From contig JABWCQ010000019.1 of assembly GCA_013360195.1 (NCBI GenBank), positions 1-53,384 of the forward strand: 53,384 bases of DNA, read 5' to 3'. The notes under the pieces were generated by a model. The model saw only the letters and a list, made by a program, of their open reading frames with translations. It was not told the DNA's origin and did not search any database. The first letter of the stretch is position 1, and each line of letters begins with the position of its first letter. Shown here piece by piece: positions 1-53,384 of this stretch. This DNA is from a bacterium. Lineage in GTDB: Bacteria > Electryoneota > RPQS01. Both the position numbers and the translations under genes were made by a program.

Positions 1-6
1 AGACAA

Positions 7-34
7 AGCCCCTGACATTCTCATGTCAAGGGCT
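7..34 (-). terminator. Terminator after tRNA-Ser(GGA)
   Basis: An inverted repeat (arms AGCCCyTGACAT and ATGTCAGGGGCT, loop GAGA) is followed on the minus strand by TTTGTCT. It lies 8 bases past the 3' end of the tRNA gene and is the right shape for intrinsic termination. Confidence 0.7.
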
Positions 35-41
35 AAGTCAA

Positions 42-131
42 TGGCGGAGAGAGGGGGATTCGAACCCCCGATACGGTTTCCCGTATGCACGCCTTCCAAG
101 CGTGTGCCTTCAACCACTCGGCCACCTCTCC
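42..131 (-). tRNA. tRNA-Ser (anticodon GGA)
   Basis: The minus strand folds as a class II tRNA of about 90 nt with a long variable arm. The acceptor GGAGAGG pairs with TCTCTCC, the T-loop is GGTTCGAATCC-like, and the anticodon stem CACGC/GCGTG closes the loop TTGGAAG, so the anticodon is GGA (serine UCC/UCU). A genomic CCA follows the discriminator G. The tRNA-Ser gene near 3.5 kb has no encoded CCA, so the triplet here may be chance. Confidence 0.95.
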
Positions 132-206
132 CCACTTGATAAGTGGGCAACATTGCCGCGCTTCAGTTTTCGATTGCTCCTAAAATTGCGCGCGGACTTC
201 TGTTCT

Positions 207-1337
207 CTATTTCTTCTTGCGCGCCCACATCTTTTCGATATAAGGAATTGCCTCAGGTGTCTTGCAGCCGGTTTCGCCGTGATCGACATGGACTCTACCG
301 ATTCTCTCCGCCGCCGCTATCGCGAGTTTGCGCAGTTTTTCGCTGCGGGCACCTATGCTGATCAGTGCGTTGTTCATGGCATAACGCGTGTAATTCTTCA
401 CGCCATGAATCTCCTTTTCGATGATCTTAAGCCGATCCTCGAAATATGAGTCCGGTAATCCTGAATCGGGATTCAGTGCTAATCCGCCCACTATCGTCCA
501 GCCTGTTTGGCTGATCCACTCATCCTTCGACTTGATCCATGTCTCAGCCTTTGTGTGAGCGAATTTCGTTTTCCCGATTAGATCGCCGATCATCATACAA
601 ACACCATAGTTGCCCAAGTCCTTCACCCAGAGATCGATTTCACTTGATGTGAATTGATCCGGGTCTGCGATCATCATCGCCAGATTCCGCGCATCTGCGT
701 TCTTTGATGCCCACAACTTTTGAGCCAATGCGTGATTTGTCTTGATCTTCTTCTTAAGTTCCTTCAAATCCGCGAAGCTCACACCGAAGAGAGGTTCGGT
801 CGCACCATGCCGTTTATAAATCTTGACATTTTGCGCCGTGCCGCGTTTCTTCAGTTCAGCCATGACGCTGTCAAACGTGAATGAATCTGCCGGAGCTGCC
901 TCCGCCTTCTTTGCCGGCTTTGCCGCTGCGCTCGTCTTTGTTGCCGGTGTCGCGGATTTCTTTGCCTTACTCTCGGTCAGCTTCGCAGCTTCCTTCAGCA
1001 ATGCAGCGAAGCTGCGAGACTGAATCTCCTCAACAGAGGATACCTTGATATGCCGCATTCCCTTGCCTGTGCCTTCCAGCAAATCACTCGCAAGCTCGGC
1101 TCCATTCGGAAATCCGAAGTTCACACGGTTGGCCACACCCGCAAGGTATGCGACATTCCCGCCATTGAGTTCATACCAAGGATATCCCCACTTGACACGC
1201 ACTTCAGCTTTCGGCAGAGTCTTCATAATCAGCGCGTGCAGCGACTCTGCGATTTCCCTTTGAGTCTTGTTCAGGCTTTTCAAGTATCCTGCAATACCCT
1301 TGTCGCCATCCTTCAGCTTGACGGTTGTAGTGCTCAT
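207..1337 (-). CDS. DUF1801 - AlkD-like DNA alkylation repair fusion protein
   Basis: 376 aa. Residues about 10-115 match the DUF1801 (YdhG/YobT-like) fold, with the typical 'KWGYPWYEL' and 'VNFGFPNGAEL' segments. An Ala/Lys-rich linker (about 116-150) leads to a C-terminal HEAT-like repeat domain (about 155-376) of the AlkD family, recognised by 'YGVCMMIGDLIGKT', 'GWTIVGGLAL' and 'YTRYAMNNALISIG'. AlkD proteins bind DNA and excise alkylated bases without base flipping; the role of DUF1801 is not well defined. The two domains are usually separate genes. The ATG sits 8 bases after GAGG and 9 bp after the VOC gene stop, so the two are probably co-transcribed. Assignment is by recalled family patterns; activity is inferred. 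Confidence 0.8.
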   Translation of the reverse strand: MSTTTVKLKDGDKGIAGYLKSLNKTQREIAESLHALIMKTLPKAEVRVKWGYPWYELNGGNVAYLAGVANRVNFGFPNGAELASDLLEGTGKGMRHIKVSSVEEIQSRSFAALLKEAAKLTESKAKKSATPATKTSAAAKPAKKAEAAPADSFTFDSVMAELKKRGTAQNVKIYKRHGATEPLFGVSFADLKELKKKIKTNHALAQKLWASKNADARNLAMMIADPDQFTSSEIDLWVKDLGNYGVCMMIGDLIGKTKFAHTKAETWIKSKDEWISQTGWTIVGGLALNPDSGLPDSYFEDRLKIIEKEIHGVKNYTRYAMNNALISIGARSEKLRKLAIAAAERIGRVHVDHGETGCKTPEAIPYIEKMWARKKK

Positions 1338-1346
1338 CGGTAAGCC

Positions 1347-1703
1347 TCAGGCCGCGTTAGAATCGCCTTGGAACATCCCGAAAATATTGCCGTCCAAATC
1401 CTTTCCGTAGGCAACCCAACCCATGCCCGGAATCGGCATCTTCGGCACAACGATAGTCCCTCCTGCATGCTCGACTTTTTGCATATGGCTGTCGAGATTC
1501 TCAACATCCATCGTGCACACCCAATTCTGCAAACCGTTGGACGGCATCAATCCTCCGTCAATCCCCGGTCCCTCACCGGTCATAGCCAACCAGTACTCGT
1601 GTCCGCCGAACTGCTGAAACTTCCAGCCGAACAAATCACCGTAGAATTTCTGTGCCTTCTCACAATCCTTGCTCTGCAGTTCGAAATGAATCGGTCGTCC
1701 CAT
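1347..1703 (-). CDS. VOC family (glyoxalase/bleomycin-resistance-like) protein
   Basis: 118 aa, the usual size of a single-chain vicinal oxygen chelate protein with two beta-alpha-beta-beta-beta modules. It opens with 'PIHFELQSKDCEKAQKFYGD', includes 'GWKFQQFGGHEYW' and ends with 'GMGWVAYGKDLDGNIFGMFQ', a pattern shared with uncharacterised VOC enzymes. These bind a metal and act on varied small substrates; none can be named here. The ATG follows GGGGAGA. It lies between the DinB gene upstream and the DUF1801-AlkD gene downstream, all on the minus strand. Confidence 0.85.
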   Translation of the reverse strand: MGRPIHFELQSKDCEKAQKFYGDLFGWKFQQFGGHEYWLAMTGEGPGIDGGLMPSNGLQNWVCTMDVENLDSHMQKVEHAGGTIVVPKMPIPGMGWVAYGKDLDGNIFGMFQGDSNAA

Positions 1704-1731
1704 GCTTCTCCCCTTTCGAGAATTGTACGAA

Positions 1732-2244
1732 CTATATTTTTCCCGGCAACCCTAAGACTCTTCTCAAACTCCCCAGCTGTCCGGCATGGTAAGCCTCGTG
1801 CATCATAAAGAACTGCGCACGCTGCCCGAATGTCTGCGGACGATCAGTGGTGCTTTCAGGATATCGCTCGTCCCAATTCCCAGAAAAGCCTTGAATTGCA
1901 GACTTCAATTGCTCATATGTCTCAAGCTCCTCCCGCTTCAGCTCTGCAAGCGACAGGACTTTTGTCTTATCCACTTCATCCCACGATGCATTGTAGAACT
2001 TTGCCCACTCGATGTTCAGCGGCATGGGCAGTCCGAACATTTTGAACAGGCTTCTGCGAACAACCACGATGTGACCGAGGACACGATTAACAGGATTGCC
2101 GCCGGGTTGCGGTTCCGTAAGCGCCATCGATTCCGTCACACCTTCAAGGTTCGTGACGATACAAAAGTGACTGAACTCAAGTTGAGCAAGTAAATCCGCT
2201 GCAGTCATGTTTGTGTTTATGTTTGCCCGTGAATCCGCTGACAT
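1732..2244 (-). CDS. DinB family putative metal-dependent protein
   Basis: 170 aa four-helix DinB/YfiT-type protein. The expected metal-binding histidines are visible: His58 in 'NRVLGHIV' and the C-terminal pair in 'MMHEAYHAGQLG' (His149, His153). Characterised relatives include thiol-dependent transferases (bacillithiol or mycothiol S-transferases), but many members have no known substrate. I chose the ATG at 2244, which has GAGGGA 8 bases upstream, over a TTG five codons earlier. It is the first gene of the run leading to the VOC and AlkD-fusion genes. Confidence 0.8.
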   Translation of the reverse strand: MSADSRANINTNMTAADLLAQLEFSHFCIVTNLEGVTESMALTEPQPGGNPVNRVLGHIVVVRRSLFKMFGLPMPLNIEWAKFYNASWDEVDKTKVLSLAELKREELETYEQLKSAIQGFSGNWDERYPESTTDRPQTFGQRAQFFMMHEAYHAGQLGSLRRVLGLPGKI

Positions 2245-2295
2245 TGAATATTCCCTCAATAACCTTCGACAAACCTTGCGGCAGTCACTCCGTAC

Positions 2296-3426
2296 TTACT
2301 TGGCCTCTCGCCACCACGGCTCCGTGATCGGACCGTATTCCACGTACATCAGTTGCCCCGGACGGGGTGTTGCCACACGTACATCCGCCGCCGCTGCGGC
2401 TTTCAACAGTCGCTCCGCCGGCTCGTCCCACGCATGAAAAGCCAAATTGAAGGTGCCCCAATGAATCGGCAGCATCATCTCGCCGCGCAAGTCCATATGC
2501 GCTTGCACCGCTTGTTCCGGCCACATGTGCACACTCGGCCACAGCTCTTCATGATATGCGGCCATCTCAATCATCGTCAATTCGAACGGCCCGAATTTCT
2601 CGCCGATCTCCTTGAAACCCTCGAAGTAGCCGCTGTCACCGCTGAAATAAATGGAGCGCGCATTTGTGCGAATCACCCAGGACGCCCACAACGTCTGATT
2701 GCGCGTAAACCCGCGTCCCGAAAAATGCCGTGCAGGTGTGCAGACAAATTCAAGCGCTCCCTCTGCAAAGCTCGCCGTTTCCCACCACACGTGCTCGCGG
2801 ATTCTGGTTGTCGGAACTCCCCATGATTCCAAATGCGCGCCTACTCCCAGCGGTACCACAAATGGCACATCCAGTTCTGCCAGTTTTTCAATCGTCGGCA
2901 TATCCAGATGATCGAAGTGGTCATGGGAAATCAGCACGACGTCAAGCGTTCGCAGAAGGTCGTCGGGTATATTCACCTCGTGAAATCTCACAGGCCCCAT
3001 CAGACTTGTCGGCGAACAGCGTTTGCTGAACACCGGATCGGTTAAGATGCGAAAACCGTCCATTTCGATTAGAACCGTCGAATGCCCGATCCACACGATC
3101 CGCACGCCATTCGAATCTCGCTCCGCAAACGCATGTGTGTCAAACTCAGCCGTCTGCACCGGAGTCAATGGAGTTCGCTGCTCCCTGCCCAGCAACATTT
3201 CCTTGAGCATGGTCAGAAACGATCCCATCTCATCAGACCCGAACGAACTTGGATTCTGCAGCGATTTCCCGTTATAAAGCGGTGACGTATGCAGCCTCTG
3301 CAGTCGTTCACCCGCTGGTGTCGCACCGAATTGTCTGAACATACTAGTGCTGAAAAACGCGAGCGCGAACAATGCCGTGGCCGCGGTGAGAAAGAACAAA
3401 CCTGTTACTTTCAGGATTTTGCGCAC
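2296..3426 (-). CDS. NAPE-PLD-like metallo-beta-lactamase-fold hydrolase, membrane anchored
   Basis: 376 aa starting at GTG. An N-terminal hydrophobic segment (about 7-26) suggests a signal anchor. The catalytic domain has the MBL zinc signature HDHFDH (residues 168-173), a preceding 'WIGHSTVLIEMDGFRILTDP', then 'TPARHFSGRG', 'YFSGDSGYF' and 'MLPIHWGTF'. This order is typical of the UlaG / N-acyl-phosphatidylethanolamine phospholipase D-like branch, suggesting phospholipid or phosphodiester hydrolysis at the periplasmic face. The substrate is not determined. It appears to be its own transcription unit between DinB and tRNA-Ser(CGA). Confidence 0.85.
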   Translation of the reverse strand: MRKILKVTGLFFLTAATALFALAFFSTSMFRQFGATPAGERLQRLHTSPLYNGKSLQNPSSFGSDEMGSFLTMLKEMLLGREQRTPLTPVQTAEFDTHAFAERDSNGVRIVWIGHSTVLIEMDGFRILTDPVFSKRCSPTSLMGPVRFHEVNIPDDLLRTLDVVLISHDHFDHLDMPTIEKLAELDVPFVVPLGVGAHLESWGVPTTRIREHVWWETASFAEGALEFVCTPARHFSGRGFTRNQTLWASWVIRTNARSIYFSGDSGYFEGFKEIGEKFGPFELTMIEMAAYHEELWPSVHMWPEQAVQAHMDLRGEMMLPIHWGTFNLAFHAWDEPAERLLKAAAAADVRVATPRPGQLMYVEYGPITEPWWREAK

Positions 3427-3521
3427 GCCGCCTCACAAATTTCCCCGCGGTACTGTCTTTCAATTAAACCGGACGCGGCGGAAGTCATCATCGTTCACGA
3501 CAACTCCCGCCGCTGTCCCGG

Positions 3522-3609
3522 CGGAGAGAGAGGGATTCGAACCCCCGGTACCGACAAGCGGTACAACGGCTTTCGAGGCCGCCGCATTCGACCACTCTGC
3601 CATCTCTCC
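3522..3609 (-). tRNA. tRNA-Ser (anticodon CGA)
   Basis: Class II tRNA of about 88 nt on the minus strand. The acceptor GGAGAGA pairs with TCTCTCC, there is a long variable arm around GTACCGCTTGTCGGTAC, and the T-arm is GGGGGTTCGAATCCCTC. The anticodon loop CTCGAAA sits in the stem CGGC/GCCG, giving CGA (serine UCG). CCA is not encoded. Confidence 0.95.
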
Positions 3610-3676
3610 ACACTTTCAAAATGCCGTTGTGAGCTACCTGACCCGCAATGGCATTGCACTCATTATCTTCCGCCAT

Positions 3677-4480
3677 CTACTCCTTGAGCAGTTTCGACAC
3701 TTCCTTCGTAAACACTTGGCCGAAAATCTGCATCGTGCGCATCAGTTCGGCCATGTCCGGAAAATCTTTGCCGTCGAGACTTGCCGAATCGAATATCGCA
3801 TCGCTGACGTCCTTGCCCGTCGCGGCGGAAGTAATCTGTCCGCTCACAATCTGCACGTCGCTTTGCACAGCGCGCATCGAGTGCGGAATCATGTAGCCCT
3901 CTATGCCGCGCAAGTCGCCAAACTCCATGCGAACCGGTTTCGTGTCGAGCGTACTCTCCGACTGCACCAGAACGAAATGCTCCTTGTCGTACCAGCTTTT
4001 CATCGTTACGGCGGTACCGTCTTCTTCGCGCAGCGGAGTGGTAATCACCCAGCATGCCCGACCGTTAACGGTCTCTTCTCCGGCAATGGTCGAACCTGCT
4101 GCAGGCTCTTCCCAATATAAGTATCCGCGTACACGATTGTCAACATCTCCGCGCGGAACTTCGAGCTTCATCCCCAGAATCTGTGCCCAGACCTTTTGAC
4201 CGTCAAACAGCACGGATAGCGGAAACCCTTCCGTCTTGCCGGTTTGCCTAAGCGTCGCGTCCGTGCGCCAGCGTCTGCCGCGCGTGTAGTACTTGGCCTC
4301 AATGTCATAGCTCTCGTGACCCGGCTGGGAAATGGTGCCTGTCACGTCCAGCCGCAAACCTCCCAAAGTTTCAAGCTGGCGCGCGTGATGCGCCTTTGCA
4401 TCACGCGTGAATTCCTCAATGTCATATGCGTACGTGTGTCCTGCCAGCGCAAGCAGACAAGACAAAACTGCGATTCTCAT
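3677..4480 (-). CDS. LolA-like periplasmic outer-membrane lipoprotein-sorting family protein
   Basis: 267 aa. The start at 4480 gives a clean signal peptide (MRIAVLSCLLALAGHTYA) with GGAGGGT 3 bases upstream; 25 further codons upstream look non-coding. The mature part resembles the large LolA/LolB-like half-barrel family often annotated 'outer membrane lipoprotein-sorting protein': repeated strands such as 'YYTRGRRWRTDATLR', 'LFDGQKVWAQILGMKLEVP', 'GRACWVITTPL' and 'FGDLRGIEGYMIPHSM'. Such proteins sit in the periplasm and bind hydrophobic molecules. Family-level call only. Confidence 0.65.
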   Translation of the reverse strand: MRIAVLSCLLALAGHTYAYDIEEFTRDAKAHHARQLETLGGLRLDVTGTISQPGHESYDIEAKYYTRGRRWRTDATLRQTGKTEGFPLSVLFDGQKVWAQILGMKLEVPRGDVDNRVRGYLYWEEPAAGSTIAGEETVNGRACWVITTPLREEDGTAVTMKSWYDKEHFVLVQSESTLDTKPVRMEFGDLRGIEGYMIPHSMRAVQSDVQIVSGQITSAATGKDVSDAIFDSASLDGKDFPDMAELMRTMQIFGQVFTKEVSKLLKE

Positions 4481-4509
4481 ATACCCTCCACTTTCCCTCA
4501 CCATCAAAC

Positions 4510-4794
4510 TCAAACCGGCGTACAGCGAAACCCTTCCGGTTCGCTCTCTTCCCACTCCTCAATCGGATCGTCTTTTATCGCTTCAAGCATGACGGGACGT
4601 GCCGCCAGCCAATCCTCTTTTGTCTCCCAAATCGCCAATCCAATCAGCGCGCCTGTGTCCTTGTCCTCAAGTTGATACACATCCCGCAGACCCTTGCACG
4701 TCTTCATTGCCGCGCCGAATCTGCGCATGGAGTCAATCAGAAGGTCACGCTTCTCAGGCTTGGGATGTCGATGTATGCCAATGGAAACAAACAA
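4510..4794 (-). CDS. ABM-type (antibiotic biosynthesis monooxygenase / Dabb-like) small protein
   Basis: 94 aa dimeric alpha-beta barrel-type protein. Its pattern 'MFVSIGIHRHPKPEKRDLL ... LRDVYQLEDKDTGALIGLAIWETKEDW' fits the ABM superfamily of small oxygenases and heme- or quinone-handling proteins. The start is TTG at 4794 with GGAG 8 bases upstream. A diverged copy of its first 15 codons lies at about 5609-5652, fused to a tyrS fragment; there the same peptide uses an ATG start and many synonymous codons. Substrate unknown. Confidence 0.65.
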   Translation of the reverse strand: MFVSIGIHRHPKPEKRDLLIDSMRRFGAAMKTCKGLRDVYQLEDKDTGALIGLAIWETKEDWLAARPVMLEAIKDDPIEEWEESEPEGFRCTPV

Positions 4795-4873
4795 GCTGCG
4801 TACTCCGGTTGGAAGGGCTTAAGGCACGACCGCAAGGCACTTTTGAGACACAATAGGTATTTATCGCATGCTA

Positions 4874-4902
4874 TTGCAAATACCGAATCTTGTCATTAAC
4901 TT
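4874..4902 (+). promoter_or_regulatory. Promoter of the cupin gene
   Basis: TTGCAA and TAACTT are separated by 17 bases, about 80 bp upstream of the cupin start. The same TTGnnn-17-TAnnTT layout recurs before several other plus-strand genes in the window. Confidence 0.5.
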
Positions 4903-4983
4903 ATTTCGGAGGCGGGCACCGCACGCATTCGTTACCGCAGCCTTTGTTTGTAAGTTCCGCCAAATTAAAGAACGGGAGAAACC

Positions 4984-5424
4984 ATGAAGACACTGTGCCT
5001 TGCATTAATCATCTGCGCTTGTGTGCTGACCGCGGCCGCGCAGACCACGGGCGAAGCCGCAACAACGGCAGCTGCGATTCACAAGACCTTTGCCAAACCC
5101 GATGAAGTCCGCGAGTTTCCGCTGGGGAAACTGGAACTGGTCAATGTCGGCGGGGTCATGATCGGCCGCGCTACCTTCCAGCCGGGCTGGAAGTGGTCAA
5201 CATCGCTAAAGGAAGCTTCGGGAACCGCGAGCTGTGAGGCACCGCACTTTCAATATCACGTCGCCGGTGTCCTGCATGTCAAGATGGATGACGGAACTGA
5301 ATTTGATTTGAAGCCCGGCGATGTTTCCATGCTGCCTTCAGGCCACGATGCTTGGGTGGTCGGAGATGAGCCTGTCGTTGTGGTCGATTGGCACGGGATG
5401 ACAGCGTACGCCGGTTCCAAATAA
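4984..5424 (+). CDS. Secreted cupin-domain protein
   Basis: 146 aa with a signal peptide (MKTLCLALIICACVLTAAAQ). The mature domain is a single small cupin: 'GVMIGRATFQPGWKWSTSLK' supplies the first motif, 'CEAPHFQYHVAGVLHVKMDDG' and 'FDLKPGDVSMLPSGHDAWVVGDEPVVVVDW' the core. This is close to the cupin_2 group annotated as periplasmic or polysaccharide-related barrel proteins. Function not assigned; possible metal ligands are the central histidines. RBS GGGAG is just upstream. Monocistronic, between a promoter and a terminator. Confidence 0.8.
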   Translation: MKTLCLALIICACVLTAAAQTTGEAATTAAAIHKTFAKPDEVREFPLGKLELVNVGGVMIGRATFQPGWKWSTSLKEASGTASCEAPHFQYHVAGVLHVKMDDGTEFDLKPGDVSMLPSGHDAWVVGDEPVVVVDWHGMTAYAGSK

Positions 5425-5447
5425 TTTCGCCAGACTCTGAATATGAT

Positions 5448-5479
5448 AGCCCTGCGTCCCGTGACGCGGGGCTTTCTTT
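5448..5479 (+). terminator. Terminator after the cupin gene
   Basis: An 11-bp stem (AGCCCTGCGTC / GACGCGGGGCT, one G-T pair, loop CCGT) is followed by TTCTTT, 23 bp after the cupin stop. Confidence 0.75.
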
Positions 5480-5652
5480 ACCCAACCCTCACCACCAAAT
5501 ATTCCTTCTTCCCCTTGCGCAATACCAGCAATTCCCCGTCAATCAGCAAATTCGGATTCACAGTGCTCGCCGCATCCGTTATCCGGCCCGATTCAATCAT
5601 GCGGCGGGCTTCTCAGGCTTAGGATGTCTATGTATTCCAATCGAGACGAACA
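5478..5652 (-). pseudogene. Chimeric remnant: ABM 5' end fused to tyrS 3' end
   Basis: Reading the minus strand, 5652-5609 encodes the exact first 15 residues of the ABM-type protein at 4.5-4.8 kb (MFVSIGIHRHPKPEK), but with different codons. The sequence then passes into the tail of a tyrosyl-tRNA synthetase: EARRMIESGRITDAAS, later LLIDGELLVLRKGKKEYL, stop at 5478. The two parts are in different frames. The junction falls in a GAAGC shared by both genes, which suggests microhomology-mediated joining. The tyrS part is 99 bp identical to the real gene's end at 7271-7369. It cannot make either protein. Confidence 0.8.
5487..5585. repeat. 99-bp direct repeat, copy 1 (tyrS 3' end)
   Basis: Identical over 99 bases to 7271-7369, at an offset of 1784 bp. 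Similarity continues for about 30 bases beyond 5585 with several substitutions. The two copies bracket the Ntn hydrolase gene pair. Confidence 0.9.
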
Positions 5653-5715
5653 TACTCAAGTCTTTTACTTAATGCTACTTCTTCGCTTTAGTGCAAAACA
5701 AACACTCAGGCAGGG

Positions 5716-5904
5716 CTACTTCTTATTCTGCGATTTTCGCTTCAGTTTTCTTATCTCAGACTTTACGGCATCAACAACACCTGTAGTAGGCCTTGATGCT
5801 ACAAGTAACTCTTGAGGTGTTCCTATATGGTCCTTTTCCCCCAAATAGAACTGTCGAAACTGTTCAATTGAAGTTACCGAAATCGCTTTTACACTTCTTG
5901 CCAT
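5716..5904 (-). CDS. Small basic protein encoded with the Ntn hydrolase
   Basis: 62 aa, unknown. It has a helix-prone middle ('SIEQFRQFYLGEKDHIG') and a strongly basic C-terminus (EIRKLKRKSQNKK). The ATG at 5904 has a strong AGGAGG-TGAGGA ribosome site that overlaps the stop codon of the upstream Ntn hydrolase gene, only 10 bp away, so the two are clearly co-expressed. It could be a regulator, adaptor or substrate of the hydrolase; the sequence does not say which. It shares the A+T-rich composition of its partner, unlike the flanking genes. Confidence 0.65.
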   Translation of the reverse strand: MARSVKAISVTSIEQFRQFYLGEKDHIGTPQELLVASRPTTGVVDAVKSEIRKLKRKSQNKK

Positions 5905-5914
5905 TCCTCACCTC

Positions 5915-7210
5915 CTAGTATCGTGCCATATGACGTGGATTCAGCGACGAATCAAAATACAATTTGCGTTCCTTCCATACAAAGCCGTCATTCTTGGAAA
6001 TGATGGCAACATCGACAGGTCCTCCGACTGTCTCTTCGTCAGTTGAAACTCGCCTCTTAAAAGAAGTCAAGTTTACCAATGTCAGTGCCATTTCAGCCAA
6101 ATCTGCTTTATCGAGAGATTTAACAATACTCACAATCGGAGAGACAAAGTTCTTGCGCCTATACTCTTCCAGTTTTCCAGAAAAGGCCGACTTCGCCTTC
6201 TTACCAAGATCAGTGGCAAAGTCATTTGTTAACTGTTTCTGGTTCGGCGCTAAGCCAGCGATACCATCGACATGTGCAATAGTTTCTCCAACTATTATGT
6301 CAATTACAGAACCAATATCGTTTTCAATGGCCTTTTGATACCCTGGGTCAACACCTTCCATAACTGTGCTTATCATGTCACCTTGCGCAAACGGTACAAC
6401 AAGTGCGCCGCTTTCAAGTGTTACTTCCCTTTTTGCAATCTCTTGAATTCTCAAACCATTTTGAAATATACCAAAGAACCTTTGATAAACAAGATGCGGA
6501 AAATACTCAGCTTCACCATACCCTGCAAACACAATCCCAGAGTAATTTTCTGGGAAAAGTGATTCACGAGTCACAGCCATCGTAGCAATTTTGCGAAGGT
6601 TCTTTTGGTCAACTTGTGACAACGGCAATTTTGCAAAGGCGGCAGAAATTGTCTTATCAATTTCGGCAGAAAGCGAAGCTTCAAGTTGCCGCTCAATGCG
6701 CTTATTGTAACCAGCGCGGTAGCTTTTCTTGCCAAAATCCAGCTTTGAGCGCTCAATTGCCGCCGACAAAACTGCCCTAACATCTCTTGGTGTGGCGCGT
6801 CCTTTGTTTCTTATTGTCCTTTTTATGCCGGGTTCGACCAAAGTTTTTATCAATGACACAAAACAATTATAGAAAACCGTCATTATGTAGTTTTGCTGTA
6901 CATCATTGGAAAACAAATCAGTTCTTGACGCAAGGTATCGCTGAAAATCACTTGAGTATTCTTCGAGTGTTCCAAAAGTGCGTTGTTTAAGGTCTTCATC
7001 GCGATACGATTTTATTAAGAGATCCCATGGAAAACCAATAAACTCTGCTGATCCAAAGATCATTACACCTATTGGTCTTGTGGCCGAAAGCGCAAAAATC
7101 TTTTCAGCTGTTGGCTTTATCTTTGTTGCACCTGTGGTTGAAAAAGTTGCAGCGCTGTCCGCCGCAAGCACTACGCCACGTTTGTTTAGGATTGCAATTT
7201 CAGCTGTCAA
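5915..7210 (-). CDS. Proteasome beta-subunit-like Ntn hydrolase, long form
   Basis: 431 aa. The N-terminus aligns with 20S proteasome beta subunits: 'MTAEIAILNKRGVVLAADSA', then 'AEKIFALS', then 'PIGVMIFGSAEF'. After Met removal Thr2 would be the N-terminal nucleophile; Asp18 and Lys37 (before IF) match the Asp/Glu17 and Lys33 of the proteasome active site. The remaining 200 or so residues have no proteasome counterpart, so this is not a normal beta subunit (about 200 aa). The start is TTG at 7210, with GAGGAA 7 bases upstream, and places Thr directly after the initiator. No alpha subunit, ATPase or HslU/ClpX partner is nearby. A 62-aa gene follows. The pair sits between duplicated tyrS ends. 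Fold recognition is by eye; protease activity is inferred. Confidence 0.65.
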   Translation of the reverse strand: MTAEIAILNKRGVVLAADSAATFSTTGATKIKPTAEKIFALSATRPIGVMIFGSAEFIGFPWDLLIKSYRDEDLKQRTFGTLEEYSSDFQRYLASRTDLFSNDVQQNYIMTVFYNCFVSLIKTLVEPGIKRTIRNKGRATPRDVRAVLSAAIERSKLDFGKKSYRAGYNKRIERQLEASLSAEIDKTISAAFAKLPLSQVDQKNLRKIATMAVTRESLFPENYSGIVFAGYGEAEYFPHLVYQRFFGIFQNGLRIQEIAKREVTLESGALVVPFAQGDMISTVMEGVDPGYQKAIENDIGSVIDIIVGETIAHVDGIAGLAPNQKQLTNDFATDLGKKAKSAFSGKLEEYRRKNFVSPIVSIVKSLDKADLAEMALTLVNLTSFKRRVSTDEETVGGPVDVAIISKNDGFVWKERKLYFDSSLNPRHMARY

Positions 7211-7261
7211 AACGTGTTTCCTCGTTCTTGTTTTCAGACCTGAACGCTACAACTCGCCCCT

Positions 7262-8504
7262 TCAGAAAATCCTCACCACCAAATATTCCTTCTTCCCCTT
7301 GCGCAATACCAGCAATTCCCCGTCAATCAGCAAATTCGGATTCACAGTGCTCGCCGCATCCGTTATCCGCCGATTCAATCATCCGCCGCGCTTCGCCTTT
7401 AGATTTGAATAAGCCAGTTTCGACGATCAAATCAACAACATTTTTGCCGCTTTGAATTTCACCCTTTGCAATCGAGTGCGAGGGTACGTCGGCAAATATT
7501 CCCGCGACGTCTTTGGCAGACAAACCATCCAACGCTCCGCCAAACAAAACTCTCGCCGCGCGTTCCGCCGCTTGCACTCCGCCCTCCCCATGCACGAGCT
7601 TCGTCACTTCTCTCGCCAGCTCCGTCTGCGCAATTCTCTTCTCCGGTGAACTCGCCGTCACCTGCGCAAGTTCCTCAATCCGCTCGCGCGTCAGGAACGT
7701 AAACGTCTTCAAATAGCGGTCTACGTCGCGGTCGTCGGTGTTATACCAGTATTGATAAAACTGGTACGGCGACGTCATATCGGCATCCAGCCAAACTGTT
7801 CCCGCCTCGGTTTTCCCGAATTTCTGTCCGGTGGAAGTTGTCAGCAGCGGAAACACCATCGCGTGCGCCTTCCCCTGCCGTTTGCGGCGAATCAAATCCG
7901 CCCCCGCCGTAATATTTCCCCACTGGTCACTGCCGCCGATTTGCAGCGTGCAGTTGTAACGGTCAAACAGTTCAAGATAGTCGTACGCCTGCATCAAGCT
8001 GTACGTGAATTCCGTGTAGGAGATACCTGTCTCACTCTCAAGCCGTCTGCGCACGGACTCCTTTTGCATCATCACATTGACGGAAAAATTCTTGCCGATT
8101 TCCCGCAGAAACTCCACCATCGTGACGGTGTTGAGCCATTCGGCATTGTCAACGAAAATCGCGCGATTCGCCACTCCGTCAAATTCGAGAAACTGCCGCA
8201 GTTGTCTCGCCATTCCTGCGACATTCTCGGCAATCTGATCCACCGTCTGCAAATTCCGTTCAGCAGATTTTCCCGACGGATCTCCAATCATACCGGTTCC
8301 GCCGCCCATCAGCACAATGGGGGTATGACCGAATAGCTGGCAACGGCGCAATTGCAGCAGCGGAACGAGACTGCCAACGTGCAGCGATTTCGCAGTCGGG
8401 TCAAAGCCCGAATAGACCACCAGCGGCTGCTTAACGGCTTCAGCGGTTTCCGCAGTCGCATCGAAGACCAGTCCGCGCCATTGAAACTCTTCAAAGAGCG
8501 TCAC
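7262..8504 (-). CDS. tyrS: Tyrosyl-tRNA synthetase (frameshift near the 3' end)
   Basis: Class I aminoacyl-tRNA synthetase charging tRNA-Tyr. Visible marks are the HIGH-like 'SLHVGSLVPL', 'GGGTGMIGDPSGKSAERNL', the tyrosine pocket 'YSLMQAYDYLEL', 'QIGGSDQWGNI' and the KMSKS-like 'KFGKT'. The start is GTG at 8504, 4 bp after the upstream gene's stop, with AAAGG before it. Near 7370 the reading frame slips: the expected S-G-G-I-T-D has lost two bases, as if two GGG runs were each read as GG, so translation ends early at 7323 after an out-of-frame tail. Past that point the correct frame continues to a normal end (...YLVVRIF, stop 7262), giving about 414 aa. Without repair the enzyme lacks most of its S4 RNA-binding C-terminus. 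A sequencing or assembly error in the repeat is quite possible. Confidence 0.9.
7271..7369. repeat. 99-bp direct repeat, copy 2 (native tyrS 3' end)
   Basis: Identical to 5487-5585. It is part of the native tyrS gene; the tyrS frameshift lies exactly at the edge of the identical tract. Confidence 0.9.
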
Positions 8505-8508
8505 GAAT

Positions 8509-10110
8509 CTAACCTTTCGGAGTCGGTGTCGCGCGCTGCTTGCGCGTACGCAATGCGCGCAATCTGCTCGACACGGTGAGCGCTTCCAGTGCGGCGAGTG
8601 TAGAAATTTCGGTGACGCTGACGCGTTTGTCGACACCGGTCGCGTACACGTTTAGTGCGGAATCGTGCCACCACTTCGTATCATCGTCCTGCCGCATTGT
8701 CAGATGAGTGCGCGCGGTGGCAAGCTGTTCGGCATACTTTGCCGGGCGCAGACTCAAGCCGCGAATCGCCATGGCCGTATGCCACGACGTCAGGCCGAGC
8801 TCATCGCCGAAACCGCCGAGCACATGCTGTTGAGTGATAATCCAATCGAGCGCCCGTTCAACCTGCGCACGAGCGCCGCCAAAAGCATCGAGGGCTTCGG
8901 CAGCCAGCACGGTACTGGCCAATTGCGACTTCATGGTTGACGCGGGGAAGGCGCCGTTCTTCAACTGCTGTCTCTTGACGAAGGCAGCCGCTTTGTTCAT
9001 CACTCCAATAGAGCTCTGTTCACCGCATTCGCAAAGCGCGAACAAGGCCGCGCTTGTTGCATCGGCACTCGCTTCACGCAGGCCGCGCATGCGATACCAT
9101 CTGTATTCAGGAATCACAGAGTAGCTGCCGTCCGGGTTCTGTGCCGCTGCCAGAAATGCCGCAGCACGGCGTCTGGCCCAATGTGTTTCGAGCGGAACGT
9201 CTCCGAACAGCGAGAGCGCATCCAGCACAGCGGCGGTGGTTAAGACATCCACATCCTGGCCGCTGCCTATGGCCCAGCCGCCCGACGGGTCTTGTTGATG
9301 CAGAAGCAGCATAACTGACGGTGCGACGTCGTTGTTTTCGGCACCCGCCAAGAGCAATGCGCGCACGGTCGCGGCATGCAATGCCACGGTCATATCGCAA
9401 GGCGATTGAATTAAATCCTTCCCGTCCCACTGCTGCAGCACGCGCATGAAGCGAAAGCCGCGTTCAAAGAGCGAATCCGAACCGGGCAATCCGGCCTGCC
9501 GGAGCGCGGCCATGGCCAACGCAGTCGTGCGCACATTGCCTTCCCAGCTGCCGTCACTGAGTTGTCTGCGGATGAGCTCTGACATTCGAGTGTTGTCACG
9601 TCCTGCGTCGTTCATGAGCAGATGCGCGGCGAGCTTGCGGGACGTGTTGTGGTTGCGGAAGCTCCATTCGACCGCAACTCGGAGCGCGGGCTTGAGCAGA
9701 TTCTTGAAGCGTATCGGTGCACCAAGTCCGGTCGTGTGCCCCAAGAGCAACAGCGTTTCGGCGCGCAGCTGCTTGCGCTTCGGATGCTCTTCAAGCCAAG
9801 TCACAGCCTTATTCAGATGAGGGCGCGCTTCAGGTCGTTGTGATTGCGACAGTGCCTGGACGATTTCGAGTGTCCGAGATAAATCATTGCTCCAACTCCC
9901 GTTTTCTTCCTGCTCGTTGAGAATCGGCCGCACGAGCGGCGCAACGTCATCGGCGGGAAGTTTGCCAAGAAGCGTTCCCAAAAGCAAAGCCATGGCATTT
10001 CGTTCAGCGCACGGTCTGATGGAGACCGGCCAAACGGGAATGCTGCTTTCTGCGCGCTGCATCAAGCGAGTGCGAAGTTGCTCAAGAGAATTAGGAGTCG
10101 GATTGGCCAA
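8509..10110 (-). CDS. Prenyltransferase/squalene-oxidase-repeat (alpha/alpha-toroid) protein
   Basis: 533 aa, soluble, built of QW-like repeats: 'LNEQEENGSWSNDLSRTLEI', 'RQLSDGSWEGNVRTTALAM', 'HQQDPSGGWAIGSGQDVD', 'AAQNPDGSYSVIPEYRWYR', 'KRQQLKNGAFPAST', 'ITQQHVLGGFGDELGLTSW'. This is the alpha-toroid fold of squalene-hopene cyclases and protein prenyltransferases. The cyclase DXDD acid motif is not evident; 'QDVDVLTTA' is the closest, so cyclase activity is doubtful. Start TTG at 10110 overlaps the end of tadA by 20 bp, and the stop is 4 bp before tyrS, so it belongs to a tadA - toroid - tyrS operon. Confidence 0.8.
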   Translation of the reverse strand: MANPTPNSLEQLRTRLMQRAESSIPVWPVSIRPCAERNAMALLLGTLLGKLPADDVAPLVRPILNEQEENGSWSNDLSRTLEIVQALSQSQRPEARPHLNKAVTWLEEHPKRKQLRAETLLLLGHTTGLGAPIRFKNLLKPALRVAVEWSFRNHNTSRKLAAHLLMNDAGRDNTRMSELIRRQLSDGSWEGNVRTTALAMAALRQAGLPGSDSLFERGFRFMRVLQQWDGKDLIQSPCDMTVALHAATVRALLLAGAENNDVAPSVMLLLHQQDPSGGWAIGSGQDVDVLTTAAVLDALSLFGDVPLETHWARRRAAAFLAAAQNPDGSYSVIPEYRWYRMRGLREASADATSAALFALCECGEQSSIGVMNKAAAFVKRQQLKNGAFPASTMKSQLASTVLAAEALDAFGGARAQVERALDWIITQQHVLGGFGDELGLTSWHTAMAIRGLSLRPAKYAEQLATARTHLTMRQDDDTKWWHDSALNVYATGVDKRVSVTEISTLAALEALTVSSRLRALRTRKQRATPTPKG

Positions 10111-10603
10111 GTTTTTTTTCGTCCCGCTTTTTGGCGAAGAAACGTGAGAGCGCTTCCGAGCATTCGGCTTCGCGCACTTTTCGCACGAGATGCGAGCGGT
10201 GGTTCAAGCGCGGATCGGAGAGCAAAGTGTAAAGTGAGTCGCAGGCACCGGCTTTAGGGTCGGCGGCGCCATAGACAACATAAGGAACGCGAGCGAGCAC
10301 AATCGCACCGGCGCACATGGCGCAAGGTTCGAGGGTGACGTAGAGGGTACAATCTAACAAACGGCGGCTGCCGAGTGCTTCAGCCGCCGCCGTTATCGCA
10401 ATGATTTCCGCGTGCGCGGTCGGGTCCTGGAGACTTTCCGTGAGGTTGTGACCCCGCCCGATCACCAGCCCGTTGTGCACGATGACACAGCCGATAGGAA
10501 CTTCGTCTTTCTCAGCTGCGAGTTCCGCTTCTGCCAGAGCCGCGCCCATCCAGCGGTCGTGGTCAGGTTTTCCGAAGGATTCGAGGAAGCTGTTGAAGCT
10601 CAT
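10091..10603 (-). CDS. tadA: tRNA-specific adenosine deaminase
   Basis: 170 aa. A zinc cytidine/adenosine deaminase fold with catalytic 'TAHAEIIAI' (His64, Glu66) and 'LEPCAMCAGAI' (Cys94, Cys97), plus 'EVPIGCVIVHNGLVIGRGHN' typical of TadA. It converts A34 to inosine in tRNA-Arg(ACG), allowing it to read CGU, CGC and CGA. Its substrate tRNA gene lies 60 bp upstream on the same strand. The end of the gene overlaps the next gene by 20 bp and holds an A8 run on the coding strand. Confidence 0.95.
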   Translation of the reverse strand: MSFNSFLESFGKPDHDRWMGAALAEAELAAEKDEVPIGCVIVHNGLVIGRGHNLTESLQDPTAHAEIIAITAAAEALGSRRLLDCTLYVTLEPCAMCAGAIVLARVPYVVYGAADPKAGACDSLYTLLSDPRLNHRSHLVRKVREAECSEALSRFFAKKRDEKKLGQSDS

Positions 10604-10663
10604 TGTGCGACAATTTCCACCAGATTCTGCTTCACCGGATCAACCTCGATTTTCGGTTGTCTG

Positions 10664-10737
10664 TACGCCCGTAGGGATTCGAACCCCAAACCTTCTGGTC
10701 CGTAGCCAGACGCTCTATCCAGTTGAGCTACGGGCGC
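10664..10737 (-). tRNA. tRNA-Arg (anticodon ACG)
   Basis: Standard 74-nt cloverleaf on the minus strand. The acceptor GCGCCCG pairs with CGGGCGT, the D-arm is GCTCAACTGGATAGAGC, the anticodon stem TCTGG/CCAGA has loop CTACGGA (anticodon ACG), and the T-arm is TTTGGGGTTCGAATCCC. CCA is not encoded. This is the tRNA that TadA edits at A34. Confidence 0.95.
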
Positions 10738-11281
10738 AAGTGCTGACTTCTTAAAAATTAAGGACTTCCAAAAAGTCGCAAGTGAACCCAAGTATATGAA
10801 TTTTGAGGACTAAAGTCAACTGGCAACTTGGACGGGTTTCTGGATCTCGGGACAGCTGGCAGAGTGCGAGCAGAAAAGTGCAGAGGTTTACTAAAACACA
10901 GCCTTAAGATAACAATAATTGAACGCATGGTCAATAACTATTTTCTGAATATTGAATTTATGAAAGCTATATAAAATAGATAATTAATGGATTTTCTTCC
11001 AATTTGGAGGCAAGATAGAGAAACTGTGAAAAAGAAACAGCCCGACGAACACCGGGCTGTTAATTTACATATAGTTTAGAAAAAGGCATCGAGATCGTCC
11101 TTGACAAGAGATTGCCTGACGACGAGGAAACAGTATTCCCTTTAACAAGACATTGCCGCGAGCAAAGCCTTGACTTCCCCCCGCTCATGTGAGCCACGAA
11201 TGGAGTTCCGTAACGAAATCAGGGCCGCCGTCTTCTTGTTTCTGGAGTCGCCGGCCTAGACTTCAGGTAACGACTTACCGA
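10738..11281. other. Intergenic region, A+T-rich
   Basis: About 540 bp between tRNA-Arg and the end of the electron-transfer operon. The left half is strongly A+T-rich. Apart from the terminator at 11038-11059 I see no gene, repeat or convincing RNA on either strand. Confidence 0.5.
11038..11059 (-). terminator. Terminator downstream of the NrfD operon
   Basis: A 7-bp G+C stem (CAGCCCG / CGGGCTG, 8-base loop) is followed on the minus strand by TTTCTTTTTC. It lies about 220 bp after the last gene of the cytochrome-NrfD operon. Confidence 0.75.
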
Positions 11282-11545
11282 TTACTCCTCTTCTTCCCGT
11301 CCGGCGTCAAGCCTGCTCATCAGCTTGTGCATTGCGGTCATGACCATAGAGAAGCTCACGTGATAGAGTCCGATGAGCACGCTCAGGACAATTAACATGA
11401 CACCGGCAAGCCGGATGTACGAATCTGTCATCGCGGTGACAATGAGTCCGGTGATGGTGCCAAACACAACAACGACGTATCCAACGGATTGCAGGACTTG
11501 CGACATGCGGTCAAAGCTACGCCACGAGAAAACCGGCTGTTCCAT
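11282..11545 (-). CDS. Small two-TM membrane protein of the NrfD operon
   Basis: 87 aa, no family recognised. Two hydrophobic helices are predicted at about 22-39 and 47-66, with an acidic C-terminal tail (DAGREEEE). The ATG at 11545 has a strong AAAGGAGG site; reading further upstream would overlap the nrfD-like gene in another frame and is rejected. As last gene of the cytochrome/ferredoxin/NrfD operon it is probably an accessory or assembly subunit of that membrane complex. Confidence 0.7.
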   Translation of the reverse strand: MEQPVFSWRSFDRMSQVLQSVGYVVVVFGTITGLIVTAMTDSYIRLAGVMLIVLSVLIGLYHVSFSMVMTAMHKLMSRLDAGREEEE

Positions 11546-11598
11546 GCGAACCTCCTTTACGAGTTCAAGGACACTCCGCGCAGGCGTCGAAAAGCTGC

Positions 11599-12801
11599 TC
11601 AGTGAGCGCGGTCGGATTGCGGATGCTCCTGCCACGGTGGCAGAAGCTTGATTAAGAGAGCAAGAATGAGGACTGGAAGTATGGCCTGACCAAGCGCCAT
11701 GAGACCTCCTTCCCAGCCAACAAGACCAACCTTGTAGGTTGTGAACCCGCGCAGACTCTTGCTGAAGAGCTGCCCGCCGATCACCACGTTCCAGCGCATG
11801 AAAAATATCCCGGCAAGTGTCAGCACAGAGGAGAGCCAATACATCCAGACTCTTGTTTGCGGCTCAATATTGCGAAGCTGGATAAGTCCAAGCATCGTGA
11901 TGGGAATCAGCGTGCCCAGAATCAACTGGAAGAGGATATGCGTCTCAAACAGGTGTCCATGTACGAGCGCGTAGAGAATGTCGAAGGATTCCTCGGAAGT
12001 GTAGGTACGCTGTATCACGTCCAGCCCTTCGAGAGCGAAATCGATGATAAACACATACAGCAGATACCGTCCCAGCGTGTCCAGGCATTCCATGTTCTGC
12101 CCTACGCGCCGGATCTTGTTGGAGAGCAGATAGATCAGCATCACCAGTGCAATTCCCGAAACAATCGCGGAAAACAGGAAAATGACGGGCATCAGTACAC
12201 TCGACCACCACGGATTGGCCTTCACCGATCCGAAGATGAAGCCGACGTAGCCGTGCAGAAGAAACGCGGAAGGGATACCGATTATGGTAATGGTTTTTAC
12301 CGCAGCCTCGTCGAAGCGAATAGCTTTTTCGGAGATATCCGTCACACCCAGAGTGAGAGTTTTGTAAAGGAACTTCTTGAAGCCCGTGCTCTGCTGCGAC
12401 CAGACGACGAAATCACGGCGATAGTCGAACCAGATTTCGAGGAGAAGCACGACCATCAGGTACCACATGTAAACGAAGCCGAACATGGCCATGGCAGAGG
12501 TGAGATGCGGGGTCACGAGGATCTCCCAAAACCGCCACGGTTTGGAGAGGTGCGACAGCAACGGCAGCGGGGCAATGAGCATGAAGGCCAACGCGGTTAG
12601 CAAGGCCAAACGATAGGTTGGCCGCACTTCGCGCACGTTAAACACCCGTTCGAGAGAGGCAAGAATGAACGCGCCCGCGACGAGTCCTGTCAGATAGGGA
12701 TAGAGAACGATGAGGATGCTCCAATGCGCCTCGACATCATTGGGATAAATATACCCAACGACATTTTTCAAGGCCTCATAGAGGTGACTGTAGTCGGGCA
12801 T
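11599..12801 (-). CDS. NrfD/PsrC-family polytopic membrane quinone-interacting subunit
   Basis: 400 aa with about ten membrane helices. The start region 'HWSILIVLYPYLTGLVAGAF', the 'LLSHLSKPWRFWEILVTPHLTSAMA' region and a late 'FFMRWNVVIGGQLFSK' are typical of NrfD/PsrC/HybB proteins, which pass electrons between menaquinone and a periplasmic ferredoxin subunit. Its ATG overlaps the ferredoxin gene's stop by one base (TGATG), with AAGGAGG upstream, so expression is coupled. Together with the ferredoxin and tetraheme cytochrome it makes a CISM-type (iron-sulfur/NrfD) module. No molybdopterin catalytic subunit is encoded here. Confidence 0.9.
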   Translation of the reverse strand: MPDYSHLYEALKNVVGYIYPNDVEAHWSILIVLYPYLTGLVAGAFILASLERVFNVREVRPTYRLALLTALAFMLIAPLPLLSHLSKPWRFWEILVTPHLTSAMAMFGFVYMWYLMVVLLLEIWFDYRRDFVVWSQQSTGFKKFLYKTLTLGVTDISEKAIRFDEAAVKTITIIGIPSAFLLHGYVGFIFGSVKANPWWSSVLMPVIFLFSAIVSGIALVMLIYLLSNKIRRVGQNMECLDTLGRYLLYVFIIDFALEGLDVIQRTYTSEESFDILYALVHGHLFETHILFQLILGTLIPITMLGLIQLRNIEPQTRVWMYWLSSVLTLAGIFFMRWNVVIGGQLFSKSLRGFTTYKVGLVGWEGGLMALGQAILPVLILALLIKLLPPWQEHPQSDRAH

Positions 12802-13646
12802 CAGCGCACCTCCTTATCGATGCCGTGGTAGAACACCTTCGGATAGGTGTTAAGGTGAGGCTTCAATACATGTATTTTGTGTTCGCGCAGGAATTGGTTG
12901 AGAGGCCCCTGTTTGTCTTTCAAGTCGCCGAAGAGTCTCGCCTGAGTGGGACAATTCTCGACGCAGGCCGGCTGCCGGCCGTCATGGATACGATGATAAC
13001 ACAAGGTGCATTTGTCGGCGACGCCTGTAATCGGATTCAAGAAGCGTGTGCCGTACGGACAGGCCTGAATGCAGTATCGGCAGCCGATACAGTATTCGGC
13101 ATCGACAAGCACTGCGCCATCTGGAGTTTCAAACGTCGCGCCGACGGGACAAACTTGCACGCACGGCGAGTGCTCGCACGCATTGCAGAGTTTCGGGACA
13201 AAGAACGATTTGTCGGGCTTTTCCTCGCGCTGGTTTTCGAGTGAAAATCCTTCGTATCCGCCGTTCGGCGAATCGACAACCGTCTCCTCGCCATACTGCT
13301 GATACCGCTCGACCCATGTGCGGAAATAGAACGGCTCTTTGGGTACGCCGTTTTCTTCTTTACAGGCGACCACGCAATGACCACAGCCGATGCACTTCTC
13401 GACGTCAATGGCCATTCCCCACTTATGCTTACTCCAGTCGTAATCGGCGGGAATTTGTTTGTCCGACGCAACTTCGTCCGCAAGAGCAAGTTTTTCAGCG
13501 AGCGGCGCAAGAGCAATCGCAACGCAGGCGGTGCCGAGCGTTTTCAAGAAATCACGCCGCGACGCATCAGCCATTTCAGCGGGGCTGACACCAAGTTCAG
13601 GAATTGGATTATTCGCCTGACTGAGCATGCACGTCTTATTCTCCAT
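12801..13646 (-). CDS. Tat-exported four-cluster ferredoxin-like iron-sulfur subunit
   Basis: 281 aa. A twin-arginine signal (SRRDFLK, residues 29-35) sends the folded protein to the periplasm. Four [4Fe-4S] binding groups follow in order: CIGCGHCVVACK, CNACEHSPCVQVCP, CIGCRYCIQACP and CTLCYHRI with CVENCP. This is the NrfC/PsrB/DmsB-type electron-transfer subunit that partners NrfD. The start at 13646 follows GTGAGG and lies 7 bp after the cytochrome gene stop; a second ATG 13 codons upstream would overlap that gene. Confidence 0.92.
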   Translation of the reverse strand: MENKTCMLSQANNPIPELGVSPAEMADASRRDFLKTLGTACVAIALAPLAEKLALADEVASDKQIPADYDWSKHKWGMAIDVEKCIGCGHCVVACKEENGVPKEPFYFRTWVERYQQYGEETVVDSPNGGYEGFSLENQREEKPDKSFFVPKLCNACEHSPCVQVCPVGATFETPDGAVLVDAEYCIGCRYCIQACPYGTRFLNPITGVADKCTLCYHRIHDGRQPACVENCPTQARLFGDLKDKQGPLNQFLREHKIHVLKPHLNTYPKVFYHGIDKEVR

Positions 13647-13653
13647 CACAGCC

Positions 13654-14100
13654 TCACTTGGTTTCAGACGGGTTGTGCACGACATGGCAAGAGTTGCAAG
13701 GCTCGTTGTCTGCGTGCTCCGCAGTCTCTATTTGCGGAAAACGCGCCGGTCGAGCGGCGCGTTTTTCATGACAGCGTTGACAAGTTGAGGTAACTTCGGG
13801 CTTACGGATGTTGGAGGCTTGGGGATCCTCGGCATGTACGGCTCCCGCGCCGTGACAGATTTGGCACGAGACTTTCTTATGCGGTCCGGCGACATGCAGC
13901 GCGGCTTCTTCATCATGACACTCGACGCACACCGACTTGTTGATGTAGTGAGGTTCTTTGTCCACTGCGGCGGACAGGGCGCTTCCGCGATAGTGGCCGT
14001 ACTGACCGAAGGTGTCCGGTCTGGCCCACCATCGCGTGGCGATGAAGGCAAGACCGATTACGGCAAAGATCATGATGAGGCGGGAAACTTGCGGGGGCAT
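13654..14100 (-). CDS. Membrane-anchored tetraheme cytochrome c
   Basis: 148 aa. An N-terminal membrane helix (about 7-23) anchors a periplasmic domain with four CxxCH heme sites: CVECH (58-62), CQICH (79-83), CQRCH (107-111) and CNSCH (135-139). Extra histidines ('YGHYRG', 'EPHYINKS', 'AGPHKK', 'VVHNPSETK') could be distal ligands, as in doubled-CxxCH or NapC-related cytochromes. First gene of the operon, with AAGGAG before its ATG. It likely passes electrons between the ferredoxin/NrfD subunits and a periplasmic partner. Confidence 0.88.
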   Translation of the reverse strand: MPPQVSRLIMIFAVIGLAFIATRWWARPDTFGQYGHYRGSALSAAVDKEPHYINKSVCVECHDEEAALHVAGPHKKVSCQICHGAGAVHAEDPQASNIRKPEVTSTCQRCHEKRAARPARFPQIETAEHADNEPCNSCHVVHNPSETK

Positions 14101-14419
14101 CGCAGCTCCTTAGCTTAGGAACGAAACAAGCGGATCGGGTAACGGAACGAATCGTGTTTCAGCGCAATGCGTTTGTCGCCGGCGTAGTCGATGCGAATCA
14201 GTTTGCTTGGAAAGCAATTCGACGCCATCGTGACAAATGGTACATGAAAAGTAACACATTTCGCAGCAGTGTCAAGAGTATTCGTACAGAAAGGTAATTT
14301 AGCATGGAATTGATATATGATGAATTCTCAGTATATAAGAATATGATGTTTTGAACCATATTTTTTATTGCAGTTATTTTGTTGGAGGCATACTGGCAGG
14401 TCTTCATCCCCAGAAATTC
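14101..14419. other. Leader and intergenic region upstream of the cytochrome operon
   Basis: About 320 bp. The distal part is very A+T-rich; it holds the promoter listed at 14248-14275. No further gene can be supported. Confidence 0.45.
14248..14275 (-). promoter_or_regulatory. Promoter of the cytochrome-NrfD operon
   Basis: On the minus strand, TTGACA, a 16-base spacer and TACTTT. Transcription would begin near 14240, leaving a leader of about 140 nt before the cytochrome gene. That leader holds only a 37-codon reading frame (14115-14228) without an RBS. Confidence 0.5.
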
Positions 14420-14446
14420 AAAAGCCCGACCAACGGCCGGGCTTTT
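14420..14446 (-). terminator. Terminator after the sigma/anti-sigma operon
   Basis: A 9-bp stem (AAAAGCCCG / CGGGCTTTT) with T-rich ends on both strands, 20 bp after the stop of the Cys-rich secreted protein gene. Confidence 0.75.
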
Positions 14447-14465
14447 GTGAGAATCGAATCCGGAA

Positions 14466-14885
14466 TCACGCGTTCAGTTGACGAACCCAGCCATTCTTGC
14501 GGTTGACTTGCAGTTTCCTGGCGGAGTCGTTTGCCGCACTCTTGACGATTAAGGTGTATGTGACATCGTCACTCTCGACGATTTTCACCCGACCTTCGAG
14601 GTTGTTCTTGGCAAGGTATTGCTTGGCAATACTGTGAGCCTGACGGGACGAGAGCTGCTTGGAGAGATGCCCGTTTGCATCGTAGCGAAGGTGCTTCCAC
14701 TGGGACTGATCCCAACTGCAGGACTCACCACACATGGCGGCGCACTCGGCGGGAGTGCAGCACCCCGGCGGGCAATTGGACGGATCGCACGCGGCAGACG
14801 ACATATTGCAGTCACCGGCGAAGCTTAACGCGCTGAACACGAGGACGACAAACAGAACAGGGAGTTTGAATGAGATGTTTTTCAT
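14466..14885 (-). CDS. Secreted protein with Cys-rich N-terminus and PepSY-like C-terminus
   Basis: 139 aa. Starting at 14885 (AGGAGA upstream) gives a signal peptide ending near 'SALSFAG'. The mature protein opens with a dense cysteine block (CNMSSAACDPSNCPPGCC, then CAAMCGESC: nine cysteines in 32 residues), a likely metal or redox site. The rest ('SRQAHSIAKQYLAKNNL ... YTLIVKSAANDSARKLQVNR') resembles a PepSY-type domain, though no family is certain. It is the last gene of the ECF sigma / anti-sigma operon, so it is probably its effector or target. Confidence 0.7.
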   Translation of the reverse strand: MKNISFKLPVLFVVLVFSALSFAGDCNMSSAACDPSNCPPGCCTPAECAAMCGESCSWDQSQWKHLRYDANGHLSKQLSSRQAHSIAKQYLAKNNLEGRVKIVESDDVTYTLIVKSAANDSARKLQVNRKNGWVRQLNA

Positions 14886-14914
14886 AGGTTCTCCTAATAG
14901 ATGAATGGATTGGT

Positions 14915-15610
14915 TTATTGTTCTGTCGGAATACAAACGCAGTTACAGCAGGACATACATTCGGCAATCGCAGCGGAAACGAGCGCAGTATCATCAGGCA
15001 GAATGCAGCATTGATTCAAGTCGTTCAGAGCGGCGCCCTGCAGACTGCAGAGCGAAGCAAGTTCCGCGAGGAGCACTTCCCGTTCCTCTGCGGGCATCTT
15101 CTCGCTGAGACTGATGGCACGGCGGTTAGTGGCAAGCATCGAACTTAGAATTGCAGGACGAACGGTGCCGTCCTTGGTGGAGGCGACGAACTCATTGAGC
15201 CTTCGTTCCGAGATGCAGACACACCATTGAGCTTTGCCGCTTGGCGAAATGGTCAGGAAGTACCGCACATCCTCATACATCCGTTTGACCGGATACATGA
15301 GTTGACCGGGCTGGCTGTGACGCGAGGCAAGAACTCCACCGGCGGCAACGCTCAGCATGATTAAAATGGAGGCCGCCCATGCGAACATCTGCTTGCGCAT
15401 GCTCCATTGAATGACAGGAGCCGGTTTCGACTGAATGATTTTGTCGAGGCACTCGCGTAGTGCATTCGCGGAGGGTTCAGGGCGGTGCAAACTTTTCAGA
15501 CTATCTGCAATTGCCGCAAGTTCACGCACGTCTGCAGCGGCGGAGGAGTCCGCATCGTTTTGCAGGAGCCGCTCAAGCGAGTCGGCCTGAATATTATCAT
15601 TATTGTGCAT
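14915..15610 (-). CDS. Anti-sigma factor, single TM, Cys-rich C-terminal tail
   Basis: 231 aa. A cytoplasmic N-terminal region (about 1-70) precedes one membrane helix (about 75-95) and a periplasmic domain beginning 'GQLMYPVKRMYEDVRYFLT', the DUF5667-like pattern seen in anti-sigma/sensor proteins. The C-terminus is remarkable: NQCCIL, then ECMSCCNCVCIP, eight cysteines in about 30 residues. The ATG at 15610 overlaps the sigma gene's stop by 11 bases, so the pair is translationally coupled. It presumably holds the sigma factor inactive until a signal, perhaps metal or thiol stress, reaches the Cys-rich tail. Confidence 0.72.
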   Translation of the reverse strand: MHNNDNIQADSLERLLQNDADSSAAADVRELAAIADSLKSLHRPEPSANALRECLDKIIQSKPAPVIQWSMRKQMFAWAASILIMLSVAAGGVLASRHSQPGQLMYPVKRMYEDVRYFLTISPSGKAQWCVCISERRLNEFVASTKDGTVRPAILSSMLATNRRAISLSEKMPAEEREVLLAELASLCSLQGAALNDLNQCCILPDDTALVSAAIAECMSCCNCVCIPTEQ

Positions 15611-16094
15611 GTACGTCCTCTTTAAGAATGCCGCGCAATTTGGACAGCGCGCGGAACTGCAGTGCCTTGACGGCACCTTCTGTCTTGCCAAGCGTATCGG
15701 CAACTTCCCGCAGTGAATAGCCTTCGATGAATCGCATCAATACCACCTGGTAGTGTTCTCCGGAAAGAGTTTTCAGAGCGTCGGCCAGATCAATGGCCTG
15801 CGTCAGATCGCTGGATGGCGCGGGGGCATCCGGCGTTTCATCATCCGATTGCTCTTGAAAGGCCTGCTGTCTGACGGCGCGGCGGCGGTAGTAATCAATG
15901 ATCAGGTTTTCCGCGATTGAATAGAGCCACGACAAGGGTGAATTCGGAGACTCTTCCCGAGAATTCAAGGTACGCAGGAACACCTCGGACGTGAGGTCTT
16001 CAGCGTCCGACCGATTTGTTACCCGGTAGGCGATGTAGCGAAAGATTGTGCCGTGATACTGTTTACAGTAATCCGCGACCTGAGATTTATTCAG
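15600..16094 (-). CDS. ECF-type RNA polymerase sigma factor (probable CTG start)
   Basis: Region 2 reads 'YCKQYHGTIFRYIAYRV', 'SDAEDLTSEVFLRTLN' and 'PLSWLYSIAENLIIDYYRRR'; region 4 reads 'LSGEHYQVVLMRFIEGYSLR' and 'VADTLGKTEGAVKALQFRA', a helix-turn-helix that binds -35 elements. The first ATG/GTG/TTG codon (GTG 15983) would remove half of region 2. The frame stays open upstream to 16094, where CTG lies 8 bases after AAAGGG; this gives 164 aa, a normal ECF size. A non-standard start, or a small sequence error hiding an ATG, is therefore likely. It leads an operon with an anti-sigma factor and a Cys-rich secreted protein. Confidence 0.85.
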   Translation of the reverse strand: MNKSQVADYCKQYHGTIFRYIAYRVTNRSDAEDLTSEVFLRTLNSREESPNSPLSWLYSIAENLIIDYYRRRAVRQQAFQEQSDDETPDAPAPSSDLTQAIDLADALKTLSGEHYQVVLMRFIEGYSLREVADTLGKTEGAVKALQFRALSKLRGILKEDVHAQ

Positions 16095-16210
16095 AAAGGC
16101 TACCCTTTAGGCTGACTGCAGTTTAACCGTTCACCCTATTAGACGCACGAGATTTGAAAAGGATACGCGTGCGGCCGGAATGAGGTCAGGCGTACTAGTG
16201 AAGTGCAAGA

Positions 16211-16232
16211 AAGGCAGCCATTTGGCTGCCTT
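16211..16232 (-). terminator. Terminator after the small barrel gene
   Basis: A 9-bp perfect stem (AAGGCAGCC / GGCTGCCTT) is followed on the minus strand by TTTCTTG, 24 bp past the barrel gene's stop. Confidence 0.75.
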
Positions 16233-16255
16233 ACGTGCTGCGGTTCGCGACTCTA

Positions 16256-16831
16256 CTATTGGTGCAGAAATCCGGTGATACCGATACCAAGCATGATGGT
16301 TGTTCCGGATTCGTCCTCCAAGCTTTCCAGATTGATGGACAGTTCGGGCGTGATTGCCACAGTGTTGCTCAGGAAGAAGGCGACACCGCCAAGCAGTTGA
16401 ATGGTGGAGCCGCTCTGGTCTTCTTCATTTGTATTCGGGTTGCCGTCGTCATAGGAGTTGGATTGCAGGAAAATACCGCCACCCAAGTAGGGGTTGATAG
16501 TACCGACTCTCTTATCTACCTCTTTTCCGAAGTAGTAGCGGACGGACGGTCCAATTGCCAGCCCACTGCTGCTGGCATCACCGTGACTGGTATTTGTGTA
16601 ATCCAGGGTACCTCCGATGCCGAATTTGTCCATGATTGTGTAGTGGACAGTTGGTGAAAGCGAGAACGTCGTTCGAGTCTCATCGCCATAGAGATCGCCG
16701 CTCGAGGTTGAGAATCCAGCCGTACCTTGCAGGATCCAGGTCTTTTTGAGGACCATCGCGTGTGCCGGCGAGGTCAGAAAGGATAGAACCAAGAGTGCAG
16801 CCAAACAGAGAATCCAAGGTTTCAGTTTCAT
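16256..16831 (-). CDS. Outer-membrane beta-barrel protein (OmpX/OmpW-like size)
   Basis: 191 aa with a signal peptide ending near 'TSPAHA'. The mature chain is alternating beta strands with polar loops ('GTAGFSTSSGDLYGDETRTT', 'PTVHYTIMDKFGIGGTLDYT', 'AIGPSVRYYFGKEVD', 'NPYLGGGIFLQSN', 'GITGFLHQ'), typical of an eight-strand outer-membrane barrel ending in a hydrophobic/aromatic strand. AGAGGGA precedes the ATG. A possible TTGCTA-18-TAAATT promoter is upstream at about 16879-16908. Porin or envelope-stability role only at family level. Confidence 0.75.
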   Translation of the reverse strand: MKLKPWILCLAALLVLSFLTSPAHAMVLKKTWILQGTAGFSTSSGDLYGDETRTTFSLSPTVHYTIMDKFGIGGTLDYTNTSHGDASSSGLAIGPSVRYYFGKEVDKRVGTINPYLGGGIFLQSNSYDDGNPNTNEEDQSGSTIQLLGGVAFFLSNTVAITPELSINLESLEDESGTTIMLGIGITGFLHQ

Positions 16832-16993
16832 GTTTTTCCCTCTTATTATTCGGTTTGCATTGGTTGGGCAGACTCATTAATTTAGGGCACCCGGACATAA
16901 TGTAGCAAGATTTTGACAGAAAAGACAGTGTGCGCCTCCTCAAGCAAAAAGTGCGGGCACCACTCTCTTCAAATCGGCGGGGAGAAAAAGGAA

Positions 16994-17014
16994 AGGGCGG
17001 GGAATCCCCACCCT
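16994..17014 (-). terminator. Terminator after the barrel-thioredoxin gene
   Basis: A G+C-rich hairpin (GGG-x-GGGGA / TCCCC-x-CCC) is followed on the minus strand by TTTCCTTTTTC, 33 bp after the stop codon. Confidence 0.65.
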
Positions 17015-17046
17015 CTCCGAATCAACATGTTCGGCCATTACTTATT

Positions 17047-18363
17047 TTACCGAAGATGTGATTCAATGGATTTCAGGTCTGTGCCCGTAACTTGTTCAAT
17101 GAGGGAACCATCCGGCGCGTAGAGCAGTAGAGTCGGAGTTTCAGCGATCCCGAGTTCAGTCAATTGAGGTTGGGTCAGACTGAAATAGTCCACCTGCTTA
17201 ACTGCGATTTCAGGATGCGCGGCGGCGAACTGCGCGATTTTGGGTTCAAAGTCGCGACAGGTTCCGCATACTTCGGACATGATTTCGATCAGTGTCATGT
17301 TTTGGGGGTGAACGACTCCGGACAGACCGCAGTGGCCGCAGCTTGACGCACGCTGAAAGTTCTGAGGTCTGACAGCCGAGAATGAGTTGTTTGCCGCGCT
17401 GGTGTGGACAGCGGAGGCCGAACGTTTCACATCAAAAGTCAGTCCAATCGAGTAGATGGCATCGGAAACCAATTGTCCTCCATTGACGAAGGAGTAAACG
17501 GGGATCTGGACACTTGGCTCAAAGCTGACTCCCGTCGACTTCAGAGTGAGTTGTGGGATGATGTATCCCCATAAGCCGCCTGTGTTTTGGACCATTGCTC
17601 CATTATCGAAGTCATGCGCGGAAGTCAACAGCGCACCACTGAGCCCTGCATCAACCCAATCAGCCAGTGCGCGTGAAGCGCCAGCTGTCGCTTGATATTC
17701 GTCCGCATAGCGATAGCCGTGTACATTGGTGCCGCCTGAAAGTCTCGCGGTTGCGGTGGCGGTGATGCCGTACCGTCCGAGTTTTCGTCCGAAGGACAGA
17801 CCGAGGAGCGGGTCGACTGTCCCGTAGCCCGGCTGCAGCACGGGGTCGCGCGAATTGCCATAGCCCCAATCGTGGTCGGGATTCGAGTCACCTGTGGGGA
17901 GCCTGAGTCCTGCAGTTATTGCGAAGATGGTTTGGTCTTTAGTAGGAGCAGAATGAACGAGGTAGGTTGCCGAGGCAAGTACATCTCCAACTCCCGAGAA
18001 TTCGCGCAGGTAACGGTCGCCGGATTCAACATCGGTTTTCGGGGCAAGAATGCTGCGCAGCGGCAGCAAGCCATGCAGTCGTACCCGTTCGCTGAGCGCA
18101 TAAGTCGCTCTGAGATTTACTGTGGAGAACTTGGTGATTTCCTCCTTGGGATTGGCCGTTACATCGTGTCCTCGATGCGCGTGATTACTGAGTTCATATT
18201 CATACGCGATACCGAGCTGAAGATTACCAGGTTCGAAGGCTTGTGTAGCCAGAAAACTCCCGACCGGGAGATTCGGGGAGGCTCACTTGACTTGACCTGA
18301 AGCGGTCAGGTTCAAGGAGAGAAAAAGGAGGCAGCAGGCAGCTATGGAGTTGGCGCGGTTCAT
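17047..18363 (-). CDS. Outer-membrane barrel fused to thioredoxin; in-frame TGA at codon 27
   Basis: 438 codons. ATG 18363 (AAGGAAA upstream) begins a signal peptide MNRANSIAACCLLFLSLNLT. Codon 27 (18285-18283) is TGA, after which the same frame continues without a stop: 'ASPNLPVGSFLATQAFEPGN', 'LQLGIAYEYELS' and on to 17047. Residues about 40-310 are a beta-barrel like meta-pathway/transporter-type outer-membrane proteins ('ITAGLRLPTGDSNPDHDWGYG', 'DPLLGLSFGRKLGRYGI'). A linker with CGHC (342-345) precedes a thioredoxin fold with active site CGTC (366-369) and cis-Pro 'AETPTLLLY'. If TGA is a true stop, the barrel lacks its signal peptide and the gene is broken; if it is selenocysteine, the protein is whole. 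Confidence 0.7.
18257..18270 (-). promoter_or_regulatory. SECIS-like hairpin after the in-frame TGA
   Basis: On the coding (minus) strand CUCCC-GGUC-GGGAG forms a perfect 5-bp stem with the loop GGUC. The loop starts 17 nt after the TGA. In the E. coli fdhF SECIS the same GGUC loop starts 18 nt after UGA. A U-U mismatch and A-U pairs could extend the stem downwards. Function is inferred. Confidence 0.4.
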
Positions 18364-18418
18364 AGGATTTCCTTGTTATTAAAGAATAGATTATAAGAGT
18401 AAAAGGTCTAATACTCCT

Positions 18419-18448
18419 AATATACTTTACGGCCGGTTCAAAAATCAA
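18419..18448 (-). promoter_or_regulatory. Possible promoter of the barrel-thioredoxin gene
   Basis: On the minus strand TTGATT, an 18-base spacer and TATATT, about 55 bp upstream of the ATG. Divergent from the ArsR gene promoter. Confidence 0.35.
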
Positions 18449-18497
18449 GACTCTGACGGAAGAATTTGTAGGAAATGTCTGAAATGGATTTGCCCCC

Positions 18498-18526
18498 TTG
18501 ACAAACGGGTTTTGTTTTTGTATCTT
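18498..18526 (+). promoter_or_regulatory. Promoter of the ArsR-AHSA1 operon, with palindrome
   Basis: TTGACA, 17 bases, TATCTT. Just downstream at 18535-18544 is the perfect palindrome GTTAATTAAC, well placed for repressor binding by the ArsR-type regulator encoded next; that link is inferred. Confidence 0.6.
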
Positions 18527-18563
18527 ACCGACAGGTTAATTAACTAATTTGTTTATTACGACC

Positions 18564-18902
18564 ATGCAAGATAGATTAAGTCAAACATTTTCAGCACTTT
18601 CAGATCCAACTCGGCGAGCAATTCTGGCTCGTTTAAGTTCCGGCGAAACCTCTGTAAGTGACCTGGCCAAGCCTTTTCGGATGACTGCACCGGCGATAAC
18701 TAAGCACTTGAAAGTGCTGGAGAAGGCGGGGCTGATTTCGCGAACGCGGCATGCCCAATGGCGTCCTGCGAAATTGGAAGCACTACCTCTGAAGGAAGCT
18801 TCGGACTGGATTGAACAATACCGGAAGATGTGGGAAGAGCGCTTTGACCGTTTGGACGATTATCTTCGGCATTTGCAGTCCAAACCGTCCGGCACAGAAT
18901 AG
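18564..18902 (+). CDS. ArsR/SmtB-family winged-helix regulator
   Basis: 112 aa. 'TFSALSDPTRRAILARLSSGETSVSDLAKPFRMTAPAITKHLKVLEKAGLIS' is a textbook ArsR DNA-binding domain (described in pieces: helix 'DPTRRAILARL', recognition helix 'TAPAITKHLKVL', wing start 'LISRTRHAQWR'). No cysteine metal site is present, so it belongs to the non-metal group commonly paired with AHSA1/SRPBCC genes. I prefer ATG 18564 to a TTG five codons earlier. First gene of a run with three SRPBCC genes and a DUF1801 gene; probably autoregulated through the palindrome at its promoter. Confidence 0.88.
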   Translation: MQDRLSQTFSALSDPTRRAILARLSSGETSVSDLAKPFRMTAPAITKHLKVLEKAGLISRTRHAQWRPAKLEALPLKEASDWIEQYRKMWEERFDRLDDYLRHLQSKPSGTE

Positions 18903-18971
18903 CCGGCGAGCCGGTAAGTAACAATAATTCAAATGGGTCTCGATAAACAACCAACAGAACAGGGGAAAAAG

Positions 18972-19481
18972 ATGTCAGCAACGACTCACAGCACGGCACG
19001 ACACAAACTGCACGTCACGATGCCAACCGACACGGAGGTACGGATGGAACGCATGTTTGACGCGCCGCGGCAATTGGTGTGGGACGCGTTCACAAAAGCA
19101 GAGATGCTTGAGAAGTGGTGGGGTCTTCGAAGCACCACGACGAAAGTCGAAAAGCTTGAAGTTCGCGTCGGGGGGAAATACCGATTCCTGCAGACTGATC
19201 CGACAGGAACGGTGCATGCGTTTCGCGGGGAGTTCACAGCGGTGTCGCCGATTGACGCGCTGGGCTACACCTTCGAGTATGAGCCGATGGCCGGTCACAT
19301 CGTGCAGGACGACGTCACATTTGAGGATCATGGACGGCAAACGAAGATTGTCGCGGTGATGACGTTTACATCAAAGATGGACCGTGACGGCATGGTGAAC
19401 TCGGGAATGGAATATGGAGCGGCCGAGAGCTACGATATGCTCGACGAGCTGCTGGCAGAGCTGGGGGCGAGTGTGATATGA
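18972..19481 (+). CDS. AHSA1/SRPBCC-domain protein
   Basis: 169 aa. Contains 'MERMFDAPRQLVWDAFTKAE', 'WWGLRSTTTKVEKLEVRVGG' and a C-terminal 'MEYGAAESYDMLDELLAEL', the AHSA1-like START/Bet v1 hydrophobic-ligand fold. These genes usually follow ArsR regulators; their ligands are unknown. ATG 18972 has AGGGGAAAAAG directly upstream. It overlaps the next gene by ATGA. Confidence 0.85.
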   Translation: MSATTHSTARHKLHVTMPTDTEVRMERMFDAPRQLVWDAFTKAEMLEKWWGLRSTTTKVEKLEVRVGGKYRFLQTDPTGTVHAFRGEFTAVSPIDALGYTFEYEPMAGHIVQDDVTFEDHGRQTKIVAVMTFTSKMDRDGMVNSGMEYGAAESYDMLDELLAELGASVI

Positions 19482-20428
19482 CGAAGACAGCGACTGCACA
19501 ATCAGCGGCTGAACGGGAAGTCGTGACCTCACGACTTATCAACGCGCCGCGCGAAATGGTCTGGCAAGTATGGACGGATCCAAAGCATATCACACAATGG
19601 TGGGGACCGAACGGATTTCGCACAACAATTCGGGACTTTGATTTTCGAAATGGCGGGACGTGGCGATTTACGATGCACGGTCCGGACGGAACGGACTTTC
19701 TGAACCGGGTTGTCTTTGAAGATATCGAGAAGCCCAATTACATCTACTATAAGCATACGGGTGAAGGCGAACATTCACACATCTTGTTTGAGGCGGTGGT
19801 GACTTTTGAAGACCGCTCGGGCAAGACGAATGTAACGCTGCGTTCAATTTTCGCGACGGCACAGGAGCGGGACTTTGTAGTGGAGAATTACGGCGCGATT
19901 GAGGGGGCTGTGCAAACGCTGGAGCGATTGGAAGCAACGGTGATGAACCGGCAGTCGGCAGACACGAGATTGTCATTGACGCTGCCGTCCGAGAATCAAG
20001 TATGTTTTACACGGATGTTTGAGGCGCCGCGTGAGTTGGTATGGAAGGCGTGGACGGAGGCAAAGCACCTGCAATGCTGGATGACCGGACCGGAGGGTTG
20101 GACGATGGAAGTCGTCGAGCAGGATTTGCGGCCGGGCGGTCAGTGGCGCTATGTGTGGCGGCGGCCGGAGCGGGAAGACATGTGGTTGCACGGCCTATTC
20201 AAGGAAGTCGTGTCACCGGAGCGAATCGTATCGACCGAGAACTGGGGTGAACCGTGGCCTGAGTCGGTGAACGACGTCGTGTTCACGCAAGAAGACGGTC
20301 AGACAAGAATGACTATGACGATAACCTATCCTTCGCGTGCCGCACGGGACAGCGCAATTCAGACTGGCATGGACGACGGAATGGGAGTCAGCTTTGACAG
20401 GCTGGACAAACTGCTTGCGAGCTTGTGA
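19478..20428 (+). CDS. Tandem double AHSA1/SRPBCC-domain protein
   Basis: 316 aa made of two complete AHSA1 domains. Domain 1 (about 10-155) has 'RLINAPREMVWQVWTDPKHI' and 'WWGPNGFRTTIRDFDFRNGG'; domain 2 (about 163-316) has 'RMFEAPRELVWKAWTEAKHL' and 'WMTGPEGWTMEVVEQDLRPG', ending 'GMGVSFDRLDKLLASL'. The usual family length is about 150 aa, so this is an internal duplication or fusion of neighbouring genes. The start overlaps the previous stop (ATGA), and its stop overlaps the next start. Confidence 0.85.
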   Translation: MTKTATAQSAAEREVVTSRLINAPREMVWQVWTDPKHITQWWGPNGFRTTIRDFDFRNGGTWRFTMHGPDGTDFLNRVVFEDIEKPNYIYYKHTGEGEHSHILFEAVVTFEDRSGKTNVTLRSIFATAQERDFVVENYGAIEGAVQTLERLEATVMNRQSADTRLSLTLPSENQVCFTRMFEAPRELVWKAWTEAKHLQCWMTGPEGWTMEVVEQDLRPGGQWRYVWRRPEREDMWLHGLFKEVVSPERIVSTENWGEPWPESVNDVVFTQEDGQTRMTMTITYPSRAARDSAIQTGMDDGMGVSFDRLDKLLASL

Positions 20429-20811
20429 TGATGAGCAGCGAAGTTGACAAATACTTGAAGGCTCTTCCAAATGAACAGCGTGAGGCTCTCGTGCAGCTGC
20501 GGGATACGATTTGGTCTGCAGCCAAGGACGCTGAGTTGAAAATCAGTTACCGGATTCCAATGTTTCATTATTGCGGAGGCCTGGTGGCATTTGCGGCGTT
20601 CAAGAATCATCTCAGCTTCATGGTTATGAGCACGGACGTGTTCGAGGCACACGCAAAGGAGTTGTCCAACTATTCGACCGCGACAGCGACCATTCATTTC
20701 ACGCCGGACAAGCCGCTTCCGGTTACGCTGGTTAAGAAGCTTGTGAAAGCAAGAATGAGGGAAAACGAAGCCAACCTAAAGGCTCGCGAAGCGAAGAAGT
20801 CGAAGAAGTAG
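20428..20811 (+). CDS. DUF1801 (YdhG-like) protein
   Basis: 127 aa. 'VDKYLKALPNEQREALVQLR', 'DAELKISYRIPMFHYCGGLV', 'FAAFKNHLSFMVM' and a Lys-rich C-terminus match stand-alone DUF1801 proteins, sometimes called iron chaperone-like by homology to Bacillus YdhG. The start overlaps the upstream stop (TGATG); a GTG and two ATG codons in a row make the exact start uncertain by two codons. It is the second DUF1801 domain in the window, the other being fused to AlkD. Confidence 0.82.
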   Translation: MMSSEVDKYLKALPNEQREALVQLRDTIWSAAKDAELKISYRIPMFHYCGGLVAFAAFKNHLSFMVMSTDVFEAHAKELSNYSTATATIHFTPDKPLPVTLVKKLVKARMRENEANLKAREAKKSKK

Positions 20812-20928
20812 TGAGTACGGCACCATTGCCCGATTAGACGTCAGCAGGACCGTGGAGTGTTGATGCACGACGCTGTAGTCAGGTCGGGACGTCGAGCGAA
20901 GAAAAACATAAAGAACCGGGAGAAAGAA

Positions 20929-21420
20929 ATGTCAGCAGTAGATAAGATGAAGGTAGAAATCCTCGACAGGAAGATAGTTTTCACGCGTATGTTTGATGCG
21001 CCGCGGCAACTGGTCTGGGACGCATTCACCAGGAAAGAGCATTTGCTGGAATGGTGGGGACCACACGGGTTCACAAACAAGGACTGCAATGTTGACATGC
21101 GTCGCGGCGGAAAGTTTACCATTACAATGGTTGGGCCGGACGGAGGGGAGTATCCGTGTTTGTTCATCTTCGAGGAAATTGTGCCGATTGAGAAGCTTGT
21201 GTGGATGGACAAGGTCATTGAAGGAGATTTTTGGGGGCCGGGCGGGCCGCCGCCGGATAGCAGAATTACCTTGCTGCTTGAAGAGATTGGTGGCAGGACC
21301 AAGATGACAACCATTACCGAGTTTGAGACGAACGACGGCCGGGACAAGATCGTGGCGATGGGTGCAACGGAAGGTTGGGCTCAGAGCTTCGAGCGTTTGG
21401 ACGAATTGTTGAAGAAATAG
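20929..21420 (+). CDS. AHSA1/SRPBCC-domain protein
   Basis: 163 aa. Carries 'FTRMFDAPRQLVWDAFTRKE', 'WWGPHGFTNKDCNVDMRRGG', 'GDFWGPGGPPPDSRITLLL' and 'GATEGWAQSFERLDELLKK'. This is the fourth SRPBCC domain in the operon and is closely related to the first one at 18972. ATG 20929 follows GGGAGAAAG. It lies 117 bp after the DUF1801 gene and closes the cluster before a strong terminator. Confidence 0.85.
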   Translation: MSAVDKMKVEILDRKIVFTRMFDAPRQLVWDAFTRKEHLLEWWGPHGFTNKDCNVDMRRGGKFTITMVGPDGGEYPCLFIFEEIVPIEKLVWMDKVIEGDFWGPGGPPPDSRITLLLEEIGGRTKMTTITEFETNDGRDKIVAMGATEGWAQSFERLDELLKK

Positions 21421-21442
21421 TCTCTAACATTTGCCAAATGGA

Positions 21443-21473
21443 AGCGGGTATGCAACGATGCATACCCGCTTTT
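21443..21473 (+). terminator. Terminator of the ArsR-AHSA1 cluster
   Basis: An 11-bp perfect stem (AGCGGGTATGC / GCATACCCGCT, loop AACGAT) is followed by TTT, 23 bp after the last SRPBCC stop. The rest of 21474-21677 shows no gene. Confidence 0.85.
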
Positions 21474-21677
21474 ACTGTGAAAAAAATTTCACAGCTAAGC
21501 ATAGCAGGAACTTCTGCTTAGGCAAATACGACAAATTTTGTAGAGATTACACAATGCCTCCCCGTCTTGAGCGACCGGGAAATGTAATAAAATATCCGGA
21601 TTTGTTACTGTGTAAATTGCAATGTGTTAGTGATAATGACACAGAACAGTGATGTTTGTCATTCGGTGAAAATCCAC

Positions 21678-21706
21678 TTGTGATTTGTTAGAGTCTGCCG
21701 TATCTT
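21678..21706 (+). promoter_or_regulatory. Promoter of the NHL-pentaheme gene
   Basis: TTGTGA, 17 bases, TATCTT, about 70 bp upstream of the start codon. The -10 is identical to that of the ArsR operon. Confidence 0.55.
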
Positions 21707-21775
21707 GCTATGTAATTTGATGCGGACGGACAATCGAGCAGGCAATGAATCTGCCTGCAACGGAGATATTTCTGT

Positions 21776-23440
21776 ATGAAGACCGCGCATTTCTCTTCTC
21801 ATCCCTTTCGCTGGGCAATCCTGTTTTCGGCCGTTGCAGTCTCCCGTGTTGCTGCGGTTGAACTGAACTTTGAAGCGACGTGGTGTAACATTCCTTCGGC
21901 AACGCGACTCGCGTGTGACCGGGGATCGCACATGCTTTATGTGACCTCGCCTCTCGAGCAGGCGATTTTCGTGTTCGGATCGGACGGAGTTTTGGCTGGC
22001 ACAATTGAGCTTGACGGTCCTCCGGGAGCGATCGAGTTTGCACAGGACGGGAATTTGATCGTATCAGTCGGCAGTGCGGTGCGCAAGATATCGACCACCG
22101 GGGAACTGCTGGTGACGTATGGGTTGGCGGAAAACTACTTTGTCGATCCGCATGACATTGTGAGCGTGCCGGACGGCAGAGTGTTCGTAGCGGACGACGA
22201 CGATATCATAAAGGTGTTTTCCGGGACGGGAGAGCCGCTTGGCACTATCGGACAATACGGATACTTCAACGGACGGTTCGACGAACCCGTGGCGATGGCC
22301 TGCAATCCGCTGACCGAGGAGCTGATTGTCAACGACCAGAACAATTACAGATTTCAAGCCTTCACGCTGGATGGGAATTGGTTAAGGCGGTGGGGATTGG
22401 AAGGCAACGGACTCTACACAGACGGTGCAACATTCCGCACATTTGGAATCGACGTGGACGGATTGGGGCAAATATGGACACTCGATGTATTGGTAGATTT
22501 GGTGCAGGTGTTCGACTCCGCAGGAGTGTTCGGTTTCTCGGCTGAATTGGGTACGCCGGAAATTCGCGGAGGAATCGACATCGCGGTTGACGGGGAAGTA
22601 CTGTATGTGTCGTCGCCGTCGACAAATTGCGTTTGGGTTTACGGTATCAGTGAGGGGAACATCCCGGTCAATCCACCTTTGGATTTGACAATAATGTGGA
22701 CTGAAGAGGGCGCACAGTTGAATTGGAATCCGCAATTGGGTGCGCTTGGCTATCGCGTTGAACGAACAGAAGATTTGGAGTTCGCAGAAGCGGCGGTCGA
22801 GGATATTGCCTTCACAAGTGACACTACGTTCACGGATGCGTGGAACACAAATCCGTTTGAACTTTGTTACTATCGAGTTGTGACGGAAACCGGCATCAGC
22901 GAGCCGGGTTTTTCTGCCAAGCTTGCTTCCGAGCGATTGAATGACGGGCGATATACGAACCCTCTCGACACGCCTCACGATTCTCCACATCATGTGACAG
23001 AGGGCGTGAATTGCAACAGCTGCCATTTACGGCCGTACATTTATCCAAGCCCGCGTGAAGAGTGGTGGTTCGGGGATCACTTGTGCCGAAGCTGTCATGT
23101 TGAAACCGGATTTGCCGTGGCGGTGCAGACGCATTTGGGTGCGGACTCAATCGCGTGCAGGGTGTGTCACAGTCCGCACTATCAGCAGCCGCAATACCCG
23201 CACTATTTCATCCGCAACGAGAATCCGATGGGGAACAGCAACGGAATGTACTTCAATCACGAAACGGATTTCATTCACGGCGCGCCGTTGTACGACGGCA
23301 TTTGCGAAATTTGTCATACACACACGGAGTATTACCGCAACGACGGCACGGGTGAAGAACACAATACCGGCAGCAACTGCATCTCCTGCCACACACACGA
23401 ACGCGGCTTCATGCCTGTGGAAGACAGACGCAACGAATAG
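21776..23440 (+). CDS. Secreted NHL-propeller / Fn3-like / pentaheme cytochrome c
   Basis: 554 aa. The N-terminus is a signal peptide (to about 'SRVAA'). Residues about 35-295 form NHL-like propeller blades ('GPPGAIEFAQDGNLIVSVGS', 'PHDIVSVPDGRVFVAD', 'FGIDVDGLGQIWTLD'). A fibronectin-III-like segment (about 300-385) leads to a C-terminal domain with five CxxCH heme sites: CNSCH, CRSCH, CRVCH, CEICH and CISCH. There is no type IX sorting tail. A soluble or surface redox protein: the propeller may bind a partner or polymer while the hemes carry electrons. Monocistronic, with its own promoter and terminator. Confidence 0.82.
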   Translation: MKTAHFSSHPFRWAILFSAVAVSRVAAVELNFEATWCNIPSATRLACDRGSHMLYVTSPLEQAIFVFGSDGVLAGTIELDGPPGAIEFAQDGNLIVSVGSAVRKISTTGELLVTYGLAENYFVDPHDIVSVPDGRVFVADDDDIIKVFSGTGEPLGTIGQYGYFNGRFDEPVAMACNPLTEELIVNDQNNYRFQAFTLDGNWLRRWGLEGNGLYTDGATFRTFGIDVDGLGQIWTLDVLVDLVQVFDSAGVFGFSAELGTPEIRGGIDIAVDGEVLYVSSPSTNCVWVYGISEGNIPVNPPLDLTIMWTEEGAQLNWNPQLGALGYRVERTEDLEFAEAAVEDIAFTSDTTFTDAWNTNPFELCYYRVVTETGISEPGFSAKLASERLNDGRYTNPLDTPHDSPHHVTEGVNCNSCHLRPYIYPSPREEWWFGDHLCRSCHVETGFAVAVQTHLGADSIACRVCHSPHYQQPQYPHYFIRNENPMGNSNGMYFNHETDFIHGAPLYDGICEICHTHTEYYRNDGTGEEHNTGSNCISCHTHERGFMPVEDRRNE

Positions 23441-23476
23441 ATAGAACCGGACCTCCTTGGAACAGACCATGCAAAG

Positions 23477-23509
23477 AAAGCGGCCTCGAGATTTCCTCGA
23501 GGCCGCTTT
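23477..23509. terminator. Bidirectional terminator between convergent genes
   Basis: A perfect 14-bp stem (AAAGCGGCCTCGAG / CTCGAGGCCGCTTT, loop ATTTC) with T-runs on both strands separates the NHL-cytochrome gene from htpX. Confidence 0.9.
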
Positions 23510-23530
23510 TGACTTAATGCGATTGCGTGC

Positions 23531-24481
23531 TTACTTCAAGTCCGTCAACTCGCCCTGCAAATTCGCCATGGCGCGTAATCTCGACACACGGTCACTTGTG
23601 GGAGGGTGTGTCGAAAAGACGGCGCTTTGCTGTCCTTGTGCGTTGCGGACAGGATTGACGATGAAGAGATGCACAGTCGCTCGATTAATCCACGGAAGCG
23701 GATTGACAAACATGGATTGTTCGATTTTGAGCAATGCATTGGCAAGCCCGATGGGGTTGCGAGTCAGTCGGGCAGAGGTTGCATCGGCAAGGTATTCTCG
23801 TTTGCGGGAGATGGAGGCCTGCATGAGCAATGCGGCAAGCGGGGCCAGGATCGAGAGCACGATGCCGACTATCAGAATGATGCCTTTAGAGCTGTCCTTG
23901 CTCGATGCACGGCCGGTTCTTCCGCTGCCGAACCAGAGCGAGCGGCGATATCCGTCGGCAATCAGAGCAATTGCGCCGACCATAGTAGAAACGAGCATCA
24001 TGAAACGGATATCGAGATTGGCGACATGTCCCATTTCATGCGCAATGACGCCTTGCAGTTCATCGCGGTCAAGTTTTTCGAGCAATCCTCGCGTGACCGC
24101 GACCGCTGCATTCTCGGGTTTCCATCCAGTTGCGAAGGCATTGAGTGCAAAGGAGTCGATGACATACACTCGCGGCATAGGGAGTCCCGCGGCAATTCGC
24201 ATTTCATCCACGACATTGAACAGAACTTGGTCGGATTCCCATGAGGCTTCGCGCGCACCGGTGAAACCCAAAATGATGTCATCGCCGAGGTGATAGGAGA
24301 CGAGCATCACGATGATTGCAATCGCGGCACCGACGGGCAAACCGAGGTCTCCGAAATCATAGGTTTTTCCAATAACCCAGCAAAGGGCGATCAGCAGAAT
24401 GGGAAGTCCGATAAACAGGATCATGGACTTCCGTTTATTGGAGCGGATCTCGGCGGCAAAGTCGCGGCGGTAGTCGTTCAC
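23531..24481 (-). CDS. htpX: M48-family membrane zinc metalloprotease, HtpX-like
   Basis: 316 aa. Two N-terminal membrane helices (about 18-37 and 47-65), the zinc motif HEMGH (148-152) inside 'GVIAHEMGHVANLD', the third ligand region 'SRKREYLADATSARL', and further helices between them. HtpX is an inner-membrane protease that degrades misfolded membrane proteins, with its active site in the cytoplasm. It overlaps lemA by 4 bp (ATGA). LemA-HtpX pairs are common in bacteria. Confidence 0.92.
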   Translation of the reverse strand: MNDYRRDFAAEIRSNKRKSMILFIGLPILLIALCWVIGKTYDFGDLGLPVGAAIAIIVMLVSYHLGDDIILGFTGAREASWESDQVLFNVVDEMRIAAGLPMPRVYVIDSFALNAFATGWKPENAAVAVTRGLLEKLDRDELQGVIAHEMGHVANLDIRFMMLVSTMVGAIALIADGYRRSLWFGSGRTGRASSKDSSKGIILIVGIVLSILAPLAALLMQASISRKREYLADATSARLTRNPIGLANALLKIEQSMFVNPLPWINRATVHLFIVNPVRNAQGQQSAVFSTHPPTSDRVSRLRAMANLQGELTDLK

Positions 24482-25029
24482 CGCAAGTCAACCTTCACAT
24501 TCTGCTTTTCCTCTTCAGGAACTTGGTAGTACTCTTCCTTCTTGAAGCCGAGACCCGCGGCAAACAGATTTGCCGGGAAAAGTTCCTGCTTGGTGTTGTA
24601 CGTCATCACGGTGTCATTGTAGTATTGGCGTGCGAACGCGATTTTGTTCTCGGTCGAGGTCAATTCTTCCTGGAGCTTCATCACATTCTGATTGGCTTTC
24701 AGGTCGGGATAGTTTTCAAACACTGCAAAGAGCTGACGCAGCGCTCCGGTCACCTGATTTTCGGCGGCGGACACAGCGGCGGGACCTTGTGCGGCGACAG
24801 CGGTGTTGCGCGCCTTGATGACTTTTTCGAGCGTTTCCTGCTCATAGGACATGTAGTCTTTGACGACTTCGACCAAATTGGGGATCAGGTCGTGACGACG
24901 CTTCAACTGGACGTCAATCTGAGACCAAGCACCTTTGACTTGGTTGCGCAGCGTGACCAGACCGTTGTAGAGACCAATCACCCAGACAACCAGTACGGCA
25001 GCGATACCGAGAAAAATCAGAAATCCCAT
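24478..25029 (-). CDS. lemA: LemA-family membrane protein
   Basis: 183 aa. One N-terminal membrane helix (MGFLIFLGIAAVLVVWVIGL) and a helical domain with 'NQVKGAWSQIDVQLKRRHDL', 'IPNLVEVVKDYMSYEQETL' and 'AFARQYYNDTVMTYN', diagnostic of LemA. Exact function is unknown; it is regularly encoded with HtpX-type proteases. ATG 25029 follows GGGAGAG; 17 codons further upstream add only a poor leader. Confidence 0.92.
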   Translation of the reverse strand: MGFLIFLGIAAVLVVWVIGLYNGLVTLRNQVKGAWSQIDVQLKRRHDLIPNLVEVVKDYMSYEQETLEKVIKARNTAVAAQGPAAVSAAENQVTGALRQLFAVFENYPDLKANQNVMKLQEELTSTENKIAFARQYYNDTVMTYNTKQELFPANLFAAGLGFKKEEYYQVPEEEKQNVKVDLR

Positions 25030-25193
25030 GTGGCTCTCCCTTGATTTGCAGCGTGGAAAAATGAAATTTACGGGTCGCACGGGTCATATGCAAACGGGGC
25101 CGCGAGCGAAGCAACTAAGTCGAACTAAATTAGAATGTTAATTTGCATAGACTTGGCTTCATGAAGTGAGTTATCGCTTAGTGTGTGATGCCA

Positions 25194-25222
25194 TTGACAA
25201 AGTCGGATGGAGTGCCTAACTT
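25194..25222 (+). promoter_or_regulatory. Promoter of cassette copy 1
   Basis: TTGACA, 17 bases, TAACTT. The spacer AAGTCGGATGGAGTGCC is nearly the same as that of copy 2, so the promoter was duplicated together with the genes. Confidence 0.7.
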
Positions 25223-25288
25223 GAGTTCTGGGGCGGTGCACTATCAAGGACGGTGCAATTCGGGACAACTTTCTTTAGGAGGAACGCC

Positions 25289-25801
25289 ATGAAAGAAGCA
25301 CCCACCACCTTTGCCGCAACAGCTATAGTTGCGGTTTTCTTGTTTCTGGGAACCAGCAGGAGTTTGGCTTGTTTGGATTGTATTTGTTTTGAGGACAAAA
25401 CATGTACGAACCAGGACTGCGGCTTCACACCAAATGCGAACTGCACAAGAACCGTATTTTCTCCGACGTGTACGGGAGATTACATTTTCACGACTCAGAC
25501 CATGTGTTCTCACGTGGACAATTGTGTTGAGTGTCAATCTTGTGCGAGACTGTTTCAATTGGACGGAGCAAATGAATTTGCGGTTTACAACGGCAGCTGT
25601 CATACAACCGGTTGTACAGGCGGGGATTGCTTCTTCAATTGCAGCGCGACGGGAGATTACGTCAACTTGGACGTGACCAAGACTTACGTGATGTACGTTT
25701 GCAGAGTTCCATGCCCGGGTGGCCCCTCATGCGAAGACTGTCACGCCGAGTGCACCGCTTACGCATGTCTTTCTTACGGAGTAATGACGTGCGCACCATA
25801 G
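25289..25801 (+). CDS. Secreted 22-cysteine protein, cassette copy 1
   Basis: 170 aa, no family recognised. ATG 25289 follows AGGAGGAACGCC; a signal peptide ends near 'TSRSLA'. The mature chain has 22 cysteines in about 142 residues, opening CLDCIC and ending 'VPCPGGPSCEDCHAECTAYA' then CLSYGVMTCAP. All 22 positions are kept in the paralog 2.3 kb downstream, which suggests structural disulfides. It has no type IX tail itself. The last 13 bp overlap the next gene, so both proteins are made together; it may act with, or be displayed by, the beta-helix partner. Confidence 0.8.
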   Translation: MKEAPTTFAATAIVAVFLFLGTSRSLACLDCICFEDKTCTNQDCGFTPNANCTRTVFSPTCTGDYIFTTQTMCSHVDNCVECQSCARLFQLDGANEFAVYNGSCHTTGCTGGDCFFNCSATGDYVNLDVTKTYVMYVCRVPCPGGPSCEDCHAECTAYACLSYGVMTCAP

Positions 25802-27402
25802 ACTGCCAGAGAACATTTTCCATCTTTGTGCTGACAACGTTGGTGCTTGTCGCATCGAGCCTTGGAACTGTCCGTGAGGTTCCGGCACAGTTTGCGACAA
25901 TACAGGCCGCGTTAGATGTTTCAATAACCGCCGATACGATATGTGTTGCTCCGGGCAGGTACCATGAGTTTCTGGTCTGCTCAACGAATACGCTTATGCT
26001 GACGGGTTGGCACAGCGGAGACACGCTTGAGGAGTTCAGAACAATCCTCGACCCGATTCCAATGGGTTTGGACACTCCTTCAGTTGCTGTGTTTTCAGGC
26101 GACTCGATTCGCATCAATAACTTCGCGTTCTACAACCGACCTGAAATGAGGGAGCCGGACTGGCCAACGCGTGTCGGCGGCATTCGTCACACAGGGTTAT
26201 CACTGTTCGTGACAAACTGTCTGTTCGACTCCGTTTCGAGAGCCATACATGCAGACCATTGTATCAAGGCAACCCATTGCGTTTTCCGTGGTTGTCTGTG
26301 GCATTGTCTTTATCCTTCAAATGAGGGAGTTGTTTACGCAGACAATTGCAGTTTTGAGGGCTCAAGGTGGTGGCTTGTTTACGGCACCTCAGGTTCAACA
26401 ATTCGAAATTGCACATTTCGTCGCAGCGAACCAGGCGGTACTCACTTGCTGCAGTTGCACGGACGTGACATTGAAGTCAGTGGTTGCACCTTTGGTCCGA
26501 GCGAACACGGCTTCTCAATCCTGCCAATATTTCCACAGGGGAATTGCAGGATTTCGGAATGCGTCTTTGAAGACATCTCGGGAACTCCGACTGTAATTGA
26601 AATTTCTTTGGACTGTCCGGAAGCAGCTGATACACCAATTGAAGTTCGAAATAACATATTCCGAGATTGCCGCGGGGTCGTTGCATATGGTGGAACTAAT
26701 CCAATTGGCTTGGGCTGCCAGTCACAAAACGCCGGCTATTTAGGAGTCGTCCGGAATAATCTTTTCGTGGATGGGACGGGAATTCAGACAGCACCGGGCG
26801 TGGGTATCGGAGGATCAGTCGAACTATACGACAACATATTCCAGAATCTCGTCTCAAACGAGTACGCAAATGTGTACGCGACTGCGCGTCCGAACGATAC
26901 CATTTACGCTCGTGGCAATCAGTTTCTTTTGCCAGGCGTGGGAGCACACTCAGCAGGCGCTTATTTTGACGCCAGCGAGAATTGGTGGGGGGACAGCACA
27001 GGGCCGTTTCATCCGAGTTTGAATCCGGATGGACTGGGGACAGAGGTGGGAAACGGTGTGATTTTCGAGCCGTGGTTGACGGTTCATCCTGACAGCGCAG
27101 ATACGAACAGCAATTCCATTGAGCAGCCTGTTCTGTTGCCGAATGAGTACTCTCTATCGGCTTTTCCGAATCCGTTTAACGCGACGACGATGCTGAGCAT
27201 TCGTGTTGCCAAACCGGGAGAGTACGAGGTGGCATTGTACGATGTAACGGGGCGGGAAACTGCAAAGTTATTCAATGGGAGTATTGTTGCAGCACACGAC
27301 GTGAAAATCAATGCCGAGACGTTTGCGACGGGAATCTATTTTGCGCGGTTGGTCGGTGAGGAAAGAGAACTTGCCGTGGTGAAACTGGTGTTATTGAAGT
27401 AA
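25789..27402 (+). CDS. Type IX-secreted right-handed beta-helix protein, copy 1
   Basis: 537 aa. The start is probably GTG 25789, giving a signal-like hydrophobic stretch (FSIFVLTTLVLVASSLG); longer versions overlap the Cys-rich gene in another frame. 'VPAQFATIQAALDVSITADT' and 'VAPGRYHEF' begin a NosD/pectate-lyase-like parallel beta-helix rich in short repeats such as 'VTNCLFDS', 'IRNCTFRRS', 'VSGCTFGPS' and 'VRNNIFRDC'. Residues about 465-537 are a type IX sorting domain ('NEYSLSAFPNPFNATTMLSI', 'LYDVTGRETAKLFNG', 'GIYFARLVGEERELAVVKLV'). Likely a surface or extracellular carbohydrate-binding or lyase-like protein; no catalytic residues can be assigned. Confidence 0.82.
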   Translation: MRTIDCQRTFSIFVLTTLVLVASSLGTVREVPAQFATIQAALDVSITADTICVAPGRYHEFLVCSTNTLMLTGWHSGDTLEEFRTILDPIPMGLDTPSVAVFSGDSIRINNFAFYNRPEMREPDWPTRVGGIRHTGLSLFVTNCLFDSVSRAIHADHCIKATHCVFRGCLWHCLYPSNEGVVYADNCSFEGSRWWLVYGTSGSTIRNCTFRRSEPGGTHLLQLHGRDIEVSGCTFGPSEHGFSILPIFPQGNCRISECVFEDISGTPTVIEISLDCPEAADTPIEVRNNIFRDCRGVVAYGGTNPIGLGCQSQNAGYLGVVRNNLFVDGTGIQTAPGVGIGGSVELYDNIFQNLVSNEYANVYATARPNDTIYARGNQFLLPGVGAHSAGAYFDASENWWGDSTGPFHPSLNPDGLGTEVGNGVIFEPWLTVHPDSADTNSNSIEQPVLLPNEYSLSAFPNPFNATTMLSIRVAKPGEYEVALYDVTGRETAKLFNGSIVAAHDVKINAETFATGIYFARLVGEERELAVVKLVLLK

Positions 27403-27420
27403 AAATTGTGACGGGCTGTC

Positions 27421-27438
27421 GTTTCAACCAATTGAAAC
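27421..27438 (+). other. Inverted repeat between the two cassettes
   Basis: GTTTCAA-CCAA-TTGAAAC is a perfect 7-bp stem, 18 bp after the copy 1 stop. No T-run follows, so it is a weak terminator at best or an mRNA-stability hairpin. Confidence 0.35.
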
Positions 27439-27487
27439 AACCAAATTTAGATTCTGCTTAACATTTTAACATACAAGCTTGCGAGGC

Positions 27488-27516
27488 TTGACAAAGTCAG
27501 ATTGAGTGCCTAATTT
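27488..27516 (+). promoter_or_regulatory. Promoter of cassette copy 2
   Basis: TTGACA, 17 bases (AAGTCAGATTGAGTGCC), TAATTT; a near copy of the promoter at 25194. Confidence 0.7.
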
Positions 27517-27581
27517 GGGTTCAAAGATGGTGCGTTGCAAAGTTGGCGCACTATTGAACAATGATTTTCAGGAGGAACGCC

Positions 27582-28082
27582 GTGAAAAAAGCACCTTCCA
27601 CCTTTACCGCAATTGCTCTGCTTGCGGTTTTTTTGTTTCTGGGAAACGGAAACCTGGGCTTGGCCTGTTCGGAGTGCATATGTTTTATCGACGAAACCTG
27701 TTCTAACCAAGGGTGCACAGAGAATCTGACGACAAACTGCAAGAGAACAGAGTTCACACCAGAATGCGATCAGGCATATACGTTAACAGTTGGCACAATC
27801 TGTACAGGTGATAGCGACTGTGAAGACTGCCGGGCATGCGCGAACTTGTTTAAGCTCGACAATGGAGTCGAGACCTGGCTTTCCAATTGCCATACTCACG
27901 AATGTGATATTGGCAATTGTACAACGAACTGCGGTCAGTCTCAGACGCTCTCATCGAACGACACTTACGTAATTTACATCTGCAAAGTGCCTTGCCCGGG
28001 CGGTCCGGATTGCGAGGATTGTGCAAGTGACTGCATAGCCTATGCCTGCCTTTCCTATGGTGCATTGTCATGTACTCCGTAA
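27582..28082 (+). CDS. Secreted 22-cysteine protein, cassette copy 2
   Basis: 166 aa paralog of the protein at 25289, again with 22 cysteines in the same order (CSECIC at the start, 'VPCPGGPDCEDCASDCIAYA' and CLSYGALSCTP at the end). The start is GTG 27582 after AGGAGGAACGCC, the same ribosome site as copy 1; the signal peptide ends near 'NGNLGLA'. The residues between cysteines differ much more than the cysteines, so the disulfide scaffold is under selection. It overlaps the next gene by 13 bp. Confidence 0.8.
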   Translation: MKKAPSTFTAIALLAVFLFLGNGNLGLACSECICFIDETCSNQGCTENLTTNCKRTEFTPECDQAYTLTVGTICTGDSDCEDCRACANLFKLDNGVETWLSNCHTHECDIGNCTTNCGQSQTLSSNDTYVIYICKVPCPGGPDCEDCASDCIAYACLSYGALSCTP

Positions 28083-29677
28083 CTGGATCCCACTCATGCT
28101 GGGTGGCCGCATGTTTAGTCTGTCTTCTTGCAGCGAACTCCAAGGGGGAGATACTTGATGTACCTGAAGAGTACACGGCCATTCAAGAAGCGTTGAGTGC
28201 GACGGCGACTGGGGACACTGTCCGCGTTGCTCCCGGACGCTATCACGAGTTCTTGACCTGTTCGACGGATGGGTTGGTTTTATTAGGTCAGCACTCCAGT
28301 GACACATTGCCAGAATTATGGACGATACTGGATCCAATCCCAGGCGAAATTGACACTCCGTCGACGCTGGTTTTAACTGGTGACTCTGCCACAGTACAGA
28401 ATCTCGTACTTTTCAATAGACTTGAACTCCGACAACCTGAGTGGGCTACACGCACGGGCGGAATTCTATTCTCAGGTGAGACACTCAACATAATGAACTG
28501 CCGCTTTGACTCGGTTTCTGTTGCCGTCGAGGGCGGGAACGATGTTAATGTGAAGAACTCAGTATTTATTGGTTGTCAATGGCAGTGCATTAGACCGGCG
28601 TCATTTGGCAGTTTGACGGCCGATAGTTGTTTCTTTGATGGCGAAGGGAATTGGCTGGTGCGCTGTTACAGTAGCTCGTCCATTCGAAATTGCACGTTTC
28701 TCTGCAGCGCGACGCACAACGATTTGCTCTCTTTTGCAGGCGAGAATATTGAAGTGATAGGCTGCAGGTTTGGACCATGCTATTCTGCATTTCCTGTTTT
28801 GCGTGCGACGACTATGGGGAACTGCCGTATCGAAGGCTGCGTATTTGAGGATATTGAGCGCGCCAGCGCATTGATTGAAGTGTCCATGGATTGTCGCACG
28901 GACGAAGGAGTTCCGGTTACAATTCGTGGCAACCGGTTCCAGAATTACCAAGGCATTCCTCCCGCTAACGGAACGAACGCAATCAGTTTGATTTGCCAAG
29001 GCTTTGAGCATGGCTATTTCGGTTTGATCGAAGACAATATTTTTGAGGACGGATTCTCGATTTCTGCGCCGGGTGTCAACATCAGCGGTTCAGTGGACAT
29101 AGTTCACAATTCATTCACTAATCTGCAACCCGACAGTCTCGCAGATGTAAAAGCCAGTCAGCGTGATTTCGACACTATCCGTGCTCGCGACAATCAGTTT
29201 TATGAACCCGGCATTGCAGCCATTTCCGGAGGCGCTTATTTTGACGCGAGTGAGAATTGGTGGGGGGATAGCACAGGGCCGTTTCATCCGAGTCTGAATC
29301 CGGACGGACTGGGGACGGAAGTCGGAAACGGCGTGATTTTTGAACCGTGGTTGACGGTTCATCCAGACAGTGCCGATTCGAACAGCAGTTCCATTGAGCA
29401 GCCAGTTCTATTGCCGAATGAGTACTCTCTATCGGCCTATCCCAATCCGTTTAATGCAACCACAACATTGAGCATACAGGTTTCAAGACCAGGTGTATAT
29501 GACCTGATTCTGTACGACGTAACGGGGCGGGAGACTGCGAAGTTGTTCAATGGAAGAATTGTCGCAGCGCATGACGTGCAGATAAACGCCGACAAGTTTG
29601 CGACAGGAATCTATTTTGCGCGGTTGGTCGGTGAGGAAAGAGAACTTGCCGTGGTGAAACTGGTGCTCCTGAAATAG
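28070..29677 (+). CDS. Type IX-secreted right-handed beta-helix protein, copy 2
   Basis: 535 aa paralog of the copy 1 beta-helix protein. ATG 28070 lies inside the Cys-rich gene (13-bp overlap); a signal peptide runs to about 'LLAANSKG'. 'VPEEYTAIQEALSATATGDT' and 'VAPGRYHEFLTC' open the beta-helix; the coils ('IMNCRFDSV', 'IRNCTFLCS', 'VIGCRFGPC', 'IEGCVFEDI') follow the same register as copy 1. The last 150 residues are almost identical to copy 1, including 'YFDASENWWGDSTGPFHPSL' and the sorting domain from 'NEYSLSAYPNPFNATTTLSI'. Function unassigned; extracellular. Confidence 0.82.
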   Translation: MYSVTGSHSCWVAACLVCLLAANSKGEILDVPEEYTAIQEALSATATGDTVRVAPGRYHEFLTCSTDGLVLLGQHSSDTLPELWTILDPIPGEIDTPSTLVLTGDSATVQNLVLFNRLELRQPEWATRTGGILFSGETLNIMNCRFDSVSVAVEGGNDVNVKNSVFIGCQWQCIRPASFGSLTADSCFFDGEGNWLVRCYSSSSIRNCTFLCSATHNDLLSFAGENIEVIGCRFGPCYSAFPVLRATTMGNCRIEGCVFEDIERASALIEVSMDCRTDEGVPVTIRGNRFQNYQGIPPANGTNAISLICQGFEHGYFGLIEDNIFEDGFSISAPGVNISGSVDIVHNSFTNLQPDSLADVKASQRDFDTIRARDNQFYEPGIAAISGGAYFDASENWWGDSTGPFHPSLNPDGLGTEVGNGVIFEPWLTVHPDSADSNSSSIEQPVLLPNEYSLSAYPNPFNATTTLSIQVSRPGVYDLILYDVTGRETAKLFNGRIVAAHDVQINADKFATGIYFARLVGEERELAVVKLVLLK

Positions 29678-29699
29678 TTGCTGATTACATGCTAAATAG

Positions 29700-29730
29700 A
29701 AAAGCCCCGCGAGAAAATCGCGGGGCTTTT
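29700..29730. terminator. Bidirectional terminator
   Basis: A 13-bp perfect stem (AAAAGCCCCGCGA / TCGCGGGGCTTTT, loop GAAAA) separates the convergent beta-helix and aminopeptidase genes. Confidence 0.9.
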
Positions 29731-29776
29731 GACACTTAGGTTCCGGCGGGGCGATATTCCACCGCTCGGCGAACAA

Positions 29777-30901
29777 CTACTTCGTCAGTTTGTCGGGGTT
29801 CATGGCAAGGAAGGCCTCGTGAACGAAGATACCGTCCTTGCGGATGAGCACGCCGTCAATCCAGATTTCTCCGCCGCCGTATTCGGGACGCTGGATGCAA
29901 ACCAAGTCCCAGTGAATCTGGCTGCGGTTGCCGTTGTCGGCTTCGAATTCGTAGGCTTGTCCGGGAGTGAAGTGGAACGAGCCGGCAATCTTCTCATCGA
30001 ACAGAATATCATCCATCGGGTTCAGCACGTAGGGATGAAATCCGAGCGCGAATTCGCCGACGTAACGCGCGCCTTCGTCGGTGTCAAAGATTTCGTTGAT
30101 GCGCTTGGTGTCGTTGGCGGTCGCATTGACAATTTTGCCGTCCTTGAACTCGAGCACGACGTTCTCAAACGTGAAGCCGCGATAGGTCGAAGGCGAGTTG
30201 TAGCTGATCTTGCCGTTGACCGACGTGCGGACCGGTGCGGAGAAGATTTCCAGATCGGGAATGTTGAACTCGCCGCCGCACGGTTTCCACGGAATGCCCT
30301 TGATGGAGAATTGCAGGTCTGTGCCCGGTCCCTTGATATGCACCTTGTCGGACTTCTCGAGGAAGTGTTTCGCGGGAATCATAGCCTCGTTGGCCTTCTT
30401 CCAATCCACGTCACAGCAAACTCGATAGAAGAAATCTTCAAAGGCTTCATGGCTCATCTTGGCCATCTGTGCCATTTGCGGCGACGGATACTTGAGAATC
30501 ACCCAGCGTGTGTTTTCCACGCGCTGTTTGAGATGCACGGGTTTCAGCCAGTGTTTTTCGTAGAGTGACATTTTGTCACCGGGAACATCGGAGAGTTCCT
30601 TGGCGTTGTAAACTCCGCGCACGGCAATGTAGCAATCCATCTGCTTCATGCGGTAGAGCTCACTGTCGGCAATCAATTTGATGCGCTCTTCGGTGGCATT
30701 GTGGAACAACGTCCGGATAACGGCCTGCTGCTTGAATTCGAGCACGGGCAGACCTCCGGCGTCGCAGACTTCCTGGAGCAAAGTGGAAATGAATTTATGC
30801 GGCGTATCAAAGCACTCAATCAGGACTTTGTCGCCGGGTTTGACTTTTGTGGAGTGTTTGACCAACACTTCCGCGAGTTTCTTGTGACGAGGATCGTACA
30901 T
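29777..30901 (-). CDS. M29-family aminopeptidase (AmpS/aminopeptidase T-like)
   Basis: 374 aa, cytoplasmic. 'AEVLVKHSTKVKPGDKVLIE' is the family start. Likely metal ligands lie in 'GGEFNIPDLEIFSAP' (around Glu211/Glu218), 'YVGEFALG' (Glu283), His310 in 'AGSFHFTPG' and the HxD pair His330/Asp332 in 'SQIHWDLV'; 'RRPE/QRPEYGGGEIWIDGVLI'-type sequence closes the C-terminus. The family removes N-terminal residues using a dinuclear metal centre. Monocistronic, AAAGG before the ATG. Confidence 0.9.
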   Translation of the reverse strand: MYDPRHKKLAEVLVKHSTKVKPGDKVLIECFDTPHKFISTLLQEVCDAGGLPVLEFKQQAVIRTLFHNATEERIKLIADSELYRMKQMDCYIAVRGVYNAKELSDVPGDKMSLYEKHWLKPVHLKQRVENTRWVILKYPSPQMAQMAKMSHEAFEDFFYRVCCDVDWKKANEAMIPAKHFLEKSDKVHIKGPGTDLQFSIKGIPWKPCGGEFNIPDLEIFSAPVRTSVNGKISYNSPSTYRGFTFENVVLEFKDGKIVNATANDTKRINEIFDTDEGARYVGEFALGFHPYVLNPMDDILFDEKIAGSFHFTPGQAYEFEADNGNRSQIHWDLVCIQRPEYGGGEIWIDGVLIRKDGIFVHEAFLAMNPDKLTK

Positions 30902-31041
30902 GATAGCCTTTCAAAGTTTCGTCTGATAGTCCCCAGAGCATTGTGAATAAGGTAACAAAACCCGTGCTGATATTCAACCGAAGTAAGTGCGACCAGTGTT
31001 ACATAGTGGCCACTTCGAGAGGCATATGTCGGGTACTTGGC

Positions 31042-31070
31042 TTGCGAACGTCCGCAAAAAAGCGTATCTT
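31042..31070 (+). promoter_or_regulatory. Promoter of the methyltransferase-patatin pair
   Basis: TTGCGA, 17 bases, TATCTT, about 35 bp before the methyltransferase start. Same -10 as two other promoters in the window. Confidence 0.55.
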
Positions 31071-31105
31071 TCTGGGCTTTTTACACGGACAAGATACACA
31101 GAACT

Positions 31106-31939
31106 ATGAACTTAGAGAATTCCAGCGGGCTTGCACACCCGGGACACGCGCAGAATTTGGCCTGGTGGGATGAGGTCACTCCGGTGCATGTCCGGAGCGA
31201 ATTTTATGATGTAACAGGTTTCCTCGAGGGAAAACCGGCTCTTGACCGATTGGAGCGGGACTGGCTCGGGGATGTTGCAGGGATGCGGGTTTTGCATTTG
31301 CAGTGTCATTTCGGCAAATCCACCATTGAGATTGCCCGGGCCGGAGCTGCGGAAGTGGTGGGAGTGGATTTCTCCGGTGTTGCAGTGGACTCGGCACGGG
31401 AGCTGGCGAACCAGACGGGAGTTGCTGACCGAGTGCGGTTCGTACAGTGCGACGTCTTGAAACTCGATGAGATTCTGTGCGAGAAGTTTGATATTGTGTT
31501 CACGAGCTACGGAGTCATCTTCTGGCTGTCGGATCTCTATCGCTGGGGACAGGTGATTGCGAACATGCTTGCGCCCGGCGGAAAGTTCGTGATTGTGGAG
31601 GTTCACCCGGTGGTGATGATGTTTGAAGATGTCAACGGACGGATTGAGCGCAAGTTCAACTACTTTCATTGCGAAGAGGGCATTACCATGCCGCCGATGC
31701 CGGACTATGCAGACAAAAATTATGTTCCGGTCAACGATACTCTGGAGTGGCAATGGACATTGGCGGACGTCTTTCGCGCGCTGACGCGGGCAGGGCTGCG
31801 TGTCACGCAGATGGAGGAATATCCGACCTGCTGTTTTATGCCGTTTGCGAACATGGTGGAATGCGGTGACGACATGTATCGTCTGGCGGACGGCGAGCCG
31901 GAGATGCCCTTGACCTTTGCGATGGAAGCAAGGTTTTGA
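31106..31939 (+). CDS. Class I SAM-dependent methyltransferase
   Basis: 277 aa. Motif I is 'MRVLHLQCHFGKSTIEIARA', followed by 'AEVVGVDFSG' (acid that holds the ribose), 'VRFVQCDVLKL', and 'FDIVFTSYGVIFWL'. It is similar to methyltransferase-domain proteins found beside many genes; the substrate cannot be given. ATG 31106 is chosen because the promoter lies just before it, and 23 further codons upstream overlap that promoter. The stop is 1 bp before the proposed patatin start. Confidence 0.82.
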   Translation: MNLENSSGLAHPGHAQNLAWWDEVTPVHVRSEFYDVTGFLEGKPALDRLERDWLGDVAGMRVLHLQCHFGKSTIEIARAGAAEVVGVDFSGVAVDSARELANQTGVADRVRFVQCDVLKLDEILCEKFDIVFTSYGVIFWLSDLYRWGQVIANMLAPGGKFVIVEVHPVVMMFEDVNGRIERKFNYFHCEEGITMPPMPDYADKNYVPVNDTLEWQWTLADVFRALTRAGLRVTQMEEYPTCCFMPFANMVECGDDMYRLADGEPEMPLTFAMEARF

Positions 31940-31940
31940 G

Positions 31941-33053
31941 TTGCAACCGCATCTGCTGATAGCCTTGCAGGGGGGCGGCGCGTACGGTTCCTATCAAGCG
32001 GGAATGCTGGACGAGTATTTCCGGCAAAAAGGCCAGCCGTATGACGGCGGATACGGAGTGTCGGTCGGCGCACTGAATGTCGCGCAGCTATTTGGAACGA
32101 AGAGCGGTACGCCTGAAGCGAGCCTCCGTGAGCAGCCGGCGAATGCGGCGAGTTTAGCGGAGCTATGGCAGAAGGAGATTACGGGTAATGAGTCGGTCTA
32201 TAAGCCCTATCGCTCGACCGGTGTGGTGACGGAGGGTGCACGGCGTATACTGGGCAAGGGAATATTCGGAGATTTGGCCGTGGCCGCACTGCGCAAGCAG
32301 CCTGCGGTGTATGACACGAAGCCTTTGCGGGCACTGTTGGAAAAGAATCTCGCGGGCAGGAAGTGGCCGCGCGCTGTGGAAGTTGGAGCGGTGAATCTCG
32401 AATTGGGACGATTCTTCGAAATTCCGCTCTCGGCTCCCAGTCATGGCCTGACTCCTCTTGATGCGGTGATGGCCTCGGCGGCCATTCCGATTGTGTTTCC
32501 GCCCATTGAAGGATTCGTGGACGGCGGAGTGACCGATGTGACTCCGCTGCGCTCAGTGTTCAACCACTTCCGCGAAGTCCGTGATGAGCGCAGGTCCCGC
32601 AATCAACCTGAAATCAGACAGGAGTTGCACGTCTATCGTGCGTCCTCGTTTCCGCAGCCGAAGCGCGGGCCGTTCGACCGGGTAGTGAAGGTGCTCGAAC
32701 GCACGCTGGAAATTTTCGTGGACAACACCGACCGTGAAGACTACGAGCGCGCGGCGTTTATCAACGAGCTTGCAGGCAAGATGCACTGCACACAGGTTTC
32801 GGCGGACAAAAAGGTCAAAAGCGAGTTCGTTTCGTGGCACCGCAAATACGGTTTGATTGATATCTACGTGATCGGTCCGTCGAAAAACGAAATGGGCAAG
32901 TTTTCTGACTCTTCGCGCAATTTTTCACCGAAGGCAATACGTGAAGGATTGATACTCGGCAGACGAAGAATGGCGGACTTTCTGCAAAATAGGGACGAAT
33001 ACCTACTCGAAGTTGTTCTGTTCAACGATGATGTGCCGGAGTTGGGGAAATAG
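31941..33053 (+). CDS. Patatin-like phospholipase
   Basis: 370 aa. The oxyanion motif 'ALQGGGAYGSYQAGML', the nucleophile elbow 'GVSVGALN' (GxSxG) and the catalytic-dyad motif 'FVDGGVTDVTPL' (DGG) are all present, so a Ser-Asp lipid acyl hydrolase is likely active. The start is taken as TTG 31941, with AAGG 7 bases upstream and 1 bp after the methyltransferase stop; a TTG at 31917 is an alternative. No signal peptide, so cytoplasmic or membrane-peripheral. Confidence 0.85.
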   Translation: MQPHLLIALQGGGAYGSYQAGMLDEYFRQKGQPYDGGYGVSVGALNVAQLFGTKSGTPEASLREQPANAASLAELWQKEITGNESVYKPYRSTGVVTEGARRILGKGIFGDLAVAALRKQPAVYDTKPLRALLEKNLAGRKWPRAVEVGAVNLELGRFFEIPLSAPSHGLTPLDAVMASAAIPIVFPPIEGFVDGGVTDVTPLRSVFNHFREVRDERRSRNQPEIRQELHVYRASSFPQPKRGPFDRVVKVLERTLEIFVDNTDREDYERAAFINELAGKMHCTQVSADKKVKSEFVSWHRKYGLIDIYVIGPSKNEMGKFSDSSRNFSPKAIREGLILGRRRMADFLQNRDEYLLEVVLFNDDVPELGK

Positions 33054-33097
33054 CGGTTAACTATGAGAGATTTCTTTTTTTCACACAACCAAACTCA

Positions 33098-34300
33098 ATG
33101 ACACCTGTTTACTTAGTAGACGCCCTCCGGACTCCGGTGGGCAAGCATAATGGCATTTTGAAATCAGTGCGGCCGGACGACATGGCGGCGTTGGTGCTGA
33201 AGAGAATCATCGAGCGCAACCAGCTTGATCCGGGCCTCGTGGACGAGGTGTATATGGGGTGTGCCAATCAGGCCGGTGAAGACAACCGGAATGTCGCGCG
33301 GATGGCTGTCCTGTTGGCCGGATTTCCCTATACGATACCGGCGGTGACAGTCAACCGCCTGTGTGCATCGGGGATGGAAGCGGCCGCGATAGCCTTTCGG
33401 GCGGTTGCATCCGGTGAAGGCAATTGCTACATTGCAGGAGGTGTCGAATCCATGACCCGCGCCCCCTTCAGCGTTCCCAAGCTGGAAAGTGGTTTCTCGT
33501 TCGGGAATTTAACGGCATGGGACACAACTTTGGGCTGGCGCTACCCGAATCCGGCGATGAAGGAGCTTTTTCCGCTGGAATCCATGGGGGAAACGGCGGA
33601 GAATATCTATGAAAAGTGGAATATCTCGCGCGAATTGCAGGACCAGTTTGCCTATGAGTCTCACCAAAAAGCGGTGACGGCGCAGGCGGCCGGGCTTTTT
33701 GCCGACGAGATTGTCCCTGTGGAGATCTCGCAGAAGAAGGGTGAAACTGTCATGATTGACCGCGATGAGGGTCCTCGTGCGGACACCACACTGGAAAAAC
33801 TTGCCACTCTGAAGCCGGCATTCCGTAAAGGTGGAACTGTAACCCCAGGGAATTCGTCCAGTCTAAATGATGGGGCGGCGGCGTTGCTGATCTGCTCGGA
33901 GAAGTTCGTGAAGGACCATGGCCTGAAGCCGCTGGCTCGGATAGTCGCTTCAGCGTCGGCGGGTGTGGACCCGCGCTACATGGGAATCGGGCCGGTGAAC
34001 GCCGTGGAAAAGCTACTTTCTCGGACGGGACTGACGCGATTTGAAATCGGGCTTTGGGAAATCAACGAAGCTTTTGCCGTGCAGGTATTGGCAGTAGTTG
34101 CCGAGTTGGATCCTCACATTGACCGGGTGAACCCGAAGGGCGGTGCCATCGCGATAGGCCACCCGTTGGGAATGTCTGGTGCGCGCATTTTAGGCACTCT
34201 TGCACGCAGCATGCGCGATGCCGGCACCAAGTGGGGGATAGCCAGCCTCTGTGTTGGAGTTGGGCAGGGCCAAGCTATGCTGCTGGAAAATATAAATTAA
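33098..34300 (+). CDS. Acetyl-CoA C-acyltransferase (thiolase)
   Basis: 400 aa. Nucleophile Cys89 in 'NRLCASGMEA', 'GGVESMTRAPF', 'INEAFAVQ', 'GGAIAIGHPLGMSGAR' with the base histidine, and the second cysteine in 'SLCVGVGQGQA'. It is closest in pattern to degradative thiolases of the PcaF/FadA type, which cleave 3-oxoacyl-CoA. No other beta-oxidation genes are adjacent. A plus-strand run with the patatin gene, 44 bp before. Confidence 0.93.
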   Translation: MTPVYLVDALRTPVGKHNGILKSVRPDDMAALVLKRIIERNQLDPGLVDEVYMGCANQAGEDNRNVARMAVLLAGFPYTIPAVTVNRLCASGMEAAAIAFRAVASGEGNCYIAGGVESMTRAPFSVPKLESGFSFGNLTAWDTTLGWRYPNPAMKELFPLESMGETAENIYEKWNISRELQDQFAYESHQKAVTAQAAGLFADEIVPVEISQKKGETVMIDRDEGPRADTTLEKLATLKPAFRKGGTVTPGNSSSLNDGAAALLICSEKFVKDHGLKPLARIVASASAGVDPRYMGIGPVNAVEKLLSRTGLTRFEIGLWEINEAFAVQVLAVVAELDPHIDRVNPKGGAIAIGHPLGMSGARILGTLARSMRDAGTKWGIASLCVGVGQGQAMLLENIN

Positions 34301-34426
34301 GCTGGGTCTGCCAGATTTGCCAAATTCGCAATAAGTTGGCATAATGTTCGCTGTATCGTTTTCATAATCCATTCACAACCTTTTCAGAAAGTAATTTTGG
34401 TGCCGCGGGGCACCGTCACCAACCCA

Positions 34427-34885
34427 ATGATTGTCAGCACCGCGACGATGGCGGATCTGCCCCAGCTGCTCGAGCTGGTCGCCGAATACCAATCCGAAGG
34501 CGAAGAATTCGAAGCACAGCCCGAGAACATAAACCGGGAGTACTTGACAGAGATTTTGGAGAATGACCGACTGGGATTAGTTTTCATCGGTCGCACATCA
34601 AGCGGAATCCCCGTGGGTTTTCTGTTGATGTATTTAACACCTTCGACGCTTGAAGCGGACAGGGTTCCAACGATTTTGGACATGTTCGTGCGTCCCAGCC
34701 AGCGCGAAAAGGGCTTTGGACGGCAGTTGTTTGACCATGCCATTCGCTGGGCCAGGAAAGAGAAGTTCGCGCACATTGACTGCCCCGTGGAAAACATGAA
34801 CATGGTGGCACAGTACCTCTTCGACTACTACAAGGCCGATTCATCCGGCCGCATACTTTACTCTATTGACCTTACGAAAGAATAG
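34427..34885 (+). CDS. GNAT-family N-acetyltransferase
   Basis: 152 aa. The acetyl-CoA binding motif A is 'LDMFVRPSQREKGFGRQLFD', with 'IVSTATMADLPQLLELVAEY' at the start and 'NMNMVAQYLFDYYKADSSGR' near the end. Substrate unknown. ATG 34427 has no clear ribosome site; a TTG ten codons upstream is possible. It overlaps the next secreted-protein gene by 20 bp. Confidence 0.82.
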   Translation: MIVSTATMADLPQLLELVAEYQSEGEEFEAQPENINREYLTEILENDRLGLVFIGRTSSGIPVGFLLMYLTPSTLEADRVPTILDMFVRPSQREKGFGRQLFDHAIRWARKEKFAHIDCPVENMNMVAQYLFDYYKADSSGRILYSIDLTKE

Positions 34886-36530
34886 CTTCGTTTCGATTGT
34901 TATTCTGCTTTTGACAGGACTTGTTTGGGCGAAGACCCCAAGCGAGCCGCGGAAGCATTTTGGCCGTTCGCTGCCGCAAATGGAGGCTTTGCGGTCGCCG
35001 CATTCTCCGCTGGACGTGCTCTATTCTTGGACGGAGGGACCGGATTCAATACTGGATCTTGAGACCATCGTCGCGACGATAAATGTCCCTGAATCCTTCA
35101 ATGTCGAGGATGTGGACGCGGGTGTGACGATTACGCATCCGTATGTGCGCGATCTGACGCTGTGGCTTGAACGGGATTCGGTGTATATTGACTCCTTCAT
35201 CGCGCGAATCGACACCATTTGGGACACGGACTCAACGTTTCATCGCGATACGCTGTGGGGCACGGAGCCGATTGACTCGGTGGCACGTGTGCTTCTGCTC
35301 GATTTGTTTCCCGGCGACGACATCGAGAACATGACCGGGTGCTGGTTTGACGACGATGCAGGCCGGGGAATTTATGAAGGACTTCCGCCATTCACGGGCG
35401 GTTTCAGGCCATTGCGTTCAATGGATACCCAGTTCGCCGGGCATGACGCGCAAGGCGAATGGCGGCTGATTGTACGCGACCGCTTCTTGTTCGACGAAGG
35501 TGTGCTGGAAGGGTTCTGGCTGGAAATCAACGGTATTCCCTCTCTAACGGGAACGGTGACCAACAGCGTGAATGGAAATCCGATCGCCAATGCGACGGTG
35601 CTCGTGATGGACACCAGTCTCGCGGATACGGTTGGACAAGTGAGCACGCTTACCAACGGCACTTACAGCTTCTCGCGATTCCCCGAGGGAACTTACCGGG
35701 TTCAGGTGAACGCCGCGAACTATGATTCGGCATACGCGGACGGGATAGTCGTGACAACCGGTCAAACCACGGTGCAGAATTTCACGCTTGTTCCGCGGGT
35801 CGGATTCACTGATGTCCCCTACACCGGTTCGCCAGTGCCGATTCCTGATTTGACGCAGGTCATTGTTCCGCTCGAGGTGACGGGATTAACGGGGAATATT
35901 CAGGACTTGGATGTGACAGTAAGCATCACGCATCCGTACATTGCGGACATGTTCATTGCAATTCAGCATCCGAATTCGGATTCGGTGGTGTTGTTCAACC
36001 CGCCGCTGTCGCCGAGCCTTGGCGCCAATATGACGAATTGCCGCTTTGACGATGAAGCTTCCACACCTATCGGCAGCGGCACAGGGCCATTCACCGGTTC
36101 GTATCGTCCGTTTTCAAATTTGAGTCAACTGGATACGTTGGAACCGTCCGGCACGTGGAACCTGATTGTCGAGGACGCGGGTGAGGCCGATGAGGGGACC
36201 CTGCAGAGCTTTACCTTGCATTTTGAGTTACCGTTGACGGAAGATGCCGAAGAGCCGGTCGTTGTCCGCGATTTTCAATTGCACCCGGCCTATCCGAATC
36301 CGTTCAATGCGAGTGTGAACTTGACTCTGGATGTCGTACGTGCGCAGAATGTTGAATTACTCGTGTTTGACGTCACAGGCCGCCTGGTTGAAACGCTTCA
36401 CAGCGGCATGTTGAACATGGGGTCGCACCGCTTCATTTGGTCTCCGTTGTCGCGGGCTAGCGGAGTGTATTTCGTGCGCGCTCAAACACTCGACGCGAAT
36501 CAGACAATCAAGACACTGTTGCTGAAATAG
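34866..36530 (+). CDS. Type IX-secreted protein with two proprotein-convertase P domains
   Basis: 554 aa. Start TTG 34866 gives a signal peptide (FVSIVILLLTGLVWA). A first P-domain-like beta sandwich (about 55-230) has 'VDAGVTITHPYVRDLTLWLE' and 'ENMTGCWFDDDAG'; a carboxypeptidase regulatory-like segment (about 235-320) has 'LTGTVTNSVNGNPIANATVL'; a second P domain (about 325-465) has 'DLDVTVSITHPYIADMFIAI' and 'NMTNCRFDDEASTPI'. The last 75 residues are a type IX sorting domain ('LHPAYPNPFNASVNLTLDV', 'GVYFVRAQTLDAN'). There is no protease domain, so it is probably a surface binding protein. Overlaps the GNAT gene by 20 bp. Confidence 0.82.
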   Translation: MTLRKNSFVSIVILLLTGLVWAKTPSEPRKHFGRSLPQMEALRSPHSPLDVLYSWTEGPDSILDLETIVATINVPESFNVEDVDAGVTITHPYVRDLTLWLERDSVYIDSFIARIDTIWDTDSTFHRDTLWGTEPIDSVARVLLLDLFPGDDIENMTGCWFDDDAGRGIYEGLPPFTGGFRPLRSMDTQFAGHDAQGEWRLIVRDRFLFDEGVLEGFWLEINGIPSLTGTVTNSVNGNPIANATVLVMDTSLADTVGQVSTLTNGTYSFSRFPEGTYRVQVNAANYDSAYADGIVVTTGQTTVQNFTLVPRVGFTDVPYTGSPVPIPDLTQVIVPLEVTGLTGNIQDLDVTVSITHPYIADMFIAIQHPNSDSVVLFNPPLSPSLGANMTNCRFDDEASTPIGSGTGPFTGSYRPFSNLSQLDTLEPSGTWNLIVEDAGEADEGTLQSFTLHFELPLTEDAEEPVVVRDFQLHPAYPNPFNASVNLTLDVVRAQNVELLVFDVTGRLVETLHSGMLNMGSHRFIWSPLSRASGVYFVRAQTLDANQTIKTLLLK

Positions 36531-36708
36531 CACTACGCTTGCTGCATCAAAAGAGATATGGAGAGCTGTTTAACGCCAGTTCAGAGACAAGCATTTATTT
36601 AGAGATTGTCTCATGCTTCCAATTGTTTCTGTAGAATAGAAGTGACTCTGAATGCGTTCATTCGTGTCCTCTAGAGAGTCAGATAGATCAAATAGAAATG
36701 AGGTTACA

Positions 36709-37101
36709 ATGTTTCGAATCGTTCTTATTATTACTGTTCTTTCTATTAGCACGTCTTATGCCCCTGCCGCATGTCCTGGGGATCCTGGTCTTGTTGTCAG
36801 ACTAGTGCAGGGCACAGGTTATTCTGGGAATGTCGTGTTCACGCAATCCAACACATGCAAGTCGAAATACAACTGGCACGTGAACCGAGCAGGATGCGCG
36901 TCTAATATGGGCGTGTTTGCGGAACTAATTGACCTGACAACAGGTCAGACAATCATTTCAAGCGGGGTTACCGGGACAGGGACATGTACTGAGACAGTCA
37001 CCCTTGTGAATGATCATCAATACGAAATGAGGTTTGATTATCAAATCGTGCAAGTTAACTGCCCTGCTGGGACCATAATTATTGAGTTTAAGCTCTGTTG
37101 A
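36709..37101 (+). CDS. Small secreted protein of unknown function
   Basis: 130 aa, no family recognised. A signal peptide (FRIVLIITVLSISTSYA) is followed by a short beta-rich domain with six cysteines ('PAACPGDPGLVVRL', 'NTCKSKYNW', 'AGCASNMGV', 'GTGTCTETVTL', 'VNCPAGTI', 'FKLC'), probably disulfide bonded. The ATG follows GAGG by 6 bases. No sorting tail. It lies between two type IX cargo genes. Confidence 0.7.
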   Translation: MFRIVLIITVLSISTSYAPAACPGDPGLVVRLVQGTGYSGNVVFTQSNTCKSKYNWHVNRAGCASNMGVFAELIDLTTGQTIISSGVTGTGTCTETVTLVNDHQYEMRFDYQIVQVNCPAGTIIIEFKLC

Positions 37102-37267
37102 GCTTCACAAGCGATTCGCTAGCTCGGCTTTGCGAAACTACTGTTTTCGTTACCGGCTAACTACAATTTCAAGGATACAATTACTTAAGGCGATAGTTTT
37201 TTATCGACTTTTCATAACATTTGGTTTGCACTCTGAACAACCGAACAAAACTAATTGGAGAAGACAC

Positions 37268-38956
37268 ATGCAAAGAATTACAAGACTATTTGTTTTGACT
37301 TTGTTGCTCATTGTTGTTGGGGCGGCATTTGCGGGCAAGGCGCGAGGCCCCGAAGCCAGCTTGGTGAGCAAGAGCGGCGAGGTTCACAACATTTCGCCTG
37401 GCGTCTCGGCTTTTCGGCTTCCGGAAGTCGGCTCACGTCGTCCAGGTTCCCTAGACGAAGTGATCATTTCTGAAGATTTTGAAGACTACGCGAACGGCAG
37501 TTTGCCCCCGGGTTGGACCCAAGTTGACGTTGACAACGGTTCCTGCCCTGTGACGGGTTTTGGCGGTTTCTCTCGCTGGATTGTGTTTAGTGGTATTCCA
37601 GCTCATTCCGGTACAAAATTTGTGGCAAACGCTTACAATGCCCCACCTGTCCCGAACAACGATTGGTTGATTTTACCGCAACAGAACTTGACCGGTGAAA
37701 TCACGCTTTCTTATTGGGCAGCATCACAGGATCCGTCGTATTTGGAAACCTTTGAAATTCGCGTTTCAACGACCGGCAGTACCCCAGCTGACTTCACAAA
37801 TCTGGTCTCCACACATGTCGATGTTCCGAGTACCTACACTCAATACACAGACGATCTTTCAGCGTACGCCGGCAGCCCATTTTACATCGCATTCCACTAT
37901 ACATCTGTCGATGAGTTTATTCTCAAGGTTGATGACATTTTGCTCGAAGCCGGTGAAGCCGCTCCGACGGGCACGATCTCGGGCACTGTGACCAATTTCG
38001 AAACGAGTGCTCCGATTGTCGGCGCGACGGTGGAGATTGAAGGCGGCGGCAGCACGGAAACGGATGCCAACGGCGCGTACAGCTTCGATGTTCCTGCGGG
38101 TACGTACACGCTGACGGCCAGTGCGCAGAGTTTTGAAGATGAAACCATCGCGGGCGTTGAAGTGGTAGTCGAACAGACGACGACCGTTGACTTCGCGTTG
38201 GTGCCGTCGAGCACGGTCACCACCGATTACCCGTCCGCTGCAACTCCGGTGAACATTCCGGATCAAAGCCCGACGGGTGCCAACAAGACGATGACGATTA
38301 CCGACGACTTCCTGATTGAAGACCTTGATGTCACCGTCAACATTACGCACACTTGGGTGTCAGACCTTGACCTCTACCTGATTTCTCCTTGGGGTGATAC
38401 GGTTCAGCTTGCTGAAGACCCGACGACGTTCCCCCCGGGAGCAAACATGACAAATTGCCGCTTCGACGACGAAGCTGCAGTCGCCTTCAATTATGAGACA
38501 CTTACCGCTCCGTTCACCGGGAGCTGGCAGCCGTTCGAAGAGTTGGGTGCCTTTGAAGGCTTCACGACGCAGGGAATCTGGACACTGCGCGCGGTGGACA
38601 ACGAGCAGGCTGACGTCGGCTCCATCGGTGTTTTCATTGTCCACGTGTTGCACGAAGCGTCGGCGGTCGGTCCGCGCGGCGAAGGCATTCCGACTGGTTT
38701 TGCCATGCACGAGGCTTTCCCGAATCCGTTCAATCCAAGCACGCGCATTGACTTCGACGTTCCGGCGACGACGAATGGCGAACTGAAGATTTACAACTCG
38801 CTTGGTCAGGAAGTCGCGACGCTCGTGAGCGGTCAGCTTGCCACGGGTCTGCATTCGGTATATTTCGATGCGTCTGCACTGACGTCAGGAATCTACTTTG
38901 CTCAACTTCGCGCCGGTTCGTTTGTTGCAACGCAAAAACTCGTATTGATGAAGTAA
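37268..38956 (+). CDS. Type IX-secreted choice-of-anchor / P-domain protein
   Basis: 562 aa. ATG 37268 follows GGAG; the signal peptide ends at 'VGAAFA'. Domain order: a cleaved-adhesin/choice-of-anchor J-type lectin fold (about 55-220: 'SEDFEDYANGSLPPGWTQVD', 'NDWLILPQQNLTG', 'TLSYWAASQD'), a carboxypeptidase regulatory-like segment (about 228-310: 'GTISGTVTNFETSAPIVGAT'), a P domain (about 320-470: 'LDVTVNITHTWVSDLDLYLI', 'NMTNCRFDDEAAV') and a type IX sorting domain ('HEAFPNPFNPSTRIDFDV', 'IYNSLGQEVATLVSG'). Shares its last three domains with the protein at 34866. Confidence 0.85.
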   Translation: MQRITRLFVLTLLLIVVGAAFAGKARGPEASLVSKSGEVHNISPGVSAFRLPEVGSRRPGSLDEVIISEDFEDYANGSLPPGWTQVDVDNGSCPVTGFGGFSRWIVFSGIPAHSGTKFVANAYNAPPVPNNDWLILPQQNLTGEITLSYWAASQDPSYLETFEIRVSTTGSTPADFTNLVSTHVDVPSTYTQYTDDLSAYAGSPFYIAFHYTSVDEFILKVDDILLEAGEAAPTGTISGTVTNFETSAPIVGATVEIEGGGSTETDANGAYSFDVPAGTYTLTASAQSFEDETIAGVEVVVEQTTTVDFALVPSSTVTTDYPSAATPVNIPDQSPTGANKTMTITDDFLIEDLDVTVNITHTWVSDLDLYLISPWGDTVQLAEDPTTFPPGANMTNCRFDDEAAVAFNYETLTAPFTGSWQPFEELGAFEGFTTQGIWTLRAVDNEQADVGSIGVFIVHVLHEASAVGPRGEGIPTGFAMHEAFPNPFNPSTRIDFDVPATTNGELKIYNSLGQEVATLVSGQLATGLHSVYFDASALTSGIYFAQLRAGSFVATQKLVLMK

Positions 38957-39000
38957 CGTCGTTTCAAATGCCTGAACGGCACGTCGAAATGTGAACGTTG

Positions 39001-39029
39001 AAGCGGCAGCCTGAAAGGGCTGCCGCTTT
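39001..39029 (+). terminator. Terminator after the P-domain protein gene
   Basis: An 11-12 bp stem (AAGCGGCAGCC / GGCTGCCGCTT) followed by TC-rich sequence, 44 bp after the stop codon. Confidence 0.8.
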
Positions 39030-39159
39030 CGTTGGTGAGAATGTCACTTACTATTTCTGACCCACGAATGCCTCTTGTCAAGACTCAACGGACGTCACCA
39101 AACTAAGTGAAATCATGTGTTATGCAATGAACCCACAGAGCGGCAATTCGAATTTTGAG

Positions 39160-39188
39160 TTGCACTGCGGCGAATGCGAGCGTATATT
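39160..39188 (+). promoter_or_regulatory. Promoter of the small RNA
   Basis: TTGCAC, 17 bases, TATATT. The predicted transcription start near 39195 falls just before the first hairpin. Confidence 0.55.
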
Positions 39189-39194
39189 ATGGCG

Positions 39195-39290
39195 TTGCGG
39201 ACACGCAACATTCATACGACCTCCCTGTCATCCGGTTACCTCCCAACCGGATGAGACAATGAAGCCCTCACCGAAAGGTGGGGGCTTTTT
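39195..39290 (+). ncRNA. Probable small RNA with anti-SD-like loop
   Basis: About 96 nt between a promoter (39160-39188) and a strong intrinsic terminator. Three hairpins in order: GTTGCG-GACA-CGCAAC at 39194-39209; a perfect 9-bp stem CATCCGGTT / AACCGGATG at 39229-39253 with the seven-base loop ACCTCCC; and the terminator AAGCCCTCACC-GAAA-GGTGGGGGCTT at 39262-39287 followed by TTTTT. The CCUCC in the exposed loop complements Shine-Dalgarno sequences, so it could pair with mRNA leaders. No matching known RNA family comes to mind. Confidence 0.55.
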
Positions 39291-39634
39291 GCTTCGCGCA
39301 AGTCACGCAAACTGCAATTCACAGAGGGGGTGACAAAGAGACGCGCCTCTCTTCCTTAGAGTAATCACTCCCAAAGTAAATAGGCTCCCGCACGAATTGA
39401 AGCACGGGTTTTCACCAAGTTTCTCACCGTGCGAAAAGTCCATGCAGTGCGCTCAAACACTTAGAAGCGAAACGCGCTCGGGTGAGAAGATTAACATGTC
39501 ATAACGGAAAGTAAACGCAGTTGATGTAGAATATTTTGCTTTGCAGACCCGCTCCCAAATTGCAGTGGACACATCTCGCGGCTTATATTGCATGCGTGAC
39601 TGAATGAATATCATTGCACTACATGAGGAGTTCC

Positions 39635-40855
39635 ATGAAGACAATTTGCGTACTGCTGTTGTCCGCGCTACTGGCATCACTGTCGTTTGCAACTGACACG
39701 GAGCCATGTTTTCCGGAAGGCTGCCGCACACAAACACAGGGCGGCTGGGGCGGAAATTGTAACGGTAATAACCCCGGATGTTTCCGTGATGCGAACTTTG
39801 GAACGGTGTTTCCGGAAGGACTGACCATCGGCGGCAACTTCACAATTCACTTTTCGAACTCAAACGCAGTTCGCGTTTTTCTTCCCGCCGGCGGAACTTC
39901 TGCGTCATTGACGGAGAACCACAACGATCCAACAAGCACGGAAGCCGGTGTGTTTGCCGGTCAGGTGACGGCGTTGGCGCTTTCACTTGGATTCTCTGAA
40001 GCGGGTTTACCGGGCTTCTGTGATCTTGGTTCACTGTATTACCTTTGCGTTCCGGACCCGGACCGTCACGGTGAAGACGACGACGAAGAATGCGATAGTC
40101 CGTTTGCCGGCATGACGGTTGATGAGCTTTTCGCTTTGGCCAATGAAGTCCTCGGCGGGAATACGAACGGCCTGCCGGACGATACCGACATTTCCGATTT
40201 GAATGATGTTATCACGGACATCAACGAAAACTTCGTAGACGGCACGCACGACGAAGGTAAATTGGTGTGCGATATTCGGCTTGCCGCAGAGTTGAGTTCC
40301 TTCACGGCGGTGGCACGAGACGGCGCAATTGAACTGATCTGGTCAACAGCATCTGAGAACGATGTGGAGCGCTTCGAAGTTGAGCGCTCGGCGGGCGAAA
40401 GCTGGTCACTTACCGGTGTTGTGAACGGCCAGGGCGACAGCCCGATTGGTCATAGCTATCGTTTTGTGGACGAGAGTGTGACCGCCGCAACTGTTTACAG
40501 CTATCGTCTTGCCGAAGTTTCGGCCAATGGCGATCGTCAAATTCTGCCGGGCATCGTGACAGTGGAAGCGGGTGGCGAGACCGCGCTTCCGGCTGAGTTC
40601 ACCTTGACACAAAACTACCCGAATCCGTTCAACCCGAATACGCAAATTTCTTTTGCGCTGCCATTCGCTTCAAACGTGACACTCGCGGTATTTGACGCGC
40701 TCGGACGCAGCGTGGCGACTCTGGTGGACGGCTCACTTGCCGCAGGCAGTCACACGGTAAACTTCGATGCCGCCAATCTTTCCAACGGCATTTACTTCTA
40801 TCAGTTGAAGGCGGGAGACTTTTCCGCTGTTCGTAAGATGATGCTGATTAAGTAA
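39635..40855 (+). CDS. Type IX-secreted protein with Fn3-like domain
   Basis: 406 aa. ATG 39635 after GAGGAG; the signal peptide ends at 'LASLSFA'. Residues about 25-215 are unassigned, with an N-terminal Cys/Gly patch ('CFPEGCRTQTQGGWGGNCNG') and an acidic linker (HGEDDDEECD). A fibronectin-III-like domain (about 220-320: 'LSSFTAVARDGAIELIWSTA', 'VERFEVERSAGESW') precedes a type IX sorting domain ('FTLTQNYPNPFNPNTQISFA', 'VFDALGRSVATLVDG', 'GIYFYQLKAGDFS'). Extracellular or cell-surface; function unknown. Confidence 0.82.
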   Translation: MKTICVLLLSALLASLSFATDTEPCFPEGCRTQTQGGWGGNCNGNNPGCFRDANFGTVFPEGLTIGGNFTIHFSNSNAVRVFLPAGGTSASLTENHNDPTSTEAGVFAGQVTALALSLGFSEAGLPGFCDLGSLYYLCVPDPDRHGEDDDEECDSPFAGMTVDELFALANEVLGGNTNGLPDDTDISDLNDVITDINENFVDGTHDEGKLVCDIRLAAELSSFTAVARDGAIELIWSTASENDVERFEVERSAGESWSLTGVVNGQGDSPIGHSYRFVDESVTAATVYSYRLAEVSANGDRQILPGIVTVEAGGETALPAEFTLTQNYPNPFNPNTQISFALPFASNVTLAVFDALGRSVATLVDGSLAAGSHTVNFDAANLSNGIYFYQLKAGDFSAVRKMMLIK

Positions 40856-40873
40856 CAACTGCACAAAAAACTC

Positions 40874-40905
40874 AAGCGCCCGTTCACAGTGTGGACGGGC
40901 GCTTT
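40874..40905. terminator. Bidirectional terminator
   Basis: A 10-bp stem (AAGCGCCCGT / ACGGGCGCTT) between the convergent secreted-protein and membrane-TPR genes; A/T-rich flanks on both sides. Confidence 0.8.
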
Positions 40906-40923
40906 GCATTTACGTATCTTCGA

Positions 40924-42903
40924 TTACTTTCCAAGCTTCTGGCCGTATTCGTTCCAGAAACTGTTCTTGGGGTCCTCGCGCGCGTAGAATTGCAGTAGAC
41001 TTCGCGCGCGCAGCGTATCACCGGTTTTGGCCACAGAGTCCACCAAACACGCTCTGGTTATCCACGTCTTCATGGTCGCTCCATATTCTAACGTTGAGTC
41101 AATTGCCAGCGCGGTGAAGACAATCTCACGCGCGCGCGGCAGGTTGTCGCGCTTGGCCTGCGCAGTGGCGACGTAAAACAGGTTGCTCGCGAATTTCTTG
41201 TCCAGATGAGCCGCTCGTACCGCCGCGCTGTCCGCGTCATCAATTCGTCCCGCCAGCTTGTAGGCCTCGGATAGATTGTAAACGTAGCGCGGATTCTCTT
41301 CCGCCTCCACTGCTTTCTCCCACGCCGCGACTCGCTTCTCGATTTCGCCCGTCTTCTGGTAATACAAAGCCATGTTCTCCCAGCCATAAGTGGAACGGGA
41401 TTTATCGAGATGCAGAAGATTCTCGAAGCGGGCGATAGCTGTCGTTTCCACGGTTTGAACGAGGACAGCCGGAATCAGAATGAGTACAATTACCGCAGCC
41501 AATGACGCACGCAGTTTCGGGAGCAGACTGTCGAAATTGAATTGCGACAAACGCCATGCCGCAAAAAACACGGTTGGCCACAATGCGGACGTGACGATAT
41601 CCCAATCGCGTGCCATGCCGAGATTAGGACTGAAAACCATGGCGAAAAACGCGCCCGAGCTGGCCGCAAGCAGCAGAAAATTTTCTTGATTCTGTGCGCG
41701 AAGATCGCCGCCTCTTTTCGCAGTAAAGAGCAAACCGATCAGCGCTGCTCCGCACGCCCACCACGCAAGATTGACGATATCTACAAGATGCCGCACAGAA
41801 AAGAAGGCGTAGCCGTCATCCGCCCACATGGGAAGCAACGGTATCACGCTTATCCATCCCTCCCATCCTTCCACCGCGATGTAACCGACCAGGCCAAGCG
41901 TTGCGAATCCGGCAGCGACATACTTCGCGCGCTTCCACGGAGCAGCAAAGTTTTGCTGTTCGCGGTCATGCGGTTCAAAATGCATCGTCCATAAGAGATA
42001 GACCAACGCGGGAAGCAGCACGACCGCCATGTAGTGCAACGCAACTGCGACAAGGAAAAGAAAAACTGGAGCCACGGGGAGTTTTCTCGGCGGCTCAGTA
42101 GCCTTCAGGCCGGCAATCAAGAACGCCATCATCGCCAACGACACCCACGCATAGTTTTCGACATAGCCGAAATATGCGAGCCAGCCTCCGCAAGTCAGCA
42201 TCACCAGCCAGAATATGGTAGGCTCATGTTCAGGTTTTGAACGCACAAACCGCAGCAAGAGCAGAATCAGGAGCACACCCGCAATGCTTGACAGAATCCT
42301 GAAACACCATTGCGCAATCTCACGATACTTAAGTTGACGCTCAACCCGTGCCTGTTGTCCGGCACGTCCTTTCTCAACTTGTATCTTCGGGCCAAAAAGA
42401 GTCATGCCTATGCGAAACGCGCCTTCATGCAGCAGCATGGTGCCGGGCTCCTTTTGCGAAAAGAATCTGCCCGGCGGAATCTTCTCCTTCGATTCAATCA
42501 TATCGCCGATATGCGCGAGTCGCGTTGTGGCAAGCTGGCCGTCACCCAATAGATTGCCGTGAACGCTGAGAAGCATGAACACTGCAAAGAGGAGTCCTGC
42601 CAGTTGGTACGGCTGAAGTCTGACCTTCTTCAGGACAGAGTGTTCGACGACGATTGGTCCGTAGGGCGAGAGAAGCACTCCGGCCAACACGAGCAGCGGC
42701 AGCGCTGCGGCCAAATGCAGGAATGCGAATTGATGGACTGCCCAGAGCCGCAGTGATGGCGCAAACATCGCCAGCACGGACAGGGCAAGCGTTGCAATAC
42801 CGAAAGTCCAAATGTATTTCACGACCGTCGGCGAGCCGAGCGGCCGCTCGACAGGTCGAATGTCCGGCATCGGCTCTATCTTAGGCGACTTGCGCTTGGC
42901 CAT
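40924..42903 (-). CDS. Polytopic membrane protein with C-terminal TPR repeats
   Basis: 659 aa. About ten to twelve membrane helices (from about 30 to 480) are followed by a soluble region of TPR-like repeats (about 495-659: 'GWENMALYYQKTGEIEKRVA', 'NPRYVYNLSEAYKLAGRIDD'). The layout resembles dolichyl-phosphate-mannose-type or O-antigen-ligase-like membrane glycosyltransferases with TPR tails, but no catalytic motif is clear. Its start overlaps the GT2 gene by 23 bp, so it is the last gene of a three-gene glycan operon. Confidence 0.65.
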   Translation of the reverse strand: MAKRKSPKIEPMPDIRPVERPLGSPTVVKYIWTFGIATLALSVLAMFAPSLRLWAVHQFAFLHLAAALPLLVLAGVLLSPYGPIVVEHSVLKKVRLQPYQLAGLLFAVFMLLSVHGNLLGDGQLATTRLAHIGDMIESKEKIPPGRFFSQKEPGTMLLHEGAFRIGMTLFGPKIQVEKGRAGQQARVERQLKYREIAQWCFRILSSIAGVLLILLLLRFVRSKPEHEPTIFWLVMLTCGGWLAYFGYVENYAWVSLAMMAFLIAGLKATEPPRKLPVAPVFLFLVAVALHYMAVVLLPALVYLLWTMHFEPHDREQQNFAAPWKRAKYVAAGFATLGLVGYIAVEGWEGWISVIPLLPMWADDGYAFFSVRHLVDIVNLAWWACGAALIGLLFTAKRGGDLRAQNQENFLLLAASSGAFFAMVFSPNLGMARDWDIVTSALWPTVFFAAWRLSQFNFDSLLPKLRASLAAVIVLILIPAVLVQTVETTAIARFENLLHLDKSRSTYGWENMALYYQKTGEIEKRVAAWEKAVEAEENPRYVYNLSEAYKLAGRIDDADSAAVRAAHLDKKFASNLFYVATAQAKRDNLPRAREIVFTALAIDSTLEYGATMKTWITRACLVDSVAKTGDTLRARSLLQFYAREDPKNSFWNEYGQKLGK

Positions 42904-44644
42904 GCTGCAGCTTGTTTAGTTCATCGAGTCTTTCCTGCTCCACGACCTTCCGGCTTTCAATCGTGAAAATGAAGAAGTGAGCGAAGGAGATGGTGTACAT
43001 AAACGTCCAGAACAACAGAATATAGACAAATGGCGCGACAGATTCGGTGCGTGTCATGTGAAACAGCAATCCGCCGGTCAGAATCAACAATGCAAAGATA
43101 TAGGTTTGCGGTGTCTTCCAAAACGGTCTGTGCAGATTCATCGCTCTTTTCGGCGCAATCTCAAACAGCTTGACGTCCTTCCACAATCCGCGGATGACGG
43201 ACGTGACATACACGGGTATCGTGTTGGCGAGCAACCCTTGCAGCAGGACAAGATTCCGCAGCGAATATCCGCGCAGCCGCATGTGAACATAAGGGAAAAG
43301 CGCCACCGCCACGTACAACGGATAAACGGACAGATAGACGTAATCAATCGGCCGCATTTCATTCTGTATGTACCAATCCGCACCGCCCACTCCGAACCGG
43401 ACAAACAACAACAGCAGCATCGGCACCGTGGCCAGATACCCGAGCGCCAGCGTTATGAAGTAGTAGCCTGAAGACCACAGATAGTCTATGCCGAGCGCGA
43501 ACGGCACGCGCTTCTTGCTCCACATGTTCTTCCAGACAATTTTCGCGACGGACGTGTTGCCGGTTGCCCAGCGTCGTTGCTGTTTCCAATAGCCGTAAAC
43601 GGTGTTTGGCCCCATCCCGACGGCATAGGCCTTGCGATGATAAAGCGACCTCCAGCCCTTGGCGTGCAGCCAAAACGACGTCATCAAGTCCTCTGAAACC
43701 GTCTGCTCGTCCCAGCCGCCGACACTGTCCAATGCGGATATCCTCATCACAAGATTGGAACCGCAGCACAAAGCCTGCTCGGTTGCGCCTTTTGCCTCCA
43801 TGACTGAATCGTAGAGCAGCATCTCCTGCATGGCGGCGGCGCGGGTCGTCCACGTCTCTTCTGCATTCGCATACAGCTGCGGGGTCTGCACAAACGCGAC
43901 ACCATCGTCACTTTCAAGCAGCGGCACAAGCTCGCGCAGAGCTTCGGGTTTGATTTCATGATCCACATCAAACACACCGGCGTATCTGGCGTCGCCGCGA
44001 ATGTCCGGCAGCGCATCGTTTAATGCGCCGGCTTTATGTCCGCGATTTGGCACGTGATGAACCGCTACTCCGAGCCTTTCCGCCACGGCGGTGCATGCCG
44101 CCTTCTTCTCGGGAGACCGCGAGTTCTCAATCAGGTATGCACGGAAGTTCGGATAGTCAAGAGCCTTGACACTGCGCAGACTGCGCTCGAGAATCTCCGG
44201 ATCCTCGTCACAGCAGGCAATCATCACAACAACTTCGGGGACGGGAGATTGAAGCGGAAGAGTGGGCGGGAGTTTATAGCGGTGAGTTGCGCGCCAACAG
44301 TAGAAGATATACAGCAGCCAGTGGGCAAGAACGAGGAACTCACAGAGCAGCAGCAATACGAGTCCCAATGCGTGCACAGGCTCCCATCCGGTCGTATTCA
44401 TTCGTGCCGCATTGGCAAGCTGACCAACGACATACTCGGCAAACGGCAGACGCAGTCCTTGCACAATCACAAAAACGACAGCCATCACAAAAAACCACGC
44501 CGTGACGGTTCGCCGCAGTGCCGGAGTCCTTCGGTATTGGTCGAACACGGTGTTTATCTCAGTTCGCGGCTTATAGCCCAGCAGAATCAGGGCCGCAAGC
44601 GAAAGCAAAACAACGGCCGCGTAGAGTCCAATCGAGAGTATCAT
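42881..44644 (-). CDS. Membrane GT2 glycosyltransferase (cellulose synthase-like)
   Basis: 587 aa. Membrane helices at the N-terminus (about 1-22, 48-68, 92-115) and at the C-terminus (four or five) surround a cytoplasmic GT-A domain with 'VVVMIACCDEDPEILERSLR', the metal-binding D-x-D in 'FDVDHE' (216-218), the base region 'SEDL' (307-310) and QQRRW (345-349). This D, DxD, ED, QxxRW set marks processive polysaccharide synthases of the BcsA group. The start overlaps the GT39-like gene stop by 4 bp. Confidence 0.88.
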   Translation of the reverse strand: MILSIGLYAAVVLLSLAALILLGYKPRTEINTVFDQYRRTPALRRTVTAWFFVMAVVFVIVQGLRLPFAEYVVGQLANAARMNTTGWEPVHALGLVLLLLCEFLVLAHWLLYIFYCWRATHRYKLPPTLPLQSPVPEVVVMIACCDEDPEILERSLRSVKALDYPNFRAYLIENSRSPEKKAACTAVAERLGVAVHHVPNRGHKAGALNDALPDIRGDARYAGVFDVDHEIKPEALRELVPLLESDDGVAFVQTPQLYANAEETWTTRAAAMQEMLLYDSVMEAKGATEQALCCGSNLVMRISALDSVGGWDEQTVSEDLMTSFWLHAKGWRSLYHRKAYAVGMGPNTVYGYWKQQRRWATGNTSVAKIVWKNMWSKKRVPFALGIDYLWSSGYYFITLALGYLATVPMLLLLFVRFGVGGADWYIQNEMRPIDYVYLSVYPLYVAVALFPYVHMRLRGYSLRNLVLLQGLLANTIPVYVTSVIRGLWKDVKLFEIAPKRAMNLHRPFWKTPQTYIFALLILTGGLLFHMTRTESVAPFVYILLFWTFMYTISFAHFFIFTIESRKVVEQERLDELNKLQHGQAQVA

Positions 44645-46137
44645 GTATTTGCAGAGTCCGGCAGCGTCGGGCCGAATTCCGGTGAGTCCTCAATCTGTTC
44701 GCGCAGTGTGACTTTCAATGGACAAATCCAATAGCCGGTGGGGTTGATATCTTGCATTGCCCGGACATCGACCGTCCTCACTTCCTTGCCCCACGACCTC
44801 AGGAGCGGCAGCATATCGTTCTGCGCCGTCTTGTGACTCGCGTATGACTCGACAACCCATATACGCTTCGCGTTCTCAAGCAGCGGCTCAAGCGCCCCCA
44901 CCGAATCCGCGCGAATAATTTGCGGACGCAGGTGCGGAAGCATGTAATGCTTGAGCGGCTGGTCTGCAAAGGGCGGGAACGGAATGACAATATCGGAGGT
45001 TGTGACGCGTGCGGAAAGATATTCACCTGCCTGCCGCCAGGGATCTTTGTCCACTTTCGTGTAGTAATTCCAGAGCGGATAGACGGTCAAAGCAAGCAGG
45101 GCAATGACGAACAGCTGTCTCGGCAAGGCCTGCAGGCTTGCAGACGCGGTAGCCATGAGGAAGATAACCACCAGCATTCCGGGTATCGTATATCTTAGCA
45201 CGAACACCGGGGTCACAGTCACCGAGACGATCCACGGCAGCAGCCAGAAGCACACACCAAGTATAAGCAGAAAAAAGAATCCCAACCGCAGTCGAGGTTC
45301 GCTGTAGAAGCGCAGCGCCGCAAGAACCGATATCAGCAGAATTGCCGCCAGCCCGACTTTCGCATTCATGAAATAGCGCACGGGAGCCAGCAACAGGTCT
45401 TCAACGGAAGGCCGGGGAATCCAGCTTGCCATTGTTTCACCGCCCATCTTGTCAAACATCGCCGCCGCGTTCTGCACAGTCTCCGGAATGCACAGGATGA
45501 GTAATAAGACAAACGTCAGGTAATATGGCCGGGGATATCTGCTCGCGCCGCGGTATTGCCGTTCGCGCCGGAACGCATAGAAGATTATGATATGGCTGAG
45601 AATGAGAAAGACCGCGAAGACGTGTGTGTAATAGGCAAGCGCTGTGACCAGAATGTAGCCCCACGCTGACGGCCAGCGATGCTGCTTCATCAGGTTCAGC
45701 AGCAGGATGTAGGAAGCAACGGCAAGAAAGAGCAGCAACGCGTAAGGCCGCGCTTCCTGCGAGTAATAGATGGCAAACGGATGCACTGCAAAGAACAGTG
45801 AAGCGAGCATAGCTCCCGTACCGCTGAACAGTTGCCGCCCCAACTGATACACAAGTGGTATCGTAAGTGTTCCCCAAACAACAGACCAGAAGCGCAAGGA
45901 TACTTCACCCGTCCCGAAAATCAGTCCCCACATCTTCACCCACATATAATAAAGCGGGCCCTGCGTTTCAGAGTCCCAGCCGTATAGCAGGTCCGGCAGA
46001 GTGTCATGAACACGTTTGGCCGTTACGACTTCGTCAAGCCAAAGACTCTCCTGCCCAAGTCCGTACATCCGGACGGCAAATCCCAGGAGCAGGATGAATC
46101 CCAGCCAGCGGGAAGTCTCGACTTCAGACCGCAGCAC
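44641..46137 (-). CDS. GT39/PMT-like membrane glycosyltransferase
   Basis: 498 aa with about eleven membrane helices. The first periplasmic loop carries 'GQESLWLDEVVTAKR', the acidic pair typical of PMT/ArnT-type enzymes that use lipid-linked sugars. 'PFAIYYSQEARPYALLLFLA' is also characteristic. The start is GTG at 46137. First gene of the operon with the GT2 and membrane-TPR genes; together they probably make or attach an envelope glycan, though the product is unknown. Confidence 0.83.
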   Translation of the reverse strand: MLRSEVETSRWLGFILLLGFAVRMYGLGQESLWLDEVVTAKRVHDTLPDLLYGWDSETQGPLYYMWVKMWGLIFGTGEVSLRFWSVVWGTLTIPLVYQLGRQLFSGTGAMLASLFFAVHPFAIYYSQEARPYALLLFLAVASYILLLNLMKQHRWPSAWGYILVTALAYYTHVFAVFLILSHIIIFYAFRRERQYRGASRYPRPYYLTFVLLLILCIPETVQNAAAMFDKMGGETMASWIPRPSVEDLLLAPVRYFMNAKVGLAAILLISVLAALRFYSEPRLRLGFFFLLILGVCFWLLPWIVSVTVTPVFVLRYTIPGMLVVIFLMATASASLQALPRQLFVIALLALTVYPLWNYYTKVDKDPWRQAGEYLSARVTTSDIVIPFPPFADQPLKHYMLPHLRPQIIRADSVGALEPLLENAKRIWVVESYASHKTAQNDMLPLLRSWGKEVRTVDVRAMQDINPTGYWICPLKVTLREQIEDSPEFGPTLPDSANT

Positions 46138-46315
46138 GGCTCAATGGAGTTGTTGTTATCGCAAATGTCATATAATTTCACAAAATACAGGTTACAGCGC
46201 AGAATCTCAAGGCGAATTGTCCCGCAAATTGCAATGACATGGTAAAATTGGTTTATTAGTTATCACCAGACTGATCTCACAAACTGTTTAATTAGATAAT
46301 TTATAAAGGTTTAGA

Positions 46316-47215
46316 ATGAAACTCGGATTTGTCGGATTGGGGAAAATGGGGGGCAACATGGTCGAACGCCTGTTGCGTGGAGGCCACACCTGCATCGTCA
46401 CCAACCGTTCCCCGGAGGCCATCGAAGTTGCAGTATCAAAAGGCGCGGTTGGAGCGCGTGACCTTGCAGACGTGGTGGCTAAGTTGGACGGGACCAAAGT
46501 CGTGTGGCTGATGATACCCGCAGGCAATGCGGTTGATGATGCCATCTCCCAACTCAAGGGCCTTCTGAATCCCGGCGACATCATTGTGGATGGCGGCAAC
46601 TCCAATTTCCGCGACTCCATGCGCCGCGGCGAAGACCTGAAGGCACACGGCATTCACTTTGTGGATTCCGGCACCTCCGGCGGTGTTTGGGGACTAAAGG
46701 TCGGCTACTGCCTGATGGTGGGAGGAAGCGAAGCGGCGTTCAAGACTCTCGAACCTGCACTGAAGACCTTGGCTCCCGAGAATGGCTATCTCCACTGCGG
46801 TCCGGTTGGTTCAGGTCACTTTGTCAAAATGGTGCATAACGGCGTCGAATATGCAATCATGCAATCCTATGCCGAAGGATTTGAACTGATGCATCGCGGC
46901 CCATTTCCCATTGACTTGCCTGCCGTGTCCAAACTTTGGGAGAACGGGAGCGTTGTACGCTCATGGCTCCTGGAACTTGCCACACTTGCTTTGCAGGACG
47001 ACCCGAAGCTCGAGAAAGTAAAACCATGGGTAGCCGATTCAGGGGAAGGCCGCTGGACCGTTCATGAATGTGTTGACTATGCCGTGCCGGCGCCAACCAT
47101 TGCCGCCGCGCTCTTTGCCCGCTTTGCCTCGCGTGATGAAGAAGGATTCGGCTTGCGGCTCTTGAGCGCCCTTCGCAATCAGTTCGGCGGTCATGCCATG
47201 AAGACCGAGAAATGA
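46316..47215 (+). CDS. gnd: 6-phosphogluconate dehydrogenase, decarboxylating (short form)
   Basis: 299 aa. N-terminal Rossmann motif 'GFVGLGKMGGNM', then 'VDGGNSNFRDS' and 'DSGTSGGVWGLKVG', and the catalytic 'GSGHFVKMVHNGVEY' (Lys171, Asn175). Short forms of about 300 aa, such as Bacillus YqeC/GntZ relatives, are often NAD-dependent. It oxidises 6-phosphogluconate to ribulose 5-phosphate. The stop overlaps zwf by 4 bp (ATGA), opening a gnd-zwf-opcA-pgl operon. Confidence 0.93.
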   Translation: MKLGFVGLGKMGGNMVERLLRGGHTCIVTNRSPEAIEVAVSKGAVGARDLADVVAKLDGTKVVWLMIPAGNAVDDAISQLKGLLNPGDIIVDGGNSNFRDSMRRGEDLKAHGIHFVDSGTSGGVWGLKVGYCLMVGGSEAAFKTLEPALKTLAPENGYLHCGPVGSGHFVKMVHNGVEYAIMQSYAEGFELMHRGPFPIDLPAVSKLWENGSVVRSWLLELATLALQDDPKLEKVKPWVADSGEGRWTVHECVDYAVPAPTIAAALFARFASRDEEGFGLRLLSALRNQFGGHAMKTEK

Positions 47216-48744
47216 CTTCCGCAACTTCCAATCCCTTTCGCAGCGGCATGCTGATGGAACATCCCGCCGAGGCCTGTGTGCTGATTATCTTCGGTGGAAC
47301 AGGCGACTTGGCCCAGCGCAAACTTTTTCCATCGCTCGCTCATCTCGTTCGCGAAGGCCGGCTTTCGGAACAAACACAATTCCTGTGTGTATCGCGCAAA
47401 GACCTTAACCAAGACGCGTTCCGTGCCGAAGTCGTCAATAATGCTCGCAGCATGGCTCCGGGGTCAATACCCGACGATGAGTTTGCAGCGAAGTTTGCAA
47501 GCCGCATCTTCACGGTCACCGATGCTGGAAATAACGGCAGGTTTGATGATCTGAAGTGGCGCTTGGGTGAAATGGCCGGCGCGGGTGGGCCGCGAAATCA
47601 TTTGATCTATCTCTCGATACCGCCAACGGGCTATGCGCCCACCATCGCCGCGCTGGGTGCAGTCGGGCTTGCCGACGCCGAACCCGACGCTTGGAGCAGA
47701 ATCATTATCGAAAAGCCGTTTGGAAGCGATTATGACAGCGCTCAAGAGCTCAACAGCGCGGCGGCCGCAGTCTTTCGTGAAGATCAAATCTATCGCATTG
47801 ACCACTACCTCGGCAAGGAAACCGTTCAGAACATCCTGGTTTTACGGTTGGCCAATACGCTCTTTGAACCGATTTGGAATCACCATTACGTCGACCACGT
47901 CGCCATTACCGCCGCGGAAGCGTTGGGAGTCGAAGAGCGCGCGCAGTACTACGAGGAGTCCGGTGCGCTTCGCGACATGATTCAGAATCATCTGATGCAA
48001 ATACTCGCCATGATTGCCATGGAACGGCCTGCCAGTCTCGCCGCCGAAGCTATCCGCGATGAAAAGCGCAAAGTTCTCGATTCCGTGCGGCCGTTCGGTG
48101 AACGGGATGTCGCAACTGTCGCTGTGCGCGCGCAGTATTCCGCAGGGGCAGTCGCAGGAAAGACCGTCGCCGGATATCTGGACGAGAAGGGCGTTCGCGC
48201 TGATTCCCGCACCGAAACCTATGCCGCGTTGAAACTCCACATTGACAACTGGCGCTGGAGCGGAGTGCCGTTTTATCTGCGCACAGGGAAGCGTCTTGCC
48301 AAACGCGTGACGGAAGTTGCCATCGTTTTTCGGCAGGTGCCGCACATGGTCTTCGCGCAATCCCCCGTGGACAGACTCGAGCAGAACGTACTTGCCATCC
48401 GTATCCAGCCCAATGAAGGCATCAGTCTTAAGTTCGAGGCCAAACTGCCCGGACACGCGCTGCATGTTCGCCCGGTTGAAATGGATTTCCGCTACGGCAC
48501 GTCCTTCGGCGGCAGACTTTCCGATGCCTATGAACGGCTATTGCTTGACGCGATGATTGGTGACCAGACGCTGTTTGCGCGCCGCGACGCGGTCGAAGAA
48601 GGCTGGCGAATTGTCCAGCCGGTTTTGAACGCGTGGGCGAAGGATACAAGCGAGCCCTTGCCGCAATACGTGGCAGGAAGTTGGGGACCGGCGGAAGCGG
48701 ATCTCCTGCTTGCGCAGCAGAATCATCGCTGGAGAAAATTGTGA
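47212..48744 (+). CDS. zwf: Glucose-6-phosphate 1-dehydrogenase
   Basis: 510 aa, full length. The cofactor-binding 'IFGGTGDLAQRKLFPSLAHL' (27-46) and the substrate/catalytic motif 'RIDHYLGKETVQNIL' (from 195, with His198 and Lys202) are intact, as are 'IIIEKPFGSD' and 'PFYLRTGKRLAKRVTEVAI'. First step of the oxidative pentose phosphate pathway, yielding NADPH. Coupled by 4-bp overlaps to gnd upstream and opcA downstream. Confidence 0.96.
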   Translation: MTSATSNPFRSGMLMEHPAEACVLIIFGGTGDLAQRKLFPSLAHLVREGRLSEQTQFLCVSRKDLNQDAFRAEVVNNARSMAPGSIPDDEFAAKFASRIFTVTDAGNNGRFDDLKWRLGEMAGAGGPRNHLIYLSIPPTGYAPTIAALGAVGLADAEPDAWSRIIIEKPFGSDYDSAQELNSAAAAVFREDQIYRIDHYLGKETVQNILVLRLANTLFEPIWNHHYVDHVAITAAEALGVEERAQYYEESGALRDMIQNHLMQILAMIAMERPASLAAEAIRDEKRKVLDSVRPFGERDVATVAVRAQYSAGAVAGKTVAGYLDEKGVRADSRTETYAALKLHIDNWRWSGVPFYLRTGKRLAKRVTEVAIVFRQVPHMVFAQSPVDRLEQNVLAIRIQPNEGISLKFEAKLPGHALHVRPVEMDFRYGTSFGGRLSDAYERLLLDAMIGDQTLFARRDAVEEGWRIVQPVLNAWAKDTSEPLPQYVAGSWGPAEADLLLAQQNHRWRKL

Positions 48745-49805
48745 GCGGTAACAACATAATCACTCCGCTTGCGCCGCCGCACGAAGTGGACGTGAGCAAA
48801 ATCGAACAGGAGCTCGAACAGCTTTGGCGCGAAGCTGAATCCTCAGACCATCCTATCACCCGCGCGACCGCTTTCAATCTTGTGCTTGTGTGCGACCGTG
48901 GCGCTGAGGAACAGGCGCGCGAGTTGATTCCCGAGCTTGCGCTTGTGCATCCGACACGCACGATTCTTGTCGTGCTGAATGAATCCGCTCCGCCCGCACA
49001 GCGTGCGTGGGTGACGGCGCATTGCCGCAAACTTGAAGGCGAAAATCGTCAGATATGCTCCGAGGCAATCATTGTTGAGATTGACGGAGAAGCTTCGCTG
49101 CGCGCTTCTTCATTGATTCATTCTCTCTCGCTGGGCAGTCTTGCCACGGCAATCGTTTGGCACCAGTCTCTTCCGCTCAATCACTCTCTGCTGTGCACGC
49201 TTGCATTGTCAAGCGAGCGCGTGATTACCTGCGCGGCGCATCATCTCGCTCCCGCATCCACACTGAAGTCATGGCTCGAACTATACGAGAGTGTCCCGCC
49301 GGAGTGTGTGGTCACCGATTTGTTGTGGGCTGAACTCTCCGGATGGCGCGGCGCAGTGGCCGAACTCTTTGATGAGTGTCCCCGCTGGCGGGAGCTGCGC
49401 GAAGTCCGTGTCCATTCTCAGGGCGACAAACTAACTTGCGGCGCCTTGCTGTGCGGAGCATGGATTGGCTCAACTCTCGACTGGACATTCCAGAGCGTCT
49501 CGCTGCTTGGCAGCCGGCCGGTGATTGCCTGTCAGCAGGACCGCCGGATTGTCTTCTATCCTGACGGAGGCAGCGCGCCAACCGGTATTGAATTTATTTT
49601 TGCCGATGGCGGCGCTGCGGCAGTTATGCGCGCCCAAAATCAATTCTCAATCACCTGCGGCGGTCACACACATGCGGCTCGTGTTCGCGACGCCGACATG
49701 TTGTCGCTGCTCTCGCACGAACTGCACGCGTGGGGACGCGACCCGCGCATGGACAAGGCAGTGCGCATGGCACACGATTGGCTACCGGAGCTGCTCTTCT
49801 CATGA
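48741..49805 (+). CDS. opcA: Glucose-6-phosphate dehydrogenase assembly protein OpcA
   Basis: 354 aa. 'VSKIEQELEQLWREAESSDH' at the start, 'AFNLVLVCDRGAEEQARELI', 'SLATAIVWHQSLPLNHSLLC' and 'DLLWAELSGWR' match OpcA, the allosteric/assembly partner of G6PDH first seen in cyanobacteria and actinomycetes. The start is GTG 48741, overlapping the zwf stop (GTGA); a longer frame from 48633 lies within zwf and is rejected. Its position between zwf and pgl supports the call. Confidence 0.88.
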   Translation: MSGNNIITPLAPPHEVDVSKIEQELEQLWREAESSDHPITRATAFNLVLVCDRGAEEQARELIPELALVHPTRTILVVLNESAPPAQRAWVTAHCRKLEGENRQICSEAIIVEIDGEASLRASSLIHSLSLGSLATAIVWHQSLPLNHSLLCTLALSSERVITCAAHHLAPASTLKSWLELYESVPPECVVTDLLWAELSGWRGAVAELFDECPRWRELREVRVHSQGDKLTCGALLCGAWIGSTLDWTFQSVSLLGSRPVIACQQDRRIVFYPDGGSAPTGIEFIFADGGAAAVMRAQNQFSITCGGHTHAARVRDADMLSLLSHELHAWGRDPRMDKAVRMAHDWLPELLFS

Positions 49806-50524
49806 ACCCCGAAATCATCTATTGCGAATTCCCCGACGACGTTGCAGAAGCTGCGGCAGCACTTTTGCATGAACTTCAAGAGGAAGCTATCGCCGACCGC
49901 GGAATTTTTCGTATCGCACTCTCCGGAGGTTCGACTCCCGCCTTGCTGTTCAAACAGCTTGCCTCAGCCGACTGGAAAGAGGAAATGGATTATCCCAACT
50001 GGGAAGTCTTCTGGGTGGATGAACGCGCCGTGCCTCCGACACACAAGGACTCAAACTACAAGCTTGCGCATGACCTGTTTTTGAGCAAAGTTGAAATCGG
50101 CAACGTATTCCGCATGCCTGCCGAACATCCGGACTTGAAGGAAGCCGCTGATGCCTACGCCCGCACACTCAAGAGTCGTTTCACGCAGGAGAGTGTCGCG
50201 TTTGACGCCGTGCTGCTCGGCATGGGCGCGGACGGCCACACCGCGTCACTTTTCCCGGGCACACCTGTGCTTGAATCCGGCGCACTGGTCGAAGCCGTCG
50301 AAATTCCCGGAAACGCGATTCCCAAGCGTTTGACCTTGACACTGCGCGTCATCAACAGTGCGCGCGCTGCAATCTTTCTGGTGACAGGAGTGGAAAAGGC
50401 TGCGCGTTTACGCGATGTCTTAATCGACAACAACTACAAATACCCCGCGACACGTATTGAACCCCGCGAAGGCCGCCTGATCTGGATTATCGACGAAGAC
50501 GCTGCCACCGAGTTGAATGAATAG
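49802..50524 (+). CDS. pgl: 6-phosphogluconolactonase
   Basis: 240 aa, DevB/SOL-type. 'FRIALSGGSTPALLFKQLAS' (41-46 SGGSTP), 'FWVDERAVPPTHKDSNYKLA' and 'LLGMGADGHTASLFPGT' are the family signatures. It hydrolyses 6-phosphogluconolactone between the Zwf and Gnd steps, completing the pathway encoded by this operon. ATG 49802 overlaps the opcA stop (ATGA). A terminator follows. Confidence 0.94.
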   Translation: MNPEIIYCEFPDDVAEAAAALLHELQEEAIADRGIFRIALSGGSTPALLFKQLASADWKEEMDYPNWEVFWVDERAVPPTHKDSNYKLAHDLFLSKVEIGNVFRMPAEHPDLKEAADAYARTLKSRFTQESVAFDAVLLGMGADGHTASLFPGTPVLESGALVEAVEIPGNAIPKRLTLTLRVINSARAAIFLVTGVEKAARLRDVLIDNNYKYPATRIEPREGRLIWIIDEDAATELNE

Positions 50525-50547
50525 CGTACCACTGTATTCACAAATGC

Positions 50548-50578
50548 AAAACGGGCGACCCTTGAGGTCGCCCGTTTT
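50548..50578. terminator. Bidirectional terminator
   Basis: A 13-bp perfect stem (AAAACGGGCGACC / GGTCGCCCGTTTT, loop CTTGA) ends both the pentose-phosphate operon and the convergent barrel gene. Confidence 0.9.
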
Positions 50579-50599
50579 CTATTTCCTATCTTCTATTTC

Positions 50600-52294
50600 C
50601 TATTTAAACAGGAAGTACAATCCGCCAAACGGGCGAATCTGCACATCTTCGCCTTCGGGCATGTAAGCTTTCACACCTGCATTGAATTGTACGACGTCAA
50701 TATCTAATTGAATCGAACCGTCAAGCATCGGCGCTTCCATGTAGGGGAAGAATTGCTCTTCTATCACATCCTTTAGACGGTCAATCGAGAAAGACGACGA
50801 CAACGAGTGTATTCGTCCGCCGCCTTCAACACGCAGGCGATACGTCTTTGCGCTCAAGACCGTCCAGCGCAGGGCTGCCGATACATGCGCGATACTCGCG
50901 TCAAAGGAACTAACATAAGTAATAGGTGGAAACGGATTATCAGGAAAGTCAATGGTATTCCGCGCTAAGACATCCGTTAGCAAATGCAATCCGCCTCCCA
51001 CCATAAGTTGTGTCTGATCGGAGAACTTGTAATTCAAGTTGCCATCCAAATCAAACTCGTTCTTGTGTGTCCATGACCACTGTTCACTAATAGTTGCCGT
51101 GCTGTCGCGCCAAAAGAAATAGCGAGAATCATCCGGCCCCGGCCAGATTGCGGCCAGTCTCATCCACAAACCGATCCGCTTCCCTGCACCATACGGAGCG
51201 AGCTTGTCAATTCCGAACTTCGTCGCGAGTTCGTAATGTCCCAAATCCTGCGTGGCGGACTCTTCATACGCGTCGTCTTTCCATCCCGCTCTTACTCTAT
51301 CCCAGAACAGATTATCCTGAAAGTAGGTGCGAATTCCCGCAAATGCAAACAGCGATCGATCCCACGCTGGAATATACATGACTTCGCCTGATGTCGAGAG
51401 AAATCTTGCAGTCAGGGAGTCCGTTTTCCACGGTGCAAGCTCCGCTGAAAATCTGAGTCCGATGCGCGAATTGATTTCCTGCCGTCCCGCAATCCACCTG
51501 TCCCACACGCCGAACTCCCATTCATTGCCTGCCGCGAAGGTCAGCCGGCCTCGCGACGCTTCTCTCTGTGCCATCGAGTAGCCGCCGCCGAGCATGCCAA
51601 GCGCTTCGCGATAGTAGAGTCCGCGCGGCTGTTCCAGTAATTCACTTGGAACATACACCGTATCACGAATGATAATCGGGTCCTTTTCCACCGTCACAAT
51701 CTCCGGCACGAACACGGTGTCACGCTGATAGATAACCACGGTGTCAAATTTCGACGGCTCGGGACGCGGAAAGCTTACCCGCGTCGAGTCAAAATTCCAC
51801 AACCGAATCTGCGCGCCGTTGGTCGTGAACTTGAAATATCCCTCGACCCCGTTGCCCCGGTAGCCGCGTGCGAGTCGCTCCTGCAGTCCCGCCAGCAGCC
51901 CGTAGCTGAGCGCCTTTCCTCCCCGCGCTGAAATCGCAATCGAGTCGAAAACCGAATGATACTGCCTGCCTTCGTACACTTCCGTGTTGGGTGGCAGTTT
52001 GAACGACCGCAGCAGCGAATCCAGCCGCTCGCTGATGGGTTCGAGCCGCAGCACTCTGCCTGTCGGATACAGCACCACCGCGTCGTTCTGGTCGAATCCG
52101 TCGTTCAGCAAATCCGTAATCAGCACGCGTTCAATCGTCTCGTTGCCCAGAAACAATTCATCGCGCAAAACCTGAATCTCCGCCGCGCTCGTGACATTCT
52201 GCTGCGTAACGAGCTTATAATCCACCTCGGCATTTACAGCCATCGTCATCATCATCGCCGCAATCGCGGCAAATAGCCATCTCAAGTGCTTCAC
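50600..52294 (-). CDS. Outer-membrane beta-barrel protein, uncharacterised
   Basis: 564 aa. Signal peptide MKHLRWLFAAIAAMMMTMAV; an N-terminal periplasmic domain (about 25-165, 'ETIERVLITDLLNDGFDQND'), a linker of valine/aspartate-rich strands ('DTVVIYQRDTVFVPEIVTVE'), then a barrel region (about 230-564) of alternating strands such as 'GNEWEFGVWDRWIAGRQE' and 'GLWMRLAAIWPGPDDSRYFF', ending with the aromatic strand 'PFGGLYFLFK'. The final Phe-Lys is close to the usual BAM-targeting end. It begins immediately before the TPR gene stop and shares its operon. Function unknown. Confidence 0.7.
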   Translation of the reverse strand: MKHLRWLFAAIAAMMMTMAVNAEVDYKLVTQQNVTSAAEIQVLRDELFLGNETIERVLITDLLNDGFDQNDAVVLYPTGRVLRLEPISERLDSLLRSFKLPPNTEVYEGRQYHSVFDSIAISARGGKALSYGLLAGLQERLARGYRGNGVEGYFKFTTNGAQIRLWNFDSTRVSFPRPEPSKFDTVVIYQRDTVFVPEIVTVEKDPIIIRDTVYVPSELLEQPRGLYYREALGMLGGGYSMAQREASRGRLTFAAGNEWEFGVWDRWIAGRQEINSRIGLRFSAELAPWKTDSLTARFLSTSGEVMYIPAWDRSLFAFAGIRTYFQDNLFWDRVRAGWKDDAYEESATQDLGHYELATKFGIDKLAPYGAGKRIGLWMRLAAIWPGPDDSRYFFWRDSTATISEQWSWTHKNEFDLDGNLNYKFSDQTQLMVGGGLHLLTDVLARNTIDFPDNPFPPITYVSSFDASIAHVSAALRWTVLSAKTYRLRVEGGGRIHSLSSSFSIDRLKDVIEEQFFPYMEAPMLDGSIQLDIDVVQFNAGVKAYMPEGEDVQIRPFGGLYFLFK

Positions 52295-53384
52295 TTATTG
52301 TCCCCCTAACAGGGCTTGATATTTTTTCATCTGCTCCCAATTTCCCTTCGAGCGGTAGGAAGCCACCAAAATTTCATATGCCGCCGTGCGCTGCTCAGGC
52401 GTCAACGGATACTGCAGCGCGCGCTCAGCGTTCTCGATGGATTGTGTCAAGTCATTGGACGCAATCTGCGCTATCGACACAAATCCGCCGCCTTGACCTT
52501 CCCACGGCACCTTGTCCGTAACTTTCCTTGTAATCTTTCGGACACTCTTCGCCCAAGCGGCTGACAACTTCACCGAGCCGTTGAATGCCCTCGGTTTTGT
52601 TGCCGTGATTGTAGGTGACGAGCGACAATCTCCACGTCAAAAAGTCCTTCGCTTTCACCGTGCGCGCAGAGGAGATGCCGCCCAGATACGCTTCCCGCGC
52701 ACCGTTCCAATCCTCTTTGTTCTCAGCCGCGAATGCCGCGTCACGATACTCCGCCGCCGCGATGCCGCCGTTATCCCAATTTATCCAGTCAATCGTCTTC
52801 TGTATCTCCGCCGAGTCTTCCGGCGTCGAATACGATTGCGCCAGCGTGAACATCTTCAGCGCGTTTTGATCCTGATAGGTTTTCAAATACGCTTCACCAA
52901 GATACAAACGGTAGTTATTCGGAATCGAATCCGTTGAACCCGTCACCAGTTCGCGAATCCGCATCGCCTGATCAAATCCCGTGACCGCCTTATCATATTG
53001 CTTCGCCGAGTAGGCCGCGTAGCCATAGGCAAACCACAGATTGTCTTCGCCTTGCCGTTCATTCAGAATTTCGCGGTAGAGCGGCAGCGACTTGTCCCAC
53101 TCTTCCATTCTGTCATACGTCGCCACGAGCCACAGCTGCAGCTCCTTCATCTCCGGCTGCTTGGCATAGGCTTTCTCGAAATTTTTCGCCGCGGCCTTGA
53201 AGGACGACATCGCGCGTTTGCGCGTGTCCAACTCTTTGGACGACTTCGTCGTGTCGCCCATCGCCTGACCGATCAAACCGAACACACCGCCGCGTGACTT
53301 GAGCGTCGTATCTGTCCCTGCCGCGCGCATTGCGTTCGCCTCTTTCAAGAACTCCTCACCCGCCGCGAAATCCTCTTTCCCGCG
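52295..53384 (-). pseudogene. TPR-repeat protein, frameshifted and cut by the window edge
   Basis: The frame is open from the right edge (53384), so the 5' end lies outside. TPR-like helices are clear ('NFEKAYAKQPEMKELQLWLV', 'LYREILNERQGEDNLWFAYG', 'WRLSLVTYNHGNKTEGIQRL'). At about 52.51-52.53 kb the frame changes: after 'ECPKDYKE' the expected continuation 'KVTDKVPWEGQGGGFVSIAQ' is in the next frame and runs to a stop at 52295 ('ERALQYPLTPEQRTAAYEIL'). The slip lies at an A-run (GGAAAGTT where GGAAAAAGTT would restore it). Could be a real mutation or a homopolymer error. Periplasmic or cytoplasmic location not known. Confidence 0.75.

Follow-up and report, generated by a model that had tools for sequence, protein, structure and literature searches.

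The tyrS island and its two genes

The window, a 53,384-nucleotide stretch of bacterial DNA, carries a two-gene island between two copies of the 3' end of tyrS (Table 1). The open reading frames, their positions and lengths, and the duplicated tyrS ends on either side are as an earlier note on this DNA had described them. The junction between the two genes reads ...TACTAGGAGGTGAGGAATGG, hence the ribosome-binding site of the second gene, AGGAGG, overlaps the TAG stop of the first, again as described, and translation of the small protein is probably coupled to that of the hydrolase. The pair has a GC content of 42.2%, compared to 53% for the window, the lowest value among 519 segments scanned, and no other 1.5 kb of the window is as rich in A+T as the two genes, in agreement with the contrast to their neighbours that had been claimed.

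Table 1. Features of the island and of the adjoining tyrS region (positions in the window)
Feature	Position	Strand	Basis
PMI-4/phrog_5990 proteasome-like N-terminal-Thr hydrolase	5915..7210	-	431 aa, TTG start, GAGGA upstream
Hydrolase catalytic residues Thr2, Asp18, Lys37	5915..7210	-	Homolog conservation, AlphaFold2 model, Foldseek
Hydrolase helical insertions, about residues 102-214 and 289-365	5915..7210	-	AlphaFold2 model
Basic 62-aa partner, ATG start	5716..5904	-	ORF call and partner-family comparison
Shine-Dalgarno AGGAGG of the partner, overlapping the hydrolase TAG stop	5910..5917	-	Sequence
Proximal copy of tyrS 3' end, direct repeat, lacking 23 nt relative to related tyrS	7268..7394		Sequence comparison
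Distal copy of tyrS 3' end, direct repeat, lacking 21 nt in frame	5484..5612		Sequence comparison
tyrS, host gene at the insertion site, truncated C-terminal S4 domain	7323..8636	-	ORF, Pfam, tyrS comparison
45-bp piece attached to the distal tyrS fragment, with 87% identity to 4749-4793	5608..5652		Sequence comparison

The two tyrS copies are 99% and then 88% identical, with a 2-nt indel, and both lack the codons for a GGVYVNN stretch of the S4 domain that is present in relatives. Because the proximal copy lacks 23 nt, tyrS is frameshifted in its S4 domain near the end of the gene. No other tyrS turned up in the genome. The frameshift could reflect either a genuine scar of the insertion or a misassembly at the repeat. 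The one further genome of the genus lacks the island and has the cupin gene next to tyrS, and a sample of 60 other genomes, chosen as relatives, yielded no full-length homolog of the hydrolase. The direct repeats, the empty site in the sister genome and the low GC content support the horizontal transfer that the earlier note had proposed. No integrase lies within the island. A circle that carried a tyrS tail would leave such repeats on integrating, whether by a site-specific or a homologous route. The neighbourhood of tyrS has been rearranged more than once. The 45-bp piece copies the start of a monooxygenase-like gene (4510-4794), of which the part of the sister genome used for comparison yielded no homolog.

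A predicted proteasome fold with two helical insertions

The first 55 residues of the hydrolase had been likened to a proteasome beta subunit with Thr2, Asp18 and Lys37 in place. The corresponding Pfam resemblance is weak (PF00227, E = 0.1, residues 5-55, below the cut-off), and we uphold it because conservation among homologs, the AlphaFold2 model and the Foldseek comparison agree. Prediction of the hydrolase alone returned an Ntn/proteasome fold (pLDDT 94.7, pTM 0.90), and a Foldseek search of the PDB with this model gave three matches at E ≤ 0.001, all of them proteasome beta chains (20S beta chains, E = 3 × 10-4). Anbu came next with E = 4 × 10-3, just above the cut-off, and the other top matches were proteasome or Anbu chains; target-normalised TM scores were about 0.52. 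Across 108 divergent homologs, 28-38% identical to the window protein, T2, D18, S19 and K37 are invariant, a pattern without which, according to the earlier note, the assignment should fall; Thr occupies position 2 in 168 of the 169 homologs with an intact start. Pooled pN/pS among close pairs is 0.11. On this model the protein is a proteasome-fold (Ntn, T1) hydrolase with an N-terminal threonine.

The chain is indeed long, as had been remarked, but its excess over the normal length consists of two helical insertions within a single proteasome domain and not of an added domain. In the model, helices H1 and H2 are present (residues 62-74 and 82-95), one insertion follows H1/H2 (pore loop), the other lies between H3 and H4, and the S3/S4 position holds none.

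The hydrolase is a full-length match to phrog_5990 (E = 5.6 × 10-107), an unannotated family that gives no function. NCBIfam gave no match to it, phmmer against the PDB gave no usable match, and Foldseek against BFVD with the model returned nothing significant. Single-sequence searches of viral and genome contigs found no homologs, because the family is only about 30-39% identical to the window protein and an alignment is needed as the query. With alignment queries, homologs came from phages, plasmids, IMG/VR (80 kept of 150 relatives) and GTDB genomes (80 kept of 453). They span bacteria, many archaea and viruses, and archaeal and environmental genomes hold many copies. Two genomes of the same phylum (G037 and G016) also encode proteins of 266-271 aa (L173, L174 and L175) that resemble the family profile at its two ends (GIVLAADS, VGGDVDVALVTK) and are without the long insertions; by their sequences, these are probably a sister proteasome-like family.

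Relation to known proteasome homologs

Fuchs, Alva and Lupas described 22 new proteasome homologs in silico in 2021, among them PMI-4 (Proteasome homolog with Multiple Insertions 4), which has several hundred members in many bacterial phyla, Euryarchaeota and phages (PMC8665760). Within that set, insertions after H1/H2 and between H3/H4 are combined only in PMI-3 and PMI-4, and between these two only PMI-4 is numerous and found in phages (PMC8665760). Our model has both insertions at these places, together with the proteasome fold and the catalytic triad, and the collected homologs show the same wide bacterial, euryarchaeal and phage distribution. As the combination of insertions, the occurrence in phages and the abundance fit PMI-4 only, the window hydrolase is, by insertion pattern, size and distribution, almost certainly PMI-4, a feature-based assignment in which the reference (HDY66466.1, OC.661505-661513) was compared by its published description. 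The hydrolase family itself is therefore already known. Its discoverers found neither a genomic context nor a co-occurrence pattern that hinted at function (PMC8665760), and the literature we covered, with few subscription papers or preprints in it, contained no functional study of the family. What is new here for PMI-4 is the conserved small partner, the positions as mobile cargo and the linkage to bacterial ubiquitin-like (Bub) conjugation genes.

With HslV and the 20S proteasome beta subunit the hydrolase shares the catalytic Thr/Asp/Lys and the beta-sandwich core, but it is twice as long and comes without HslU, alpha subunit, AAA+ protein or propeptide. A 20S identity is rejected, since no alpha-subunit or AAA+ gene recurs among 141 adjacent genes of the homologs, and at 431 aa the protein is not the compact subunit of about 175 residues that accompanies HslU; the host genome has a separate proteasome-family gene of HslV size on another contig. 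No Pup gene recurs beside the homologs either, which fits the stand-alone enzyme suggested earlier. Anbu is likewise proteasome-like, lacks a propeptide and is among the closest folds, but has about 235 residues, a C-terminal H5 coiled coil, a split ring and no large insertions. Connectase is also a stand-alone proteasome homolog with helical insertions; it lacks H1/H2, however, and carries a two-helix insertion at S3/S4, the reverse of our model, so that this identity too is rejected.

A conserved small partner

In 80 of 107 non-redundant loci (75%), an ORF of 45-80 aa preceded by a Shine-Dalgarno sequence starts at -40 to +30 nt from the hydrolase stop, whereas the same criterion finds one behind 40 of 686 control genes of these loci (6%; Fisher P = 2 × 10-55). 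The small gene thus belongs to the neighbourhood of the homologs, and its absence there would have spoken against the original proposal. A profile built from 59 partners was run against the 23,304 small ORFs of all loci. It matched 71 of them at E < 0.01; all 71 lie directly behind the hydrolase gene and none elsewhere. After leaving out relatives of at least 45% identity, 53 of the 59 were still recovered, a recovery that is not fully blind because an aromatic-hydrophobic-Pro motif had served to choose these 59 beforehand, while the comparison with control genes is blind. Pooled pN/pS for the partner is about 0.19 among close pairs. The partner is genuine and conserved, as the earlier note had supposed, and is under purifying selection as a two-gene unit with the hydrolase. 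The two genes stay together in bacteria, archaea and viruses.

In its common form the partner has a basic N-terminus, then [FY]xS[IM]xEFExxYFPxS and then a second helix ending in LAxESLxxIRxxL, with a motif that drifts strongly between lineages. Pfam gave no family at a meaningful level, and PHROG at most unnamed families. The partner of the window aligns to the family with TSIEQFRQFYLGE against KSMREFEEKFFPES, its aligned stretches being TSIEQFRQFYLGE ... GVVDAVKSEIRKLKR. Its score against the family profile is weak (45 of 5000 shuffles score as well), and for this reason we regard it as a divergent member of the partner family mainly by position. In a model of a read-through fusion (L027), where hydrolase and partner are in frame, the partner helices have a pLDDT of 72-85 and are joined through a disordered linker. 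Two loci, L094 and L105, have an intact enzyme and no recognised partner.

Mobile contexts

Next to the homologs in genomes, no Pfam family occurs in more than 3 of 141 adjacent genes. Since no neighbour besides the partner recurs more often than this, the pair itself is the unit. Several Streptococcus satellite phages carry it close to their end, and a Streptococcus prophage has it at its end, behind the lysin. In one locus it lies on the strand opposite to the adjoining lysis genes, in another it stands between an adenine methylase and a holin, and it also occurs on plasmids. A hydrolase match occurs in 22 of 5426 E. coli genomes, and the three inspected all lie in prophages. In one E. coli prophage type the hydrolase directly follows a CI-like repressor, as rexAB does in lambda, and a second type has it near Q, on the opposite strand. 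Of the neighbours recognised in 36 non-redundant viral loci, repressors, Q antiterminators and endolysins are the most frequent, with repressors only modestly above a rough expectation. Lysogenic-conversion and defence genes are usually found at such lysogeny-region and phage-end positions. Prophages, satellite phages and plasmids carry the pair sporadically as mobile cargo, and the hydrolase has a patchy distribution (3 of 386 sampled genomes); many homologs also stand in ordinary chromosomal surroundings with varied neighbours. No PADLOC model of a known anti-phage system was matched; applied to the neighbours of the genome homologs, PADLOC gave few matches, with occasional defence genes.

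Linkage to bacterial ubiquitin-like conjugation genes

In four Rhizobium and Mesorhizobium plasmids the hydrolase gene adjoins multiubiquitin and ThiF genes, and a fifth plasmid (R. gallicum NZ_CP017104) has the same genes with the spacing of its sister plasmid. Among 50 hydrolase-bearing genomes and plasmids tested, eight contain Multi_ubiq, within about 3 kb of the hydrolase in seven, and L086 is an additional linked locus. Bub genes stand beside the hydrolase in L010, L012, L070, L084, L086, L088, L201 and L203. A common divergent layout is seen in L010, L086 and L088, with DUF6527, E1, E2 and Ubl genes on one side and a sigma-like gene, an unknown gene and the hydrolase on the other, followed by a small ORF in L086 and L088. 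In L084 a Multi_ubiq gene and an E1 gene directly precede the hydrolase on the same strand, with a gap of 14 nt between E1 and hydrolase; the ORF between Multi_ubiq and E1 is E2-like by position only. The Bub-linked hydrolases fall in at least four places on the tree, and most homologs have no adjoining Bub genes. As a base rate, 386 sampled genomes contain the hydrolase in three cases and Multi_ubiq in six, with no overlap.

Shared residence in mobile or defence regions could bring these genes together. The repetition of their gene order nevertheless argues for a functional coupling of hydrolase and Bub. Bub operons are putative immune pathways for which phage protection has so far not been demonstrated, and the same source does not mention proteasomes (PMC13373217). 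The window holds no adjacent Ubl, E2 and E1 genes, so a Bub pathway is rejected for the island itself. No Multi_ubiq was found in the genome of the window, in a search whose controls were also all silent, and the link therefore concerns the relatives of the window pair.

Two further genes accompany these loci. In the Bub-linked clade a sigma-70-like gene lies ahead of the hydrolase (L088, 7020-7613; L010, 4931-5521; L086, 7071-7553), which suggests dedicated transcriptional control. At the Rhizobium ubiquitin-like operon that adjoins the hydrolase, a ClpP-like protease gene closes the operon (L012, 11602-12210; L201, 10863-11423), and so two protease types flank one tagging system.

Proposed function and alternatives

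We propose that the pair is a mobile, two-component threonine hydrolase that needs no unfoldase and is served by a small regulator or adaptor, that it has a role in conflict, and that in some lineages it is coupled to Bub, a reading to which we give a probability of about one half. Removal of Met1 by methionine aminopeptidase would expose Thr2, the nucleophile of a catalytic set that also comprises Asp18 and Lys37, and no propeptide would be needed. The two helical insertions probably cap the face of the active site and would take the place of the ring and the AAA+ gate; for this reason the capped hydrolase, as a single chain or a small oligomer, could act on proteins that are selected or unfolded. 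The partner, a translationally coupled basic protein of 50-70 aa that is predicted to be mostly helical, would be its regulatory subunit, either adaptor or inhibitor. Mobile elements may keep the pair since it would aid the host in conflict with other elements. Carriage and position point to a probable role in host-virus conflict, most likely as an anti-phage or stress effector encoded by lysogens or satellites. Where the pair is coupled to Bub conjugation, it may act on tagged proteins.

The same observations can be arranged differently. The many homologs in ordinary chromosomal surroundings, and the many copies in archaeal and environmental genomes, would suit a quality-control or stress protease that mobile elements carry incidentally, with the partner as an assembly or activation factor and no part in conflict. 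We hold this to be unlikely, given the very patchy distribution, the frequent carriage by prophages, satellites and plasmids, the lysogeny-region positions and the Bub linkage. The fold could also serve a specific protein ligase or transferase, as connectase ligates as a monomer (PMC8665760), and a small, closely paired partner with one conserved central motif might then be a substrate or a tag that is cleaved and joined to targets. However, connectase owes its specificity to the S3/S4 site, whereas the insertions of the hydrolase lie elsewhere, and a motif that drifts between lineages is not a strict recognition sequence; a ligase of this kind thus appears rather unlikely.

Two translationally coupled genes on mobile elements, the second of them small, also recall a toxin-antitoxin-like addiction pair in which the free hydrolase is toxic and the small basic protein restrains it. 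But the enzyme gene comes first, the enzyme is intact in L094 and L105, where no partner was recognised, and no toxin-antitoxin family was matched, and we consider such a pair quite improbable. In another reading, PMI-4 and its partner are the degradation or processing arm of Bub tagging in the Bub-linked lineages, and the window cassette is a mobile form that is independent of Ubl. Ubl-tagged proteins would be handed to the hydrolase without an AAA+ unfoldase, with the partner as receptor or gate. We put this forward tentatively and hold it unlikely. If true, it would amount to a ubiquitin-proteasome-like pathway built from bacterial parts.

The conflict-related hydrolase with a small regulator is the reading that we prefer, and the pair makes a good candidate for a defence or stress system that destroys proteins on its own. 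The proteasome homologs described in 2021 came without a functional lead; for PMI-4, the partner, the lysogenic-conversion niche and the Bub linkage now provide three hypotheses open to direct test. Should the Bub link prove functional, ubiquitin-like tags and a relative of the proteasome are paired in bacteria, and such a pairing, if true, would bear on the origin of the eukaryotic ubiquitin-proteasome system.
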